Positions 1 to 53,401 of a stretch of 53,401 nt of DNA are shown piece after piece. The notes beneath the pieces are model-generated. The model saw only the letters and a list, made by a program, of their open reading frames with translations, made no database searches and was not told the origin of the DNA. How positions within the stretch are numbered: the first letter of the stretch is position 1; each line of letters begins with the position of its first letter. A program made the position numbers and the translations under genes. The stretch comes from Deltaproteobacteria bacterium (GTDB lineage Bacteria; Myxococcota; Myxococcia; Myxococcales; 40CM-4-68-19): assembly GCA_025358085.1 (NCBI GenBank), contig JANYKT010000148.1:1-53401 (forward strand), read 5' to 3'.

Positions 1-19
1 GAGCTTCAGCGCGCGAGAG

Positions 20-146
20 CCGCAGGAGGAGCGTGGGGGTCGACGAACGAGTTCGCGACACCCCTTGCAACCCAGGTCCATCCCGTAACACCGGTCAGGG
101 GGGGCGCGTATGTTTGAGGGCGGCGACCCCCACGCTTCTCCTGCGG
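20..146. repeat. 127-bp element with 23-bp terminal inverted repeats
   Basis: The left arm (20-42) and right arm (124-146) are inverted complements matching at 22 of 23 positions; the core of the arm is GCGTGGGGGTCG. The right arm and the neighbouring interior (about 85-151) recur in diverged form, in the opposite orientation, at 51023-51087. No protein is encoded. The form, with short inverted arms, a small size and an intergenic position next to a gene end, suggests a non-autonomous mobile element or a structured intergenic repeat. It lies downstream of the stop codon of the leftward dihydroorotate-dehydrogenase-like gene, so it could also act as a terminator. Confidence 0.55.
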
Positions 147-188
147 CGTTCGTTGCCAAGTGAAAGGCCTCCTTAACTGAGTGGCATT

Positions 189-1274
189 CTAGCTCGTCAG
201 CAAGTCGGTCTCCTTGGCGATGGCGCCTTTCCACGTCTCTGCGTCGCGATTGGCCCTGCTCTCCTTGCTCTTCTTTTGCCGCAAGACCAGGTCAGCGTGC
301 GTGGTGAAGTACGGCAGGCTGCGGCCCACCGCCTCGGCAACCGAGCCGAACTTGTGGTCGCCCAAAAACTTCTCAAGTTCAGCTTTCAGCTCGGCAATGA
401 TCTCGTAGCCGCGCAGCATGGCGCCGGTGCAGATCTGCACGGTGTGCGCGCCCAACAGGAAGAACTGCGCCGCGTCGGCGCCGGTCTCGATGCCGCCCAT
501 TCCCGAGACCGACGCACCCGGGAAGGCGCGCGCGATCTCCATCACCTGCCGCAGCGCGATGGGCCGCACCGCTTGCCCCGAGTATCCGCCCGGCACCGCG
601 TAACCTTCGACCGTGGGCATCGGGCGCAGCGTCTTGAGATCGACGCCAATCACCGAGAGGATCGTATTGATTGCGCTGATACCATCGGCGCCCGCCTCGA
701 TGGCGGCGCGCGCGGACGCGGTCACCGAGCCGACATTGGGAGTCATCTTGGCCCAGACAGGGATCGTCGAGACCTCCTTCACCCAGCCCGTCACTTCCTT
801 GACCAGCGCCGGGTCCTCGCCCATGGCCATGCCCATCTTGCGCTCGGGGAGGCCGTGCGGGCAGGACAGGTTGAGCTCGAATGCGTCGACGCCGGTCTCC
901 TGCGTGCGCCGGACGATCTCGTGCCAGGCCTCGCGCCGGTATTCTTCCATGATCGACGCAATGAGTACGTGCCTTGGATAGTTCTTTTTGAGCTGCCTCA
1001 ATTCATCGAGCCAGATTTCGAATGGACGATCGCTGATCAGCTCGATGTTCTCAAAGCCCAGGACCTCGTTGGACTCGCGCGAGCGCAGCTTGCCGTAGCG
1101 AGGCGCGGTATTCACGACCTTGCTGGCATCGAGCGAGATGGTCTTGATCACCATGCCGCCCCAGCCGAGATCGAAGCTCTTGGCGATCACCTTTCCATTG
1201 GTGCCGGGCGGGCCCGAGGCGAGCAGGAACGGGTTCTCGAAGGCGATGCCGTTAACGGTGGTGGCGAGGCTCAT
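189..1274 (-). CDS. PreA/dihydroorotate dehydrogenase-like FMN oxidoreductase
   Basis: A 361-residue TIM-barrel flavoprotein of the dihydropyrimidine dehydrogenase (PreA)/dihydroorotate dehydrogenase family, which reduces or oxidises pyrimidine rings with FMN. Family signatures are the N-terminal NPFLLASGPPGTN stretch, an NLSCPHG motif holding the catalytic-type cysteine, AKMTPN, and a C-terminal GMGGIETGADAAQF phosphate-binding loop. The ATG at 1274 is chosen because family members begin just before TVNGI; a GTG at 1334 would add 20 unlike residues. E. coli PreA is about 411 residues and ends in two 4Fe-4S motifs; this protein stops before them and has no C-terminal cysteine cluster. No PreT partner is in the window. 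Substrate is therefore uncertain. Confidence 0.85.
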   Translation of the reverse strand: MSLATTVNGIAFENPFLLASGPPGTNGKVIAKSFDLGWGGMVIKTISLDASKVVNTAPRYGKLRSRESNEVLGFENIELISDRPFEIWLDELRQLKKNYPRHVLIASIMEEYRREAWHEIVRRTQETGVDAFELNLSCPHGLPERKMGMAMGEDPALVKEVTGWVKEVSTIPVWAKMTPNVGSVTASARAAIEAGADGISAINTILSVIGVDLKTLRPMPTVEGYAVPGGYSGQAVRPIALRQVMEIARAFPGASVSGMGGIETGADAAQFFLLGAHTVQICTGAMLRGYEIIAELKAELEKFLGDHKFGSVAEAVGRSLPYFTTHADLVLRQKKSKESRANRDAETWKGAIAKETDLLTS

Positions 1275-1430
1275 ATCTGGAGAGTACCGCCATCGCGCGA
1301 CGAAAGATTCTACCGCCGAGAGGAGGACTCCCACGGCAAGGAACGCTCAACGTGGGTTCTTGCAGGCGAGCAAGCCCTGGCGCCCGGGAGGCAGGTCGCG
1401 CAGAGCCTCCCGTTGTCTTATTCTTCCTGG

Positions 1431-1773
1431 ATGGCTGAGTCCGTGAGCAAACGAGCGACCTACGATGATGTCTTGGCCGCGCCAGAGCATAGGGTCGCCG
1501 AGGTCATCGATGGCGAGCTCCACTTGAGCCCCCGGCCCGCCATCCCCCACACCTTTGCCCCAGAAGCTGCCGCTCTATGCAGCCGAGAAGGTCCGCCACG
1601 CCTGGCTCATCGAGCCGCTACAGCACACCCTCGAGGTGCTGCGCAACGAAGGCGGGCGCTGGCTCCTGTTGGCGACCTTCGCTGGCGAGGGCAAGGTGCG
1701 CGCCGAGCCATTCGACGCCATCGAGCTGGAGCTTGCCGCGCTGTGGGCCGACGTACAGACCGTGCCGCGCTGA
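1431..1773 (+). pseudogene. Uma2 (DUF820) family endonuclease-fold gene, internally deleted and frameshifted
   Basis: The N-terminal part (ATG at 1431, MAESVSKRATYDDVLAAPEHRVAEV onward to about 1554) reads as the start of a Uma2/DUF820 protein up to the LSPRP motif. The next recognisable family segment, KLPLYA...RHAWLIEPL...TLEVL...ALWA, follows immediately but in the next frame, ending at the TGA at 1771. By comparison with family length, some 80-100 middle residues, including the acidic/lysine core of the restriction-endonuclease-like fold, are missing between them. The junction lies near 1555. This looks like a deletion that also broke the frame, so no functional product is expected. These proteins are numerous in myxobacteria and cyanobacteria and have no settled role. 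Confidence 0.7.
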
Positions 1774-1828
1774 AGCACCGCCCGCGGCCGCAAAAGCCTG
1801 GACCAATTCCGATGTTCGAATCAGATCA

Positions 1829-2578
1829 TCAGCGCGCGCCGGCGATGATGCGCGCGAAGTCGTCAGCCTTGAGCGAAGCCCCGCCGACCAGCGCGCCGTC
1901 GATGTCCGGCTGCGCCAGCAGCTCGGCGGCGTTGTCCGGCTTGACCGATCCGCCGTACTGCACGCGCACAGAGTCCGCCGCGGCCGCGCCGCCCAGCTCC
2001 CGCAGCAGCCCGCGGATCTGCGCGTGGACTTCCTGCGCCTGCGCCGTGGTCGCGACCTTGCCGGTGCCGATGGCCCAGACCGGCTCGTAAGCAATGGTGA
2101 CTTGCTGAGCCGTTGAAGCATCGAGCGCGCCCCGCAGCTGCCGCGAGACGACCTCCCAGGTCTTGTTGCCCTCGCGCTCCTGCAGCGTCTCGCCGCAGCA
2201 GACGATGGGGTGCAGCCCCGCCTCCAGAGCGGCCCGCACCTTCCTGCCCACCATCTCGTCAGTCTCGAAAAAGAGCTGCCGCCGCTCGCTGTGGCCGAGG
2301 ATGACGCCATCGCAGCCCAGCTCTTTGAGCATCGGCGCCGAGATTTCACCGGTGAAGGCGCCCTGCTTTTCCCAATGGCAATTCTGCGCGAACAGCTGGA
2401 TGGGCGAGCCCGTCAGCGCGGCGCGCGCCGCTGCCAGCGCGGTGAACGGCGGCGCCACCGCGACCTGCACCTGCCCCGAGCTCAGCCGCGACCGCAAGTC
2501 GCGCACCAGCTGGTCCGCCTCGCTCGCCGTCTTGAACATTTTCCAGTTGCCGCAGACGAATTTTCGCCGAGCCATCAT
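1829..2578 (-). CDS. tpiA: Triosephosphate isomerase
   Basis: A cytosolic glycolytic and gluconeogenic enzyme of 249 residues, normal family length, interconverting dihydroxyacetone phosphate and glyceraldehyde 3-phosphate. The catalytic set is present: Lys13 in NWKM, His96 in LGHSERR and Glu165 in the [12 protein letters not shown] signature. Its ATG overlaps the TGA of pgk by 4 bp (ATGA), so it is translationally coupled as the last gene of gapA-pgk-tpiA. In some related genomes secG follows tpiA; here the next feature is instead the oppositely oriented Uma2 remnant. Confidence 0.97.
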
Positions 2579-3762
2579 TCCTCCAGCGCCTTGATTCCGG
2601 GCAGCTCCCGGCCTTCGAGCAGCTCCAGCGAAGCGCCGCCGCCGGTCGACACGTGCGTCACTTGCGAGGCCAGCCCGAACTCGGCGATGGCCGCCGCGCT
2701 GTCCCCGCCGCCCACCACGCAGAGGGCGCCCCGGCGAGTCGCAAGGGCCATGGCGTCGGCGACCGCGCGCGTGCCGGCCGCATATTCTTTGATCTCGAAC
2801 ATCCCCATCGGCCCATTCCAGAACACGGTGCCCGCCTTGGCGATGCGCTCGCGATACAACTCAATAGTCTTTGGCCCGATATCGAGACCGAGCAGGCCCG
2901 GCTCGATCTTCTCCACCGTCTCGGTGGGCACCCCGCCCTTCGCCTCGCGCGCCACCACGTGATCGATGGGCAGCAGAATTTCCACTCGCGATGCGGACGC
3001 CTTATCGAGGATGCGCTTCGCGACGTCGATCTTGTCCTTCTCCACGCGCGAGCCGCCCACCGGTACGCCGCGGGCCGAGAGGAAGGTGTACGCCATGGCG
3101 CCGCCGATCAGGAGCGCGTCCACCTTGTTCATCAGCTGATCGATGACTTTGATCTTGTCGCTGACTTTGGCGCCGCCAAGGATTGCGAGGTACGGCTTTG
3201 CCGCTCCCTTGAGCAGGGGCTGCAGGTGCTTCAGCTCGCTCGCGACCAGGAAGCCTATGCCCCGCTCCCGCACGTGCCGGACCATTCCCACCGTCGAGGC
3301 GTGCGCGCGGTGCATGGTGCCGAAAGCATCGTCCACATAGACGTCCGCGAGCGCCGCGAGCTGCCGCGAAAAGTCCTCCTCGTTCGCCTCTTCCTCAGCA
3401 TGGAAGCGCAAGTTCTCCAGCAGCAGAACCTTGCCGTCCTTGAGATCGCCGCTGAGCTTGCGGACACCGTCGCCTACGCAGTCGTCGGCGAAGATGACGT
3501 CCTGCCCAAGCAGCCGCGAGAGCACCGTGCCCGCGGGCTCGAGCGACAGCTCCGGCACGAGCTTGCCGTCGGGCCGGCCCAGGTGCGAGGCCAGGATGAC
3601 CCGCGCCCCTTTCTTGATGGCGTACTGGATGGTCGGCAGCGCTGCGCGGATGCGGGCGTCGTCCTTGACTTCGCCGGTCTTCTTATCGAGCGGAACATTG
3701 AAGTCGACGCGAATGAAGACCCGCTTGTGCAGGAGGTCGAGCTGCTCGATCGAGCGAATCAC
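2575..3762 (-). CDS. pgk: Phosphoglycerate kinase
   Basis: A 395-residue enzyme (family about 390-400) that transfers phosphate from 1,3-bisphosphoglycerate to ADP in the cytosol. The N-terminal substrate-domain motif RVDFNVPL and the C-terminal nucleotide-domain GGGDSAAAI loop are both present. Translation starts at a GTG that abuts the TAA stop of gapA with no spacer (TAAGTG), so it probably depends on coupling to gapA. The 3' end overlaps the tpiA start by 4 bp. Confidence 0.97.
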
Positions 3763-4770
3763 TTACAGCTTCCCGCCGATGAGCAGGCCCACGTCCACCA
3801 TGCGGTTGGAGAAGCCCCACTCGTTGTCGTACCAGGCGAAGACCTTGACGAACTTGCCGTCGTCGGCGACCGAGGTCTGGGTGGAGTCGAAGATGGAGGA
3901 GTGCGGATTGCCGTTGTAATCGATGCTCACCGTCGGATCGATGTTGTACGCCAGCACGCCTTTCATCTTGCCCTCGGCGGCGGTCTTGAACGCGGCGTTG
4001 ATCTCCTCGACGGTGGTCTTGCGGGTCAACTCGCAGGTGAGGTCGACAACCGAGACGTTCGGGGTGGGCACGCGCATGGAGGTGCCGTTCAGCTTGCCCT
4101 TGAGCTCCGGGATCACCTCGCCGATCATCTTGGCGGCCCCGGTGCCCGAGGGAATCATGCTGAGGGCGGCCGCGCGCGCCCGGCGCAGATCCTCGTGCGG
4201 CAAGTCGTGCAGCCGCTGATCGCTCGTGTACGAGTGGATGGTGGTCATCAGGCCGCGCTCGAGGCCAAAGCTGTCCATCAGGACCTTGGCCACCGGCGCC
4301 AGGCAATTGGTGGTGCACGACGCATTCGAGATGATGTTGTGCTTCGACGGATCGTACTTCTCGTGATTGATGCCGAAGGCGATGGTGAAGTCCTGGCCCT
4401 TGCCCGGCGCAGAGATGAGCACCTTCCTGGCGCCGGCGGTCAGGTGCTTGCCAGCGTTCTCCTTGTCGGTGAACCGGCCCGAGCACTCGAGCGCGATATC
4501 CACGCCGTGCGCCTTGTGCGGTAGCTCGGCGGGGTCGCGCTTGGCGGTCACCGGGATTTTGCGGCCGTTGATCACCACTGAATCCTCGGTGTGCTCGACG
4601 GTTCCGTCGAAGACGCCGTGGATTGAGTCGTACTTGAAGAGGTGCGCGAGCGTCTTCGGCTTGTCGATGTCGTTGATCAGCGCGACATCGAAGTTGACGC
4701 CCCGCTTGATGGCGGCGCGGAGGATGTTGCGACCGATGCGACCGAAGCCATTGATGGCGAAGCGGGCCAT
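3763..4770 (-). CDS. gapA: Glyceraldehyde-3-phosphate dehydrogenase, type I
   Basis: First gene of the glycolytic operon, 335 residues, oxidising glyceraldehyde 3-phosphate to 1,3-bisphosphoglycerate with NAD. It shows the Rossmann start INGFGRIGRN, the active-site ASCTTNC with Cys152, and His179 in the TTIHSYT segment. An AGGAG ribosome-binding site lies about 8 bases before the ATG. The leader to the next upstream gene (4771-4920) contains the terminator of that gene, so gapA should have its own promoter in the short interval 4771-4860; I could not pick a convincing one. Confidence 0.97.
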   Translation of the reverse strand: MARFAINGFGRIGRNILRAAIKRGVNFDVALINDIDKPKTLAHLFKYDSIHGVFDGTVEHTEDSVVINGRKIPVTAKRDPAELPHKAHGVDIALECSGRFTDKENAGKHLTAGARKVLISAPGKGQDFTIAFGINHEKYDPSKHNIISNASCTTNCLAPVAKVLMDSFGLERGLMTTIHSYTSDQRLHDLPHEDLRRARAAALSMIPSGTGAAKMIGEVIPELKGKLNGTSMRVPTPNVSVVDLTCELTRKTTVEEINAAFKTAAEGKMKGVLAYNIDPTVSIDYNGNPHSSIFDSTQTSVADDGKFVKVFAWYDNEWGFSNRMVDVGLLIGGKL

Positions 4771-4860
4771 GTGCGTTCTCCTTTTGGGGTGCGGAGAAAT
4801 AGAACTCGCTCACGTGACCGTCAAGCGGCGGATGCAGAACCTGCGCTCGAAAAAGGACGC

Positions 4861-4884
4861 GGCGGGCTTTTGCGAAAGCCCGCC
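4861..4884 (-). terminator. Rho-independent terminator of the 70-residue gene
   Basis: A perfect 10-bp stem (GGCGGGCTTT paired with AAAGCCCGCC) with a TGCG loop. Read on the minus strand it is followed after a few bases by a run of five T (about 4850-4854). It lies 37 bp after the stop codon of the 4921-5133 gene and separates that gene from gapA. Confidence 0.75.
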
Positions 4885-4920
4885 GAGCGCTTGCTGCACG
4901 AAATCTTCCCGGCAGGAACT

Positions 4921-5133
4921 CTACGCGGCGCCCTTGCGCTCGTTCTGCAAGTCGAGGGTGATCAGCTCGATCAGTTCGGTGGAGAGCGCGAGTAGCTGTT
5001 TGGGCGTATATCCGGACGAGCGCAGCTCCTTGTAGAAGGAGCGCGCCAGGATGCGGGCGCCGGCCGAACGATCGAAGGGAAGCGCGGGCGGGGGAGTCTT
5101 CGTCACAGGCTGCGTGGAGAGCTTGTCACTCAT
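4921..5133 (-). CDS. Small conserved protein of unknown function
   Basis: A 70-residue protein. The longer open frame to 5244 has arginine/serine-rich, non-protein-like N-terminal sequence, whereas the ATG at 5133 has a GAGG ribosome-binding site and gives a sensible start (MSDKLSTQ). After a proline-rich leader, residues of about 25-65 form an amphipathic helical domain (ARSFYKELRSSGYTPKQLLALSTELIELI). No signal peptide or membrane segment is seen. It is monocistronic, followed by a clear terminator at 4861. From memory such short proteins recur in myxobacteria, but I know of no function. Confidence 0.6.
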   Translation of the reverse strand: MSDKLSTQPVTKTPPPALPFDRSAGARILARSFYKELRSSGYTPKQLLALSTELIELITLDLQNERKGAA

Positions 5134-5239
5134 CGAGGACCTCATTGAGCTTGACGGGGATGCGACGCGGCTGGTGTTTCTATGCGGTGCAACCTTCCGG
5201 CCGGACCTCTGATTCCAGAGATTCCAATGACTTGCAAGA

Positions 5240-5255
5240 CGCACTGCGCAGTGCG
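5240..5255. promoter_or_regulatory. 16-bp perfect palindrome in a divergent intergenic region
   Basis: CGCACTGCGCAGTGCG is self-complementary over its whole length. It lies in the 244-bp gap between the leftward gene starting at 5133 and the rightward gene starting at 5378, where an operator would be expected. Nothing else was recognised in this gap, and in GC-rich DNA such a palindrome may be chance. Confidence 0.25.
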
Positions 5256-5377
5256 GTGCGAATGCTGCGATGCGTCTGCCGAGAAAGCCGGGTCAAACTG
5301 CGCAGCGAGTTTCGCGCCGCGGTGCGTTGAGCCCGCCTCCTTGCTGGGTCGACGAGCAGGCCATACTTTCCCGGCCC

Positions 5378-5689
5378 ATGAGGCTCCAGGTAAAGCAGGC
5401 CGCTGGCGGAGGTGAACTGACCGTCCCGAACCAGAAGGAGTTTCTTGTCCTCTACAATCGCGGCGTCATCGGGAGAAATGACCTGGTGCTTCGCGGCGAA
5501 AAATGGGTGCCCGTCTCCGAGCTTCCCTGGATCCACGGAATGACCGTCGACCGCAAGCACGACAACAAGCGCCTCTTCTGGATCACCCTCGCGATGATGG
5601 TGCTGGGCCTGGTGCTGGTGATTTTCATCCAGTCCAAAGCGCGCCCGCGCCTGAAATCATGGGAGGTCCACGCGGTGCCACCGCGCTGA
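5378..5689 (+). CDS. Single-pass membrane protein with GYF/DUF4339-like cytoplasmic part
   Basis: A 103-residue protein using the ATG at 5378 (the open frame extends to 5270, but the added sequence looks non-coding). Residues of about 15-50 (KEFLVLYNRGVIGRNDLVLRGEKWVPVSELPWI) have the pattern of the small GYF_2/DUF4339 domain, in which a bait-like strand is followed by a W-x-P-V-S-x-L motif. A strongly hydrophobic helix at about 70-90 (LFWITLAMMVLGLVLVIFI) is followed by a basic stretch, so the protein is tail-anchored with the domain in the cytoplasm. Domain assignment is by pattern only. The next gene lies 22 bp downstream and is probably cotranscribed. Confidence 0.55.
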   Translation: MRLQVKQAAGGGELTVPNQKEFLVLYNRGVIGRNDLVLRGEKWVPVSELPWIHGMTVDRKHDNKRLFWITLAMMVLGLVLVIFIQSKARPRLKSWEVHAVPPR

Positions 5690-5711
5690 TTTTTTCTGGT
5701 AGAGCACGCGC

Positions 5712-6050
5712 ATGGCGAAGGCGATCTGGGAGGGCCGGGAGTGCGACGTTCTGGTCAACACGGACCTGGAGGCGAATTGGTCGGTGAGTATTCTCTCAGG
5801 CGAATATGACCCGGTCAGCCTGATCAAGCGGCCGGCCGCGCCCATTGTGATGAAGCTGCGCGCGAAGTCCCGCTGGCTCGCGCTCGACCAAAGCCTGCGC
5901 TCGCTGAAGGCGCAGGGGAAGATCAGCGACTACACACTCGAGCCGCGCCCCGCCGCGGAGCTCGCCGCGGCCGAGGCGGAGAAGGCGCGCCTGGCAGCGA
6001 AAAAGGTTGCTGGCGCGAAGGCCGCCGCAGAAGAGGAAGACGCAGAATAG
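5712..6050 (+). CDS. Conserved protein of unknown function with Ala/Glu/Lys-rich tail
   Basis: A 112-residue protein. Residues 1-75 look folded (WEGRECDVLVNTDLEANWSVSI and later MKLRAKSRWLALDQSLRSLKAQGKIS); residues 78-112 are a low-complexity helical tail rich in Ala, Glu and Lys. There is no signal peptide or membrane helix. It follows the membrane protein at 5378 with 22 bp spacing in the same direction. I do not recognise the family. Confidence 0.55.
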   Translation: MAKAIWEGRECDVLVNTDLEANWSVSILSGEYDPVSLIKRPAAPIVMKLRAKSRWLALDQSLRSLKAQGKISDYTLEPRPAAELAAAEAEKARLAAKKVAGAKAAAEEEDAE

Positions 6051-6103
6051 ACGGCTCACCGCGTTGCGTCGCCGTTGCCTCGGAAACCACCGGCAGAGCG
6101 TCG

Positions 6104-6784
6104 CTACTTCGCTTCGGACCGCCGGCGCACGCGCGTGAAGAGCTCCGGCAGTGCGGTGGTGTTTGCCTTGTTCGCGATGAAGGTAGGGATCGATCCGCCC
6201 GGATCGGTGAGCAGCTGGTAGGTCGCTAGCGTGCGCTTCCCGCCGTCGAGCGGCTCGAGCGTCCAGCTCCCGGTGTTGATCTTGAGCCGCACCACGCCAT
6301 CCGCGGGAGGCGGCGCCTCCTTCACCGTGGCCGGCTCCCAGGCAGAGCCGTACACCCCGCCCGGCAGGTCCTTCGCGAGCGTCGCGCGCAACACCCAGTC
6401 TCGCCGCGAGACCATCGGGAAGTCCGCCTGCGCCCAGAACACCACCTCGGAGTCCGTGCGCGAGAAGACGCGCATCTTTTCAATGTACGGCATGTTCCCG
6501 ACCTGCTGTTCGTAGTCGGTCACGACCTCGAAGACTTTGGCAGGCGGCGCATCGACCTGGCCCACCGCCTTCACTTCGCGCGCGTCGTAGCCCTTCATTT
6601 CCCGGGTTGAGACCGTAAGCCCGTATAGGCAGCAGCTGCCGCTGCCGCAGCCGGAGGGACGCTTGCAATCGAACTCTTTCTGCTCCCACTTCGACTCCGC
6701 CGGCGCCGCCGGCTCCGAACGGCGCTCGTCGGACGAAGCCGCATTTGCGGCGGCCAGGAGGAGCATCGCGAGGGACAGGCGCAT
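6104..6784 (-). CDS. Secreted START/SRPBCC-like lipid-binding protein
   Basis: A 226-residue protein with a short N-terminal signal sequence (LSLAMLLLAAANAASS) followed by a Cys-rich segment (CKRPSGCGSGSCC) and then a START/SRPBCC (polyketide cyclase-like) domain from about residue 65 to the end. The domain shows the usual early strand pattern (AVGQVDAPPAKVFEVVTDYEQ), a middle SRRDWVL segment and a long C-terminal helix with GSIPTFIANKAN. Proteins of this group bind hydrophobic ligands in a deep pocket; here export to the periplasm is predicted. It is divergent from the HD-hydrolase gene at 6850, from which it is separated by 65 bp. Confidence 0.75.
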   Translation of the reverse strand: MRLSLAMLLLAAANAASSDERRSEPAAPAESKWEQKEFDCKRPSGCGSGSCCLYGLTVSTREMKGYDAREVKAVGQVDAPPAKVFEVVTDYEQQVGNMPYIEKMRVFSRTDSEVVFWAQADFPMVSRRDWVLRATLAKDLPGGVYGSAWEPATVKEAPPPADGVVRLKINTGSWTLEPLDGGKRTLATYQLLTDPGGSIPTFIANKANTTALPELFTRVRRRSEAK

Positions 6785-6849
6785 GCGCGCGATGTTCGAC
6801 GGCCTTGGCCCGCGCTGTCAAAGTCAGACCCATGTGTTAGACAAAAATC

Positions 6850-7653
6850 ATGTCGCTGCCCGCCTCCCGCTTCGACCCGGATCAGATGTTCGCCGAAGTG
6901 CGCGCGCTGGTCGCCACCGTGCGGCAGCCGCAGCTGCGGGAGCTGTTGCTGGGACTGCTCGATGACCCCGAGATCGGCCCTGCGTTCCGCGCAGCGCCGG
7001 CAGCCAAGGGCATCCACCATCCGTTCGAAGGCGGCCTCTGCGAGCACACGCTTTCGGTGCTGCAACTCGGCTGGCGCATCTGCGATCAGTATCCCCAGCT
7101 GGACCGCGATCTCGTCACCGCGGGCTGCCTTCTCCACGACCTGGGCAAGACCCGGGAGCTCGCGACCGCGGAAGCCGGCGACGGCTTCGAATATACTGAA
7201 GAGGGCCGACTGGTGGGCCACCTGGTCATCGCCACTCAATGGATTCATGAGCGCACCGCGCGCATCGCCGGCTTCCCTCGCGAGCTGCAGTGGCACCTCG
7301 TACATCTGGTCGCGGCGCACCACGGAAAGCTGGAGTACGGCAGCCCGAAAGAGCCCGTGACGCTCGAGGCGATGGTGGTGCACGCGGCGGACGAACTGGA
7401 CAGCCGCGTCAGCTCCTTCGGACTGCTCTTCGAACAAGCCGAGGGCGCCTGGACCGACCGGCGCAACATCTACGGCAGGCGGCTCTTCAGGGGTCCTTCG
7501 TGGAACGGCGAGCCGATCGAGCCCGACGTGCGGCACTTCGAGGGACCCGGCATCTACCGAAGCACGCGAAGCTTGCGAAGCCCGGGCAGCTCTGACAGCC
7601 CGGGCAGCCCTGACAGCGCGCCGAACCTGCAGACCCCGCGGAACCTGCGTTAG
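6850..7653 (+). CDS. HD-domain phosphohydrolase, YhaM-like catalytic domain
   Basis: A 267-residue protein with a metal-dependent HD domain like the catalytic half of the 3'-5' exoribonuclease YhaM. Likely metal ligands are His66 (CEHTL), His96-Asp97 (LLHDLGK), His124, His157/158 (AAHHGKLE) and Asp181 (HAADELD). The N-terminal OB-fold that binds RNA in YhaM is absent, so a nuclease role is only a possibility. After residue about 235 the sequence becomes a Ser/Pro/Gly-rich tail encoded by an 18-bp tandem repeat (7579-7614). The HAD phosphatase gene starts 3 bp after the stop, so the two are almost certainly one transcript. Confidence 0.75.
   Translation: MSLPASRFDPDQMFAEVRALVATVRQPQLRELLLGLLDDPEIGPAFRAAPAAKGIHHPFEGGLCEHTLSVLQLGWRICDQYPQLDRDLVTAGCLLHDLGKTRELATAEAGDGFEYTEEGRLVGHLVIATQWIHERTARIAGFPRELQWHLVHLVAAHHGKLEYGSPKEPVTLEAMVVHAADELDSRVSSFGLLFEQAEGAWTDRRNIYGRRLFRGPSWNGEPIEPDVRHFEGPGIYRSTRSLRSPGSSDSPGSPDSAPNLQTPRNLR
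7579..7614 (+). repeat. Two tandem 18-bp units inside the HD gene
   Basis: Units 7579-7596 and 7597-7614 differ at one base of 18 and encode consecutive Ser-Pro-Gly-Ser-x-Asp blocks in the disordered C-terminal tail of the HD hydrolase. Copy number is a multiple of three bases, so expansion or contraction would keep the frame. Confidence 0.7.
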
Positions 7654-7656
7654 CGT

Positions 7657-8388
7657 ATGCAGCCATTCCAGCGCACCGCCGCCATCTTCGACATCGACGA
7701 CTCACTGCTCGACGGCAACGCGGGCACCATCTTCACCTGGTATCTCTACTCGAAGCGCGAGATGGACGCGGTGGTCCGCAGCACGGTGCCGCGCGCTCTC
7801 TACGATTACGCGCGCAAGCGGCTCAGCGAGGCCGACATGGTCGCGCTCGGCAGCAAGTGCCAGCAGGGCATTCGAGCCGACCGGCTGCGCGAACTGGCGC
7901 ACAAGTGCTTCGAGCGGTACGTCAAGAAGCGCGTCACGCAAGCGGGGCTGCGCGCGGTCCGCCGGCATCTGCTCATGGGCCACCTGGTCATTGTCGCCTC
8001 GGGATCGCCGCAGTTCATCATCGACGAACTCGGCCGCTTCCTCCATGCGCACGAAGCCATCGGTACTCGCGCGCTCATCAAGGACGGTGTCTCGTCCCCG
8101 GAGCTGCTGCCGCCCATCGTTTTTCGTGAAGGCAAGCGCGAGCGCGTCAAAGAGATCCTCGCGCGCCACGGCATCGACGTCGGACGCTGCTACCTCTACT
8201 CGGACAGCGTGGCCGACACGCCGCTCTTCGAAGAGGTCGGGCATCCGGTGGTGGTCAATCCCAAGCCGGCCTTCCGCGCCGAAGCGCTGCGCCGCGGTTG
8301 GGAGGTGGTGGCCTGGGAAGGGCGCTGGAAGAGCGGAACCGCGGAAGAGGAACCGCTGGGTGAAGGGTGGCTCAGCTGGGAGAGCTGA
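7657..8388 (+). CDS. HAD-IB family phosphatase (SerB/CicA-like)
   Basis: A 243-residue cytosolic hydrolase of the haloacid dehalogenase superfamily, subfamily IB. Motif I FDIDDSLLDGN supplies the nucleophile Asp12 and the general acid Asp14; the IVASGSPQF segment (about residue 112) is motif II; a later YSDSVADTPLFEEVG segment is the Asp-containing motif IV. The helical cap between motifs I and II fits small phosphomonoesters (phosphoserine-like or 1-acyl-glycerol-type substrates), but the substrate cannot be read from sequence. It is in an operon with the HD hydrolase. Confidence 0.85.
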   Translation: MQPFQRTAAIFDIDDSLLDGNAGTIFTWYLYSKREMDAVVRSTVPRALYDYARKRLSEADMVALGSKCQQGIRADRLRELAHKCFERYVKKRVTQAGLRAVRRHLLMGHLVIVASGSPQFIIDELGRFLHAHEAIGTRALIKDGVSSPELLPPIVFREGKRERVKEILARHGIDVGRCYLYSDSVADTPLFEEVGHPVVVNPKPAFRAEALRRGWEVVAWEGRWKSGTAEEEPLGEGWLSWES

Positions 8389-8413
8389 GCCGGCTCAAGC
8401 TCTGAGCCTCCAG

Positions 8414-8692
8414 CTAATTCTTGTCCACCACCGAGAAGCCGCTGTCGATGATGGCCTTGTCGATGGCGGCGCGCTGCACCTGCCCGTCGTCGTAAGTCAC
8501 TTTGACGGTCTGGCTCGCCTTGTCAGCCGTAGCGGACTGCACGCCCGGGAGCTGCTTGAGCGCGGCCTCGGTCTGGGCCGAACAGCCCGCGCAGTGCCAG
8601 CCAAGAACCTCCACCGTCGCTGTCTTCGGGCTCGCCAGCGCGGCAAAAGAAAGCGCCGCCGCGAGAGCGACTCCACTGAGTAGCTTTTTCAT
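8414..8692 (-). CDS. Exported heavy-metal-associated (HMA) domain protein
   Basis: A 92-residue protein with an N-terminal signal peptide (MKKLLSGVALAAALSFAALA) and a single ferredoxin-like HMA domain. The metal-binding motif is HCAGC (Cys34 and Cys37), as in MerP and CopZ, followed by a helix with Thr-Glu-Ala-Ala-Leu. It should bind Cu(I), Hg(II) or another soft metal outside the cytoplasm. A strong AGGAG site precedes the ATG. No P-type ATPase or metal regulator is adjacent, so its partner is unknown. Confidence 0.85.
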   Translation of the reverse strand: MKKLLSGVALAAALSFAALASPKTATVEVLGWHCAGCSAQTEAALKQLPGVQSATADKASQTVKVTYDDGQVQRAAIDKAIIDSGFSVVDKN

Positions 8693-8766
8693 GGCGATCT
8701 CCTTTTCTCCTCCAGCAAGCAGCCAATGCCGGTCGGAAATCTAGGACGCTCCCCGGCCCGGCGTAT

Positions 8767-9552
8767 TCAGCCCGGCAGCCGAAGGACCCTGCGTGCGTTC
8801 GCCGTGGTCGCCTGTTCGACCTCGGCGAGGGAAATACCCCGGACCTCTGCCAGGCGCGCAGCGGTCAGCTTGACGAAAGCGGGCTCGTTCCGCTTGCCAC
8901 GATGCGGGACCGGGGTCAGGAACGGACAATCCGTCTCGACGAGCAAGCGATCCAACGGCGCCCGCGCGGCGGCGTCGCGGACCGCGTCGGCGGTCTTGAA
9001 GGTGAGCACTCCGGAAAAGCTCAGGTGCAGCCCGAGCGAAAGGTAGCGCTGCGCCGCCGCCCAATCGCTGGTGAAGCAGTGCACCACGCCACCGTCCGGC
9101 CCGAGCTCAGCTTGCAAAATCTCCGCGGTATCGAGGTCGGCCTCGCGGGTGTGGATGACAACCGGCTTGCCGAGCTTCTTCGCCAGCCGCAGCTGCAGCG
9201 CGAACCGCTCGCGCTGTACCTCGCGCGGGGAGCGGTCGTAGTGATAGTCGAGACCGCACTCGCCCACCGCGACCACGCCTGTGTCGCTGCACAGTCGCTC
9301 CAGCTCAACGAGATCTTCCGCAGTGGCCTGCGCCGCGTCGTGCGGGTGGATGCCGGCGGTGGCGCTGAACATCTGCGGCTCGCGCTTCGCCAGCTCGATG
9401 GCTGCCGCTGCGCCGTCCATGGAACTGCCCTCACGCCACTGTCCGATCAGCACGATCCGGACCAGGCCGGCCGCGCGGGCGCGCTCGATGACGGCAGAAA
9501 GATCAGTGCCGTACTCCTCGAAGTCGAGGTGCGCGTGCGAGTCGATCAGCAC
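8767..9552 (-). CDS. tatD: TatD-family metal-dependent hydrolase
   Basis: A 261-residue TIM-barrel metalloenzyme of the TatD DNase family, with 3'-5' exonuclease activity known in E. coli. The GTG at 9552 is chosen because it gives the typical start M-L-I-D-S-H-A-H-L-D with metal ligands His6 and His8. Other family motifs are ATAGIHPHDA, AVGECGLDYHYDRSP (metal-bridging Glu), VIHTREAD, VVHCFTSDW and the C-terminal LLVETDCPFLTP. The frame is open to 9666, but that extension reads through the palindromic repeat at 9617-9657 and is not real. GTG/TTG choice remains slightly open (TTG at 9558). Confidence 0.9.
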   Translation of the reverse strand: MLIDSHAHLDFEEYGTDLSAVIERARAAGLVRIVLIGQWREGSSMDGAAAAIELAKREPQMFSATAGIHPHDAAQATAEDLVELERLCSDTGVVAVGECGLDYHYDRSPREVQRERFALQLRLAKKLGKPVVIHTREADLDTAEILQAELGPDGGVVHCFTSDWAAAQRYLSLGLHLSFSGVLTFKTADAVRDAAARAPLDRLLVETDCPFLTPVPHRGKRNEPAFVKLTAARLAEVRGISLAEVEQATTANARRVLRLPG

Positions 9553-9616
9553 AACCAAGTACTCAGCTGCTGTGTCAAGAAGCGCATGCTTGGCCCCCGC
9601 GGGCTGGGCGAAAATA

Positions 9617-9657
9617 TGGGGACACCATACGGAATTTAATTCCGTATGGTGTCCCCA
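9617..9657. repeat. GGGGACACCA-family palindrome, copy 1
   Basis: A perfect 20-bp inverted repeat around one central T, beginning TGGGGACACCATACGGAA. It lies between the HEAT-repeat gene (ends 9685) and tatD (starts 9552), both leftward. The outer GGGGACACCA(TAC) arm is shared with the elements at 20538-20567 and 42722-42789, which have different interiors. The arms recur while interiors vary, as in REP-type sequences; the transcript would form a very stable hairpin. Confidence 0.8.
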
Positions 9658-9684
9658 CATTCCCACATTCGTGTCCCGGCCACG

Positions 9685-10812
9685 CTATTTCTCCCGCGCC
9701 GCAGCCTCGGGGCCCGGCGCGGCCACGGTCGGCGCGGCTTCGGTCGCTGCGGCTTCGTTGGCTGCCACTTCAGAAAGCAGCTCGTGGCAGAGCGAAGCCA
9801 GCTCTCCTGGCGCGCCAGCCGCAAGCTGGTTCAGCAGCTGCAGCGCAGCCGGCGTGCCCAGCTCCGCCAGGCCCTCCGCCGCATCCATCCGCAGATCTTC
9901 CGCCGTCTCTTGCGAGCGCAAAAGCGAGAGCAGCAGCTCCTCCGCGCCCGGCGCGCGCAGCCGACCCAGCGCCCGCAGCGCCGCGCCGCACGCCGGTGCG
10001 TCCTCTTCATGAGCGAGCTCTTCCAGCGCCGGGATCGCCTGCTGCACGGAGAGCCGCCCCGCCCACTCCGCTGCGATCGGCCGGTCGTCGCCATCGCTTT
10101 CGATGCGCGCCACCAGATGCTCGCTCCCGCGCGGGTCGCCGAAGCGCGCCATCGCCGCCGCCACCAGCGTGCGGTCGAACTCGCCAAGAGAAGCGCCCTC
10201 GAACAGCCGCGCCACCTCGGGCAAAGCCGCCGCGTCGCCGAGAGACATCAGCGCCGACAGCGCTTCCTGCCGGCGGTGGTCCTCGTGCAGCGCGCGCACC
10301 AGCTCGGGCAGCGCCGCCGGGTCGCGCGCATCCGACAACGCGCAGGCCGCCTGGAATCGCATCGGCTCCTCCTGCGACTCCAGCAGCGCGCGCACTTGCT
10401 GTCGCGCGGCCTCTCCCGGAATGCGCAGCGCCGCGGTCACCGCTGCAGTGCGCACCTGCGCCACGTCATCCAGCAGCAGCCCCAGCACCGCGCTTTCATG
10501 CCTGGCGACATTCTCTGGCTTGCGCAGAAGCCGAACGCCGCTCAGGCCCGCCATGCGCACCAGCGGCTCCTCGTCCTCCAGCAGCTCGCCGAGCCGATTT
10601 GCCAGCACCTCGGCCGCCGCCCCGTCCCCGCCGCGCCAGCGCTCCAGCAGCGCGCGCGATGCGTCGACCCGCAGCCCACCCGCTCTCGACGACAGCGCTT
10701 CGGTCAGCTCCTGCAGCGAACTGCCGGGAAGCTCGTCTTCAGGGCCGGCCGCGTGAGGCGATTCCGGCTCCGAAGTCGCCATCTTGCCACCGAGCCAGGA
10801 GAAGAATCCCAT
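9685..10812 (-). CDS. HEAT-repeat protein
   Basis: A 375-residue protein made of about eight to ten HEAT/PBS-lyase-type helical repeats from residue about 55 to 350. Each repeat shows the pattern of short Ala/Leu-rich helices with Asp/Arg positions, such as EEPLVRMAGLSGVRLL and DDVAQVRTAAVTAALR. There is no enzyme motif; such arrays act as protein-binding scaffolds. The N-terminus (MGFFSWLGGKM) is amphipathic and may contact membrane. The ATG overlaps the metG stop by one base (TGATG), so it is translationally coupled to metG. The C-terminal 25 residues are Ala/Pro/Glu rich. Confidence 0.8.
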   Translation of the reverse strand: MGFFSWLGGKMATSEPESPHAAGPEDELPGSSLQELTEALSSRAGGLRVDASRALLERWRGGDGAAAEVLANRLGELLEDEEPLVRMAGLSGVRLLRKPENVARHESAVLGLLLDDVAQVRTAAVTAALRIPGEAARQQVRALLESQEEPMRFQAACALSDARDPAALPELVRALHEDHRRQEALSALMSLGDAAALPEVARLFEGASLGEFDRTLVAAAMARFGDPRGSEHLVARIESDGDDRPIAAEWAGRLSVQQAIPALEELAHEEDAPACGAALRALGRLRAPGAEELLLSLLRSQETAEDLRMDAAEGLAELGTPAALQLLNQLAAGAPGELASLCHELLSEVAANEAAATEAAPTVAAPGPEAAAREK

Positions 10813-12866
10813 CACTTCACCTTCGTTCCGGGCGGGACTTCGCCGGAGAGCTCCACCACGGTGAACCCGCGCGGGCCGCCGGTGGCGAAAAGCACCATGC
10901 CGTGGGAGACCTCGCCCCGCATCTCGCGCGGCGAGAGGTTTGCGACGACCACCACTGTCTTGCCGATCAGCTCTTCCGGCGCATACGCCTTGGCCACGCC
11001 GCTCAGGATGGTGCGCGGTGCGGCCTCGCCGAGGTCGATCGATAATTTCAATAATTTATCGGCTTTCGGGATCCGTTCGCAGGCGACCACCTTGCCTGCC
11101 CGCAGTTCGGTCTGTGCGAAGACGGCGAGGTCGATCACCGCCGGCGGCAGCTCTTCGACCGCCGGCTTTTTCCGGGCCGTGGCAGGAACCGCCGCCGGGA
11201 CCGCCGCAGGCTTCGGCGCCGCGGCCACGAAGCGGCTGGCCAGCTTCGCCAGGTCCGCGTCCTCGATGCGTCGCACCAGCGGATGCGGCTCGCCGACAGC
11301 AGCGTTTTCCAGCGGCGTAAAGTCACCCCAGCGCAAGGGCGCGCCGGTCTGCGCCGCAACGCCGGCTGCGAACTTCGGAACGACCGGCGCCAGCATCCGC
11401 GCGCAGACCCGCGCCACGTTCACTGCCAACGTCAGCTCCGCCTGCGCTGCGTCGCGGTCGGTGGCGATCAGTTTCCACGGCTGCGTGCGCTGGAGCTGCT
11501 CATTGGCTCGGCTCGAGAGCGACAGCACCGCCTGCACAGCCGCGCGCGTATCGCAGCGCAGATAAGCCGCCGAGACTTCCTGTTCGCAGGCCGCCGCGGT
11601 GGACCAAAGGTCATTCGGTGAAGCCTCAGGCATCCGGCCGAGCTTGCCTTCGAAGCGGGCGTAGACAATCGACAACGCCCGATTGGCGAGGTTGCCAAGG
11701 TTGTTGAGCAGCTCGCCATTGACGCGATTCTTCAGCTCCGAGAGCGAGAGATCGATATCGCTCGGCGCCGTCCCCAGGTTTGCGGCATAGAAGTAGCGCA
11801 GCCATTCGGCTTCGAGGCCGGCGTCCAGGTACTCGCGAGCATTGATGAAGGTCCCGCGCGACTTCGACATCTTCGCGCCCTCGACGGTGAGCATCCCGTG
11901 GACGTGCACCTGGGACGGAACCTTCCAGCCCGAGGCGTGCAGCATGGCGGGCCAGAACAGCGTATGAAAATAGACGATATCCTTTCCAATGAAATGCACC
12001 ACGTCGCAGTCGGCGTCCGCGGCCCAGAACTCCTCGACGGTGCGGCCGTGGGCGCGGGCCCAGTGGTCGGTCGAGCTGAGATACCCGACCGGCGCGTCCA
12101 GCCAGACATAGAAGTATTTCGCCTCCTCCCCGGGGATCTTGAACCCGAAGTACGGCGCGTCGCGGGAGATGTCCCAGTCTTTCAATGGCTCGGACAACCA
12201 GCCATCGATTGAATGAAGGATCTCCGGCTGCAGCCGGCCCTTGGTCGAGGTCCATTGGCGCAAAAAGTCCTGATACTTTGATAGCCGGACGAAGTAATGC
12301 ATCGAACGGCGTCGCACGGGCGGGGTCTGACAGAGGACGCAGTACGGAGCTTTCAAATCCGTCGGCGGATACGTGCTGCCGCACACTTCGCAGGCATCGC
12401 CGTATTGGTCGGCCGCACCACATTTCGGGCAGGTGCCCTTGACGAAACGGTCGGGCAGGAAGCGCTTGTCGACCTCGCAATAGAACTGCTCGACCTCGCG
12501 CTGCTCAACCGCGCCGTCGGCCTTGATCTTTTCGTAGATCTTCTCGGCGTGGAGCCGATTCTCCTCAGAGTGGGTCGTATAGAAAGTATCAAAGGCGATA
12601 TCGAAAGCCGCATAGTCCGCCGCGTGCTCCTGGTGGAATCGCGCCACGAACTCCGCGGGCGCAATGCCGACCTTGGCCGCATTCACCTCGATGGGCGTAC
12701 CGTGGGCGTCGCTGGCACAGATAAAGATCGCATCGCGGCCCATCGCCTTGAGCGCGCGGACGAAGATGTCGGTCTGCACCGCCTCGACGAGGTGGCCGAG
12801 GTGGATGCTGCCATTGGCGTAAGGCAACGCCATCGTCACGAGCGTACGGGAGGCCATCGCCGCCAT
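10812..12866 (-). CDS. metG: Methionyl-tRNA synthetase
   Basis: A 684-residue class I aminoacyl-tRNA synthetase charging tRNA-Met. The class I HIGH motif appears as HLGH at about 22-25, and KMSKS is at 332-336. Two zinc knuckles are visible (Cys146/149/159/162 and Cys176/179), as in the long E. coli-type enzyme. The C-terminal 110 residues form an EMAP/Trbp111-type tRNA-binding domain (from about VIDLAVFAQTELRAGKV), joined by an Ala/Pro-rich linker, which is the homodimerisation module. The start MAAMAS could also be the second Met, three codons later. Confidence 0.97.
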   Translation of the reverse strand: MAAMASRTLVTMALPYANGSIHLGHLVEAVQTDIFVRALKAMGRDAIFICASDAHGTPIEVNAAKVGIAPAEFVARFHQEHAADYAAFDIAFDTFYTTHSEENRLHAEKIYEKIKADGAVEQREVEQFYCEVDKRFLPDRFVKGTCPKCGAADQYGDACEVCGSTYPPTDLKAPYCVLCQTPPVRRRSMHYFVRLSKYQDFLRQWTSTKGRLQPEILHSIDGWLSEPLKDWDISRDAPYFGFKIPGEEAKYFYVWLDAPVGYLSSTDHWARAHGRTVEEFWAADADCDVVHFIGKDIVYFHTLFWPAMLHASGWKVPSQVHVHGMLTVEGAKMSKSRGTFINAREYLDAGLEAEWLRYFYAANLGTAPSDIDLSLSELKNRVNGELLNNLGNLANRALSIVYARFEGKLGRMPEASPNDLWSTAAACEQEVSAAYLRCDTRAAVQAVLSLSSRANEQLQRTQPWKLIATDRDAAQAELTLAVNVARVCARMLAPVVPKFAAGVAAQTGAPLRWGDFTPLENAAVGEPHPLVRRIEDADLAKLASRFVAAAPKPAAVPAAVPATARKKPAVEELPPAVIDLAVFAQTELRAGKVVACERIPKADKLLKLSIDLGEAAPRTILSGVAKAYAPEELIGKTVVVVANLSPREMRGEVSHGMVLFATGGPRGFTVVELSGEVPPGTKVK

Positions 12867-13034
12867 CTAGCACGGCTTGAGCGCGGGTGGCTGCCGGCTT
12901 CAGGGCCGACGCAGTCAAGGCACTCGCACCAACTCGGCTCCAACGCGCGAGGTCCTCACAGGGAAGACAGCCAGTTCGGTTTCCTTTCGGACTTGATTTT
13001 GCTATCCGTGCCCGCACTTCAAGCTGGAGGGCCC

Positions 13035-16000
13035 ATGAACCTTTGGATGTCGAGGAAAGTAGCGCTTGCCGTCACGGCAGTATTCACCCTGATGGGAACG
13101 GGGGCGCTCGCGCAGGGCGTGACCGGCGCCGCGGTGACGGGAACCGTGCAGGCGGAGGGTCAACCTGTAAAGGGTGCCTCCGTGCAGCTGCGGAATACCG
13201 CCACCGGTGAAACTTTCAGTGCGACCACCGGAAACGGAGGGGCCTATTTCGTCGATAACGTGCCGGCGGGCGGTCCGTATGTGTTGACCGTCACGCAAAA
13301 CGGAATCGAGACCGCGATTGAGCAGGACATCCAGCTGGCCCTGGGAGAGCGGCGCACCGTGAACTTCGGTGCCCGGGCCTCGTTCGGGGAAGAGATCGCC
13401 GTCGTGGCGCACAACGACGCACTGGCGGATCGCAGCCGGAGCGGGCCATCCACCAAAGTGAAGAGCCAGACCATCACCGCCCTTCCGCTGCAGGGCCGCA
13501 ACTTCACCGACCTGGTCCGGACCGACGCGCGCGTGACCGGCAGCGGCTCGTTCGCCGGGCAGAACGACCGGTACAACAACATCCAGATCGACGGCGGCGC
13601 AAACAACGATCTCTTCGGCCTCGGCACGCTCACTCCCGGTAGCAACGCTGGCGCCAAGCCGCTCTCCATCGAAGCCATTCAGGAGTTCGTCATCCAGGTC
13701 GCCCCGTTCGACGTGCGCCTGGGCAACTTCGCGGGCGGCCTGGTGAACGCCGTCACCAAGAGTGGCACCAATGAATTTCACGGATCGCTCTTCGGCTACG
13801 AGCAGAACAAGGTCTTCGCGGGAAACCAAAGCGACCCCACGTTCCTCGCCTACAACACCACCCAGTACGGCGCGACGCTGAGCGGGCCCATCGTCAAGGA
13901 CAAGGCGCACTTCTTCATCGCGACTGACATCCAGTCGCGCCAGTCTTCCTTCGGCGACCCGTCCCAGATCACCGGCGTAGACGCGGCCGATCAAGCCGCG
14001 GCGGGATTTACCATCGCCACCGCGAACCGCTTCATCGATATCCTCAAGACGAAGTACAACATCAATGCCGGCAACGCGCTGGCGCCGAGCCTCGGCTCGC
14101 CGGACCGGAACCTCTTCATCAAGGTGGACACCAATACGCTCCCCAACAGCCGGCTCGAGCTCTCGTACAACCTCGTGAGCGCGAACTCTGACAACCTCGC
14201 CCGCGATCCGACCGGGACCTCCGTGCCCAACGGGTTGCGCGGCGGATACGAGCTGTCGGGCAGCGGATACAACCTGCAGAACCTGACCAACACGGTGCGG
14301 GCGAAGCTCACCACCAACTCCGACGACGGCGTCTTTTCCAATGAGCTTCTCGGCGGCGTCTCGATCATCCGCGACGTGCGCCAGCCTTCCTCGACGTCGC
14401 CGCTCATTTTTGTCAAAGCGGGAGCGATCGGCTCGGCGGACTCGTACCTCGCGGCCGGAGCAGAGCGCTTCTCGCAAGCGAACTCGCTCGACCAGAATGT
14501 CTACCAGGTCCAGGACAACCTGACCTTCTCCAAGGACGAGCACCGGCTCACTTTCGGCACCAGCAACGAGTTCCTCAATCTGAAGAACACGTTCCTCCAG
14601 GCGGCAACCGGAATCTACGCCTTTGACAGCCTGGATGCCTTCGCCGCCGGCACGCCGAACGCGTTCGAGCGGCGCCTGCCGGTCTACAGCAAGCTGCCAG
14701 ATGGGACGGTTGGGAGCTTGCAGGCCCCGGGCGTCGCCGCCTTCACTGTCTCGCAGTTGGGCGTCTACCTGCAGGACGAGTGGACAGTGGCCAGCCACCT
14801 GACGCTCACGCCGGGCATCCGGCTCGACGTGCCGTTCCTGTCCAAAGCCGTGAGCAACCCGGCCCTGGTGAACAACACTGCTTTTCCTCTCGACACTGGC
14901 AAGCTTCCGTCCGGAAACCTCCTCTGGTCGCCGCGGATCGGGTTCAACTACGACGTGGACGGCAACAACGATACCGTGTTGCGCGGCGGCGCCGGCGTCT
15001 TCACGGGCCGCCCCCCCTATGTCTTCGTCTCGAACGCCTACGGGAACAACGGCCTGGCTTCCTCCTCGCTCCTCTGTGTTCCGGCCAAGGGGAGCAAGGT
15101 GCTGAGCTTCCCCTTCAATCCGGATCCGACCCAGCAGCCCACGGACTGCTCCGGCGGAACTGGAACGCCCCTGCCGCCGACCAATCAAGGCGAAATCGAT
15201 TACTTCGATCCGAATACGAAGTATCCGCAGAACTTCAGGCTGGCCGCCGGCGTCGACCACCGGCTGCCCTTCGGACTCAACGTCTCGGCCGATTTTCTCT
15301 ATACCCGCGATATCAACGCTTTTTACACCTCGGACGAGAACCTCGTGCAGCAGGGCTACGACGGCGATGGCCGCGCCCTCTATGGAAGCCGAGGGGTCAA
15401 TCCTGCGAACGGGAGATTCGTTGGCACGCCCACCCGCAAGGATCCCGTCAACCTCAGGCAAGCGATCGAGGTTTTCAATAAGGAGGGTGGCCATGTCACC
15501 ACGGCCAGTCTGACGGTGACGAGGCAATTTGCCCGGCGCTATACGCTCTCGGCCTCTTACGCGTATTCGCGCTCGCTGGATCGCATGTCGTTCACCAGCT
15601 CGCAGGCTTTCTCGAACTTCCAGTTTTCGCCGCTCGATGGCGAGCTCGAGAATCGCGCGGTGCGGCCGTCCGCCTTCGACCGCCCGCACAAAATCACCGT
15701 CTCCGGCAACGCCGCCCTGCCGTACGGTTTCGTCCTGGGCATCATCTACGTTGGCCAGTCGGGAACGCCCTACACCTGGACGGTCAACGGCGACGTCAAC
15801 GGCGACGGCGTCAGCGGCAACGACGTTCCGTTCATCCCGGCGAATGCCAGCCAGATCACGCTTTCCGATCCGACGCAGTACGCCGCGCTCGACACCTTCA
15901 TCAAAGGCCAGAGCTGTCTGCAGGACGCACGCGGTGGCTTACTCAAGCGCGGCGCCTGCCGCAACCCCTGGCAGGACTTCCTCGACACGCGCGTGTCGTG

Positions 16001-16271
16001 GACTTCGCCCGAGTTCAAGGGCGGTCAGCACTTCGAGGTGCAATATGACATCTTCAACTTGCTCAACCTGCTCAACTCCGACTGGGGTCACTTCGATCAG
16101 GTCGCGAGTTTCGAGACCGTTCGTGCCCAGTTCCTGCGCGCGGTCGGCTACGACAAGGTCAATAACCGGCCCATCTACAGCTTCGGTCCTCCGAACTCGA
16201 TTACCGCTACGACCTACAGCCCCACCGCGTCGCGCTGGCGCATGCAGTTCGGCGCGAAGTACGTTTTCTAA
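13035..16271 (+). CDS. TonB-dependent receptor, Oar-like, with carboxypeptidase-regulatory domain
   Basis: A 1078-residue outer-membrane protein. A signal peptide ends at about ALAQG (residue 26). Residues of about 30-110 form a carboxypeptidase-regulatory-like (CarboxypepD_reg) beta-sandwich (VTGTVQAEGQPVKGASVQLRN). A TonB-receptor plug follows (KVKSQTITALPLQGRNFTDLVRTDARV), then a long beta-barrel ending in the aromatic terminus typical of barrels (QFGAKYVF). The layout matches Oar-type proteins of Myxococcus, which are implicated in export or cell-contact functions rather than classical siderophore uptake. The ATG has a GGAGG site 5 bases upstream; the open frame before it (to 12297) is antisense to metG and not coding. 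Confidence 0.92.
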   Translation: MNLWMSRKVALAVTAVFTLMGTGALAQGVTGAAVTGTVQAEGQPVKGASVQLRNTATGETFSATTGNGGAYFVDNVPAGGPYVLTVTQNGIETAIEQDIQLALGERRTVNFGARASFGEEIAVVAHNDALADRSRSGPSTKVKSQTITALPLQGRNFTDLVRTDARVTGSGSFAGQNDRYNNIQIDGGANNDLFGLGTLTPGSNAGAKPLSIEAIQEFVIQVAPFDVRLGNFAGGLVNAVTKSGTNEFHGSLFGYEQNKVFAGNQSDPTFLAYNTTQYGATLSGPIVKDKAHFFIATDIQSRQSSFGDPSQITGVDAADQAAAGFTIATANRFIDILKTKYNINAGNALAPSLGSPDRNLFIKVDTNTLPNSRLELSYNLVSANSDNLARDPTGTSVPNGLRGGYELSGSGYNLQNLTNTVRAKLTTNSDDGVFSNELLGGVSIIRDVRQPSSTSPLIFVKAGAIGSADSYLAAGAERFSQANSLDQNVYQVQDNLTFSKDEHRLTFGTSNEFLNLKNTFLQAATGIYAFDSLDAFAAGTPNAFERRLPVYSKLPDGTVGSLQAPGVAAFTVSQLGVYLQDEWTVASHLTLTPGIRLDVPFLSKAVSNPALVNNTAFPLDTGKLPSGNLLWSPRIGFNYDVDGNNDTVLRGGAGVFTGRPPYVFVSNAYGNNGLASSSLLCVPAKGSKVLSFPFNPDPTQQPTDCSGGTGTPLPPTNQGEIDYFDPNTKYPQNFRLAAGVDHRLPFGLNVSADFLYTRDINAFYTSDENLVQQGYDGDGRALYGSRGVNPANGRFVGTPTRKDPVNLRQAIEVFNKEGGHVTTASLTVTRQFARRYTLSASYAYSRSLDRMSFTSSQAFSNFQFSPLDGELENRAVRPSAFDRPHKITVSGNAALPYGFVLGIIYVGQSGTPYTWTVNGDVNGDGVSGNDVPFIPANASQITLSDPTQYAALDTFIKGQSCLQDARGGLLKRGACRNPWQDFLDTRVSWTSPEFKGGQHFEVQYDIFNLLNLLNSDWGHFDQVASFETVRAQFLRAVGYDKVNNRPIYSFGPPNSITATTYSPTASRWRMQFGAKYVF

Positions 16272-16287
16272 AGCGAGCGAAGAACAG

Positions 16288-16316
16288 CGCGCAGACCGGG
16301 CTTGCCGGTCTGCGCG
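16288..16316. terminator. Hairpin between convergent genes (probable bidirectional terminator)
   Basis: A perfect 12-bp stem, CGCGCAGACCGG paired with CCGGTCTGCGCG, with a 5-nt loop. It starts 17 bp after the receptor stop codon and ends 4 bp before the stop of the leftward gene at 16320. There is no T-run, so termination efficiency is uncertain. Confidence 0.6.
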
Positions 16317-16319
16317 GCT

Positions 16320-16667
16320 TCACCAGTGAATGCCAATGACCGCGGCACGGCCGGCTTCCGAAAGGTGCGCTTCATCGACCGTTCCGGGCACGCCGCACAG
16401 CTCGAAGAAATATTCCAAGTATCCCTCCCAGATGTCGAATGACAAAGGCGCGGGCGGGCCTTCGGGCCGGATGGTGATCGGGCCTACCGTCGGTGGCAAA
16501 AACGTCCACTCGACCGCGATGTTGCTGATGATGGGGCCGATGATCACCTGCGTCTGCGCAAACAAGGCTTCAGGCGAGTCTCCATACAATGCGCGGGTGC
16601 TCTCGAAGAGTCCCCTCAATAGCGGCCCGCCCTGCTCTCGCATGCCGGCAAGAGCGATACTTCGCAA
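16320..16667 (-). CDS. Hypothetical protein, start uncertain
   Basis: A frame of 115 residues from a TTG at 16667. The sequence has protein-like character (ESTRALYGDSPEALFAQTQVIIGP and FDIWEGYLEYFFELCGVPG). The frame stays open upstream to about 16785 with equally protein-like sequence (DAVCRVCDAFYRAVVDARGR), but that extension has no ATG, GTG or TTG before a stop inside holA; only a CTG is available. The gene may therefore have lost its start, may use CTG, or may be a remnant. No family recognised. It lies just downstream of holA in the same direction. Confidence 0.45.
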   Translation of the reverse strand: MRSIALAGMREQGGPLLRGLFESTRALYGDSPEALFAQTQVIIGPIISNIAVEWTFLPPTVGPITIRPEGPPAPLSFDIWEGYLEYFFELCGVPGTVDEAHLSEAGRAAVIGIHW

Positions 16668-16750
16668 CTCTGTTCGGCCGCGCGCATCGACAACAGCCCG
16701 ATAGAATGCGTCACAGACGCGGCAGACCGCGTCCGGAGTGGAGCAAAGGT

Positions 16751-18091
16751 CTAGCGTGCGCAGACTTCGGTCAGCAGGCGTTCAATCAAAAGCCGCTGGT
16801 CAGCGCCGCTCTTGAGCGCCTCATCGGCCTCGGCGCAGCGAATCAAGCAGCGGCGCCAGAATCCGCGCGGCTTGCGGCGCGCGCGCTTGTAGCCAAGCCA
16901 GGCGCCGAACGGGTGCGGCACTTTCTGCTTCTTCTCCGACAGCTCCTTCTCTACCGCTGAAAAGAGCTTGCTCTGGTACTCGGTGTAGCTGAGCTCGCGC
17001 GGCCCAGTGTCCGCATAGCGCGCTGAATCGGCAAGCGCCTTGCGCACCGCCGAGGCTACCCCGCCCAGGAAAGGCAGCGCCACCGCGCTCGCGTTTGCCT
17101 TGCGCCGCAGCTCCTCGTGGAAGAGGTGCAGCGCCTTCCCCAGATCGCCGTCGCCGACCGCCTCGCCGAGCGCGAAGAATTCCTCCTCGCGGACCTTTGC
17201 CACCAGCAGCTCGACATCGGCCTTGGTGATCTGCGGCTTCTCGCCAGCGTAGGCCGCGAGCTTCTGCAGCTCGGACGCGATCAGCCGCAGGTCGTCGCCC
17301 AGCCGCATCTTCAGCTCCTGCTCGGCGTCCCTCGCCAGCCGCTTGCCGAGCGGCTTGAGCTCCTCTTCCACAATCGAGGAGATATCGAGCGTGTCGATGG
17401 TGCGGCCCTTGCGCTCGGCGCGCCGCTTGACGTGCGCTCCCGACACCGCCGCAAGCCGGACCAGCGGGTGCTTCGCCGGCAACGTCTCTGCGACCAGGAT
17501 GAGGTGCGTCTTCGGTGGCAACCCGCGCTCGACCGCCTTGACCAGCACCTCCAGATCTTCCGGCGGCGCGGACAGTCCCTGCGCGAGCGCCCAAGCCGAC
17601 AACTCCTGCATCCACGCCTTGTCGGAGTCCTCCGGCGCTGCGCCGACCTCCTTGCGCCACTTCGCCGCCGATGGAGCCGCCTTGGTTCCGAACGCGATCT
17701 CGGCCGCGCCCCAGCCGGTGGGGCGCACCAGTTTGAGCAGCCTCCGGGCAGCATCGCGCTGCCGCTTGCCCTGCCACAGCTCGCGCGCCCGGATGAGCTC
17801 CCGCTCGGCGTCCACCTCGTCGGCAAAGACGTCGGCACCCTCAACCACCACGGCCTTGGGCGCGGCGAACATGGCCACCGTGACCAGGTGCGCGGTGATC
17901 TCGCGCGCGCCCGCGGACGCGTCCATCACAATCAGGTTGAGCCCGCGCTCCTTCTCGGGCACCAGGGCGTCGGCGAGTTCGCGCGCCGAGTGGCGGGCCA
18001 GATATTCGTCGCCTTCGAAGAGGTAGACCGGCAGCCCCGCGCCGTGGCGCGCAGCCTCGAGCAGCTCAACCAATCCGGCCAGCTCAGCCAT
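16751..18091 (-). CDS. holA: DNA polymerase III subunit delta
   Basis: A 446-residue clamp-loader subunit that opens the beta sliding clamp. It shows the delta-type N-terminal start (GLPVYLFEGDEYLARHSARELADAL), the PPKTHLILVAETLPAKHPL strand and the C-terminal helical collar with LRLIASELQKLAAYAGEKPQITKADVELLV. It is some 100 residues longer than E. coli HolA; the extra part is a Lys/Arg/Trp-containing insert at about residues 95-175. The ATG at 18091, with an AAGGG site, overlaps the holB stop by 8 bp. Adjacency to holB supports the call. Confidence 0.88.
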   Translation of the reverse strand: MAELAGLVELLEAARHGAGLPVYLFEGDEYLARHSARELADALVPEKERGLNLIVMDASAGAREITAHLVTVAMFAAPKAVVVEGADVFADEVDAERELIRARELWQGKRQRDAARRLLKLVRPTGWGAAEIAFGTKAAPSAAKWRKEVGAAPEDSDKAWMQELSAWALAQGLSAPPEDLEVLVKAVERGLPPKTHLILVAETLPAKHPLVRLAAVSGAHVKRRAERKGRTIDTLDISSIVEEELKPLGKRLARDAEQELKMRLGDDLRLIASELQKLAAYAGEKPQITKADVELLVAKVREEEFFALGEAVGDGDLGKALHLFHEELRRKANASAVALPFLGGVASAVRKALADSARYADTGPRELSYTEYQSKLFSAVEKELSEKKQKVPHPFGAWLGYKRARRKPRGFWRRCLIRCAEADEALKSGADQRLLIERLLTEVCAR

Positions 18092-19136
18092 GCGCATTTC
18101 CCTTTTGGCCGGACGCACGCAGCTCGCGTGCTCCCAAAAACAGCCGCTCCAGCTGCAGCCGGCCGTTGCCGTTCTGACCCAGCGCCTCGATGACCCGGGC
18201 GCAGAGGCCCGCTTGCGACAAGAGAGTGGTGGGCGGCAGTCGCGCTCCCAGCTGCGCCGCGGTGTCGAACAGGTCGCGCGCTTCCAGCAGCTGCCGCGGC
18301 GCGCCCGCCTGCGCTACCAGGACATCGCGTGTCCAGGCTTCGATGGCCACCGCGACCAGCGCAGCCGCATCGCGCTCGCTGTGCTCGGCGGCGAGGTCCA
18401 GCGCGTCGCGCTCGTCGGGCGCAGCCAGCGCGCGCTCGAACGCCTCGATCAGGCTTCGGCGCTCGCCGGGATCGGACAGCGCCTGCGAGAAACTGCCCTG
18501 TGCCCGCGCCGCCCGCTCGCGCGCTTCGGGCTCCGCGACGCCGTCGCGCACGAGCCGCCGGTAGATGAGTTCTTCGGACACCGGCCCCAGCTGCACCCGC
18601 GCGCACCGCGAGCGGATGGTCGGCAAGAGCGCATCGGGGTTGGCCGAGATGAGCAGGAAGGTGGTCGCGGGCGGCGGCTCTTCCAGGGTCTTCAGCAGCG
18701 CGTTCTGGGCGCGCTCGTTCAGCGCGTCGGCCGGCACCAGCGCGGCGATCTTCCGCCTTCCCCGCAGCGCCGCGAACGAAAGCCTCCGCGAGAGGGCCCG
18801 CACCTCGTCGACGCGGATCTCCTTCGACGGCGCCCCCTCGAGGTCGGCCTTGGAGATCAGCCCGCGAGCCACCATTTCGCTCTGCGGCAGGATCCACTGC
18901 ACGTCCGGAAAGCTGCCGCGCGCGATGGCGAGGCAGTGGCCGCAGCGTTCGCACGGCCTGCTGGCAACGTCTTCCGCCTCGCAGTTGGCGGCCTGCGCGA
19001 GCGTCCGCGCAATCAGCTCCTTCCCGGTGCCCGGAGGTCCGGCGAGCAGATAGGCATGGTGCAGCTGGTCGCGCTCGAGCGCCGCGCGCAGGAGTCGCAC
19101 CGGCCGATCCTGTCCCACGATGTCTTCCCACCGCAT
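18084..19136 (-). CDS. holB: DNA polymerase III subunit delta' (clamp-loader AAA+)
   Basis: A 350-residue AAA+ clamp-loader protein. Walker A is GPPGTGKE (about residues 33-40), followed by the zinc module with four cysteines (CEAED...CERCGHC), and the SRC motif appears as SANPDALLPTIRSRCARVQL. The start at 19136 (MRWEDIVGQ) is the canonical beginning; the open frame further upstream (to 19784) is antisense to the lipoprotein gene. Because the Walker A and SRC motifs are both present it may contact ATP, unlike E. coli delta'. It overlaps holA by 8 bp. Confidence 0.9.
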   Translation of the reverse strand: MRWEDIVGQDRPVRLLRAALERDQLHHAYLLAGPPGTGKELIARTLAQAANCEAEDVASRPCERCGHCLAIARGSFPDVQWILPQSEMVARGLISKADLEGAPSKEIRVDEVRALSRRLSFAALRGRRKIAALVPADALNERAQNALLKTLEEPPPATTFLLISANPDALLPTIRSRCARVQLGPVSEELIYRRLVRDGVAEPEARERAARAQGSFSQALSDPGERRSLIEAFERALAAPDERDALDLAAEHSERDAAALVAVAIEAWTRDVLVAQAGAPRQLLEARDLFDTAAQLGARLPPTTLLSQAGLCARVIEALGQNGNGRLQLERLFLGARELRASGQKGNAHG

Positions 19137-19184
19137 GAATCCGTTCTGTACACAGCGTGAACGCTCGATGGCAACGATGATTGT

Positions 19185-19201
19185 TATGCTTGCTATGCTT
19201 G
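19185..19201 (+). promoter_or_regulatory. Tandem TATGCTTG motifs, possible extended -10
   Basis: TATGCTTG occurs twice (19185-19192 and 19194-19201) separated by one base. The second is preceded by TGC, giving the extended -10 pattern TGNTATGCT. A start about 7 bases downstream would fall at or next to the ATG at 19206, and there is no Shine-Dalgarno sequence before that ATG. A leaderless message is therefore possible. No -35 hexamer is convincing. Confidence 0.3.
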
Positions 19202-19205
19202 GTCC

Positions 19206-19799
19206 ATGCTTTCGCTCCAACGATGCTTCCTGCTGCTTCTCGCCTCCGCCGCCTGCGGGCGATCCGACACCTACGTGAATGGTGGATTCTTTCCCACGGA
19301 CGCCTATCCGCCGGTTGTCCTCGACACCGTGCGCAGTTCCATCTCCGGTGAGGTCACCCTCTCCGACGCAAGCGGGCAGCCGTCGGGCAAAAAGCTCGCG
19401 GTAGTGATGATCAGCACGGCGCCGGACCTGTGCAAGAAAATCAAGGCGAACCCAGGCTACTTCCGCACGCCGCCCGAGCCTTTCATCGCGCTGGCACTTT
19501 ACGCGCCGCTCGACAAGTCGGGCACGTTCTACGTCGGCCGCGCCGGAGACGACGGCACCAACGGCGAGGCTTTCACTTCCCCGGGCCCGACCGACGGCGG
19601 GGCCGCCGCACCACTGTTGACAGTGTTCGCGCTGCCCGGTTCGCTGGTGAGCCTGAGCGACTTTGGCCTGCGTGAGCCCGGCAACGCCGATGGCACCCTG
19701 GATCTCTTGTTCGCCAGCCAGTCCGCGATCCCGCAACAGATGTATGGGCACTTCAAGAGCAACACCTGCGACGGTTTCGACCACGTGCTGCTGCCTTGA
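19206..19799 (+). CDS. Putative lipoprotein of unknown function
   Basis: A 197-residue protein with a lipoprotein signal (LSLQRCFLLLLASAAC, lipid-modified Cys at about 17), then a region beginning with an early SSISGEVTLSDASGQPSGKKLAVVMIS stretch that looks like a small beta-sandwich (carboxypeptidase-regulatory or transthyretin-like). Later sequence mentions no catalytic motif. It is divergent from holB. The lack of a ribosome-binding site before the ATG is noted under the promoter entry. Family not recognised. Confidence 0.65.
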   Translation: MLSLQRCFLLLLASAACGRSDTYVNGGFFPTDAYPPVVLDTVRSSISGEVTLSDASGQPSGKKLAVVMISTAPDLCKKIKANPGYFRTPPEPFIALALYAPLDKSGTFYVGRAGDDGTNGEAFTSPGPTDGGAAAPLLTVFALPGSLVSLSDFGLREPGNADGTLDLLFASQSAIPQQMYGHFKSNTCDGFDHVLLP

Positions 19800-19835
19800 C
19801 AGGGCCCAGGTTGCGCTTTACTCAAGCGCTCCCCC

Positions 19836-20519
19836 ATGGCACAGCCCATCACCACCGACCAGCCGGATCGCGCAGCTCCTCCCGCCGCGAGATCTGTCGC
19901 GCGCGACTTCCTTCTGGCGCGGCTGGGTTCGCTCTTCGCCATCCTCCCGCTCGGCGTCTGGTCGGTGAACCACCTCTGGAACCAGTTCGCCGCCTCGAAC
20001 GGTGCTGCGGCCTGGGAGGCTTCGGTCGAAGGCCACCAGAGCACCGCGGGCGCCTTCGTTGTCTTCGTGCTCGTCCTGGGTCCGCTGCTCTGGCACACGG
20101 TCTGGGGCATCTCGCGGATGTTCAGGACGCGTCCGAACACGGACCTCTCGCGCTTGTCTAACATTCGCTATTGGCTGCAGCGTCTGTCGGCCACCGGACT
20201 GCTGCTCTTCCTCGGGGCGCACCTATGGCTGGCCTGGTTCCAACCCCGCTTTATCGGGGGTCACGCCGAACCGTTCACCGGTCTCGCGCACGAGATGCAC
20301 TTCCACGGGCCCACCCTCGCCGTCTATCTGGCCGGAACGCTCGGCATCGCTTACCACCTGGCCAATGGACTCTGGTCCTTCTCCATGGGCTGGGGCCTGG
20401 TGGTCTCCAAGAGCGGGCTCGCCTGGATGGAGCGCATCTCCATGGTGGTCTTCGTGGCGCTGCTCGCCATCGGATGGGCCGCCGTTTACGCGCTGTACTC
20501 GGCGGGATTGAACACCTGA
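19836..20519 (+). CDS. sdhC: Succinate dehydrogenase/fumarate reductase cytochrome b, B-type
   Basis: A 227-residue inner-membrane protein with five hydrophobic helices, matching the Bacillus-type single-subunit di-heme cytochrome b558 that anchors SdhA/SdhB and passes electrons to quinone. Likely haem-ligand histidines are His46 (NHLW), His87 (LWHTVWG), His129 (GAHLWLAW) and His174 (AYHLANGLWSF). The flavoprotein and iron-sulfur genes that normally follow are absent: downstream comes a palindromic repeat and then oppositely oriented genes. The complex must therefore draw its other subunits from elsewhere in the genome. Confidence 0.88.
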   Translation: MAQPITTDQPDRAAPPAARSVARDFLLARLGSLFAILPLGVWSVNHLWNQFAASNGAAAWEASVEGHQSTAGAFVVFVLVLGPLLWHTVWGISRMFRTRPNTDLSRLSNIRYWLQRLSATGLLLFLGAHLWLAWFQPRFIGGHAEPFTGLAHEMHFHGPTLAVYLAGTLGIAYHLANGLWSFSMGWGLVVSKSGLAWMERISMVVFVALLAIGWAAVYALYSAGLNT

Positions 20520-20537
20520 CGCTTGATGCAGCACACA

Positions 20538-20567
20538 GGGGACACCACCGCTTGTAATGGTGTCCCC
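20538..20567. repeat. GGGGACACCA-family palindrome, copy 2
   Basis: GGGGACACCA (20538-20547) and its complement TGGTGTCCCC (20558-20567) flank a 10-nt loop. It sits between the convergent sdhC and dienelactone hydrolase genes and would form a hairpin at the 3' end of either transcript. The arm matches the first ten bases of the copies at 9617 and 42722. Confidence 0.75.
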
Positions 20568-20594
20568 CTGCCGATGGTATCAAGCGTTAGACAG

Positions 20595-21314
20595 CTAGGT
20601 GAGATTGCGGCGGAGGAAGCCCGTGATCTTCGCCCACGCGAGCGTGGCCTGGTCGGCTGAATACATCTCAGGGCGAGTGTCATTGAGGAAGGCGTGGCCG
20701 GCGTCGTAGACGTGCACGTCGCTGTTGGCGGGCGCGGCGCTGCGCAGAGCGTTTACGTCGGCGAGCGGGATGGTTCGGTCGGTGCTGCCGTACACCCCGA
20801 GTACAGGACAGCGAATGCGTGACATCGCGTCCAGGGGATGCTCGGGCCGGAGCTCGCCGAGCGGCGCGGCGTGGCGGAGGGGGCCGTAGCAAGCAACAGC
20901 GGCGTCGAGCCGGCGGCCATCGGCGGCGAGCAGGAGCGAGAGCGACCCGCCCATGCAGAAACCGATCGACCCGAGCTTCTCGCCCGAGACCTGCGCGTGA
21001 TCGAGCGCGGCGCGGAGGTCGCGCACGACCTGCGGATAAGAGGTGCGACCGATGCGGGTTATTACTGAGGGCATGTCGCTGCCGGCGGGCAGCGGGTCGC
21101 GCGCGAAGATCTCCAGAGCGATGGCGCGGAACCCCTCGTGCGCGAGCCGCATCGCCACCGCGCGCACCCAGGGCGTAAGGCCGAACGCCTCGGGAGCGAT
21201 GACGATCAACGGCGCGTCCTGGTCGGGCGGCTCGCAGAGAAACGCGGGCATCATGGCGCCGTCGACCGCGCGCACGTTCAAGTCGTTCTCCCGGATTCCG
21301 GTCTTTTGTCCCAT
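20595..21314 (-). CDS. Dienelactone hydrolase family protein
   Basis: A 239-residue alpha/beta-hydrolase. The catalytic triad is Cys120 in the elbow GSIGFCMGG, Asp179 in YGSTDRT and His207 in DAGHAF, as in carboxymethylenebutenolidase, and Glu42 may be the regulatory Glu. It likely hydrolyses lactone or ester bonds in the cytosol. It is the last gene of a leftward group beginning with the response regulator at 22779; the 12-bp gap to the preceding gene suggests cotranscription. Substrate unknown. Confidence 0.88.
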   Translation of the reverse strand: MGQKTGIRENDLNVRAVDGAMMPAFLCEPPDQDAPLIVIAPEAFGLTPWVRAVAMRLAHEGFRAIALEIFARDPLPAGSDMPSVITRIGRTSYPQVVRDLRAALDHAQVSGEKLGSIGFCMGGSLSLLLAADGRRLDAAVACYGPLRHAAPLGELRPEHPLDAMSRIRCPVLGVYGSTDRTIPLADVNALRSAAPANSDVHVYDAGHAFLNDTRPEMYSADQATLAWAKITGFLRRNLT

Positions 21315-21326
21315 AGCGAAACGCCC

Positions 21327-21851
21327 CTAGTACGGGTGCGGAGTCTTGGTGACGTTCTGCAACAGCACGGTGCCGAGCGGAACGACGAGGTAGAGCGCGG
21401 TGTTGACCGCGACGGCGGTGTCGCGCGAGACGTCGGTCGTGGCGAGGCCGTACCCGACTCCGACCGCCAGCAGCGAAGTGCCGTACGCGCCCAGCGTCGC
21501 CCAGCCGAGGTGCGGATCGTACGAGTCGCTGCCCTTGCCGACGATCCACGAGGTCAGCGCCGCGACGAACGGAGAGAGCACGAAGCAGCCGATGGCGCCG
21601 CCCAGCGCCGCGGTGGATCCGTCGTAGCTCGCGTGGCCGCCACCCACCGTGACGTGGCCCTGCGACAAGAGCGCGGAGCCGATGGCGTTGACTCCGGTGA
21701 ACGCCGCCAGGGAGGCGCCGTATTCGGCCGCGGCCCGCGCGTACTCGGTTGGGGACTCGGCCCGCGCTACCGCGACCTTATCGGCCCTGCTCTGGAACAG
21801 GGCGGCGGGCGGCGCGCAAGTGGACACGAGCGCGAGCAGCAGGAATGTCAT
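21327..21851 (-). CDS. Hypothetical membrane or secreted protein
   Basis: A 174-residue protein with an N-terminal hydrophobic signal (MTFLLLALVSTCAPPAALF) and three or four further weakly hydrophobic Gly/Ala-rich segments (GGAIGCFVLSPFVAALTSWIVG, GAYGTSLLAVGVGYGLA, ALYLVVPLGTVLL). The VSTC at residues of about 9-12 resembles a weak lipobox. No motif identifies a function. It lies 8 bp after the stop of the DUF2127-like gene in the same direction. Confidence 0.6.
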   Translation of the reverse strand: MTFLLLALVSTCAPPAALFQSRADKVAVARAESPTEYARAAAEYGASLAAFTGVNAIGSALLSQGHVTVGGGHASYDGSTAALGGAIGCFVLSPFVAALTSWIVGKGSDSYDPHLGWATLGAYGTSLLAVGVGYGLATTDVSRDTAVAVNTALYLVVPLGTVLLQNVTKTPHPY

Positions 21852-21859
21852 GAGGGACG

Positions 21860-22375
21860 CTAGGGACCGCCCGGCGGCCTGTCAAGCGGCGCGGAAACGA
21901 CTTCATGCTTCTTCACTCCCCGCACCAGATAGACCACCACCGCGAGGTTGAGCAGCAACAGCAAGACACGAATCCAGGTGGGCTTGCAGACGATTTCGAA
22001 CAGCTCCCAGGGCATCAGCGCGCCAGTCGCGAAGACCACCAGCCACGGGGCCCACCATTTCCCGGCGCGGAGCGCGAGGCCCTCGAGGGCGGAAAAGATG
22101 GCGTCCACGAAGGCCCCCGCCGCCGCCACCTCGACATGCCGGGTGGTCGCGGTGACGATCAGCAGCGTCGCAGCCTTCAACGCCCAGGCCCGCGCGGAGT
22201 GCTCGAGGAGCATCTCTGCCGCGGTGGCGGCGCCCGCCTCGGCGCCGCTGAGCAGAAGATAAATCATCAAGACGCCGATCAATGCCTCGGCAACGGCCTT
22301 GAAAAGCTTGTACGCGATGATCGCCTGCAGACCGACCGCGCGCGCGGGAGCAACAGGAATCCTCGCCTCGGTCAC
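21860..22375 (-). CDS. DUF2127-like integral membrane protein
   Basis: A 171-residue protein starting at a GTG whose first four bases (GTGA) overlap the stop codon of the response regulator gene. It contains four hydrophobic helices: LFKAVAEALIGVLMIYLL, ATLLIVTATTRHVEVAAAGAFV, a segment around WAPWLVVFATGALMPWELFEI, and a C-terminal VLLLLLNLAVVVYLV. The initial AYKLFKAVxE segment and the length fit the DUF2127 family (function unknown). The frame is open to 22813, but only the part after the GTG is protein-like. Confidence 0.7.
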   Translation of the reverse strand: MTEARIPVAPARAVGLQAIIAYKLFKAVAEALIGVLMIYLLLSGAEAGAATAAEMLLEHSARAWALKAATLLIVTATTRHVEVAAAGAFVDAIFSALEGLALRAGKWWAPWLVVFATGALMPWELFEIVCKPTWIRVLLLLLNLAVVVYLVRGVKKHEVVSAPLDRPPGGP

Positions 22376-22779
22376 GCGTCGCCTGCTTCGCCGGCGCCCT
22401 CGTCGACGGACTCGGAAACCAGCGACCGGACCACGTCGAGCAATCGCCCGATGTCGAATGGCTTCTCCAGCGAGCGCACGCCCAGCCCGCGCGCGATCTC
22501 GTGGCCATCGGCGGAGCCGGTGGTGAGCACCACGGGCATGGCCGCGAGCGCGCCGCCCGCTTCGCGGAGCGTGCGAACGACCCAGCCACCGTCGGCGTCG
22601 GGCATCATGAAGTCCACCAGCAGCAGCGAAGGCGGCGGTACGGAGGCTTTCGCCAGCGCGACAGCGTGGTGCGCGTCGGGGCATGAGACGACCGAATAGC
22701 CGGACATCTCCAGCAGGTCCTGGAGCACGGCGCGGCAGTCGTCGTCGTCCTCGACTACGAGGATGCTTCTCTTCGCCAT
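22372..22779 (-). CDS. CheY-like response regulator receiver protein
   Basis: A 135-residue stand-alone receiver domain. Acidic pocket residues follow ILVVEDDDD, the phosphoacceptor Asp sits in LLLVDFMMPDADG (about residue 57), Thr in VVLTTGSAD and Lys in SLEKPF complete the site. No output domain is present. A 20-residue acidic tail follows. It is the first gene of a leftward operon with the DUF2127-like protein, an unknown membrane protein and a dienelactone hydrolase; no histidine kinase is adjacent, so its partner is an orphan kinase elsewhere. Confidence 0.9.
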   Translation of the reverse strand: MAKRSILVVEDDDDCRAVLQDLLEMSGYSVVSCPDAHHAVALAKASVPPPSLLLVDFMMPDADGGWVVRTLREAGGALAAMPVVLTTGSADGHEIARGLGVRSLEKPFDIGRLLDVVRSLVSESVDEGAGEAGDA

Positions 22780-22865
22780 ACCCGCCTTGGGAACTGATTT
22801 GGAGTCGGGACACTAACCGAGCGGGCTCCGCGGAGCCATTCCTGCGTCGCCAGCCGCAACGTCAA

Positions 22866-23651
22866 CTAACCGCGCAGGCGCGCGGACAGCGCGGCCTCGA
22901 CTGCATCGCAGAGCGAGGGCAGCCCGCCGTCGGCGACGGCGTCAACGCGCAGGCCCAGCTTGTGAGCCTCCTCGGCACAGAGGCGGCCCATGCAGGCAAC
23001 GCGCAGCGCAGGCTGGCCCACGGCTGCGGCTGCGGCAACGACTGCTCCAGCGAGCGCGACGAAGCCGCGCGCGGCGCTCCCGCTGGCGAAGGCAGCGACG
23101 TCGATAGCTCCCGTGTTCAAGAGCGCCAGTACGGACGGGTCGGCGCGCGACGCCGCGACCGTGCGGTAGAGAGCGACCGCGAGCACTCGCGCACCCGCGG
23201 CCTCCAACTGCGCCGGCAGCGCGGAGTTGCCCTCCTCCGCACGCGGAAGGAACACTGTCTTGCCGCGCACCAGCGGCGCGAGCCTGTGGAGCAGCGCATC
23301 GGCACCCGCACCGGAAGAGGGGATGAGCACGTCGGGAAGGCCGAGCGCCGCGGCAGTGGCCTCGCCCACCGCGGCGTAGCGGGCGCCCGGAAATCTGCCT
23401 CGCAGCCGGCGCGCGGCGTGCGGCGATGCGACCACCACGAAGTCGGGATGGCTCGGAAGCTCGAACGCAAGTTCTTCGATGGCGATGCAGGGCATCCGCA
23501 CCGGCTCGAAGCCGCGGGCACGCAGCAGCAGCTCGAGCGGCGCGCAGTCCTGCTCGGCGCGCGTCACCAGCACTTTTTTGGGCCCAGGCGCCTCTCGTTT
23601 CTCCAGCCCGCCTTCACGCGCGCCCTGCTCCCGCGCGCCCCGTTCGGTCAC
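22866..23651 (-). CDS. hemD: Uroporphyrinogen-III synthase
   Basis: A 261-residue protein of the poorly conserved HemD family, cyclising hydroxymethylbilane with inversion of ring D. It shows the VLVTRAEQDCAPLELLLRARGFEPVRMPCIAIE start typical of the family, a VVVASPHAARRL segment, and YRTVAA in the middle hinge. Its GTG overlaps the hemC stop by 4 bp (GTGA), making it the last gene of the haem operon. The first 25 residues are charged and poorly conserved, so a slightly later start is possible. Confidence 0.88.
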   Translation of the reverse strand: MTERGAREQGAREGGLEKREAPGPKKVLVTRAEQDCAPLELLLRARGFEPVRMPCIAIEELAFELPSHPDFVVVASPHAARRLRGRFPGARYAAVGEATAAALGLPDVLIPSSGAGADALLHRLAPLVRGKTVFLPRAEEGNSALPAQLEAAGARVLAVALYRTVAASRADPSVLALLNTGAIDVAAFASGSAARGFVALAGAVVAAAAAVGQPALRVACMGRLCAEEAHKLGLRVDAVADGGLPSLCDAVEAALSARLRG

Positions 23652-24592
23652 AGCAGCGACCGCGCGCCTTGGGCCAGCAGCTGCTCGGCCACCGCGGCAC
23701 CCAGCGCGTCGGGATCCGAGCCGCGCCCCTGCGCGTGGATGAGCCGCGAGCCGCCGTTCTGCGTTCCCCCCAGCACGGCGCGAAGGAAGAGCATTTCGCC
23801 GTCTCCGCTCTCCTCGACTGCGTAGGCTCCGATGGGCACGGTGCAGCCACCCGAGAGCGCCGCCAGAACCGCGCGCTCGGCCCGCACGCAGCGCGAGACG
23901 TGCAAGTTATCGAGCGCCGCCACTGTCGCGCTCTGGCCGAAGACCTCGATGGCGAGCGCGCCCTGCCCCGCGGCCGGCAGTGACAATTCGACCGACAGGA
24001 CCTCCGTCACCTGGTCTTCAAGCCCCAGCCTTCGCAACCCCGCCAGGGCGAGGACCACCGCATCGAGCGGCCCCTGCGGATCTCCATCGGCGGGCCGGGT
24101 CTGGACTCCACCGCGCTCGACCTGGGCGCCAGTGGCGCGCGCGAGCCGCGTCGCAACGTTTCCGCGCACCGGAACAATGACCAGATCCGGCCTCTGCGCA
24201 AGCAGCTGGTGCGCTCGGCGCAGGGAGCTCGTGCCCACGCGCGCTCTCCGCGGCAAGTTGGCGAAAGTGAGCGCGCGCGGCGCCACCAGCGCATCGCGCG
24301 GGTCCTCGCGCTGCGGAAAAGCTTCGAGCGTGAATCCTTCCGGCAACGCAAACGGCACGTCCTTCGCGCTGTGCACCGCCAGGTCGGCGCGCCCGTCCTG
24401 CAGCGCTTCCTCCAGCTCTTTGACAAAGAGGCCCTTGCCGCCGACTTCCGCGAGCGGCCGGTCGAGGATGCGATCGCCCTCGCTGACGATGCGTACCTGC
24501 TCGCTCTCATGGCCGCGCGCCTTGAGCAGCGCCTGGACGCGGTCGGCCTGCCAGAGCGCGAGCGGACTCTTCCGGGTGGCGATGCGGAGCAT
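23648..24592 (-). CDS. hemC: Hydroxymethylbilane synthase (porphobilinogen deaminase)
   Basis: A 314-residue enzyme polymerising four porphobilinogen molecules. Motifs include IATRKSPLALWQA at the N-terminus, the HSAKDVP catalytic region, RRAHQL arginines, and the LSGGCTVPIGAYA loop where Cys250 carries the dipyrromethane cofactor. Compared with the usual NVxTRLxKLDxGxxDAxxLA segment there is a Gly/Arg/Pro-rich insertion of roughly 15-18 residues at about 157-175, in the domain-2 surface. The ATG overlaps the hemA stop by one base (TGATG). Confidence 0.93.
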   Translation of the reverse strand: MLRIATRKSPLALWQADRVQALLKARGHESEQVRIVSEGDRILDRPLAEVGGKGLFVKELEEALQDGRADLAVHSAKDVPFALPEGFTLEAFPQREDPRDALVAPRALTFANLPRRARVGTSSLRRAHQLLAQRPDLVIVPVRGNVATRLARATGAQVERGGVQTRPADGDPQGPLDAVVLALAGLRRLGLEDQVTEVLSVELSLPAAGQGALAIEVFGQSATVAALDNLHVSRCVRAERAVLAALSGGCTVPIGAYAVEESGDGEMLFLRAVLGGTQNGGSRLIHAQGRGSDPDALGAAVAEQLLAQGARSLL

Positions 24593-26058
24593 CAGCGCCG
24601 CCCCCGCCCTGGCTGCAGCAGCCGGAGCACGCCCGGCCTCGCGGGTGAGGGATCGGTCGGGGAGTGGCCGGAGCTGTCAGGCGGCGCGAGGACGGCCGGC
24701 TCGGGATCCGGCTCGGGCAACGGACCTGGCGCCGGGTCCGGTGCGGGACTGGGCAGAGGCGGAACCGGGTTCGGCCCGGGCCCGATCTGCGCGGTGCGCC
24801 CAGCTGTCGCCGGTATGCCCGTAGCGGCGCCGTTCTCAACGCCGAAGAGCCGCGCGGCAGCGTCGCCCAGCGGCCCGCTGCCTGCCTCGCTGCGCAATCG
24901 CTGCGTCGGTCCGTGCAAGAGCTTGTTCACGATTGCGGAGGCCATGGCTCGTACGCTCCTTTCCTGCCGTTCGGTGAGCTCCAGCCCCGCGAGGGTCCGG
25001 TCCACCTCTGCGCGCGCGATACCCTCGGCCTGCTGCCGCAGGCGCGCCAGTACCGGCACCGCGGCGCGCTCGCGCTGCTCACGCAAGTGCGCTTGCAACT
25101 CCTCGCGCACGATTTCTTCGGCGCGTCCCAGCTGCGACTCGCGCACCACGCGATTTTCCGACGCGAGGCGCTCGAGATCATCCAGGTCGTAGACGTAGAC
25201 GTTCTCCAGCTCGTTGACCTGCGGCTCGACGTTCCTCGGCAGCGCCAGATCGATGAGGAAGATGGGCCGAAAGCGACGAGCCTTGAGCGCGCGCGCCATC
25301 AGCTCGCGGGTGATCACTGGCTCCCGTGCGCCAGTCGAGCAAAGGACCACGTCCGCGCGCTCGAGCAGGGCGGGCAGCTCGGCGAAGTTGACCGGCACGC
25401 CTGACACCTCGCGGGCCAGCTCCTCGGCTCGCGCGGGGCTGCGGTTCGCCACCAGCAGCTCGCGCGCTCCCTGCGACTTGAGCTCCCGCGCCGCGAGCTG
25501 CGCCATCTCGCCAGCGCCCAGCAGCAGCGCCACGCGGCCCTCGAGATTGCCCAGCACCTTGCGCGCAAGTCGCACGGCTACGCTCGCCACCGAGACGGCG
25601 CCACGGGCGATCTCTGTCTCGGTGCGCACCCGCTTGGCCGCGCCCAGCGCGTGCGCGATGGCTCTCGACAGGTGTGGCCCCGAGGCACCGAGAGCCAGCG
25701 CTTGCGCCGCCGCTTCCTTCAGCTGTCCGAGAATTTGCGCTTCGCCGACCACCATGGAGTCGAGGCTTGCGGCAACGCGGAAGACGTGCAGCAGCGCCTC
25801 TTCCCCGAGCCGGGAGACGGCGTGCGGCGCCGCCAGCTCGCCTAGATCGCGGAGCAAGTCATCGACGATGGCATTGCTCTCGACAGCGGCGAAAATCTCC
25901 AGGCGGTTGCAGGTGGAGAGCAACACCGCTTCGTGCACGCCAGCGATCGACTTGAGCCGTGCCAGCCGCGCCGCCAGCCCATCGCCAGCGATGGCCAGCT
26001 GCTCGCGAACCGCAATGGGCGCCTGCTTGTGCGAGAGGCCGACGGAGACGAAGATCAT
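24592..26058 (-). CDS. hemA: Glutamyl-tRNA reductase
   Basis: A 488-residue enzyme that makes glutamate-1-semialdehyde from glutamyl-tRNA with NADPH, the first committed step of C5 haem synthesis. The nucleophile Cys50 lies in LLSTCNRLEIF; the Rossmann domain shows LLGAGEMAQLAARELK; the C-terminal helical dimerisation domain includes LARLRQQAEGIARAEVDRT. After about residue 410 there is a long Pro/Asp/Gly-rich tail unlike the normal enzyme (family about 420). The ATG overlaps the end of the cytochrome assembly gene by 4 bp. Confidence 0.94.
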   Translation of the reverse strand: MIFVSVGLSHKQAPIAVREQLAIAGDGLAARLARLKSIAGVHEAVLLSTCNRLEIFAAVESNAIVDDLLRDLGELAAPHAVSRLGEEALLHVFRVAASLDSMVVGEAQILGQLKEAAAQALALGASGPHLSRAIAHALGAAKRVRTETEIARGAVSVASVAVRLARKVLGNLEGRVALLLGAGEMAQLAARELKSQGARELLVANRSPARAEELAREVSGVPVNFAELPALLERADVVLCSTGAREPVITRELMARALKARRFRPIFLIDLALPRNVEPQVNELENVYVYDLDDLERLASENRVVRESQLGRAEEIVREELQAHLREQRERAAVPVLARLRQQAEGIARAEVDRTLAGLELTERQERSVRAMASAIVNKLLHGPTQRLRSEAGSGPLGDAAARLFGVENGAATGIPATAGRTAQIGPGPNPVPPLPSPAPDPAPGPLPEPDPEPAVLAPPDSSGHSPTDPSPARPGVLRLLQPGRGRR

Positions 26059-26891
26059 CGCAGCGCCACCACGCTCGCGTGCGGAGCCGCGGTCAAGAGG
26101 CCGGCGTAGGCCCCGATCAGCAGCAGGAAGCCCGCCACCACCAGGATGGCCACCCGGCGCCCCCGCCAGCCTGCCACCAGGCGCGCCTGGATGAGTGCGG
26201 CAAAGAGTGCCCAGGCGAGGATGGCGAAGGCTTCCTTGGGCGCGAACGGCAGCGCGTTTCCGCTGGATTCGCGCGAGGCGAGCGAGCCGGTGGCGATGGC
26301 GAGCGAGAGGAAGACGAAGCCCCAGACCGCAAGCTGGTAGCCGACGCGATCGATCAGCTCCAGCGACGGCTGCCGCGCGAAGAGCCGGCCAGGGTGCTTG
26401 CTCTTGAGCTGTTTTTCGCTGGCCAGATAGAGCACCGCGAGGCCAAAGGCGAGGGCGAGCGCCGCCGTGCCCAGCGTCGCCGCAGAGACGTGGACTGCGA
26501 GCGCGACCGAGTGAGTGAGCTCCGGCGCAATGGCGCGGGCCCGCGACTGCACCAGGTGCGCGGGGACCATGACTGCGACGGTGAACGGCGCGACAAAAGC
26601 GCCGGCTACGGGCATGCGATAACGCAGATCCAGCGCGAGATAGCCCGCGACCACGAACGCGGCCAGGAGCGAGAAGAGCTGCCCGCCCCTCCAGACGTCT
26701 GAGCCGAAGCCCGCTTCAGTGAGGCCGTTGTGCGCGGCGACGAAAGAGGCGAGGTGCAGCAGCAGCCCCACGAAGAGGAGCACGCGGCCCGCCGTGACGA
26801 AGCGGGGCAGCGGACGCACCAGCCATCCGAGAAAGGCCACGGCTCCCGCCGTGTAAGCGAACAACGCGATGTGCACCAGTGCGGTGGCCAT
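26055..26891 (-). CDS. CcsA/HemX-type cytochrome c assembly membrane protein
   Basis: A 278-residue polytopic protein (about eight hydrophobic helices) of the CcmC/CcsA/HemX group, located in the inner membrane. It lies directly before hemA, where Gram-positive and many deltaproteobacterial genomes have hemX, which affects HemA level or haem export for cytochrome c biogenesis. The tryptophan-rich WWD haem-binding motif is weak here: I see no clear WGxxWxWD, which favours HemX over CcsA. Start ATG at 26891 lies 2 bp after the preceding stop codon; the open frame further upstream is not coding. Confidence 0.8.
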   Translation of the reverse strand: MATALVHIALFAYTAGAVAFLGWLVRPLPRFVTAGRVLLFVGLLLHLASFVAAHNGLTEAGFGSDVWRGGQLFSLLAAFVVAGYLALDLRYRMPVAGAFVAPFTVAVMVPAHLVQSRARAIAPELTHSVALAVHVSAATLGTAALALAFGLAVLYLASEKQLKSKHPGRLFARQPSLELIDRVGYQLAVWGFVFLSLAIATGSLASRESSGNALPFAPKEAFAILAWALFAALIQARLVAGWRGRRVAILVVAGFLLLIGAYAGLLTAAPHASVVALR

Positions 26892-26893
26892 GG

Positions 26894-27337
26894 CTATTGC
26901 AGGTTGTCGAGGAGGAACTGGGCGAGCAGGTCGCCTTCGGTCGCCTTCGACCCCTCTTCCTGTGTTGAAGCTTTCGGGGGGTCGGCCTTGCGCGTCGGGG
27001 AAGCGGCTGGCGGCGGCTGCGAGACCTGTGCGGCGCGCCGCAGGGCGTTCGCGTCGGCGAGGAAGCCTTGCTGCACGGCGTAAGCGCACTCGCCCAGGAT
27101 GACCGACTCCATATAGTGTTCAGCGCCCATCTGCTTCAGCGCGTCGGTGGTCTTCACCTTCTGCAGCAGGCCGGCGGTGTCGTCGCCTGCCTCCATCTTG
27201 ATGAAGCGCACCGCGCTGGTGAGCGCGAAGTTCTTCCCTTCGCCCAGGATGGTGAGGACGTTGCCCTCTACCTGGACGCGCCCCTGTTCGGACCATCTGC
27301 CGAGCACGCTCTGGGGGACGAAAAGGTAATCTGCCAT
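26894..27337 (-). CDS. Conserved protein of unknown function (DUF-type, first gene of haem operon)
   Basis: A 147-residue soluble protein. Residues 1-90 look folded: a beta-rich start (DYLFVPQSVLGRWSEQGRVQVEGNVLTIL) and then a helical part (TDALKQMGAEHYMESVILGECAYAVQQGFLA). Residues 95-147 are Pro/Lys/Ser-rich with a C-terminal amphipathic helix (GDLLAQFLLDNLQ), suggesting a docking tail. No catalytic motif or membrane helix. The ATG at 27337 is chosen because the open frame beyond it (to 27775) runs antisense to trxA. It heads the ccsA-hemA-hemC-hemD operon with 2-bp spacing. Confidence 0.65.
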   Translation of the reverse strand: MADYLFVPQSVLGRWSEQGRVQVEGNVLTILGEGKNFALTSAVRFIKMEAGDDTAGLLQKVKTTDALKQMGAEHYMESVILGECAYAVQQGFLADANALRRAAQVSQPPPAASPTRKADPPKASTQEEGSKATEGDLLAQFLLDNLQ

Positions 27338-27524
27338 AGGGAGTTTTCTGTGACACCGCGCACCGCGCAGCCGCTGCCTGCATCTACACGGGGCGTTCCG
27401 AGTGATACCAGCCGCACGCTCGTCTGCGCAAATCTTTTGCAGTCGCGACAAGCGGGCAAGCATGCGGTTGCGAATCTTGGTCCGCTTGAGGCACTTTGCC
27501 TGACCCCTTGCACCGGAGACTCCC

Positions 27525-27854
27525 ATGGCGAGCGATGAGTTGATGACGATCACCGACGACAACTTCCAGGCCGAAGTGCTGGCCTCCAAAGAGCCTGTGC
27601 TGGTGGACTTCTGGGCGGCCTGGTGCGGGCCGTGCAAGGCCATCGGTCCCGCGGTCGAGGAGCTGGCGCGCGAGTACAAGGGCAAGATCAAGGTCGGCAA
27701 GCTGGACATCGACGCGCAGCAGGGCGTGCCGCAGAAGTACGGGATCATGAGCATTCCGACGCTCATCCTCTTCAAGAACGGTCAGATCGCGGATCAAATC
27801 GTTGGCGCGGTGCCGAAGTCCAAGATCGACCAGATGCTCAAGCGCGCCGTCTAG
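27525..27854 (+). CDS. trxA: Thioredoxin
   Basis: A 109-residue cytosolic thioredoxin with the canonical redox motif WCGPC (Cys34, Cys37), the cis-Pro loop MSIPTLILF, and buried Asp in VLVDFWA. A GGAG ribosome-binding site is about 6 bases before the ATG. It is divergent from the haem operon, sharing a 187-bp intergenic region. It is a plausible reductant for the selenocysteine protein at 35040, but only by general knowledge of such proteins. Confidence 0.97.
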   Translation: MASDELMTITDDNFQAEVLASKEPVLVDFWAAWCGPCKAIGPAVEELAREYKGKIKVGKLDIDAQQGVPQKYGIMSIPTLILFKNGQIADQIVGAVPKSKIDQMLKRAV

Positions 27855-27887
27855 AGCAGGCCTGGAGCTTGGGCAGAGGCGTGAGAC

Positions 27888-27913
27888 GGGCGCCGCCGAA
27901 GCCGGCGGTGCCC
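27888..27913 (+). terminator. GC-rich hairpin after trxA
   Basis: An 11-bp stem containing one G-U pair (GGGCGCCGCCG against CGGCGGTGCCC) with an AAGC loop, 33 bp after the trxA stop. There is no T-tract, so it is at best a partial terminator. A second 7-bp hairpin (GACCGGC/GCCGGTC) follows at 27955-27977. Confidence 0.4.
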
Positions 27914-27975
27914 GAGGCGAGACAAGCTCCGACCGATGAGAACGCGACCGCTCTGACCGGCCTACGCAGTGCCGG

Positions 27976-28291
27976 TCAGATGCCGAGCCGCTTCACCCGC
28001 TGCCTTTCCCAGATAGCAACGACACCGTCTTCGGCGCCCGCGGCAACGTGGGTCTCCCGCGGGGACCGCCAATGCGCCGGTGGGTGCATCGGTACTGAGT
28101 ATCTGGCTCTCGGTACCTTATATTGAGTATAAACAGAAACCCGGTGTGCCGGCGGCCACCAAGACAGTGTGCCCATCGGTCGAGAATGCGAGCGCTCGCC
28201 CCGCGTTCCTGCGCCGCGCGCGCGGCCTGCTCGAGCGACGGACTGCGGGAGCAACCCAAAAGCATCACGACGAGGGCGTCGCACGCGCTCT
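27976..28291 (-). pseudogene. Remnant of a WD40-repeat lipoprotein gene
   Basis: On the minus strand three frames together recall one protein. Near 28290-28200 there is a lipoprotein-like signal (ALVVMLLGCS with Cys) leading into EQAARAAQERG. At about 28214-28122, in another frame, a WD40 blade reads RALAFSTDGHTVLVAAGTPGFCLYS and then stops. At about 28050-27976, in a third frame, a final blade reads HVAAGAEDGVVAIWERQR and ends at a TGA (27976). An AT-richer stretch (about 28086-28135) with GGTAC/GTACC complementary motifs lies at the break. The 437-bp gap between trxA and rodA is otherwise empty, so this appears to be a deleted and frameshifted gene. Confidence 0.5.
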
Positions 28292-29401
28292 TTAGAACAT
28301 GAATCTCCGCAAGCTCACATTCAACAGGATCCCGATGCCAAGCAGGTCCGCGACCACGCTTGACCCGCCGTAGGAGAAGAGCGGCAACGGAACGCCGACC
28401 ACCGGTAACACGCCAGTCACCATGCCGACATTGATGAAGGCATGCCAGAAGAACAGGGCCGCGATACCGAGCGCCAGAAACGAGCCGAACTTGTCGCGCG
28501 CATTGGCCGCCACGTCGAGCGCGGCCAGGACCAGGAATGCATATAAGCCGATCAGAAGGATGCCGCCGAGGAAGCCGTGCTCCTCCGCCCAGACCGAGAA
28601 GATGAAGTCGGTGTGCTGCTCGGGCAGAAACGCCAGCTGGTTCTGCGTCCCTTCGCCCCAGCCCTTGCCGCTCCATTGTCCGCTGCCCACCGCGATCACC
28701 GATTGAATGGCGTGATATCCCGCTCCCTTTGCATAGGCCTCGGGATTGAGGAAGGTACGCACGCGATCCTTCTGATAAGGCTTCAACAGGTTCTGCCAGG
28801 CGAAGATTGAAACGCCCACGCCCGAGACCAGCAGTGTGAGGAGGCTGCGGATCTTCACCTTGGCAAACATGATCATGGTGAATGCGATGAAGAAGGTCAC
28901 GAGCGCGGTGCCGAGGTCGGGCTGCTTCATGACCAATGCCACCGGAATCAGGATCAGGCCGAATGGCCGCCAGAGATCCAATAGATCATATTGACCCTTG
29001 CGCGGCCCGACCTCGTCTTTGGTGAAGTACCGCGCCATCAATACGATGACGGCGATCTTGACGAACTCGCTCGGCTGGATCTGCATCGAGCCCACGGAGA
29101 GCCAGCGCCGCGCGCCGAGCACTTTCTTGCCGGCGAAAGCCACCCCCGCGAGCAGGCCGAGCGCGGCGAAATACCCGGGCCAGGCCATGGTCGACAACCA
29201 TCGATAGTCGATAAAGAGAAACGCGGCGACCGCCGCTGCCCCGATCATCATCCAGCGGAATTGAACGAACCACATTGCGATGGGCGCGTTCTTGGTGGCT
29301 GAGGCGAGGTTCCACACACCCAGCCCGCAGACAAGAAAGGTGCACAGCACGAGCGGCCAATTCAAATGGTCGAGTTTGCTATCCGACGAATTGAGCGACA
29401 T
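28292..29401 (-). CDS. rodA: Rod shape-determining protein RodA (SEDS glycosyltransferase)
   Basis: A 369-residue inner-membrane SEDS protein that polymerises peptidoglycan glycan strands with PBP2 during elongation. About ten hydrophobic helices are visible, with the family signature GxGWxxGxQNQL as GKGWGEGTQNQLAFLPEQHTDFIF (the conserved Asp is in HTDF). The preceding helix-loop has EFVKIAVIVLMARY with the essential Glu. Last gene of mreC-mreD-mrdA-rodA, separated from mrdA by 2 bp. Confidence 0.95.
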   Translation of the reverse strand: MSLNSSDSKLDHLNWPLVLCTFLVCGLGVWNLASATKNAPIAMWFVQFRWMMIGAAAVAAFLFIDYRWLSTMAWPGYFAALGLLAGVAFAGKKVLGARRWLSVGSMQIQPSEFVKIAVIVLMARYFTKDEVGPRKGQYDLLDLWRPFGLILIPVALVMKQPDLGTALVTFFIAFTMIMFAKVKIRSLLTLLVSGVGVSIFAWQNLLKPYQKDRVRTFLNPEAYAKGAGYHAIQSVIAVGSGQWSGKGWGEGTQNQLAFLPEQHTDFIFSVWAEEHGFLGGILLIGLYAFLVLAALDVAANARDKFGSFLALGIAALFFWHAFINVGMVTGVLPVVGVPLPLFSYGGSSVVADLLGIGILLNVSLRRFMF

Positions 29402-29403
29402 GG

Positions 29404-31353
29404 CTATTGCACCGCCATCTTCGCGGCGGCGGCCAGGGCAGCAGCGGCGGCCCCGGCGGCGGTCTCTTCTTTTTTCATCTGGTACCAGGTTTGAACGATC
29501 TTGTTGGCCACCGGGGCGGCGCCCTCGGCACCCCAGCCGCCGTGCTCATTGATCACGATGACGACGATCTCCGGATCGTCCGCGGGGGCGTACGAGGCGA
29601 ACCAGGCGTGGTCGCGGCTCAGGTAAGCCTGCGTGGTGGGATCGAGCTTCTGCTTGCCGCCCAGCGTGACCACCTGCGCGGTGCCGGTCTTTCCTGCCCA
29701 CTTGAGATCGGGCAACTTCTGCCGGAACGCCGTGCCGCCCGGCTCATTGATCACCGCCGCCAGGCCCGCGCGCACCACCGCGAGCGAGCTCTCCTTCACG
29801 TCCAGCCGGCCGTCGTGGCCATTGGCCAGATCGCGCTCGGGCTGGAAGTCCCGCAAGACATGCCCGTCCGGCGCTTCGATGCGCCGGACAATCTGCGGCT
29901 TCCAGACCGTGCCGCCATTCGCGATGGCGGCATAGGCAATGGCTTGCTGCAGCGGAGTCACGTTGATCTCGCCCTGGCCGATGGATGCATTGATGGCGTG
30001 GCTCTTGGGCGAGCCGGTATTGGGATTGAGCAACTTCAGTTCGGGAATGACACCGGGGATCTCGCGACCGAGATCGAAGCCGGTCGGCTGGCCGAAGCCC
30101 ATGCGGTGCGCCATATCCGAGATCAGGTCGAGCCCGAGCCTGTCACCGAGCGCGTAAAAGAATGCGTCACACGAGTATTGAATTGCGTGCTTCACGTCGA
30201 GAGAGCCGTGGCCCGAAGGCTTGTCGCAGCGCCAGCGGTGATTGCCCATCGTGTAGCCGCCATTGCAGAAAATGGTGCTCTGCGGATTGATGGCGCCCTT
30301 CTCCAGCCCGGCCAGCGAGGTCACCACCTTGAAGGTAGATCCCGGGTGATAGTTCTCGTTCATCACGCGATTCAGCATGGGCTTCAAAGGGTCTTCGTCG
30401 AGCTTCTGGTAATCGACCCGGCGCATGCGGCCGGACATCTTGTTGGGGTCGAAGCTCGGCCGCGAGACCATGGCCAGCAGGAAGCCGGTCTTCGCCTCCA
30501 TCACCACCACGGCGCCGGCGCGGCCGGGAAAAGCCGCATCAGCCGCCAGCTGCAGCCGCTCGTCGATGGACAGCACCAGGTTGTTGCCGGGCGTGGCCGG
30601 AATCAATCGCTCGTTTTCCGGAATCAACAGCTCGTTTGTCTCTTTATCCAGCTTGCGGCCCTTGGCATCAACCGCGATGTTTTCGTGGCCGTCCTCGCCG
30701 CGCAGCTCCTTCTCCCAGCGTCGCTCGAGCCCGCGCCGTCCAATGGTCTGGCCGCGACGATACTCGGGGTGATCATCCATCTCGTCGGGGGTGACCTCGC
30801 TCATATAGCCGAGCACGTGCCCGAGCGCGGCCGCCGAGTGATAGTTGCGGTGCGGGGACGGAATCAGGTCCACGCAGCTCAACTCGGTCTTATGCGCCTC
30901 GAGCAGGTCCACCTGATCGCGGGGGATATCGAGCTCGACCAGGAAGGGCTTGAAGCGCTCGAGCCGGTCTTTCGACAGCCAGCTCTTTTGATAGTCCAGC
31001 TTCACCTTCTCGACGTCTTCCGGCGTGAATTGCAGCAGACTCGACAGCTTCGCAATGATTTCGTCGCGCTCTTTTCCCTTGCAGAACGCGGGGGTAATGA
31101 AGACGTCGAACGAGGGCCGGTTGTCTACCAGCGTGTGGCCGTTGCGGTCCTTGATCATGCCGCGGTCCGCGGGCACGAAGAGCGACTTACGATAGTTGGA
31201 GATCGATTGAGTAACGTACTCCTCGCCGCGCAGGATCTGGAGTTGATAGAGGCGCACCACCAGCACCAGCATGGCGCACAGCACCACCAGCGCACCCAGC
31301 GCCGCGCGCGGCCGGATCTCGCGGATGTCATCGGCATCGCGGCGAATCAGCAT
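29404..31353 (-). CDS. mrdA: Penicillin-binding protein 2 (elongasome transpeptidase)
   Basis: A 649-residue class B PBP with an N-terminal membrane anchor (ALGALVVLCAMLVLVVRLYQL), the dimerisation/pedestal domain, and a transpeptidase domain. The active-site motifs are Ser339-x-x-Lys342 (HPGSTFK), SCD at 394-396 in place of the usual SxN-type (S-x-D is common in PBP2), and KTG at 555-557. It crosslinks the glycan made by RodA. Start ATG at 31353 overlaps the mreD stop by one base; the longer frame is not supported. Confidence 0.95.
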   Translation of the reverse strand: MLIRRDADDIREIRPRAALGALVVLCAMLVLVVRLYQLQILRGEEYVTQSISNYRKSLFVPADRGMIKDRNGHTLVDNRPSFDVFITPAFCKGKERDEIIAKLSSLLQFTPEDVEKVKLDYQKSWLSKDRLERFKPFLVELDIPRDQVDLLEAHKTELSCVDLIPSPHRNYHSAAALGHVLGYMSEVTPDEMDDHPEYRRGQTIGRRGLERRWEKELRGEDGHENIAVDAKGRKLDKETNELLIPENERLIPATPGNNLVLSIDERLQLAADAAFPGRAGAVVVMEAKTGFLLAMVSRPSFDPNKMSGRMRRVDYQKLDEDPLKPMLNRVMNENYHPGSTFKVVTSLAGLEKGAINPQSTIFCNGGYTMGNHRWRCDKPSGHGSLDVKHAIQYSCDAFFYALGDRLGLDLISDMAHRMGFGQPTGFDLGREIPGVIPELKLLNPNTGSPKSHAINASIGQGEINVTPLQQAIAYAAIANGGTVWKPQIVRRIEAPDGHVLRDFQPERDLANGHDGRLDVKESSLAVVRAGLAAVINEPGGTAFRQKLPDLKWAGKTGTAQVVTLGGKQKLDPTTQAYLSRDHAWFASYAPADDPEIVVIVINEHGGWGAEGAAPVANKIVQTWYQMKKEETAAGAAAAALAAAAKMAVQ

Positions 31354-31853
31354 CAGCTGCCTCTCTCGGCGTGGAGGAAGCCAGCGTCGATGCGGCGCAG
31401 GATATTGAAGACGAAGGGCGCCGCGATGGCGGTGCCGAGTGCGCTCCAGAGCAGTGGCGTGATTTGAATGGAGAAGACCCCGGAGGCGACGAAGCCCAGC
31501 AGCAACGCGGCGACAGCCGAGTGAACGAGCGAGGCAACGAAAGCGATGGCAGCGGACTGGAGCCCGCCGTCGGTTTTCAGCGCACTCCCTGTGGTGCGTA
31601 CGATGACGAAGGTCAGCACTGCGAGGAAAGTGTAAAGACACGCCGGAGTGGCGCTCGTCAGATCCGCCAGATAACCGGCGACCGCAGACAGCGCGGCGCC
31701 TTCGATGACGTCGTCGTGCAGGGCGAGGTAGAGCACGACGCTGAGGAGCAGGTCGGCGCGGGCGACGCGCAGGTGGAAGAGGAACGGAACAACCGACTCC
31801 AGGACCGAGAAGAGAAGGCAGACCAGCACGACCAGCGCGACGCGCAGACTCAT
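31353..31853 (-). CDS. mreD: Rod shape-determining protein MreD
   Basis: A 166-residue inner-membrane protein with five or so hydrophobic helices (ALVVLVCLLFSVLESVVPFLF at the N-terminus), of the expected size and position for MreD, which bridges MreC to the RodA-PBP2 machinery. Sequence conservation in this family is low; the call rests on length, hydrophobicity and position between mreC and mrdA, with 4-bp overlap with mreC. Confidence 0.9.
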   Translation of the reverse strand: MSLRVALVVLVCLLFSVLESVVPFLFHLRVARADLLLSVVLYLALHDDVIEGAALSAVAGYLADLTSATPACLYTFLAVLTFVIVRTTGSALKTDGGLQSAAIAFVASLVHSAVAALLLGFVASGVFSIQITPLLWSALGTAIAAPFVFNILRRIDAGFLHAERGS

Positions 31854-32833
31854 GGCGTGACTCGCGCGCTGGAGGCCGGATCGGTTCCGGATGACGCGCT
31901 CGGCGCAGGAGTCGGGCGCTGCGCTGGGTCAGTGATTGGGCGCTGCGCGGGATCGGGGACAGCCGGCGCGACGGACGGCTCGATTGCGATTCCGGGCGAG
32001 ACCGCCGGCTGATCCAGCACCACCATCACTTCATCGAGCCGGGAGAAGTCGACTGCGGGGGCCACGTCCGCGCCGTTGAACATTCCCTGCGGCTTCTTGT
32101 CGACATCAATGACCTTGCCGATGCGCAAGCCTTTGGGGAAGAAGCCCGTCACCGGCGCGGTCACCAGCAGATCTCCTTCGAGGAGATCGTCGGTGCGCAG
32201 CGCATAGGCCAGCCGGCATTTGCGGAGATCGCCGGTGCCTTTGACGGTGCTGCGCGCGCGCGTGCGGGCCGAGATCGCCGGGACCGCCGAGGTAGGGCTG
32301 GTAATCAGCTGGACGTCGGAGAAGCTCCCCGTGGTCTGCGCGACCGTACCCACCACGCCCTCGGGCGTGACGACCGGCGCGCCGCGGGTCACGCCATCGT
32401 CAGAGCCGCGCGCGATGCGCAGGGTGTGGCTGTGCGGCGAGGCTCCAACGGCCACCACCTGCGCGACCAGCAGGCGCACGGGAGCCTGCTTGTCCGAGTA
32501 ATCGAGCAGGCGCTTGAGGCGCTCGTTCTCCTTTTTCAGCTCGGCTGATTGCTGGTCGACTGCCTGGGCACGGAGCACTTCGCGGCGCAGCCGGAGGTTC
32601 TCTTCACGCACGCCGTGAAGCGCTCCGTAGCCCCGCCAGGCGTCGATGGCCCCGAAGGCCGCGCCGACAATGGCGCGCTCGGCGGGCGCAGTGATGAACA
32701 GCAGCGCGCGGTCGAGCGGGTTGAGCCCCCCGTGGTGGCCGGCTTTTGCTTTGGCAAAAAAAATACCCAACGGGAGGCCCAGCAGGGCCATCACGAAGAT
32801 CGGTTCACGAAATTTGCGAAAGAGGGAGCGCAC
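31850..32833 (-). CDS. mreC: Rod shape-determining protein MreC
   Basis: A 327-residue periplasmic protein anchored by an N-terminal membrane helix (residues of about 12-32), then a coiled-coil (YGALHGVREENLRLRREVLRAQAVDQQSAELKKENERLKRLLDYS) and the MreC beta-barrel domain (VVAVGASPHSHTLRIARGSDDGVTRGAPVVTPEGVVGTV). The C-terminal 45 residues are a Pro/Ala-rich tail with repeated DPAQRP units. It opens the operon. No mreB gene precedes it; the next gene upstream is the divergent chaperone at 32947. Confidence 0.95.
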   Translation of the reverse strand: MRSLFRKFREPIFVMALLGLPLGIFFAKAKAGHHGGLNPLDRALLFITAPAERAIVGAAFGAIDAWRGYGALHGVREENLRLRREVLRAQAVDQQSAELKKENERLKRLLDYSDKQAPVRLLVAQVVAVGASPHSHTLRIARGSDDGVTRGAPVVTPEGVVGTVAQTTGSFSDVQLITSPTSAVPAISARTRARSTVKGTGDLRKCRLAYALRTDDLLEGDLLVTAPVTGFFPKGLRIGKVIDVDKKPQGMFNGADVAPAVDFSRLDEVMVVLDQPAVSPGIAIEPSVAPAVPDPAQRPITDPAQRPTPAPSASSGTDPASSARVTP

Positions 32834-32883
32834 GTCTTGCGGTCAACGCAGGGAAGAGCCAGGTCCTTCCCCGCCTTTTGAGC

Positions 32884-32912
32884 TTGCATCTGTGACCCGG
32901 CTTTTCTAGGGT
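32884..32912 (+). promoter_or_regulatory. Predicted sigma-70 promoter of the PpiD-like gene
   Basis: TTGCAT at 32884-32889 and TAGGGT at 32907-32912 are separated by 17 bp, in the 113-bp gap between divergent mreC and the chaperone gene. The -10 element overlaps an in-frame GTG at 32911, which supports the downstream ATG at 32947 as the start. Match to consensus is only moderate. Confidence 0.35.
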
Positions 32913-32946
32913 GTCAACCCTTCAAAATGCCGGGAGTGTTTCGCTC

Positions 32947-34554
32947 ATGCTCGATGTCATGCGGTCGAACGCGAAGTCGTCGCTCATCGTCGTCGTTTTT
33001 GGCGCCATCATTGTCTCGTTCGTCTTCTCCTTCGGGCGTGGCTCGTCGGGCTTCCGCACCCGCACGCCCGAGACTTGGGCCGCTCGCGTGAATGGCGACC
33101 TCGTCACCGCCGGAGACTTCACCCAGGCCTACGCCTCGCGCTTCCGGCAGGCGTCCGCGCAGCGCGGGGGCAAGTACACGACCGAGCAAGCGCAGCAGGA
33201 CGGACTCAAGAAGGAGACGCTCAAGTCGCTGGTCGACCAGGAGCTGATTGCCCAGCAGGCGACCGAGCTTGGCATCGTGGTCAGCGACACGGAGGTGGCC
33301 GACGCAATCGCCAAGTCGCCCCAGTTCCAGCAGGAGGGCAAGTTCGACTTCGATTATTACAAGCGGCTGGTCGAAAACGGCTACGGGATGTCCGTGCCGC
33401 GCTTTGAAGACGCCTACCGGCGGGACCTGCTGCGCGCGAAAGTGATTCAGGCTGCCCTCGCCGGCGCGAACGTCAGCGACGACGAACTGCGTGCGTTCTA
33501 CCAGTCGCAGCACGAAGGCGCGGCCATCTCTTATGTGAAGTTCACCGGCTTCATGTTCCGCGAAAAGGCGATGGCCACCGACGTCGACGCTGACGTCTGG
33601 GCGAAGACGCACGAAAAGGAGATCGCGGACCAGTATGAGAAGGACAAGAAGACCCGCTGGACGCAGGCAGCGGCGGTCAAGGTGCGCGCAATCACCGCCA
33701 AGCTGGCTCCGGGCGCGAAGCCTGACGAGGAGACCGCGGCGCGTGCTCGCATCGACGGCGCTTACGCCGAGGTGAAGGGCGGCAAGGATTTCGCCGCGGT
33801 TGCGAAGGAGAAGAGCGACGACGTCGCCACCAAGGACCAGGGCGGCGACCTGGGATTCGTCTCCAAGGGCGGATCTGCCTACGGGAAAACGCTGGAGGAC
33901 GAGGCTTTGAAATTGAAGGTGGGAAAGTTGTCCGAAGTCTTCAAGGACCGGACCGGCTTCCATTTCCTCAAGGCTGATGAAGAGCGGGCCGCCAAGGAGC
34001 AGCCGCTCGCGGAAGTCAGGCAGCAGATCGCCCAGGACCTGGTGAAGGGCGAGAAAGCGAAGCAGCTCGCGCACGAAAAAGCAGTCGAGACGCTGGCGCA
34101 GATAAAGAGCGGCAAGGATCTCAAGGAACTCTTTCCGGCCAAGAAGGCCGATGCAGGCCAGTTCGACTTCTCGTCCTTCATGACGCCGCAGTCCGCCGAG
34201 ACCGAGACTTTCCACCCGGCGGGAGGGTTCATCCCGGGAATCGGCTCGGCCCCGAAGCTTTCCGAAGCCGTGTTCGCACAGACCAGCGCGGGGGCTACGC
34301 CGGCCGCGCCGATCGAGGACGGCGACACCTGGTACGTCTTCAAGCTCAAGTCGCGGGAGCGGGCGGACCTCTCGAAGTTCGACGAGACTGAAAAGAAGAC
34401 GGCGCGCGACCGCCTCGAGGGACAGAAGCAAGGCGAGCTGTACTCGCAGTGGATCGAGCGGCTGCGCAAGGGCGCGACCGTGGTGGAGAATGACACCCTG
34501 CTCAATTACCAGACGGGCTCCGAGCAGCAGAATTACAACCCGGACGATTACTAG
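32947..34554 (+). CDS. SurA/PpiD-type membrane-anchored peptidyl-prolyl isomerase chaperone
   Basis: A 535-residue protein. One N-terminal membrane helix (SSLIVVVFGAIIVSFVFSF) anchors it in the inner membrane, facing the periplasm; a SurA_N-type helical domain follows (VNGDLVTAGDFTQAYASRFRQ, QELIAQQATELGIVVSDTEVADAI). A parvulin-like rotamase domain at about 245-355 shows AVAKEKSDD...GGDLGFVSKGGSAYGK and FKDRTGFHFLKADE. The family folds newly exported proteins at the translocon. The frame also contains an upstream GTG at 32911, rejected on promoter grounds. A second gene (VOC) follows after 6 bp. Confidence 0.9.
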   Translation: MLDVMRSNAKSSLIVVVFGAIIVSFVFSFGRGSSGFRTRTPETWAARVNGDLVTAGDFTQAYASRFRQASAQRGGKYTTEQAQQDGLKKETLKSLVDQELIAQQATELGIVVSDTEVADAIAKSPQFQQEGKFDFDYYKRLVENGYGMSVPRFEDAYRRDLLRAKVIQAALAGANVSDDELRAFYQSQHEGAAISYVKFTGFMFREKAMATDVDADVWAKTHEKEIADQYEKDKKTRWTQAAAVKVRAITAKLAPGAKPDEETAARARIDGAYAEVKGGKDFAAVAKEKSDDVATKDQGGDLGFVSKGGSAYGKTLEDEALKLKVGKLSEVFKDRTGFHFLKADEERAAKEQPLAEVRQQIAQDLVKGEKAKQLAHEKAVETLAQIKSGKDLKELFPAKKADAGQFDFSSFMTPQSAETETFHPAGGFIPGIGSAPKLSEAVFAQTSAGATPAAPIEDGDTWYVFKLKSRERADLSKFDETEKKTARDRLEGQKQGELYSQWIERLRKGATVVENDTLLNYQTGSEQQNYNPDDY

Positions 34555-34560
34555 GCCCGC

Positions 34561-34992
34561 ATGGACGCGCGGCTGACCATCGTCACGCTGGGTGTCGAAA
34601 ACCTCGAGCGCGCACTGCGCTTTTATCGCGATGGGCTCGGCTGGAAGGTATCGAGTGCGTCGCAGGGTGACATCGCTTTCCTGAAATTGTCCGGCGTGGT
34701 GCTCGCGCTCTATCCCCGCACGCTCTTGGCGAGCGATGCCAATCTGCCTGCTTTGGGCCGTGCCCCGTTCGGCGGCATGACGCTGGCGCAGAACGTTCGC
34801 GAAGCGCGACAGGTGGATGAGGGCCTGCTGGCTGCGGAGGCAGCGGGAGCGCGTATCCTGCGGCCTGCCAAGGACGCCGAGTGGGGCGGACGGTCGGGAT
34901 ACTTCGCCGATCCCGACGGCCATCCCTGGGAGATCGCCTGGCACCCGTATTTTGAATTCGATCAGAACGGCGCGCTGGTCCTGCCTGACTGA
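34561..34992 (+). CDS. VOC (glyoxalase/bleomycin-resistance) family protein
   Basis: A 143-residue protein of the vicinal-oxygen-chelate fold with two beta-alpha-beta-beta-beta modules. The first begins LTIVTLGVENLERALRFYRDGLGW and the second ends in YFADPDGHPWEIAWHP, a typical family signature where Glu would be a metal ligand. Proteins with this architecture range from lactoylglutathione lyases to resistance proteins and dioxygenases, so the reaction is not assigned. It lies between the PpiD-like gene (6 bp away) and the selenoprotein gene (47 bp away), all in one direction. Confidence 0.8.
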   Translation: MDARLTIVTLGVENLERALRFYRDGLGWKVSSASQGDIAFLKLSGVVLALYPRTLLASDANLPALGRAPFGGMTLAQNVREARQVDEGLLAAEAAGARILRPAKDAEWGGRSGYFADPDGHPWEIAWHPYFEFDQNGALVLPD

Positions 34993-35039
34993 CAGCTCTT
35001 CGAAAGAAGCGCCCTAGCCGCCACGGCATCGAACGGTTC

Positions 35040-35609
35040 ATGCCAAAGATCAACCCAGCCCTCGCCGCGCTGTCGCTGCGCGATGCCGAAGACCGGCCCG
35101 TGCTCCTGGAAAGTCTTTGGAAAGAGAGTCCGGCGGTGCTGGTTTTCATCCGCCACTATGGGTGAGCGTCCTGCCGCGAGCAGGTGGCCGAGTTGCGGCC
35201 ACGAGCGAAAGACTTTGAAAGCGCGGGCGGGCGACTTGCGGTCATCGGCAGTGGCTGGCCGGCGATGGCGAAGACTTTTGCCGAGCGCACCGGGTTGCCA
35301 GCTTCAATGCAGCTTCTTTGCGACCCGAAGCTGGAATCATTCAAGCTCCTGGGACTGCATCGCTCGGTGCTGCTGACGCTGAATCCGTTTGCGGCGGTGT
35401 TGTGGGTCCGCGCGCTGCTGAAGGGTCACCGACAGGGCAAGCAGGCCGGAGACAACTTTCAACAGGGCGGCGCGCTGGTGGTCGCCCGCGGTGGCGAAGT
35501 CATCTTCCGCTCGGCCAGCCTCATTCCTGGCCACCATCCGTCGCCGGCGAAGCTCCTTCGCGCGCTGACTTCCGCACGCCCCGCGCAGGCTCTACTGCTG
35601 CCCCCCTGA
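35040..35609 (+). CDS. Selenocysteine-containing AhpC/TSA_2 (PRXL2/SelU-like) thioredoxin-fold protein, internal UGA = Sec42
   Basis: A 189-residue protein if the in-frame TGA at 35163-35165 is read as selenocysteine. Upstream sequence (LLESLWKESPAVLVFIRHYG) and downstream sequence (ASCREQVAELRPRAKDF, then GGRLAVIGSG) are the contiguous halves of one thioredoxin fold in one frame; the redox motif becomes U-A-S-C (Sec42, Cys45), precisely where cysteine homologues have CxxC in FIRHFGCxxCREQ. A bacterial SECIS-like hairpin follows (35184-35202). The protein continues with LLCDPKLESFKLLGLHRSV and a GGALVVARGGEVIFRS strand pair. ATG at 35040 is the only ATG/GTG/TTG in the frame after the preceding stop; no good ribosome-binding site is seen. 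An ordinary gene caller would split or truncate it at UGA. Confidence 0.88.
35184..35202 (+). promoter_or_regulatory. Bacterial SECIS-like hairpin for UGA at 35163
   Basis: A 7-bp perfect stem (GTGGCCG with CGGCCAC) closes a 5-nt loop AGTTG. The loop has G at its second position followed by U, and 26 nt separate the UGA from that G. Published bacterial SECIS models ask for a short upper stem, a G among the first loop bases and a UGA-to-G distance of roughly 16-37 nt, all of which are met. The hairpin lies inside the coding sequence, as in other bacteria, where SelB binds it. Confidence 0.72.
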
Positions 35610-35734
35610 CGCGCCCGATTCTTCGCCGCCTCGACGACTCGCACACGCGTGCGCGTGCAAATCTCACCTCGAAGGGTCGTTTTTACCGAGGAAGAAAACG
35701 TTTCGCCTCTGCTGGCGCTCGCTGATTTCTAGTG

Positions 35735-35756
35735 CAGCTTGTCCTGGGACAAGCTG
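35735..35756. terminator. 10-bp perfect hairpin between the selenoprotein gene and tetR
   Basis: CAGCTTGTCC and GGACAAGCTG pair perfectly with two bases between them; folding would open the top pair or two. It lies 126 bp after the selenoprotein stop, in the 317-bp gene-free interval 35610-35926. No T-run follows, so it could be a factor-independent stop, an operator or a processing site. Apart from this and the TetR operator region I see no gene in the interval. Confidence 0.35.
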
Positions 35757-35861
35757 GCGTTGCGAGGCTGCTTGTCATCGGCACCGAGAAGGACTTGCCC
35801 GCTGGGCCGGAGGTCAGGCCGCCACCCAGCCATGGATGCCGATGAATCCGGATTCAGAAAA

Positions 35862-35875
35862 TGAGTTCTTACTCA
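35862..35875. promoter_or_regulatory. Predicted TetR operator 1 (TGAGT-tctt-ACTCA)
   Basis: A perfect 5-4-5 inverted repeat ending 8 bp before the -35 element of the predicted tetR promoter. It has the same design as a second one at 35928-35941, and lies immediately upstream of a TetR-family gene, which usually represses its own operon. Confidence 0.5.
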
Positions 35876-35883
35876 AAACAAGG

Positions 35884-35912
35884 TTGACCCGCGCGCCCTT
35901 CCCTGGTTAGAG
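35884..35912 (+). promoter_or_regulatory. Predicted promoter of the tetR-efflux-kinase operon
   Basis: TTGACC at 35884-35889 (five of six consensus bases) and TTAGAG at 35907-35912 with 17 bp between. Transcription would begin about 35919, eight bases before the ATG. The two palindromes flank it, one upstream of -35 and one over the start codon, a layout suited to repression. Confidence 0.45.
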
Positions 35913-35926
35913 TTGCGGCTCAGATT

Positions 35927-36568
35927 ATGAACCCAAGTTCAAAAACAGCACCTGTCGTTTCGAGCGGCAACCCGCTGCGCGAGCGCTTGCGAGCCGAGAC
36001 TGCTCGCTCGATTGTCGGCGCGGCCGAGAAGGTGTTCGCGGCCCAAGGTGTCAACGCAGCCCGGATGGACGACATCGCCAGCGAGGCCGGCGTCTCGGTC
36101 GGCACCGTGTACAACCATTTCGAGGACCGTGAGTCGCTGCTCAATGGGCTGCTCGCCACCCGCCGCGCGGAGCTGGTCGCGAACCTCGACGCCGCACTCG
36201 AAGCAGGCGGCGGCGAGCCCTTCCCCTTCATGCTCGAACGCTTTACCTCGACCCTCCTCGAGCATTTCGAATCCCATCGGCCGTTTTTCAGCATTGTCAT
36301 TGAGGGCGAGCACCGGCGCGGCTTTCCCGCCACCGGCCGGGGCAACGACGCCATGCTCGAGGTCTACCAGCGCGTGGAGCATCTGATGACTCGCGGCCTG
36401 CGCAAGAAAGCGCTCCGCTCGCAGGGAGCCGAACTGTGGCCCGCGCTCTTCATGGGCGCCGTCCGCGGAGCCATGGTGCACAGCCTCTACGACAAGTCAC
36501 CCGCGCGCCCGCTGGCCGAGCGCGCCCCCGACCTGGTCCGCTTTTTCCTCGACGGCGCGGGGGCCTGA
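35927..36568 (+). CDS. TetR/AcrR-family transcriptional repressor
   Basis: A 213-residue regulator. The N-terminal helix-turn-helix spans about residues 20-65: SIVGAAEKVFAAQGVNAARMDDIASEAGVSVGTVYNHFEDRESLL, with the typical TVYNHF recognition helix. The C-terminal ligand-binding half is helical (AALEAGGGEPFPFMLERFTSTLLEHFESHRPFFSIVIEGEHRRG). It heads an operon with an MFS pump and HlyD adaptor, so it likely senses a substrate of the pump. Its start codon lies within the second palindromic operator. Confidence 0.93.
   Translation: MNPSSKTAPVVSSGNPLRERLRAETARSIVGAAEKVFAAQGVNAARMDDIASEAGVSVGTVYNHFEDRESLLNGLLATRRAELVANLDAALEAGGGEPFPFMLERFTSTLLEHFESHRPFFSIVIEGEHRRGFPATGRGNDAMLEVYQRVEHLMTRGLRKKALRSQGAELWPALFMGAVRGAMVHSLYDKSPARPLAERAPDLVRFFLDGAGA
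35928..35941. promoter_or_regulatory. Predicted TetR operator 2 over the start codon (TGAAC-ccaa-GTTCA)
   Basis: A perfect 5-4-5 inverted repeat beginning at the T of the tetR ATG. Its centre is 66 bp from that of operator 1. Both share the TGA...TCA ends and a 14-bp length, though the inner bases differ. Confidence 0.4.
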
Positions 36569-36573
36569 AAGAA

Positions 36574-38223
36574 GTGTCGGTCTCCGCGGTCTCCGCCGGC
36601 CCAATCCTCGCCGCGTCCCGGCCCGCCACCGGGCGCGTCCCCACCAACAAGTGGCTGGTCACCATCAGCGTCAGCTTTGGTACGCTGATGGGCGCCATCG
36701 ATGCGTCCATCGTCAACGTCGCGCTGGTCCACATCCGCGGCGCGGTCGGCGCCACCATCGAGGAGATCACCTGGATCTCGACCGGCTTCGTCATCGCCAC
36801 GGTGCTGGTGATGCCGCTGACCGCTTTCCTCGGCCGCATCTTCGGACAGAAGCGCGTCTATATGGCAAGCCTCGCGCTCTTCCTCCTCGGGAGCATGCTG
36901 TGCGGCACCGCGCACTCGCTGGTTGCTCTGGTCGCGTGGCGCGTGGTGCAAGGCTTCGGCGCCGGCGCATTGCAGCCCACCGAACAGGCCATCCTGCGCC
37001 AGACCTTCCCCCCCAAGGAGCAGGGCATGGCGATGGCGCTGTTCGCCATGGCCGTGATGCTCGGCCCCGCGCTCGGCCCCACCATCGGCGGCGTCATCGT
37101 CGACAACGCCAGCTGGGAGTGGATCTTCTACATCAACCTCCCGGTCGGCCTGCTGGGCCTCTTCATGGTCTGGAAGTTCGTCCACGAGCCCGACGACATC
37201 CGCGAGGCAAATCTCAAGGCCGCCGCCGAGACTAAAAAGAACATCGATTGGGCGGGAATCGCATTGATGACCATCGGTCTCTCGTCGTTGCAATACGTGC
37301 TTGAAGAGGGCGATCAGGACAGCTGGTTCGACTCGCGCGTCATCACCATCCTGGTGCTGGTGGCCGTCTTTGGCCTCGCCGCATTCGTCATCCGCGAGCT
37401 GACCGCCAAGTCGCCAGTGGTGAACCTGCGCCTCTTCAAGGATCCGGTCTTCGCGAGCGGCACGCTGATTGGCGCGGTGATGTTCGCCATGCTGATGGCC
37501 AATATGTTCCTGCTGCCCATCTTCATGCAGGAGCTATTGGGCTTCACTGCCACCCAATCGGGCCTCAATCTAATGCCGCGCACACTCGCCATGATGGTGA
37601 TCATTCCGATCGTGGGAAAGCTCTACAACCGCGTCTCGCCGCGGCTCATGATTGCCTTTGGCGTAGTCACTTTTGCCATTGGCGCCTTCATGATGTCGCA
37701 CTTCACACTCGAGACCAGCCCCTCTGGCATCTTCGTTTCGCTGGTCTGGCAGGGCATCGGGTTCGCCTGCCTGTTCGTGCCGCTCACGACCGTCGCACTC
37801 AGCAAGATCCCGCGTGACAAGCTCACCGACGCCACCGGCCTCAACTCGCTCTTGCGCCAGGTGGGCGGCTCGATTGGCCTCGCTGTCTTCGCTACCTTGT
37901 TGGGCCGCTATGCGACGCAGGCGCGCGCCTCGTTGAGCGCGCACGTCTCGCCTTACAACCTGGCCGCACTGCAGCGACTTGCGGCCGTCCAGCAGGGACT
38001 GATTGCGCGCGGCATGGACCCCGCCTCCGCGCAGGCCGCCGCACCGGGCGCGCTCGCGGGCGCGGTCGCCCAGCAAGCGATGGTGCTCAGCTTCGAGAAA
38101 GTGTTCTTGCTGGCGGGGATCCTTTTCCTCGCCATTCTTCCCCTGCTCTTCTTCCTCAAGGACGATCGCAGCGAGGAGAAGTCCGAGTCCGGGCACAAGC
38201 CCGAGATGCACCTGGAGATGTGA
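36574..38223 (+). CDS. MFS efflux transporter, DHA2 (EmrB-type) family
   Basis: A 549-residue inner-membrane drug:proton antiporter with 14 predicted helices. The DHA2 signature at the first helix is present: FGTLMGAIDASIVNVALVHI (Asp in motif D1), then LVMPLTAFLGRIFGQKRVYMASL (motif A) and a GPALGPTIGG motif C. Start is GTG at 36574, 5 bp after the TetR stop, which fits the operon. It would pair with the EmrA-type adaptor encoded next. Substrate range cannot be judged; no TolC-like outer-membrane gene follows. Confidence 0.92.
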   Translation: MSVSAVSAGPILAASRPATGRVPTNKWLVTISVSFGTLMGAIDASIVNVALVHIRGAVGATIEEITWISTGFVIATVLVMPLTAFLGRIFGQKRVYMASLALFLLGSMLCGTAHSLVALVAWRVVQGFGAGALQPTEQAILRQTFPPKEQGMAMALFAMAVMLGPALGPTIGGVIVDNASWEWIFYINLPVGLLGLFMVWKFVHEPDDIREANLKAAAETKKNIDWAGIALMTIGLSSLQYVLEEGDQDSWFDSRVITILVLVAVFGLAAFVIRELTAKSPVVNLRLFKDPVFASGTLIGAVMFAMLMANMFLLPIFMQELLGFTATQSGLNLMPRTLAMMVIIPIVGKLYNRVSPRLMIAFGVVTFAIGAFMMSHFTLETSPSGIFVSLVWQGIGFACLFVPLTTVALSKIPRDKLTDATGLNSLLRQVGGSIGLAVFATLLGRYATQARASLSAHVSPYNLAALQRLAAVQQGLIARGMDPASAQAAAPGALAGAVAQQAMVLSFEKVFLLAGILFLAILPLLFFLKDDRSEEKSESGHKPEMHLEM

Positions 38224-38224
38224 A

Positions 38225-39463
38225 ATGGAAGCCGTTGCCCAACAAACGCCCGTCGCTCTCGAAGCACCGCTCAAGCCGTCCGCGGTCCAGGCCGCGCAGG
38301 CAAAGAAAAAACGCAAGCCGTTCCTTATTCTCGGCGCCGTTGCCGCGGCAGTGGTGGTCGGTATTGTCGGGTACACGCTCCTGACTGCCGGCCACGAGTC
38401 CACCGATGACGCGCAGATCGAGGCGGACGTGGTGCCGATCGCGGCCCGCGTGGGAGGCCAGGTGCTCAAAGTTCATGCGGTCGAGAATCAACCGGTCAAG
38501 AAGGGAGATCTATTGATTGAGCTCGACGACGCCGATACCGCGGCGCGCGTCAAGCAAGCGGAGGCCGAGCTCGACACTGCCAACGCGCAGGCGCAGGCCG
38601 CGGACAGCCAGGCGCAAGTGGCGGCGGCCTCCGCCCGCGGCGGCTTCTCCAGCGCTCGCGCGATGATGTCGGGCAGCACGGCCTCCGTCTCGACGGCGGC
38701 AGCGCAAGTGGCGATGGCGAAGGCCGGGCTCGCGCGCGCCACTGCCGACGCGCACAAAGCCGCAATCGATCTCCAGCGCATGCAGGAGCTGCGGCAGGAA
38801 AATGTTGTCGCGCAGAGCCAGCTCGACGACGCCCAGGCGCGCGACGCCGAAATGCAGGCGACGCTGCAGCAGGCGCGCGCCAGTCTCGACGCGGCGAGCG
38901 AGACGCGCAAGGCTGCCGAGAGCCGCGTGGGAGAGGCGCGTGGCAAGCTCGACCAGAGCGCGCCGGTCAGCTCGCAGATCGCGGTGGCCGAGGCCAATGC
39001 GCGGCTCGCGCACGCCCGGGTCAAGAGCGCCGAGGCGCAGCTCTCGCTGGCAAAGCTCCAGCTCTCGTATACGAAGATCGCGACGCCCGAAGACGGCACG
39101 ATGAGCCGGCTCGCGGTGCACGAGGGACAGCTGGTGAGCGTGGGCCAACCGATGGCTGCGCTGGTCCCGCTGCGCAGCTACTTGATCGCGAACTTCAAAG
39201 AGACCCAGATCGGGAAGATGAAGCCGGGGCAGAAGGCGGAAATCACCATCGACGCTTTCGGCAGCCGCAAGCTCGAGGGCCATGTGGAGAGCCTCTCGGG
39301 CGGGACTGGCGCGCGCTTCTCGATGTTGCCGCCCGACAATGCCTCGGGCAACTTCGTCAAGGTGGTGCAGCGCGTGCCGGTGCGGATCGCCTGGGACAAC
39401 CTGCCCGCTGACCTCGCGCTTCGGGCCGGACTTTCGGCGGACGTAACCGTCACGGTGCAGTAA
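38225..39463 (+). CDS. HlyD/EmrA-family membrane fusion protein
   Basis: A 412-residue periplasmic adaptor. Residues 1-30 are cytoplasmic and Lys-rich, an inner-membrane helix is at about 33-55 (FLILGAVAAAVVVGIVGYTLL), then TDDAQIEADVVPIAARVGGQVLKV begins the biotinyl-lipoyl domain, followed by a long alpha-hairpin coiled coil (residues of about 100-260, Ala/Gln-rich) and a beta-barrel with LSYTKIATPEDGTMSRLAVHEGQLVS. It links the MFS pump to an outer-membrane channel. ATG follows the pump stop by one base. Confidence 0.93.
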   Translation: MEAVAQQTPVALEAPLKPSAVQAAQAKKKRKPFLILGAVAAAVVVGIVGYTLLTAGHESTDDAQIEADVVPIAARVGGQVLKVHAVENQPVKKGDLLIELDDADTAARVKQAEAELDTANAQAQAADSQAQVAAASARGGFSSARAMMSGSTASVSTAAAQVAMAKAGLARATADAHKAAIDLQRMQELRQENVVAQSQLDDAQARDAEMQATLQQARASLDAASETRKAAESRVGEARGKLDQSAPVSSQIAVAEANARLAHARVKSAEAQLSLAKLQLSYTKIATPEDGTMSRLAVHEGQLVSVGQPMAALVPLRSYLIANFKETQIGKMKPGQKAEITIDAFGSRKLEGHVESLSGGTGARFSMLPPDNASGNFVKVVQRVPVRIAWDNLPADLALRAGLSADVTVTVQ

Positions 39464-39472
39464 AAGGAGGCG

Positions 39473-42400
39473 ATGGCCGACAAGCCGGAGCTTCCCGACG
39501 GTACGCTCGTGCGCAGCGACGTGCGGGTCGCGCGCGACGAGATCCCGACGCTGGTCCGCAACGCGCCGGCGCGCCAAACCGGCGCGGCAGGTGTGGCAGA
39601 TTTGGCAGGCGCGACAAGCGCGGCAGGCTCGGCCGGCTCCGCCGATTCCAATTCCAATTCCGAGAGCACGCTCGTCCGCTCGCTTGCGGGGACGGATGAG
39701 GGCCCGGTCACCCCCGAGACCCCGGGCCGGTATGTCATAAAGAGCGAAGTCGGCCGGGGCGGGCAGTCGCGCGTGCTGCTCGCGGTCGACCAGCACCTCG
39801 GGCGGGAGATCGCATTCAAGGAGCTATTAAAAGAAAACGAGCCGGGCGAGAGCGCTGACACAAAGGTCTCTCAGACCGCGGCCGCCGCGGCGCGTTTCCT
39901 GCGCGAGGCGCGCATCACTGGCCAGCTCGAGCACCCCAACATCGTGCCGGTCTATGAGCTCGGCCAGCAATCCGACGGCGCTTATTACTACACGCAGAAG
40001 CTGGTGCGCGGCGCGAGCTTCAAGACGGCGCTCGCGGGCGCGCGCACGCTGCCCGAGCGGCTCAAGCTATTGAGTCACTTTGCCGATATCTGCCATGCGG
40101 TCGCCTATGCCCACTCGCGCGGCGTGATTCACCGGGATTTGAAGCCCGAGAACGTGGTTCTGGGCGAATTCGGTGAAACGGTCGTGCTGGACTGGGGCCT
40201 CGCCAAGGCACGCGGGCAAAAAGATTTGAAAGCGCGGCAGGTCGCGCGCGAGGCACTTCTGCTGCGCAGCCCGGACGCCACGGTGGAAGGGCAGGCGCTT
40301 GGGACGCCGTCGTACATGAGCCCCGAGCAGGCGTTGGGCAAGCTGGACCAGATCGACGAGCGCAGCGACGTCTGGAGCTTGGGCGCCATCCTCTACGAGA
40401 TCCTCACCGGGGAGCCGCCCTTCCGCGGCGACACCGCGTATTCGGTGATCGGCAAGGTCATCAAGGATCCGGTGCGGCCGGTGCGCGCGCTCTTGCCGGG
40501 AGCGCCGCCCGAGCTCGCCGCCGTGGCCGAGCGTGCGCTCAGCCGCGATCCCTCGCTGCGCTATCCGAGCGCGAGCGAGCTGGCACAGGAAATCGAAGCC
40601 TTCCAGGCCGGCCGGAACGTGGCCGCCTACGCTTACAGCTCGCTCGATTTGTTCCGGCGCTTCGTGCAGAAAAATCGCGCCCTGTCGCTGGTGAGCGCGC
40701 TTGCCTTTTTATTGGTGCTGGCCGCGCTGGTAGCGATCGTGCGCGAATATCGCAATGCGCAGGGCTTCATGATCGAGCTGCGCGGGCAGATGAACGAGGC
40801 GCACGCGAACCTGGCGCAGGCGTTCCTCGAGAAAGCGCGCAGCGCCGAGCGCGAACTGCTCTGGCACCGCGCCGAGATCTTCTACGCTGCCGCGCGCGTA
40901 CAGCACGACGGGCCCGAGGCGCGCTGGGGGATCCTCGTCGAAGGCGAGGACGCGAGTGGCGTGATGCGCATCGGGGGGCCGGCCGGCGACCTGCGCACCG
41001 TGCGCTTTTCGCCGGGCGGCGAGACCTGCGCCACCGGCTCGGGAGACGGCACCGTCCGCATCTTCTCGCTCGACACCGGCCGCGAGCTGTGGCGATTCCA
41101 GGGACCGGCGCAGATGGAAGCGGTAGCGTGGTCCGACGACGCCGCCCTGCTCGCCTCGCGCGATGCGTTGGGCCGAGTGCGCGTCCACCAGGTCAAGACC
41201 GGCGCGCTGGTGGCGACCGTGGAGTGCGCGCAGGCACGCGGGTCGCTCGCGTTTTCAGGCGGGGCGCTCTACGCGAGTTGTTCCAGCGGCACCCTCCGGA
41301 TCTGGCCTCACCACGACGGCGCGCCGGATCTTTCCGGCGGCCCGATGGCCGATCGTCTGCCGCCCTCGCAACGACTCGCGACCTGCGGCGGAAAGGTGTG
41401 GCTCGCGCAGCCGGACTCGATCTCGTCACTCGACGGCGCCGTTTCGATTCCCCTGCCCGGAGGCCGGCACGAACTCGCTTGCGGCGGCGCGCGCATCGCG
41501 GCCTCACTCGAGGACCACTCCATCCGCGTCTGGAACGACCGCGGCGTGCTGCAGTCCACGCTGCGCGGCCACGACGACCTCGTCACCCACCTCGCGCTCT
41601 CGCCCGACGGCGCACGGTTGGCGTCCACCTCGGACGACCGCACCGTGCGGCTGTGGGACGCTTTGACAGGCATCCAGACTGCGATGCTGCAGCGCCCGGC
41701 GCGGACGCTCTGGGTAGACTTCGCGCGGAGCGGGCACAGCGTCGCGGTCGGCGAACAGCAGAGCGCGGTGCTGATCTGGGACACCACGCCTGGAGAGCAG
41801 GGCGTCAAGGGCGCGCTCCCCGAGTTCGCCTTTCTCCCTGACGGCGGCTTCCTGGCGGCCGGAGAAGCCGGCGCCATCGGCCTCTGGACTGCGGATGGAA
41901 CGCTCGCAGAGAAGCTGCAGGACGACGGACCCATCGCGGCCCTCGCGCTCGGCACCGGCGAGGTTGCGGCAGTCGTCCGCGGCGAAGTCCACGTCTGGGA
42001 CCTGGCGACGCAGCGTCTCTCGCGGCGCCTGGTCGCGAGCCAGCCAGTGCGCAAGATTATCTACGCCGGCCGAAGGCTCGTCGCGGACCTCGGCGGCCGC
42101 GTCGTCTTCCTCGAACCCGAGGCGCCGCTCGCCGTCCTTGACGGCCCAGTCGACCAGTGGAGTGTTGCGCAAGGAATGCTGGTGGCGATGGTCATGGGCC
42201 GCGTGGTCCGCATCGAGCTGCCCTCAGGCCGCAAACTCGAGGCGCTGGAGGTGCCGGCAACCGCCCTCGCGCTGCGGGGCGATAAACTCGCGGTCGGCAC
42301 CTACGGCCGGGTGCTGCTCCTTGGTGGCCGCACTCTGCAACCGCTGGGAGAGTTTTCGCTGCCGGGCGCGGTGCCGCTCTCGCTCGCCTTCTCCGCCGAC

Positions 42401-42718
42401 GGCGCGCTCCTCGGTGCGTCCGGCATGGACGCCGCAGTGCGCCTCTTCGAGACCGCGTCGCGCCGCGAGGTCGAAAGCTTGCCCGTCGCCGCGGCCCGCC
42501 TCGTCCGCGGCCTGACCTTCTCCCCCGACGGACGGCGCCTGCGCCTGGAGACAGCCGGCTCCACCTCGACGCTGGGCGGCGTGCGCTTCGTGCGGCTCAA
42601 CGATCCCGCCACCCTGCCCGACCCGCAGCGCGGCCTCGACGACGTCCTGCGCGATCACGGCGTCGCGCTCAACGGCACCGAAATCGTCGAAGTCCCGCCG
42701 CCAGTCCTCGCTCATTAA
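39473..42718 (+). CDS. Ser/Thr protein kinase with membrane helix and WD40 sensor domain
   Basis: A 1081-residue protein with a disordered Ala/Ser-rich leader (residues 30-80), a protein kinase domain (about 87-375) with Lys116 in AFKEL, catalytic HRDLKPEN (Asp222) and metal-binding DWG (240-242; W for F is seen in many bacterial kinases), one membrane helix at about 402-424, and then repeated beta-propeller blades of WD40 type (LRTVRFSPGGETCATGSGDGTVRIF, LTHLALSPDGARLASTSDDRTVRLWD). The kinase is cytoplasmic; the propeller would be periplasmic. The start has a strong AGGAGG site. It lies 9 bp after the HlyD adaptor gene, so it is probably cotranscribed with the efflux system. Confidence 0.92.
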   Translation: MADKPELPDGTLVRSDVRVARDEIPTLVRNAPARQTGAAGVADLAGATSAAGSAGSADSNSNSESTLVRSLAGTDEGPVTPETPGRYVIKSEVGRGGQSRVLLAVDQHLGREIAFKELLKENEPGESADTKVSQTAAAAARFLREARITGQLEHPNIVPVYELGQQSDGAYYYTQKLVRGASFKTALAGARTLPERLKLLSHFADICHAVAYAHSRGVIHRDLKPENVVLGEFGETVVLDWGLAKARGQKDLKARQVAREALLLRSPDATVEGQALGTPSYMSPEQALGKLDQIDERSDVWSLGAILYEILTGEPPFRGDTAYSVIGKVIKDPVRPVRALLPGAPPELAAVAERALSRDPSLRYPSASELAQEIEAFQAGRNVAAYAYSSLDLFRRFVQKNRALSLVSALAFLLVLAALVAIVREYRNAQGFMIELRGQMNEAHANLAQAFLEKARSAERELLWHRAEIFYAAARVQHDGPEARWGILVEGEDASGVMRIGGPAGDLRTVRFSPGGETCATGSGDGTVRIFSLDTGRELWRFQGPAQMEAVAWSDDAALLASRDALGRVRVHQVKTGALVATVECAQARGSLAFSGGALYASCSSGTLRIWPHHDGAPDLSGGPMADRLPPSQRLATCGGKVWLAQPDSISSLDGAVSIPLPGGRHELACGGARIAASLEDHSIRVWNDRGVLQSTLRGHDDLVTHLALSPDGARLASTSDDRTVRLWDALTGIQTAMLQRPARTLWVDFARSGHSVAVGEQQSAVLIWDTTPGEQGVKGALPEFAFLPDGGFLAAGEAGAIGLWTADGTLAEKLQDDGPIAALALGTGEVAAVVRGEVHVWDLATQRLSRRLVASQPVRKIIYAGRRLVADLGGRVVFLEPEAPLAVLDGPVDQWSVAQGMLVAMVMGRVVRIELPSGRKLEALEVPATALALRGDKLAVGTYGRVLLLGGRTLQPLGEFSLPGAVPLSLAFSADGALLGASGMDAAVRLFETASRREVESLPVAAARLVRGLTFSPDGRRLRLETAGSTSTLGGVRFVRLNDPATLPDPQRGLDDVLRDHGVALNGTEIVEVPPPVLAH

Positions 42719-42721
42719 TGT

Positions 42722-42789
42722 GGGGACACCATACTGATTTCGACCCGCGGCGAGCGAACGAGCTGGCAGGAAATGCGTATGGTGTCCCC
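42722..42789. repeat. GGGGACACCA-family palindrome, copy 3 (long interior)
   Basis: Arms GGGGACACCATAC (42722-42734) and the complement GTATGGTGTCCCC (42777-42789) are perfect over 13 bp. The next bases extend the pairing imperfectly (ATTTC against GAAAT), and a unique 20-25 bp lies in the middle. It follows the kinase stop codon by 3 bp and is in a convergent intergenic gap, 3 bp before the leftward SUKH gene ends. Confidence 0.8.
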
Positions 42790-42792
42790 GGA

Positions 42793-43185
42793 TTATCTGC
42801 CGGCGGCGAGTTGCTGGAGGAGTTCGAGCAGGGAGTCGCCCATGCCTTCGAACTCGTGCGCGCCCGCGGCCAGCAGCGAGATGCGGCCATACTTCCCGCT
42901 TTTTAATCGCGGCAGATAGCCATAACCTTCCGCGCCGCCGTCGGTGCCGAAGAGCAGCAGTCCCGGCACCGCGAGCGACACCTCCTGTCCCTGCGCTTCG
43001 CTGGCGATCTCGGTCGAGCTCCAGAGCGTCAGTGGCCGCGAGCGCGGGCCTACCGTGCCTTTGCCGCCGTCGCGCTCGGCCAGCAGCTCGGCCAGATCTT
43101 TTGGCAGTCCCGCCAGCGCTTCAGCGCCGGCACCTTCAGTCGAAAGCTGCACGTCTTTCAGCAAGTGAAGCAAAAGGTCATTCAT
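42793..43185 (-). CDS. SMI1/KNR4 (SUKH) domain protein
   Basis: A 130-residue cytosolic protein with the SUKH/SMI1 pattern: LPKDLAELLAERDGGKG, WSSTEIASEAQGQEV and GLLLFGTDGGAEGYGYLPR, where the conserved Gly-Asp/Gly-Gly loop is visible. SUKH proteins are often immunity proteins of toxin systems, but a stand-alone copy may have another role. ATG overlaps the proC stop by 4 bp, suggesting coupling. No toxin gene is adjacent. Confidence 0.75.
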   Translation of the reverse strand: MNDLLLHLLKDVQLSTEGAGAEALAGLPKDLAELLAERDGGKGTVGPRSRPLTLWSSTEIASEAQGQEVSLAVPGLLLFGTDGGAEGYGYLPRLKSGKYGRISLLAAGAHEFEGMGDSLLELLQQLAAGR

Positions 43186-44003
43186 GGTTTACGCAAAAAC
43201 TCCTCTCCCAACTCGCGCGACCGTCGCGTGGCCGTCTCCACTGCATTCATCAGCACGTTGCGCAGTCCACCGGCTTCCAGCGTATGCAGGCCCGCGATGG
43301 CGGTTCCGCCCGGGCTGGTGACGCCGTCTTTGAGCATTCCCGGGTGCAGCCCGCTTTCAATCAGCAGCTTCGCGCTGCCGAGCACCGTCTGCGCCGCAAG
43401 CTGCATGGAAGCCCGGCGGGACAGACCCACCTTCACGCCGGCGTCCGCGAGCGCTTCGATAATCAGGAAGATATAGGCGGGCCCGCTGCCGGAAAGTCCC
43501 GTCACTGCGTCGAGCTGGTTCTCCTCGAGAACGACGGTGAGCCCGACTGAATCAAAGATGGTCTTCGCGGTGACGAGATCCGTTTCGGTCGCGTGCTCGC
43601 CCAACGTGATTGCGGTCGCGCCCGCTCCTATGGTGGCCGGAGTGTTGGGCATGGCGCGGACGATGCGCATGGGAGGGTGCAGCCGGCGCTCGATGGCCGC
43701 GATGGGCACCCCCGCCGCGACGCTGACGATCAGCTGGTCGCTCGAGACGTCCGGCGCGATGCCGCGCAGCACCTGATCGAGAATCTGCGGCTTGACCGCG
43801 AGGACCAGCACGTCGCTGTGGCGCGCGACTTCCGCGTTGCTGCCGCCCAGGACGCCGTAGGTCTTCTTCAGCTCCTCGACACGCTCGGCTCGTCGCGCGC
43901 TGACGCAGATCTGCGACGGCTGTGCGGCCTTGCTGCCGATGAGGCCTTTGACCAGCGCCTCGCCCATGTTCCCGACGCCGATGAAGCCGAGCCGCTTGTC
44001 CAT
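43182..44003 (-). CDS. proC: Pyrroline-5-carboxylate reductase
   Basis: A 273-residue enzyme reducing pyrroline-5-carboxylate to proline with NAD(P)H, the last step of proline synthesis, acting in the cytosol. The Rossmann start is RLGFIGVGNMGEALVKGL; the family signature near the C-terminus is TSPGGTAIAGLHTLE with SGSGPAYIFLIIEALADAGVKVGL before it. ATG at 44003 gives MDKRLGF; the GTG/ATG three codons earlier is less likely. It is followed by the SUKH gene with 4-bp overlap. Confidence 0.95.
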   Translation of the reverse strand: MDKRLGFIGVGNMGEALVKGLIGSKAAQPSQICVSARRAERVEELKKTYGVLGGSNAEVARHSDVLVLAVKPQILDQVLRGIAPDVSSDQLIVSVAAGVPIAAIERRLHPPMRIVRAMPNTPATIGAGATAITLGEHATETDLVTAKTIFDSVGLTVVLEENQLDAVTGLSGSGPAYIFLIIEALADAGVKVGLSRRASMQLAAQTVLGSAKLLIESGLHPGMLKDGVTSPGGTAIAGLHTLEAGGLRNVLMNAVETATRRSRELGEEFLRKP

Positions 44004-44051
44004 GCCGCGCACTCTAGCGCGCCGCGAAAGCTTACGGCGTGTGCCTTGAGT

Positions 44052-44258
44052 TCAGGCAGCGCGCGATTTCCACAGCGCGGCGTCGATGACGGACCATAAG
44101 TGAATGACCCAGCCCAGCAGGAAGAACCAAAGTACGCCGGCGAGGACGAAGTGCGCCACGGCCATCAAGACCCGTCCCTGGATCAATTGGCCGAGGCCTG
44201 GAATGAAGAAGCTCGCGAGTGCGGCAATGACATTACCGGTCGAGCCTTGCCCCGCCAT
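44052..44258 (-). CDS. Small TM2/DUF5683-like membrane protein
   Basis: A 68-residue protein with two hydrophobic helices (AALASFFIPGLGQLIQGRVL and AVAHFVLAGVLWFFLLGWVIHLWSVIDA). The G-L-G-Q-hydrophobic-G pattern is that of the TM2/YhaH-like families of unknown function. The ATG at 44258 is one base past the stop of the SPFH gene, so it is cotranscribed with the NfeD and SPFH pair. The earlier start to 44306 would overlap that gene and is rejected. Confidence 0.65.
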   Translation of the reverse strand: MAGQGSTGNVIAALASFFIPGLGQLIQGRVLMAVAHFVLAGVLWFFLLGWVIHLWSVIDAALWKSRAA

Positions 44259-44259
44259 A

Positions 44260-45258
44260 TCAAGTCGCCTTTCGCGGCAACGCCTTGGCCAGGTCGGCAG
44301 GTGCATTCGGCCGGATGGCTTCGGCGAGCGTACTGACCGCGCCCAACAGAGCGCTCGATTCGTAAGGCAGGAAGACCTTGCTGGTCCCCGGACTCCCGGC
44401 GATCTCCTTCAATGCGTCGATATATTTCAAGGCAAGTATTTCCGGCGTCACGCCCGCATCGTGGATGGCCTTGAACTGCGCCTGCAGCGCCGCCGCGGTG
44501 CCGTTGGCGCGAAGGATCTCCGACTGCCGGTCGCCTTCCGCACGAGCGATCTGCGCGTCGCGATCTCCTTCAGCCGCGAGTATCTTGGCGGCTTTTTCGC
44601 CCTCGGCGCGCAGGATCGCTCCCTGCTTCTGACCCTCGGCGGTGGTCACCTGCGCACGCCGCTCGCGCTCGGCCTGCATCTGCAGCGCCATCGAGTCCAT
44701 GATGGCCTTCGGCGGATCGATCTCGCGGATCTCCACCCGGGTTACTTTCACGCCCCACTTCTCGGACGCTTCGTCGAGCACTTCACGCAAGCGCAGGTTG
44801 ACGTGGTCGCGGCTGGTCAATGATTCATCCAGCGTCAGGCCGCCCATGAGATTGCGCAGATTCGTGCGGGTCAATTGATCGATGGCAAAGCCGACGTCCT
44901 GGATCTCGTACTTGGCCTTCACCGCGTCAATCACCTGGTAATAGATGACCGAGCCCACACCCATGCCGACGTTGTCGCGGGTGATTACCTGCTCGCTGTC
45001 CAGACCCAGCACCAGCTCGCGCAGGTCGACGAAGGTCGACAGCGTCAGGTTGCCCTGCTTGCGCATCAAGATGGGACTCGGCTTGTCGATGAAGGGAATG
45101 CAGAGGTTGAGTCCGCTCTGCAGCGTGCGGTTGTAGCGGCCCATCCGTTCAATGATCATGACGTGCGCCTGCGGCACGGTGCGAAATCCCGCGCGCAGGA
45201 ACATGAGGACCGCGATGGCGGCAATCACCGCAAAGATCAACTCTCCACTCATAGCCAT
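44260..45258 (-). CDS. SPFH/band 7 protein (paraslipin/stomatin-like)
   Basis: A 332-residue membrane-associated protein with one N-terminal hydrophobic helix (LIFAVIAAIAVLMFL), then a band-7 domain (TVPQAHVMIIERMGRYNRTLQSGLNLCIPFIDKP) and a coiled C-terminus with AEGDRDAQIARAEGDRQSEILRA, ending in SALLGAVSTLAEAIR. Such proteins oligomerise in microdomains and scaffold membrane proteases. A GGAG site precedes the ATG. The partner nfeD is the gene just upstream, 9 bp away, a combination known in many bacteria. Confidence 0.93.
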   Translation of the reverse strand: MAMSGELIFAVIAAIAVLMFLRAGFRTVPQAHVMIIERMGRYNRTLQSGLNLCIPFIDKPSPILMRKQGNLTLSTFVDLRELVLGLDSEQVITRDNVGMGVGSVIYYQVIDAVKAKYEIQDVGFAIDQLTRTNLRNLMGGLTLDESLTSRDHVNLRLREVLDEASEKWGVKVTRVEIREIDPPKAIMDSMALQMQAERERRAQVTTAEGQKQGAILRAEGEKAAKILAAEGDRDAQIARAEGDRQSEILRANGTAAALQAQFKAIHDAGVTPEILALKYIDALKEIAGSPGTSKVFLPYESSALLGAVSTLAEAIRPNAPADLAKALPRKAT

Positions 45259-45267
45259 TTCTCCGGT

Positions 45268-45693
45268 TCAGTCTTCATAAGGGACGATCGTCAGCCGCAG
45301 TCCGTCGCGCGCGACCACCTGGCCTTCGGTGCCGGGCAGGAGCGAGCCGCGGAGTGCGCGCGCTTTCCAGTGTTCGCCGGTCAGCAGCACGACCCCGTCA
45401 CCCGTGTCCGAGACCTCCTGCAGCACCTTGACGCGCTTGCCCACGATGGCCTCGACGTTGCCGAGATGGCGGCCGCGACGGTGCTTCAGCAACAGCGGCC
45501 GGGCGAGCAGGAATTCGGCGATGGCGGCGAGCGCGATGGCGAGAACCTGGCCCGCGGGCCCCGCGCCCAGCGCGGCCGCCGCTGCGCCAGCCAGGCACGC
45601 GATCCCCAGCGGCAGCAACACCAGCGCGCCGTGGAACAGCTCGCTCGCGGCCAGCAGCAGCGCGGCTGCAGTCCAGAGCTCCCAGGCCGTCAT
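45268..45693 (-). CDS. NfeD-family membrane protein
   Basis: A 141-residue short NfeD protein with two or three N-terminal membrane helices (LWTAAALLLAASELF, LLPLGIACLAGAAAAALG, VLAIALAAIAEFLLARPLLL) and a C-terminal OB-fold (VEAIVGKRVKVLQEVSDTGDGVVLLTGEHWKARA). NfeD partners SPFH proteins in membrane microdomains. The ATG at 45693 overlaps the stop of the small gene at 45690-45878 by 4 bp (ATGA), which is why it is chosen over the one at 45705. The protease domain of long NfeD proteins is absent. Confidence 0.85.
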   Translation of the reverse strand: MTAWELWTAAALLLAASELFHGALVLLPLGIACLAGAAAAALGAGPAGQVLAIALAAIAEFLLARPLLLKHRRGRHLGNVEAIVGKRVKVLQEVSDTGDGVVLLTGEHWKARALRGSLLPGTEGQVVARDGLRLTIVPYED

Positions 45694-45849
45694 TCGCCCA
45701 CGCATCCCACGCGCGAGGCGACCTGTCCATGCAGGGTAACCATGCCATTGGAACCGAAGGACCGGCCGTCCTTGCCGGCGCGAAAGACGGCTACGATGGC
45801 GTCGAAGCCGCGCGGGCTCGCAAGCTCGTCCACCAGCGCTTCAAAACGG

Positions 45850-45878
<29 letters not shown>
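45690..45878 (-). CDS. Truncated TfoX-like (FGSN-motif) small protein
   Basis: A 62-residue frame from a TTG at 45878, overlapping the end of the FAD gene by 29 bp. Residues of about 10-48 (DDRFEALVDELASPRG...FGSNGMVTLHG) resemble the first half of small TfoX-N-like proteins, which continue with a KIFAML strand; here the sequence diverges (QVASRVGCVGE) and stops at nfeD, probably losing the second half. Stop and nfeD start overlap by ATGA, so it may still be translated. It could be a decaying fragment; assigned weakly. Confidence 0.35.
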
Positions 45879-47333
<1,455 letters not shown>

Positions 47334-47337
<4 letters not shown>

Positions 47338-48650
47338 GAGCGCGCCACCGCGCCCGCCCCCGCGCTTGCCGCCGCCCCCGCCGCCGCGCCGGATTGGATC
47401 GCGCCTGCGCCGCCCTGCCCGCAGACCCGGCCGGCTGCGAAGATCCACGGGACGGTGGTGCGGCCGTCCGCATCGACCTGCAGAGGGAAGCCATTCAATT
47501 CGGGGACGAAGGCCGCCTTCGCGCCGTTCGCGGTCGCGAGCTCGTGCGAAGGCGAAGGCGACCACGCCAGGGCGATGGCGTCGCAGCGGATGCGCGGGCC
47601 CTCGGAGACCTCGAGTGCGCGCACCGGATTGCCGAGTGCGCGCAGCGGCTGGGCGTTCCGCAGCGGCAATTCGTCCGCGGCTGGACGCTCGGCGCCGGTC
47701 GATACCACTTGCGAAAGCGCATATCCGGCGGCCCGCAGCGCGCGCGCGCAATCGATCAATTCCTTGCCGGCGCCCACCACCGCGAGAGAAGCGCCCACGC
47801 GCAGGTTGCACTCATTATAAAGCTTCAGTAGCCCGCGCGCGGCGTGGACGCCCGGCCGATCGACGCCGGCAAATGGCAGCGGCTGCGGCGCGCCACCGGT
47901 CGCGACGATGACGCGGCCGGCATTGATGAGGATCAGCCGGCCGCCCTCCCGGACCGCCAGCAGTCCGCCTGCTGTTTCATTTGCATATAAGCCAATCGCT
48001 TCGGCATTCAATAACAATTCGGAAACGCCCGTTATTTCCCGCGCGACCCAGGCCGCATCGGGGCCGGCGGGATCGACGCCGAGCAGCGCCGCACCGCCCA
48101 CGCGCGCGTCACGCTCAATCAATAATACTCCCTTCCCCGCAGCCCTGGCAGCAGCGATTCCCGCTGGCCCCGCGCCCACCACCGCCACGCTGACTTTGCG
48201 CAGCTCCCCCCGCATGGTTGGCGACTCGCGCGACGGCAGGTGGCCCAGGCCCGCCAGCCGGCGCGCCACCTCGAGCGTGACCTTGCCGAGCAGCCGCGAG
48301 CCAATCATCAAATGGTGGTGGTCGAGGCCGGACGAGAAGACGAAGTCGCTCGCGCGCATCAAGTCGTTGTCCGCCGAACCGAGCGGCGCATTCTGCCGCT
48401 CGCACACCATTCCCTCCTGGACGGGCACGCGGCAGGCCGGCAAGGAAGGCACGCCATCGACGCGCAGCAGGCATTGCCCGCAGCTCCCGCTGAAACAGAA
48501 CGGTCCGCGCGGCCGGTGATACTTGATGGAGCGTGTGAAAGTAGTAATGCCATTGCGCAGCAGCGCGGCCGCGAGCGTGTCACCGGGCCGTGCGTCGAGC
48601 GCGTCGCCGTCGAGCGAGAACCGGACCGAACTCAAGCGCTTCTCCTGCAA
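47334..48650 (-). CDS. FAD/[2Fe-2S] oxidoreductase alpha subunit (SoxA/HcnAB/OoxA-like)
   Basis: A 438-residue protein. Residues 1-85 are a ferredoxin-like domain with four cysteines (Cys52, Cys57, Cys60, Cys73 in GPFCFSGSCGQC and LPACRV), as in the HcnA-type small subunit and the SoxA N-terminus. From residue about 150 there is a pyridine-nucleotide-disulfide-type FAD domain (VAVVGAGPAGIAAARAA, RVIVATGG, AGRVCGQGGAG). It likely carries electrons from the beta-subunit flavin to the respiratory chain. Between the aldehyde dehydrogenase (9 bp upstream) and the beta gene (4-bp overlap), it forms one operon. Confidence 0.85.
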
Positions 48651-48659
48651 GCGCTTTTC

Positions 48660-50381
48660 CTAAAACACAAAGTGCCGGCCCTTCTGCCGTCGCGCATAGA
48701 TGGACACGGTGGCTTGCACCTCGCCCACGCCCATGTTGCCGCTTTCGCCGATGGTCGAAGCGCCGAACTCTTCCCAGTCGAGCGCACTGTCGGTGCCGTC
48801 GTTCTCCTTGAGCATTCCGCCCAGCGTGCGGCGCGCGCGTTGCAACTTGTGATCGTCGCGAGTCCAGATGCTGGTCGCCAGGTCGTGCGGGTTCTCAAAG
48901 AGGCAGAAGCGAACGAAGGCCTCGAAGTCGGGCAGCGCCATGGCCGCCAGCACCGGCATGAAAAACTCAGTGGTCGCGACCGTGTATTCGCGCACGCCCT
49001 TCCCGTCCCAATCGTGCTTGAGCTTCGTCTGCGGCGTAATGCCGTCAATCAGCACCGGCTTCACCGCCTCTGCGTTCTGCCCGTATTCGCCCGGCGCGCG
49101 ACCTCCCTCGCGGACGACCTTCAGCCCGGCTTTGCGCGCCTCGCTGACCAGGTCGAGCACCGTCTGCGCCTTGTGCACAATCAATGGCCCGAGCGTCTTG
49201 TCCGGCGCCTCGCCGCGCGGGTCGGCCGCGGTCCAGCGGTCCATCTCGGCGCCAATCATCGGTACCAACCTGTCGAGTGTGGCGCGCGAGCTGGTCACAC
49301 CCTGCAGGCCAGTGCACTTGTGCGAGCTCAAGCCGAGCTTGGCGTAAGTCAGGCGCACCGCGATGCGGTTCAGCTCTTCATCATTGTAGCCGTCGTCCAC
49401 CCAGGACCAGTTGCAGCCGCCGCCCTCGAAGCGCGTGCGCGCGAGTCCACGTCCGGCGCTGATGCTGCGCGCGGTGTCGGAAGATCCGGTGACGGCGACG
49501 ACGGCGACCCGGGCGTCGGTGGCGATATTCGCGATTCCTTTTCCGAAGCCCTCCACCTTTTGAATGAAGCGCGGGTCGGCGCCGGCGGCGAGGAACGCGC
49601 GGACCATCGAAGTGTTGGTCAGCGCGGCATAGGGATGGCCTTTCAGGATCCACGGGCAGCCAGTCAGATAAGCGCCCGCGAGATGAATCATCGGAATGCC
49701 CCAGATGAAATTCATCGGGGTGATGATGCAGGCGAGGCCGGCGGGCAGCCAGGCATCGCGCCAGAACTTCTGGCCGGGCATCATGTCGGGGACCATCTCG
49801 CCTTTGATGGAAGCCTCGAATGAGCCTTCGAGGTGATCGGCGCAGCGCTTTGCTTCGAAGAAATCTTTCTGTGCCTCGAGCCGCGTCTTGGGGACCTGCT
49901 GCCGAATCTCGTGCAGATACTCTTCGGTAAAGTAATTCAGGATCCGAGAGAGGTTCTTGATGACCTGTTTTCGATAAGCGAGACCCTCGTCGGCCCAGGC
50001 CATCGACTTCCACACTGCATCGCCATAGGCGAGAGCGGCCTCGACGTCTTGCTTCCCCGAGGCCGGAACGTCGAAGAGCTTGATGCGCTTGTCAGCGGGC
50101 GAGGCGATCTCGGCGTGTTCGCCGGACGCGGGCGCGCGCCACTCGGCCGCGATGAAGTTGCGCACCGTGGGCTTCGCCTCGCCCGGCCGCGTGGGAATGG
50201 TCTGGTAGCAAAACAGGTATGGCTTCAATGACTCGATATCGGCGTCGGACATAGTCCGCGCAAAGAGCGAATAGCCTTTGCGGCGCTCTGCGTAGCGGAC
50301 GGCGAGCGGGTCTTTGCCGAGCTGGCCGCATTCGTTGAAGGCGCGGAGGTCCTGGGCGAGCTGCTGGTCGACGAGCGGCAT
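48660..50381 (-). CDS. Aldehyde dehydrogenase superfamily, likely 1-pyrroline-5-carboxylate dehydrogenase-like
   Basis: A 573-residue cytosolic dehydrogenase. It has the ALDH fold motifs: ITPMNFIWG with Asn224, VTGSSDTAR (about 298-303), catalytic Glu319 in RFEGGGCNW in place of the usual LELGG, and nucleophile Cys356 in SSHKCTG. Length suits P5C dehydrogenase (about 515-565), although the sequence is divergent. With the two-subunit flavoprotein dehydrogenase next door, oxidation of proline to P5C and then glutamate is the most economical reading; another amine with an aldehyde intermediate is possible. Confidence 0.75.
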   Translation of the reverse strand: MPLVDQQLAQDLRAFNECGQLGKDPLAVRYAERRKGYSLFARTMSDADIESLKPYLFCYQTIPTRPGEAKPTVRNFIAAEWRAPASGEHAEIASPADKRIKLFDVPASGKQDVEAALAYGDAVWKSMAWADEGLAYRKQVIKNLSRILNYFTEEYLHEIRQQVPKTRLEAQKDFFEAKRCADHLEGSFEASIKGEMVPDMMPGQKFWRDAWLPAGLACIITPMNFIWGIPMIHLAGAYLTGCPWILKGHPYAALTNTSMVRAFLAAGADPRFIQKVEGFGKGIANIATDARVAVVAVTGSSDTARSISAGRGLARTRFEGGGCNWSWVDDGYNDEELNRIAVRLTYAKLGLSSHKCTGLQGVTSSRATLDRLVPMIGAEMDRWTAADPRGEAPDKTLGPLIVHKAQTVLDLVSEARKAGLKVVREGGRAPGEYGQNAEAVKPVLIDGITPQTKLKHDWDGKGVREYTVATTEFFMPVLAAMALPDFEAFVRFCLFENPHDLATSIWTRDDHKLQRARRTLGGMLKENDGTDSALDWEEFGASTIGESGNMGVGEVQATVSIYARRQKGRHFVF

Positions 50382-50466
50382 AGGGCGTCCTGCTGGCCTT
50401 GGGCGGCCGAAAAGAGGGACCTGTCATAGCGGCGCTTCCCTCGCGAGGCAAGCCGCCCCGCGCCGC

Positions 50467-50961
50467 TCAGTACACGAGGCCCAGGCCACCTGAGCCGGCC
50501 CATAAGGAGACGCGACCTCCCGAGGGAAAGTCGTCGCGCCAGCTGGCCTGAAAATGCAGCGACAGCGGTCCGACCAGCACCACGTCGGCGGCTGCAACGA
50601 GACCGAGGCCGAGACCGTTCCCGCCGCCGAGCACCGACAGCGCGACGCTGCTCGTCAGCGCCAGTGCGCCCAGGCGGAAGACCGCAGCCGGGCCGATCAG
50701 GAAGCCGGGCGTGGAAAAAACTCCGCTGGTCTCGGGGAGAAAATAGGTCAGCTCGACGAGCGCGCCCAAGCCAATGGCGGGCGAGAGGCTGCGGGTGGCC
50801 ACCGCTCCGGCGGTGGCGACGAGCCCGGCTGCGCTGGCCGCGCCGTTTGAGTCGGAGAGTTTCAGCGAGTAGCCGCCGAAGGAGACGTGCGCCAAAAGGT
50901 CGTAGTGCGGGGCAGCGGTGGCGGCGCCGAGGAGGGCAGCGAGCAGCGGGATGAGATGCAT
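50467..50961 (-). CDS. Secreted, Gly/Ala-rich protein of unknown function
   Basis: A 164-residue protein with an N-terminal signal peptide (MHLIPLLAALLGAATAAP) and a mature part of alternating hydrophobic/Gly sequence (FSTPGFLIGPAAVFRLGALALTSSVALSVL...SLHFQASWRDDF) ending in GSGGLGLVY, reminiscent of a small outer-membrane beta-barrel. No family was recognised. It lies about 85 bp upstream of the aldehyde dehydrogenase in the same direction. Confidence 0.55.
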   Translation of the reverse strand: MHLIPLLAALLGAATAAPHYDLLAHVSFGGYSLKLSDSNGAASAAGLVATAGAVATRSLSPAIGLGALVELTYFLPETSGVFSTPGFLIGPAAVFRLGALALTSSVALSVLGGGNGLGLGLVAAADVVLVGPLSLHFQASWRDDFPSGGRVSLWAGSGGLGLVY

Positions 50962-51022
50962 GCGGAGGCGTCCTTAACACGAGGTCGGCGGGCCTGGCGG
51001 CAATGCCGATCAGTTGGCCGCG

Positions 51023-51087
51023 GAACGCCGCCGGGAGACCGTGGGGGTCGCCGCCCCCAGACATGCGCGCCACCCCTGACCGGTGTT
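51023..51087. repeat. Diverged copy of the left-end repeat
   Basis: Across 65 bp this matches the reverse complement of 87-151 (36 of 40 bases agree over the second half, with shared GTGGGGGTCGCCGCCC and CCCTGACCGGTGTT). The other inverted arm of the left-end element is not present here. It lies in the 169-bp gap between two genes; nothing else was recognised in that gap. Confidence 0.65.
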
Positions 51088-51130
51088 CGTTGCAAGAGAG
51101 AAAGGGCGCTGCTCACTGACCGCATCGGAC

Positions 51131-53401
51131 CTAGCGGTGCACGAGCGGAGCGTAAGTCAAGGCGTCGGGCAGGCCGCATCGTCGCAACAGCTTGCCGAAG
51201 CGCTTGTCCGCTCGCAGCGCGTCCCACTTGGGGTCTACCGGCAAAGAGACGAGATGAACGTCCCGGACGGCGACTGAGCGCTCGAGCCACTCCAGCGCGG
51301 CATCGTGCTCGCCCAGCCCTTCGTGCACCAGCGCCATCGCGTAGGGAGGCACGAAGCGTTCGCGCGATCGGGCCTCCAGCTTCTTCAGGACGTCGCGCGC
51401 CTCGGCGATTTTGCCCTGCTTCGCGAGGATGTACCCGCGCAGCGAGGTGGCCTTCGAGTTCCCGCCCGAGAGCCGGCCCGCCTCGTCGGTGGCCAAAAGG
51501 GCGAGCCCGACTTCGCCGATCTGCTCATAAGCTTGTGCCAGCTGGAATTGGCCGATCCAGAAGTGGGGATCGACCACGACGGCCTGGCGCGCGAACTCGA
51601 TCGCCTCTGCGTTGTCGCGTCCGACGAAGGCCACCTGCGCGGAGAGGGCGTGCTGCATGGAATTGAGCGGATCGAGCTCCCGCGCGCGCTTCATCTCTGC
51701 CTCGGCTTCCGCGCGGCGGCCGGCGTGCCCGAGCAGGACCCCGAGCATCCGGTGGGCGAAGGCGTAGCTCGGATCCAGCGCGGTCGCTTTGCGATAGGTC
51801 GCCTCGGCGTTCTGCCAATTCCAGCCGAACCAGAACTCGACGAAAGCCAGCGAGGCGAGGCTCTCCGCGAGGCTCGGCTCCGAACGCATCGCCTGCGCCG
51901 CGGCCTCGCGGGCCAGCGTCCAGGCGGCCTGCGGGGGCGCGTCGCCGTTCATCGGGCTCGCCGCCCAGGCATCGGCCAGCCCCGACCAGGCCAGCGCGTA
52001 GTTGGGGTCGAGCTCGGTGGCACGGGAAAACGCCTCGACCGCCTGCTGCGTGGTCGAAGGCGTCAGCTGGTTCCAGAAGTGCCGGCCCCGCAGGTAGAGA
52101 TCGTAGGCCTGCGGGTTGCGGGTCTGTCGCCGCGTCAGCGCCTCCAGCCGTTCGGGAGACAGCCGCAGCCGAATCTGCTCGGCGATGGTGGTCCCAAGCT
52201 CGCGCTGGAAAGCCAGCATGCTGCTGGGCTCGCTGTCGTAGGAGGCGGACCAGAGCTGGACCTGGTCTGCGGCGTGAATGAGCTTGGAGGTGACGCGCAC
52301 GCGATTCAGTTCGAAGCGAATCGAGCTCTCGACGACGTAATCAGCGTCCAGCTCGCGGCCAATGGTGGCGAGCGTCTTGGTCGTCCGCTTATAGGACAGG
52401 ACCGAGGTCCGGCCGACCACGCTCAGGCGGTCGGGTTCGAGCTGGCCGAGCGCCGCGATCGTCTCTTCGGTGAGCGCGTCTGCGAGGTATTCACGGTCGG
52501 GCCCCGCGCTGAAGTTCTCGAAGGGCAGAACAGCGAGCCGCACGTGCAGCTTCGTCGCGGGCTGCGCCGCAGCCGGGGCCGTGGGGAAAGCAGCGCGCCG
52601 AACGAGTGCGACCGAGGCCAGTACGCCCAGCGCCAGGATCGCGGCGGCGGCGGCGGCGGGATGCGGAAACGATTGCCGTTCCTTCGCCGCTCCCGTGTCG
52701 GGGCCGCTTGCCAGCGCCCGGAGGTCTGCGGCCAGCTCCTTCCCGGACGGATACCGTGCGGCCCGATCTTTCGACATGCACTTGTCCACGATGCGCGCGA
52801 GTCCGGCCGGCGCTGCGGGATTCGAGCGGACCACCGGCTCCGGCTCGGCGTGGATGACGCGGTCGAGGATCTCACCCGCCGTGCGTCCACTGAAGGGCAG
52901 CCGGCCCGCGACCATCTGGTAAAGCATCGACCCGAAAGAGAAAACGTCCGAGCGCGGATCCACCTCCAGACCCAGCGCCTGCTCGGGGCTCATATACTCC
53001 GAGGTGCCGATCAAACTGCCAGGCTGCGTGCCCAGTCCGGTGGAGAATCCGTCGACCGAAGGCTTTGCGCTTGGCGCCAGGATCTTCGCCACCCCGAAGT
53101 CGAGAACCTTCACCAGCCCGCGCGGCGTGACCATGATGTTCGACGGTTTGATGTCCCGGTGGACCACGCCTTTCGCGTGGGCCTCCTCGAGCGCGTCGGC
53201 CACCTGAACCACAATCGCAACCGTCTCCGCGGGGGTCAGACGGCGCTCCCGCAGCAGCGCGCCCAGCGTCCGCCCCGGGACATACTCCATCGCGATGAAG
53301 CGCACGCCGTCGGCCTCGGCGATCTCATAGATGTGCGCGACGTTCGGGTGGCTGAGCGTGGACGCGGCTTGCGCCTCCCGGACCAGCCGGCCCCTGCGCT
53401 C
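51131..53401 (-). CDS. Ser/Thr protein kinase with TolB/FlgO-like and TPR domains (N-terminus beyond the window)
   Basis: At least 756 residues; the frame is open through the right edge, so the nucleotide-binding loop and Lys are missing from view. Visible kinase motifs are HRDIKPSN (catalytic Asp), LDFGVAK (DFG) and GTSEYMSPEQALG, with a membrane helix near AAAAAAILALGVLASVALV. After it comes a TolB/FlgO-like domain (RLAVLPFENFSAGPDREYLADALTEETIAAL...YVVESSIR) and then about eight TPR repeats (YALAWSGLADAW, YRKATALDPSYAFAHRMLGVLLGHAG). This order is typical of soil-bacterial kinases of the PknB-TPR type. A longest in-view start would be at 53305, but it falls inside the kinase domain. Confidence 0.9.
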   Translation of the reverse strand, partial: ERRGRLVREAQAASTLSHPNVAHIYEIAEADGVRFIAMEYVPGRTLGALLRERRLTPAETVAIVVQVADALEEAHAKGVVHRDIKPSNIMVTPRGLVKVLDFGVAKILAPSAKPSVDGFSTGLGTQPGSLIGTSEYMSPEQALGLEVDPRSDVFSFGSMLYQMVAGRLPFSGRTAGEILDRVIHAEPEPVVRSNPAAPAGLARIVDKCMSKDRAARYPSGKELAADLRALASGPDTGAAKERQSFPHPAAAAAAILALGVLASVALVRRAAFPTAPAAAQPATKLHVRLAVLPFENFSAGPDREYLADALTEETIAALGQLEPDRLSVVGRTSVLSYKRTTKTLATIGRELDADYVVESSIRFELNRVRVTSKLIHAADQVQLWSASYDSEPSSMLAFQRELGTTIAEQIRLRLSPERLEALTRRQTRNPQAYDLYLRGRHFWNQLTPSTTQQAVEAFSRATELDPNYALAWSGLADAWAASPMNGDAPPQAAWTLAREAAAQAMRSEPSLAESLASLAFVEFWFGWNWQNAEATYRKATALDPSYAFAHRMLGVLLGHAGRRAEAEAEMKRARELDPLNSMQHALSAQVAFVGRDNAEAIEFARQAVVVDPHFWIGQFQLAQAYEQIGEVGLALLATDEAGRLSGGNSKATSLRGYILAKQGKIAEARDVLKKLEARSRERFVPPYAMALVHEGLGEHDAALEWLERSVAVRDVHLVSLPVDPKWDALRADKRFGKLLRRCGLPDALTYAPLVHR

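Follow-up and report, generated by a model that had tools for sequence, protein, structure and literature searches.

A UGA-containing AhpC-TSA_2 gene of Myxococcota very probably encodes a UxxC selenoprotein

In the 53,401-nucleotide stretch of DNA that we analysed (the window), a gene at 35040-35609 (plus strand, as are all features of the window given here) carries an in-frame TGA at codon 42 (35163-35165) that, from its sequence context and conservation, is very probably read as selenocysteine (Sec), with a probability of roughly 0.96. The 189-residue product, counting Sec42, would be a single-domain peroxiredoxin-like oxidoreductase of the AhpC-TSA_2 family related to PRXL2 and SelL, and we are only slightly less confident of this assignment and the Sec decoding taken jointly. 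The predicted Sec42 opens a U-A-S-C motif, and the codon at 35172-35174 supplies Cys45, the putative resolving cysteine of UxxC.

A conserved reading frame across an in-frame UGA

The frame runs from ATG at 35040 through the TGA to a TGA stop at 35607-35609, exactly as originally predicted; also as predicted, a standard gene caller truncates the gene, returning a 141-residue open reading frame from GTG at 35184 to 35609. Such gene calling would split or truncate the enzyme, making it easily missed or misannotated in Myxococcota. GC content by codon position is similar upstream and downstream of the TGA at 35163. The product matched PF13911 (AhpC-TSA_2) at 4.9e-15 over residues 52-157, its 56.3 bits lying above the gathering cut-off of 27, and PF00578 at 6e-9 over residues 10-108, with codon 42 inside the match. 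That the TGA lies within one protein is therefore upheld: both halves match one family and the codon recurs in relatives (a homologue occurs in 21 class genomes, 19 of which have the TGA), which makes the in-frame TGA more than a chance occurrence.

These 21 homologue-bearing genomes came from a class-wide profile search of 147; at the UGA column, the remaining two have a Cys codon (G090) and a deletion of the codon (G022). The 19 Sec forms have 36-60% protein identity, the half downstream of the TGA being well conserved. Same-family orthologues in G001, G002, G005, G006 and G010 (51-60% identity) have TGA at the identical codon, in the motif U-A-[SLH]-C. Elsewhere the codon is TGY: C-x-x-C stands at this column in homologues from Planctomycetota, Bdellovibrionota, Chlorobiota, Desulfobulbus and some other Myxococcales, so that, on aligning the residues around position 42, cysteine falls in the same column as originally expected. 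R38, H39, G41, U/C42 and C45 are invariant among 28 aligned sequences. This pattern of UGA and Cys indicates Sec/Cys exchange; neither stop-codon decay nor sequencing error would produce it. The tree requires five Sec/Cys changes and has many open forks, so we drew no count of gains or losses from it. Scanning a wider contig set with the single protein recovered no relative; a later profile scan did find relatives, and as one of its two patterns held a Cys codon, it favoured Cys forms and its ratio of Sec to Cys is not a frequency. With 19 Sec forms, closely related Cys forms and a form that has lost the codon by deletion, the set allows gain and loss of Sec to be compared cleanly in a single active site.

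Two of the homologues have unusual structures. Compared with the G014 gene, that of G022 (L096) has a 9-base in-frame deletion that removes the TGA and two neighbouring codons (U-x-x) and leaves the second Cys alone, an odd route of selenocysteine loss. In G145 (L093), the frame is open for approximately 258 residues ahead of the UGA, which may reflect an N-terminal fusion or just an open frame in GC-rich DNA.

A predicted SECIS hairpin and the Sec-insertion machinery

The original prediction had not sought a SECIS element; we found a predicted bacterial SECIS hairpin at 35184-35202, 25 nt after the UGA. A 7-bp stem (35184-35190 with 35196-35202) closes the apical loop AGUUG (35191-35195), values that lie within published constraints for bacterial SECIS elements: an apical loop of 3-9 nt with G in the first two positions, a distance of 16-37 nt from the UGA and a stem of at least 4 bp (PMC13188914). 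Minimum free energy folds of 18 of the 19 Sec genes have a 3-5 nt apical loop 25-26 nt past the UGA with G within its first two positions; the exception is L090, whose best fold differs. Mean fold energy was -21.5 kcal/mol for Sec genes (n = 19) versus -11.1 kcal/mol for Cys genes (n = 22), a comparison that is confounded when taken alone because the Cys set includes some AT-rich genomes; the fixed stem gives a fairer comparison, with 85% of Sec cells paired versus 40% of Cys cells.

Covariation was counted across 16 Sec genes, omitting L085, L090 and L093 for their poor fit to the exact stem register (the predicted stems of L085 and L093 are displaced by one base). Among these 16, 97.1% of cells were paired and nine changes were two-sided; none of 500 shuffles scored as high for pairing, two-sided changes or covariation, and slid registers were all less than 60% paired. 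Folded as a single sequence, the window hairpin has an unexceptional energy (z -1.42), and Rfam has no family match at 35184-35202. Nearly all Sec genes, then, carry a bacterial-type SECIS hairpin, and the Cys genes are without the stem.

The window genome, a draft assembly of 217 contigs that is 98% complete, encodes SelA (9.5e-109), SelB (7.4e-84; approximately 656 residues with an intact C-terminal part, from a gene ending in TGA) and SelD (1.3e-109). The Sec system originally predicted elsewhere in the genome is thus present in these three proteins, and tRNA-Sec was not recovered from the draft by Rfam, a family covariance model, BLAST with a relative's tRNA-Sec or pattern searches, the two covariance searches each scoring only 150 candidates. 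Nor did ARAGORN find tRNA-Sec near selA, selB and selD, or a synteny-guided search on contig 26. The sole Rfam match over threshold was a tRNA-Leu, and matches to the family model were tRNA-Ser, tRNA-Leu and tRNA-Lys. ARAGORN found tRNA-Sec with anticodon TCA in five same-family genomes (G002, G005, G006, G007 and G010), that of G005 also by Rfam at 70.2 bits. Mean column identity among these five, from sister genera, is 96%, and from such high conservation we would expect BLAST to detect the gene; the simplest reading is that tRNA-Sec is likely missing through an assembly gap. SelA is held by 17 of the 19 genomes with the Sec gene and by 130 of the 147 class genomes; since it is nearly universal in the class, its co-occurrence is uninformative. 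The selD gene (L010; G000:C203:11625-12554) is a selenoprotein gene itself; its UGA, at locus position 1531, lies within the motif HGAGUACK and is followed by a predicted hairpin.

Cysteine in the same column, the three Sec proteins and the hairpin together support the reading of the UGA as selenocysteine, and the other explanations have to be weighed against them. The TGA might be a true stop, either in a decayed gene or between two short genes of which the second starts from GTG 35184, and indeed the standard caller prints exactly those two open reading frames and tRNA-Sec was not found in the assembly; we nevertheless regard this as very improbable, because the TGA has been kept in 19 genomes at 36-60% protein identity, with the downstream half well conserved, because cysteine occupies its column elsewhere, and because the downstream hairpin covaries. 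Moreover, the SECIS stem begins with GTG 35184, and a product initiated at this codon would be without both active-site residues. A genome-wide assignment of UGA to an amino acid other than Sec, such as the Trp of code 4, would equally leave the frame open; however, TGA is the terminal stop codon of the selenoprotein gene, of most of its close relatives and of selB, the homologue column holds Cys and never Trp, and the Sec pathway is present, which reduces this explanation to a negligible chance. An error in sequencing or assembly that turned TGC or TGT into TGA is no more credible: the assembly is a draft of many contigs, but the identical codon occurs in other assemblies from several families.

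Active site, proposed mechanism and genomic neighbourhood

The structure model of the selenoprotein has a pLDDT of 95.1, and in it U42 directly precedes the first long helix (residues 43-61), the active-site position of peroxiredoxins and thioredoxins. The best structural match was 9usa, human PGFS C44S/C47S (Z 21.7, rmsd 1.8 over 159 residues, 26% identity); a sequence-profile search likewise ranked human prostamide/PGF synthase first among solved relatives (1.5e-23), and the C44 and C47 of this enzyme, both mutated in 9usa, align with U42 and C45.

A mechanism can be proposed on this basis. The bacterial SelA/SelB/SelD system, steered by the hairpin at 35184-35202, would insert selenocysteine at the UGA at 35163; the Sec42 selenolate would then attack a peroxide or disulfide substrate, Cys45 would resolve Sec42 through a selenenylsulfide, and the enzyme may be re-reduced by thioredoxin or another cellular thiol, as is thought for the CxxC of the human synthase. 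We consider this selenenylsulfide thiol-oxidoreductase mechanism reasonably probable, its substrate and recycling partner being inferred; activity is best read as that of a selenol-disulfide reductase or peroxidase. The same genome encodes a distant peroxiredoxin-like paralogue (L031; G000:C26:70886-71194) with Ser-Ala-Val-Cys (HESAVC) in place of UxxC.

Upstream of the selenoprotein gene lies a gene for a SurA/PpiD-like periplasmic peptidyl-prolyl isomerase (32911-34554), a neighbour conserved in the family; between the two sits a gene for a VOC/glyoxalase-family protein (34561-34992), which had no match among the relative loci searched. Downstream is a TetR regulator (35927-36568), conserved in two relatives in which TetR and MFS genes follow the selenoprotein gene, together with HlyD in one. 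In all five same-family relatives examined (L065 and L097-L100 among the loci), the isomerase gene is directly upstream of the selenoprotein gene, nearly abutting it in some, and this linkage suggests that the selenoprotein might mainly partner the isomerase in oxidative folding or thiol repair rather than act as a peroxidase. We think this unlikely, however: no such linkage was seen in the short flanks searched in more distant genomes, and PpiD acts outside the inner membrane, while the selenoprotein sequence has, on inspection, no obvious signal peptide. Less likely than not is a broader picture in which the Myxococcota proteins form a UxxC subfamily of AhpC-TSA_2 distinct from UxxS, old in the class and with occasional reversion to Cys or deletion of Sec, whose role, through the PpiD neighbour, could lie in envelope folding.

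Comparison with known redox proteins

Human prostamide/prostaglandin F synthase (PRXL2B, of the SelU3 subfamily) resembles the window protein in fold and profile but has Cys where Sec is predicted here. Prostaglandins would be unexpected substrates in this bacterium, and the substrate probably differs from that of the human enzyme. The name 'SelU-like' in the original prediction is loosely right in that this best solved relative, PRXL2B, has been named SelU3 (PMC3473315), but among curated bacterial models it is NCBIfam NF040769, 'SelL-related redox protein', that comes nearest. Each of the 28 aligned homologues matches that model at some level; the window protein does so at an E-value of 2.4e-30 over 165 residues, its 105.4 bits falling below the curated cut-off of 120.

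Selenoprotein L, known from fish and invertebrates, has two Sec residues two positions apart (PMC3316567, PMC3473315) and has been described as Prx-like (PMC2398784). It is thus likewise a Prx-like protein with Sec in a redox motif, but has two Sec residues (UxxU) and a eukaryotic SECIS, in contrast to the one Sec, one Cys and bacterial SECIS predicted here; all Sec homologues have Cys, not Sec, at the second motif position. Prx-like selenoproteins of PF00578 (UxxC or UxxU) have the UxxC motif and a peroxiredoxin-like fold in common with the window protein but belong to another Pfam family, the window protein scoring best with PF13911. For the PRXL2, SelU and SelL proteins of animals, which are poorly understood, this bacterial enzyme offers a simple model.

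An AhpC-TSA_2 selenoprotein has been listed with the motif UxxS (PMC9312934) and is repeated under cd02970 (PMC13188914). This listed AhpC/TSA selenoprotein (pfam13911/cd02970) shares with ours the Pfam family and a Sec that opens an xx-spaced redox motif; compared by listed motif alone, it is a UxxS form without the resolving Cys, whereas the form described here is UxxC in all 19 genomes. We found no description of the UxxC form in Myxococcota in the openly available papers. The window gene is, in sum, a well supported bacterial selenoprotein gene of a Pfam family that is already listed, from which it departs by the modest motif difference of UxxC versus UxxS.
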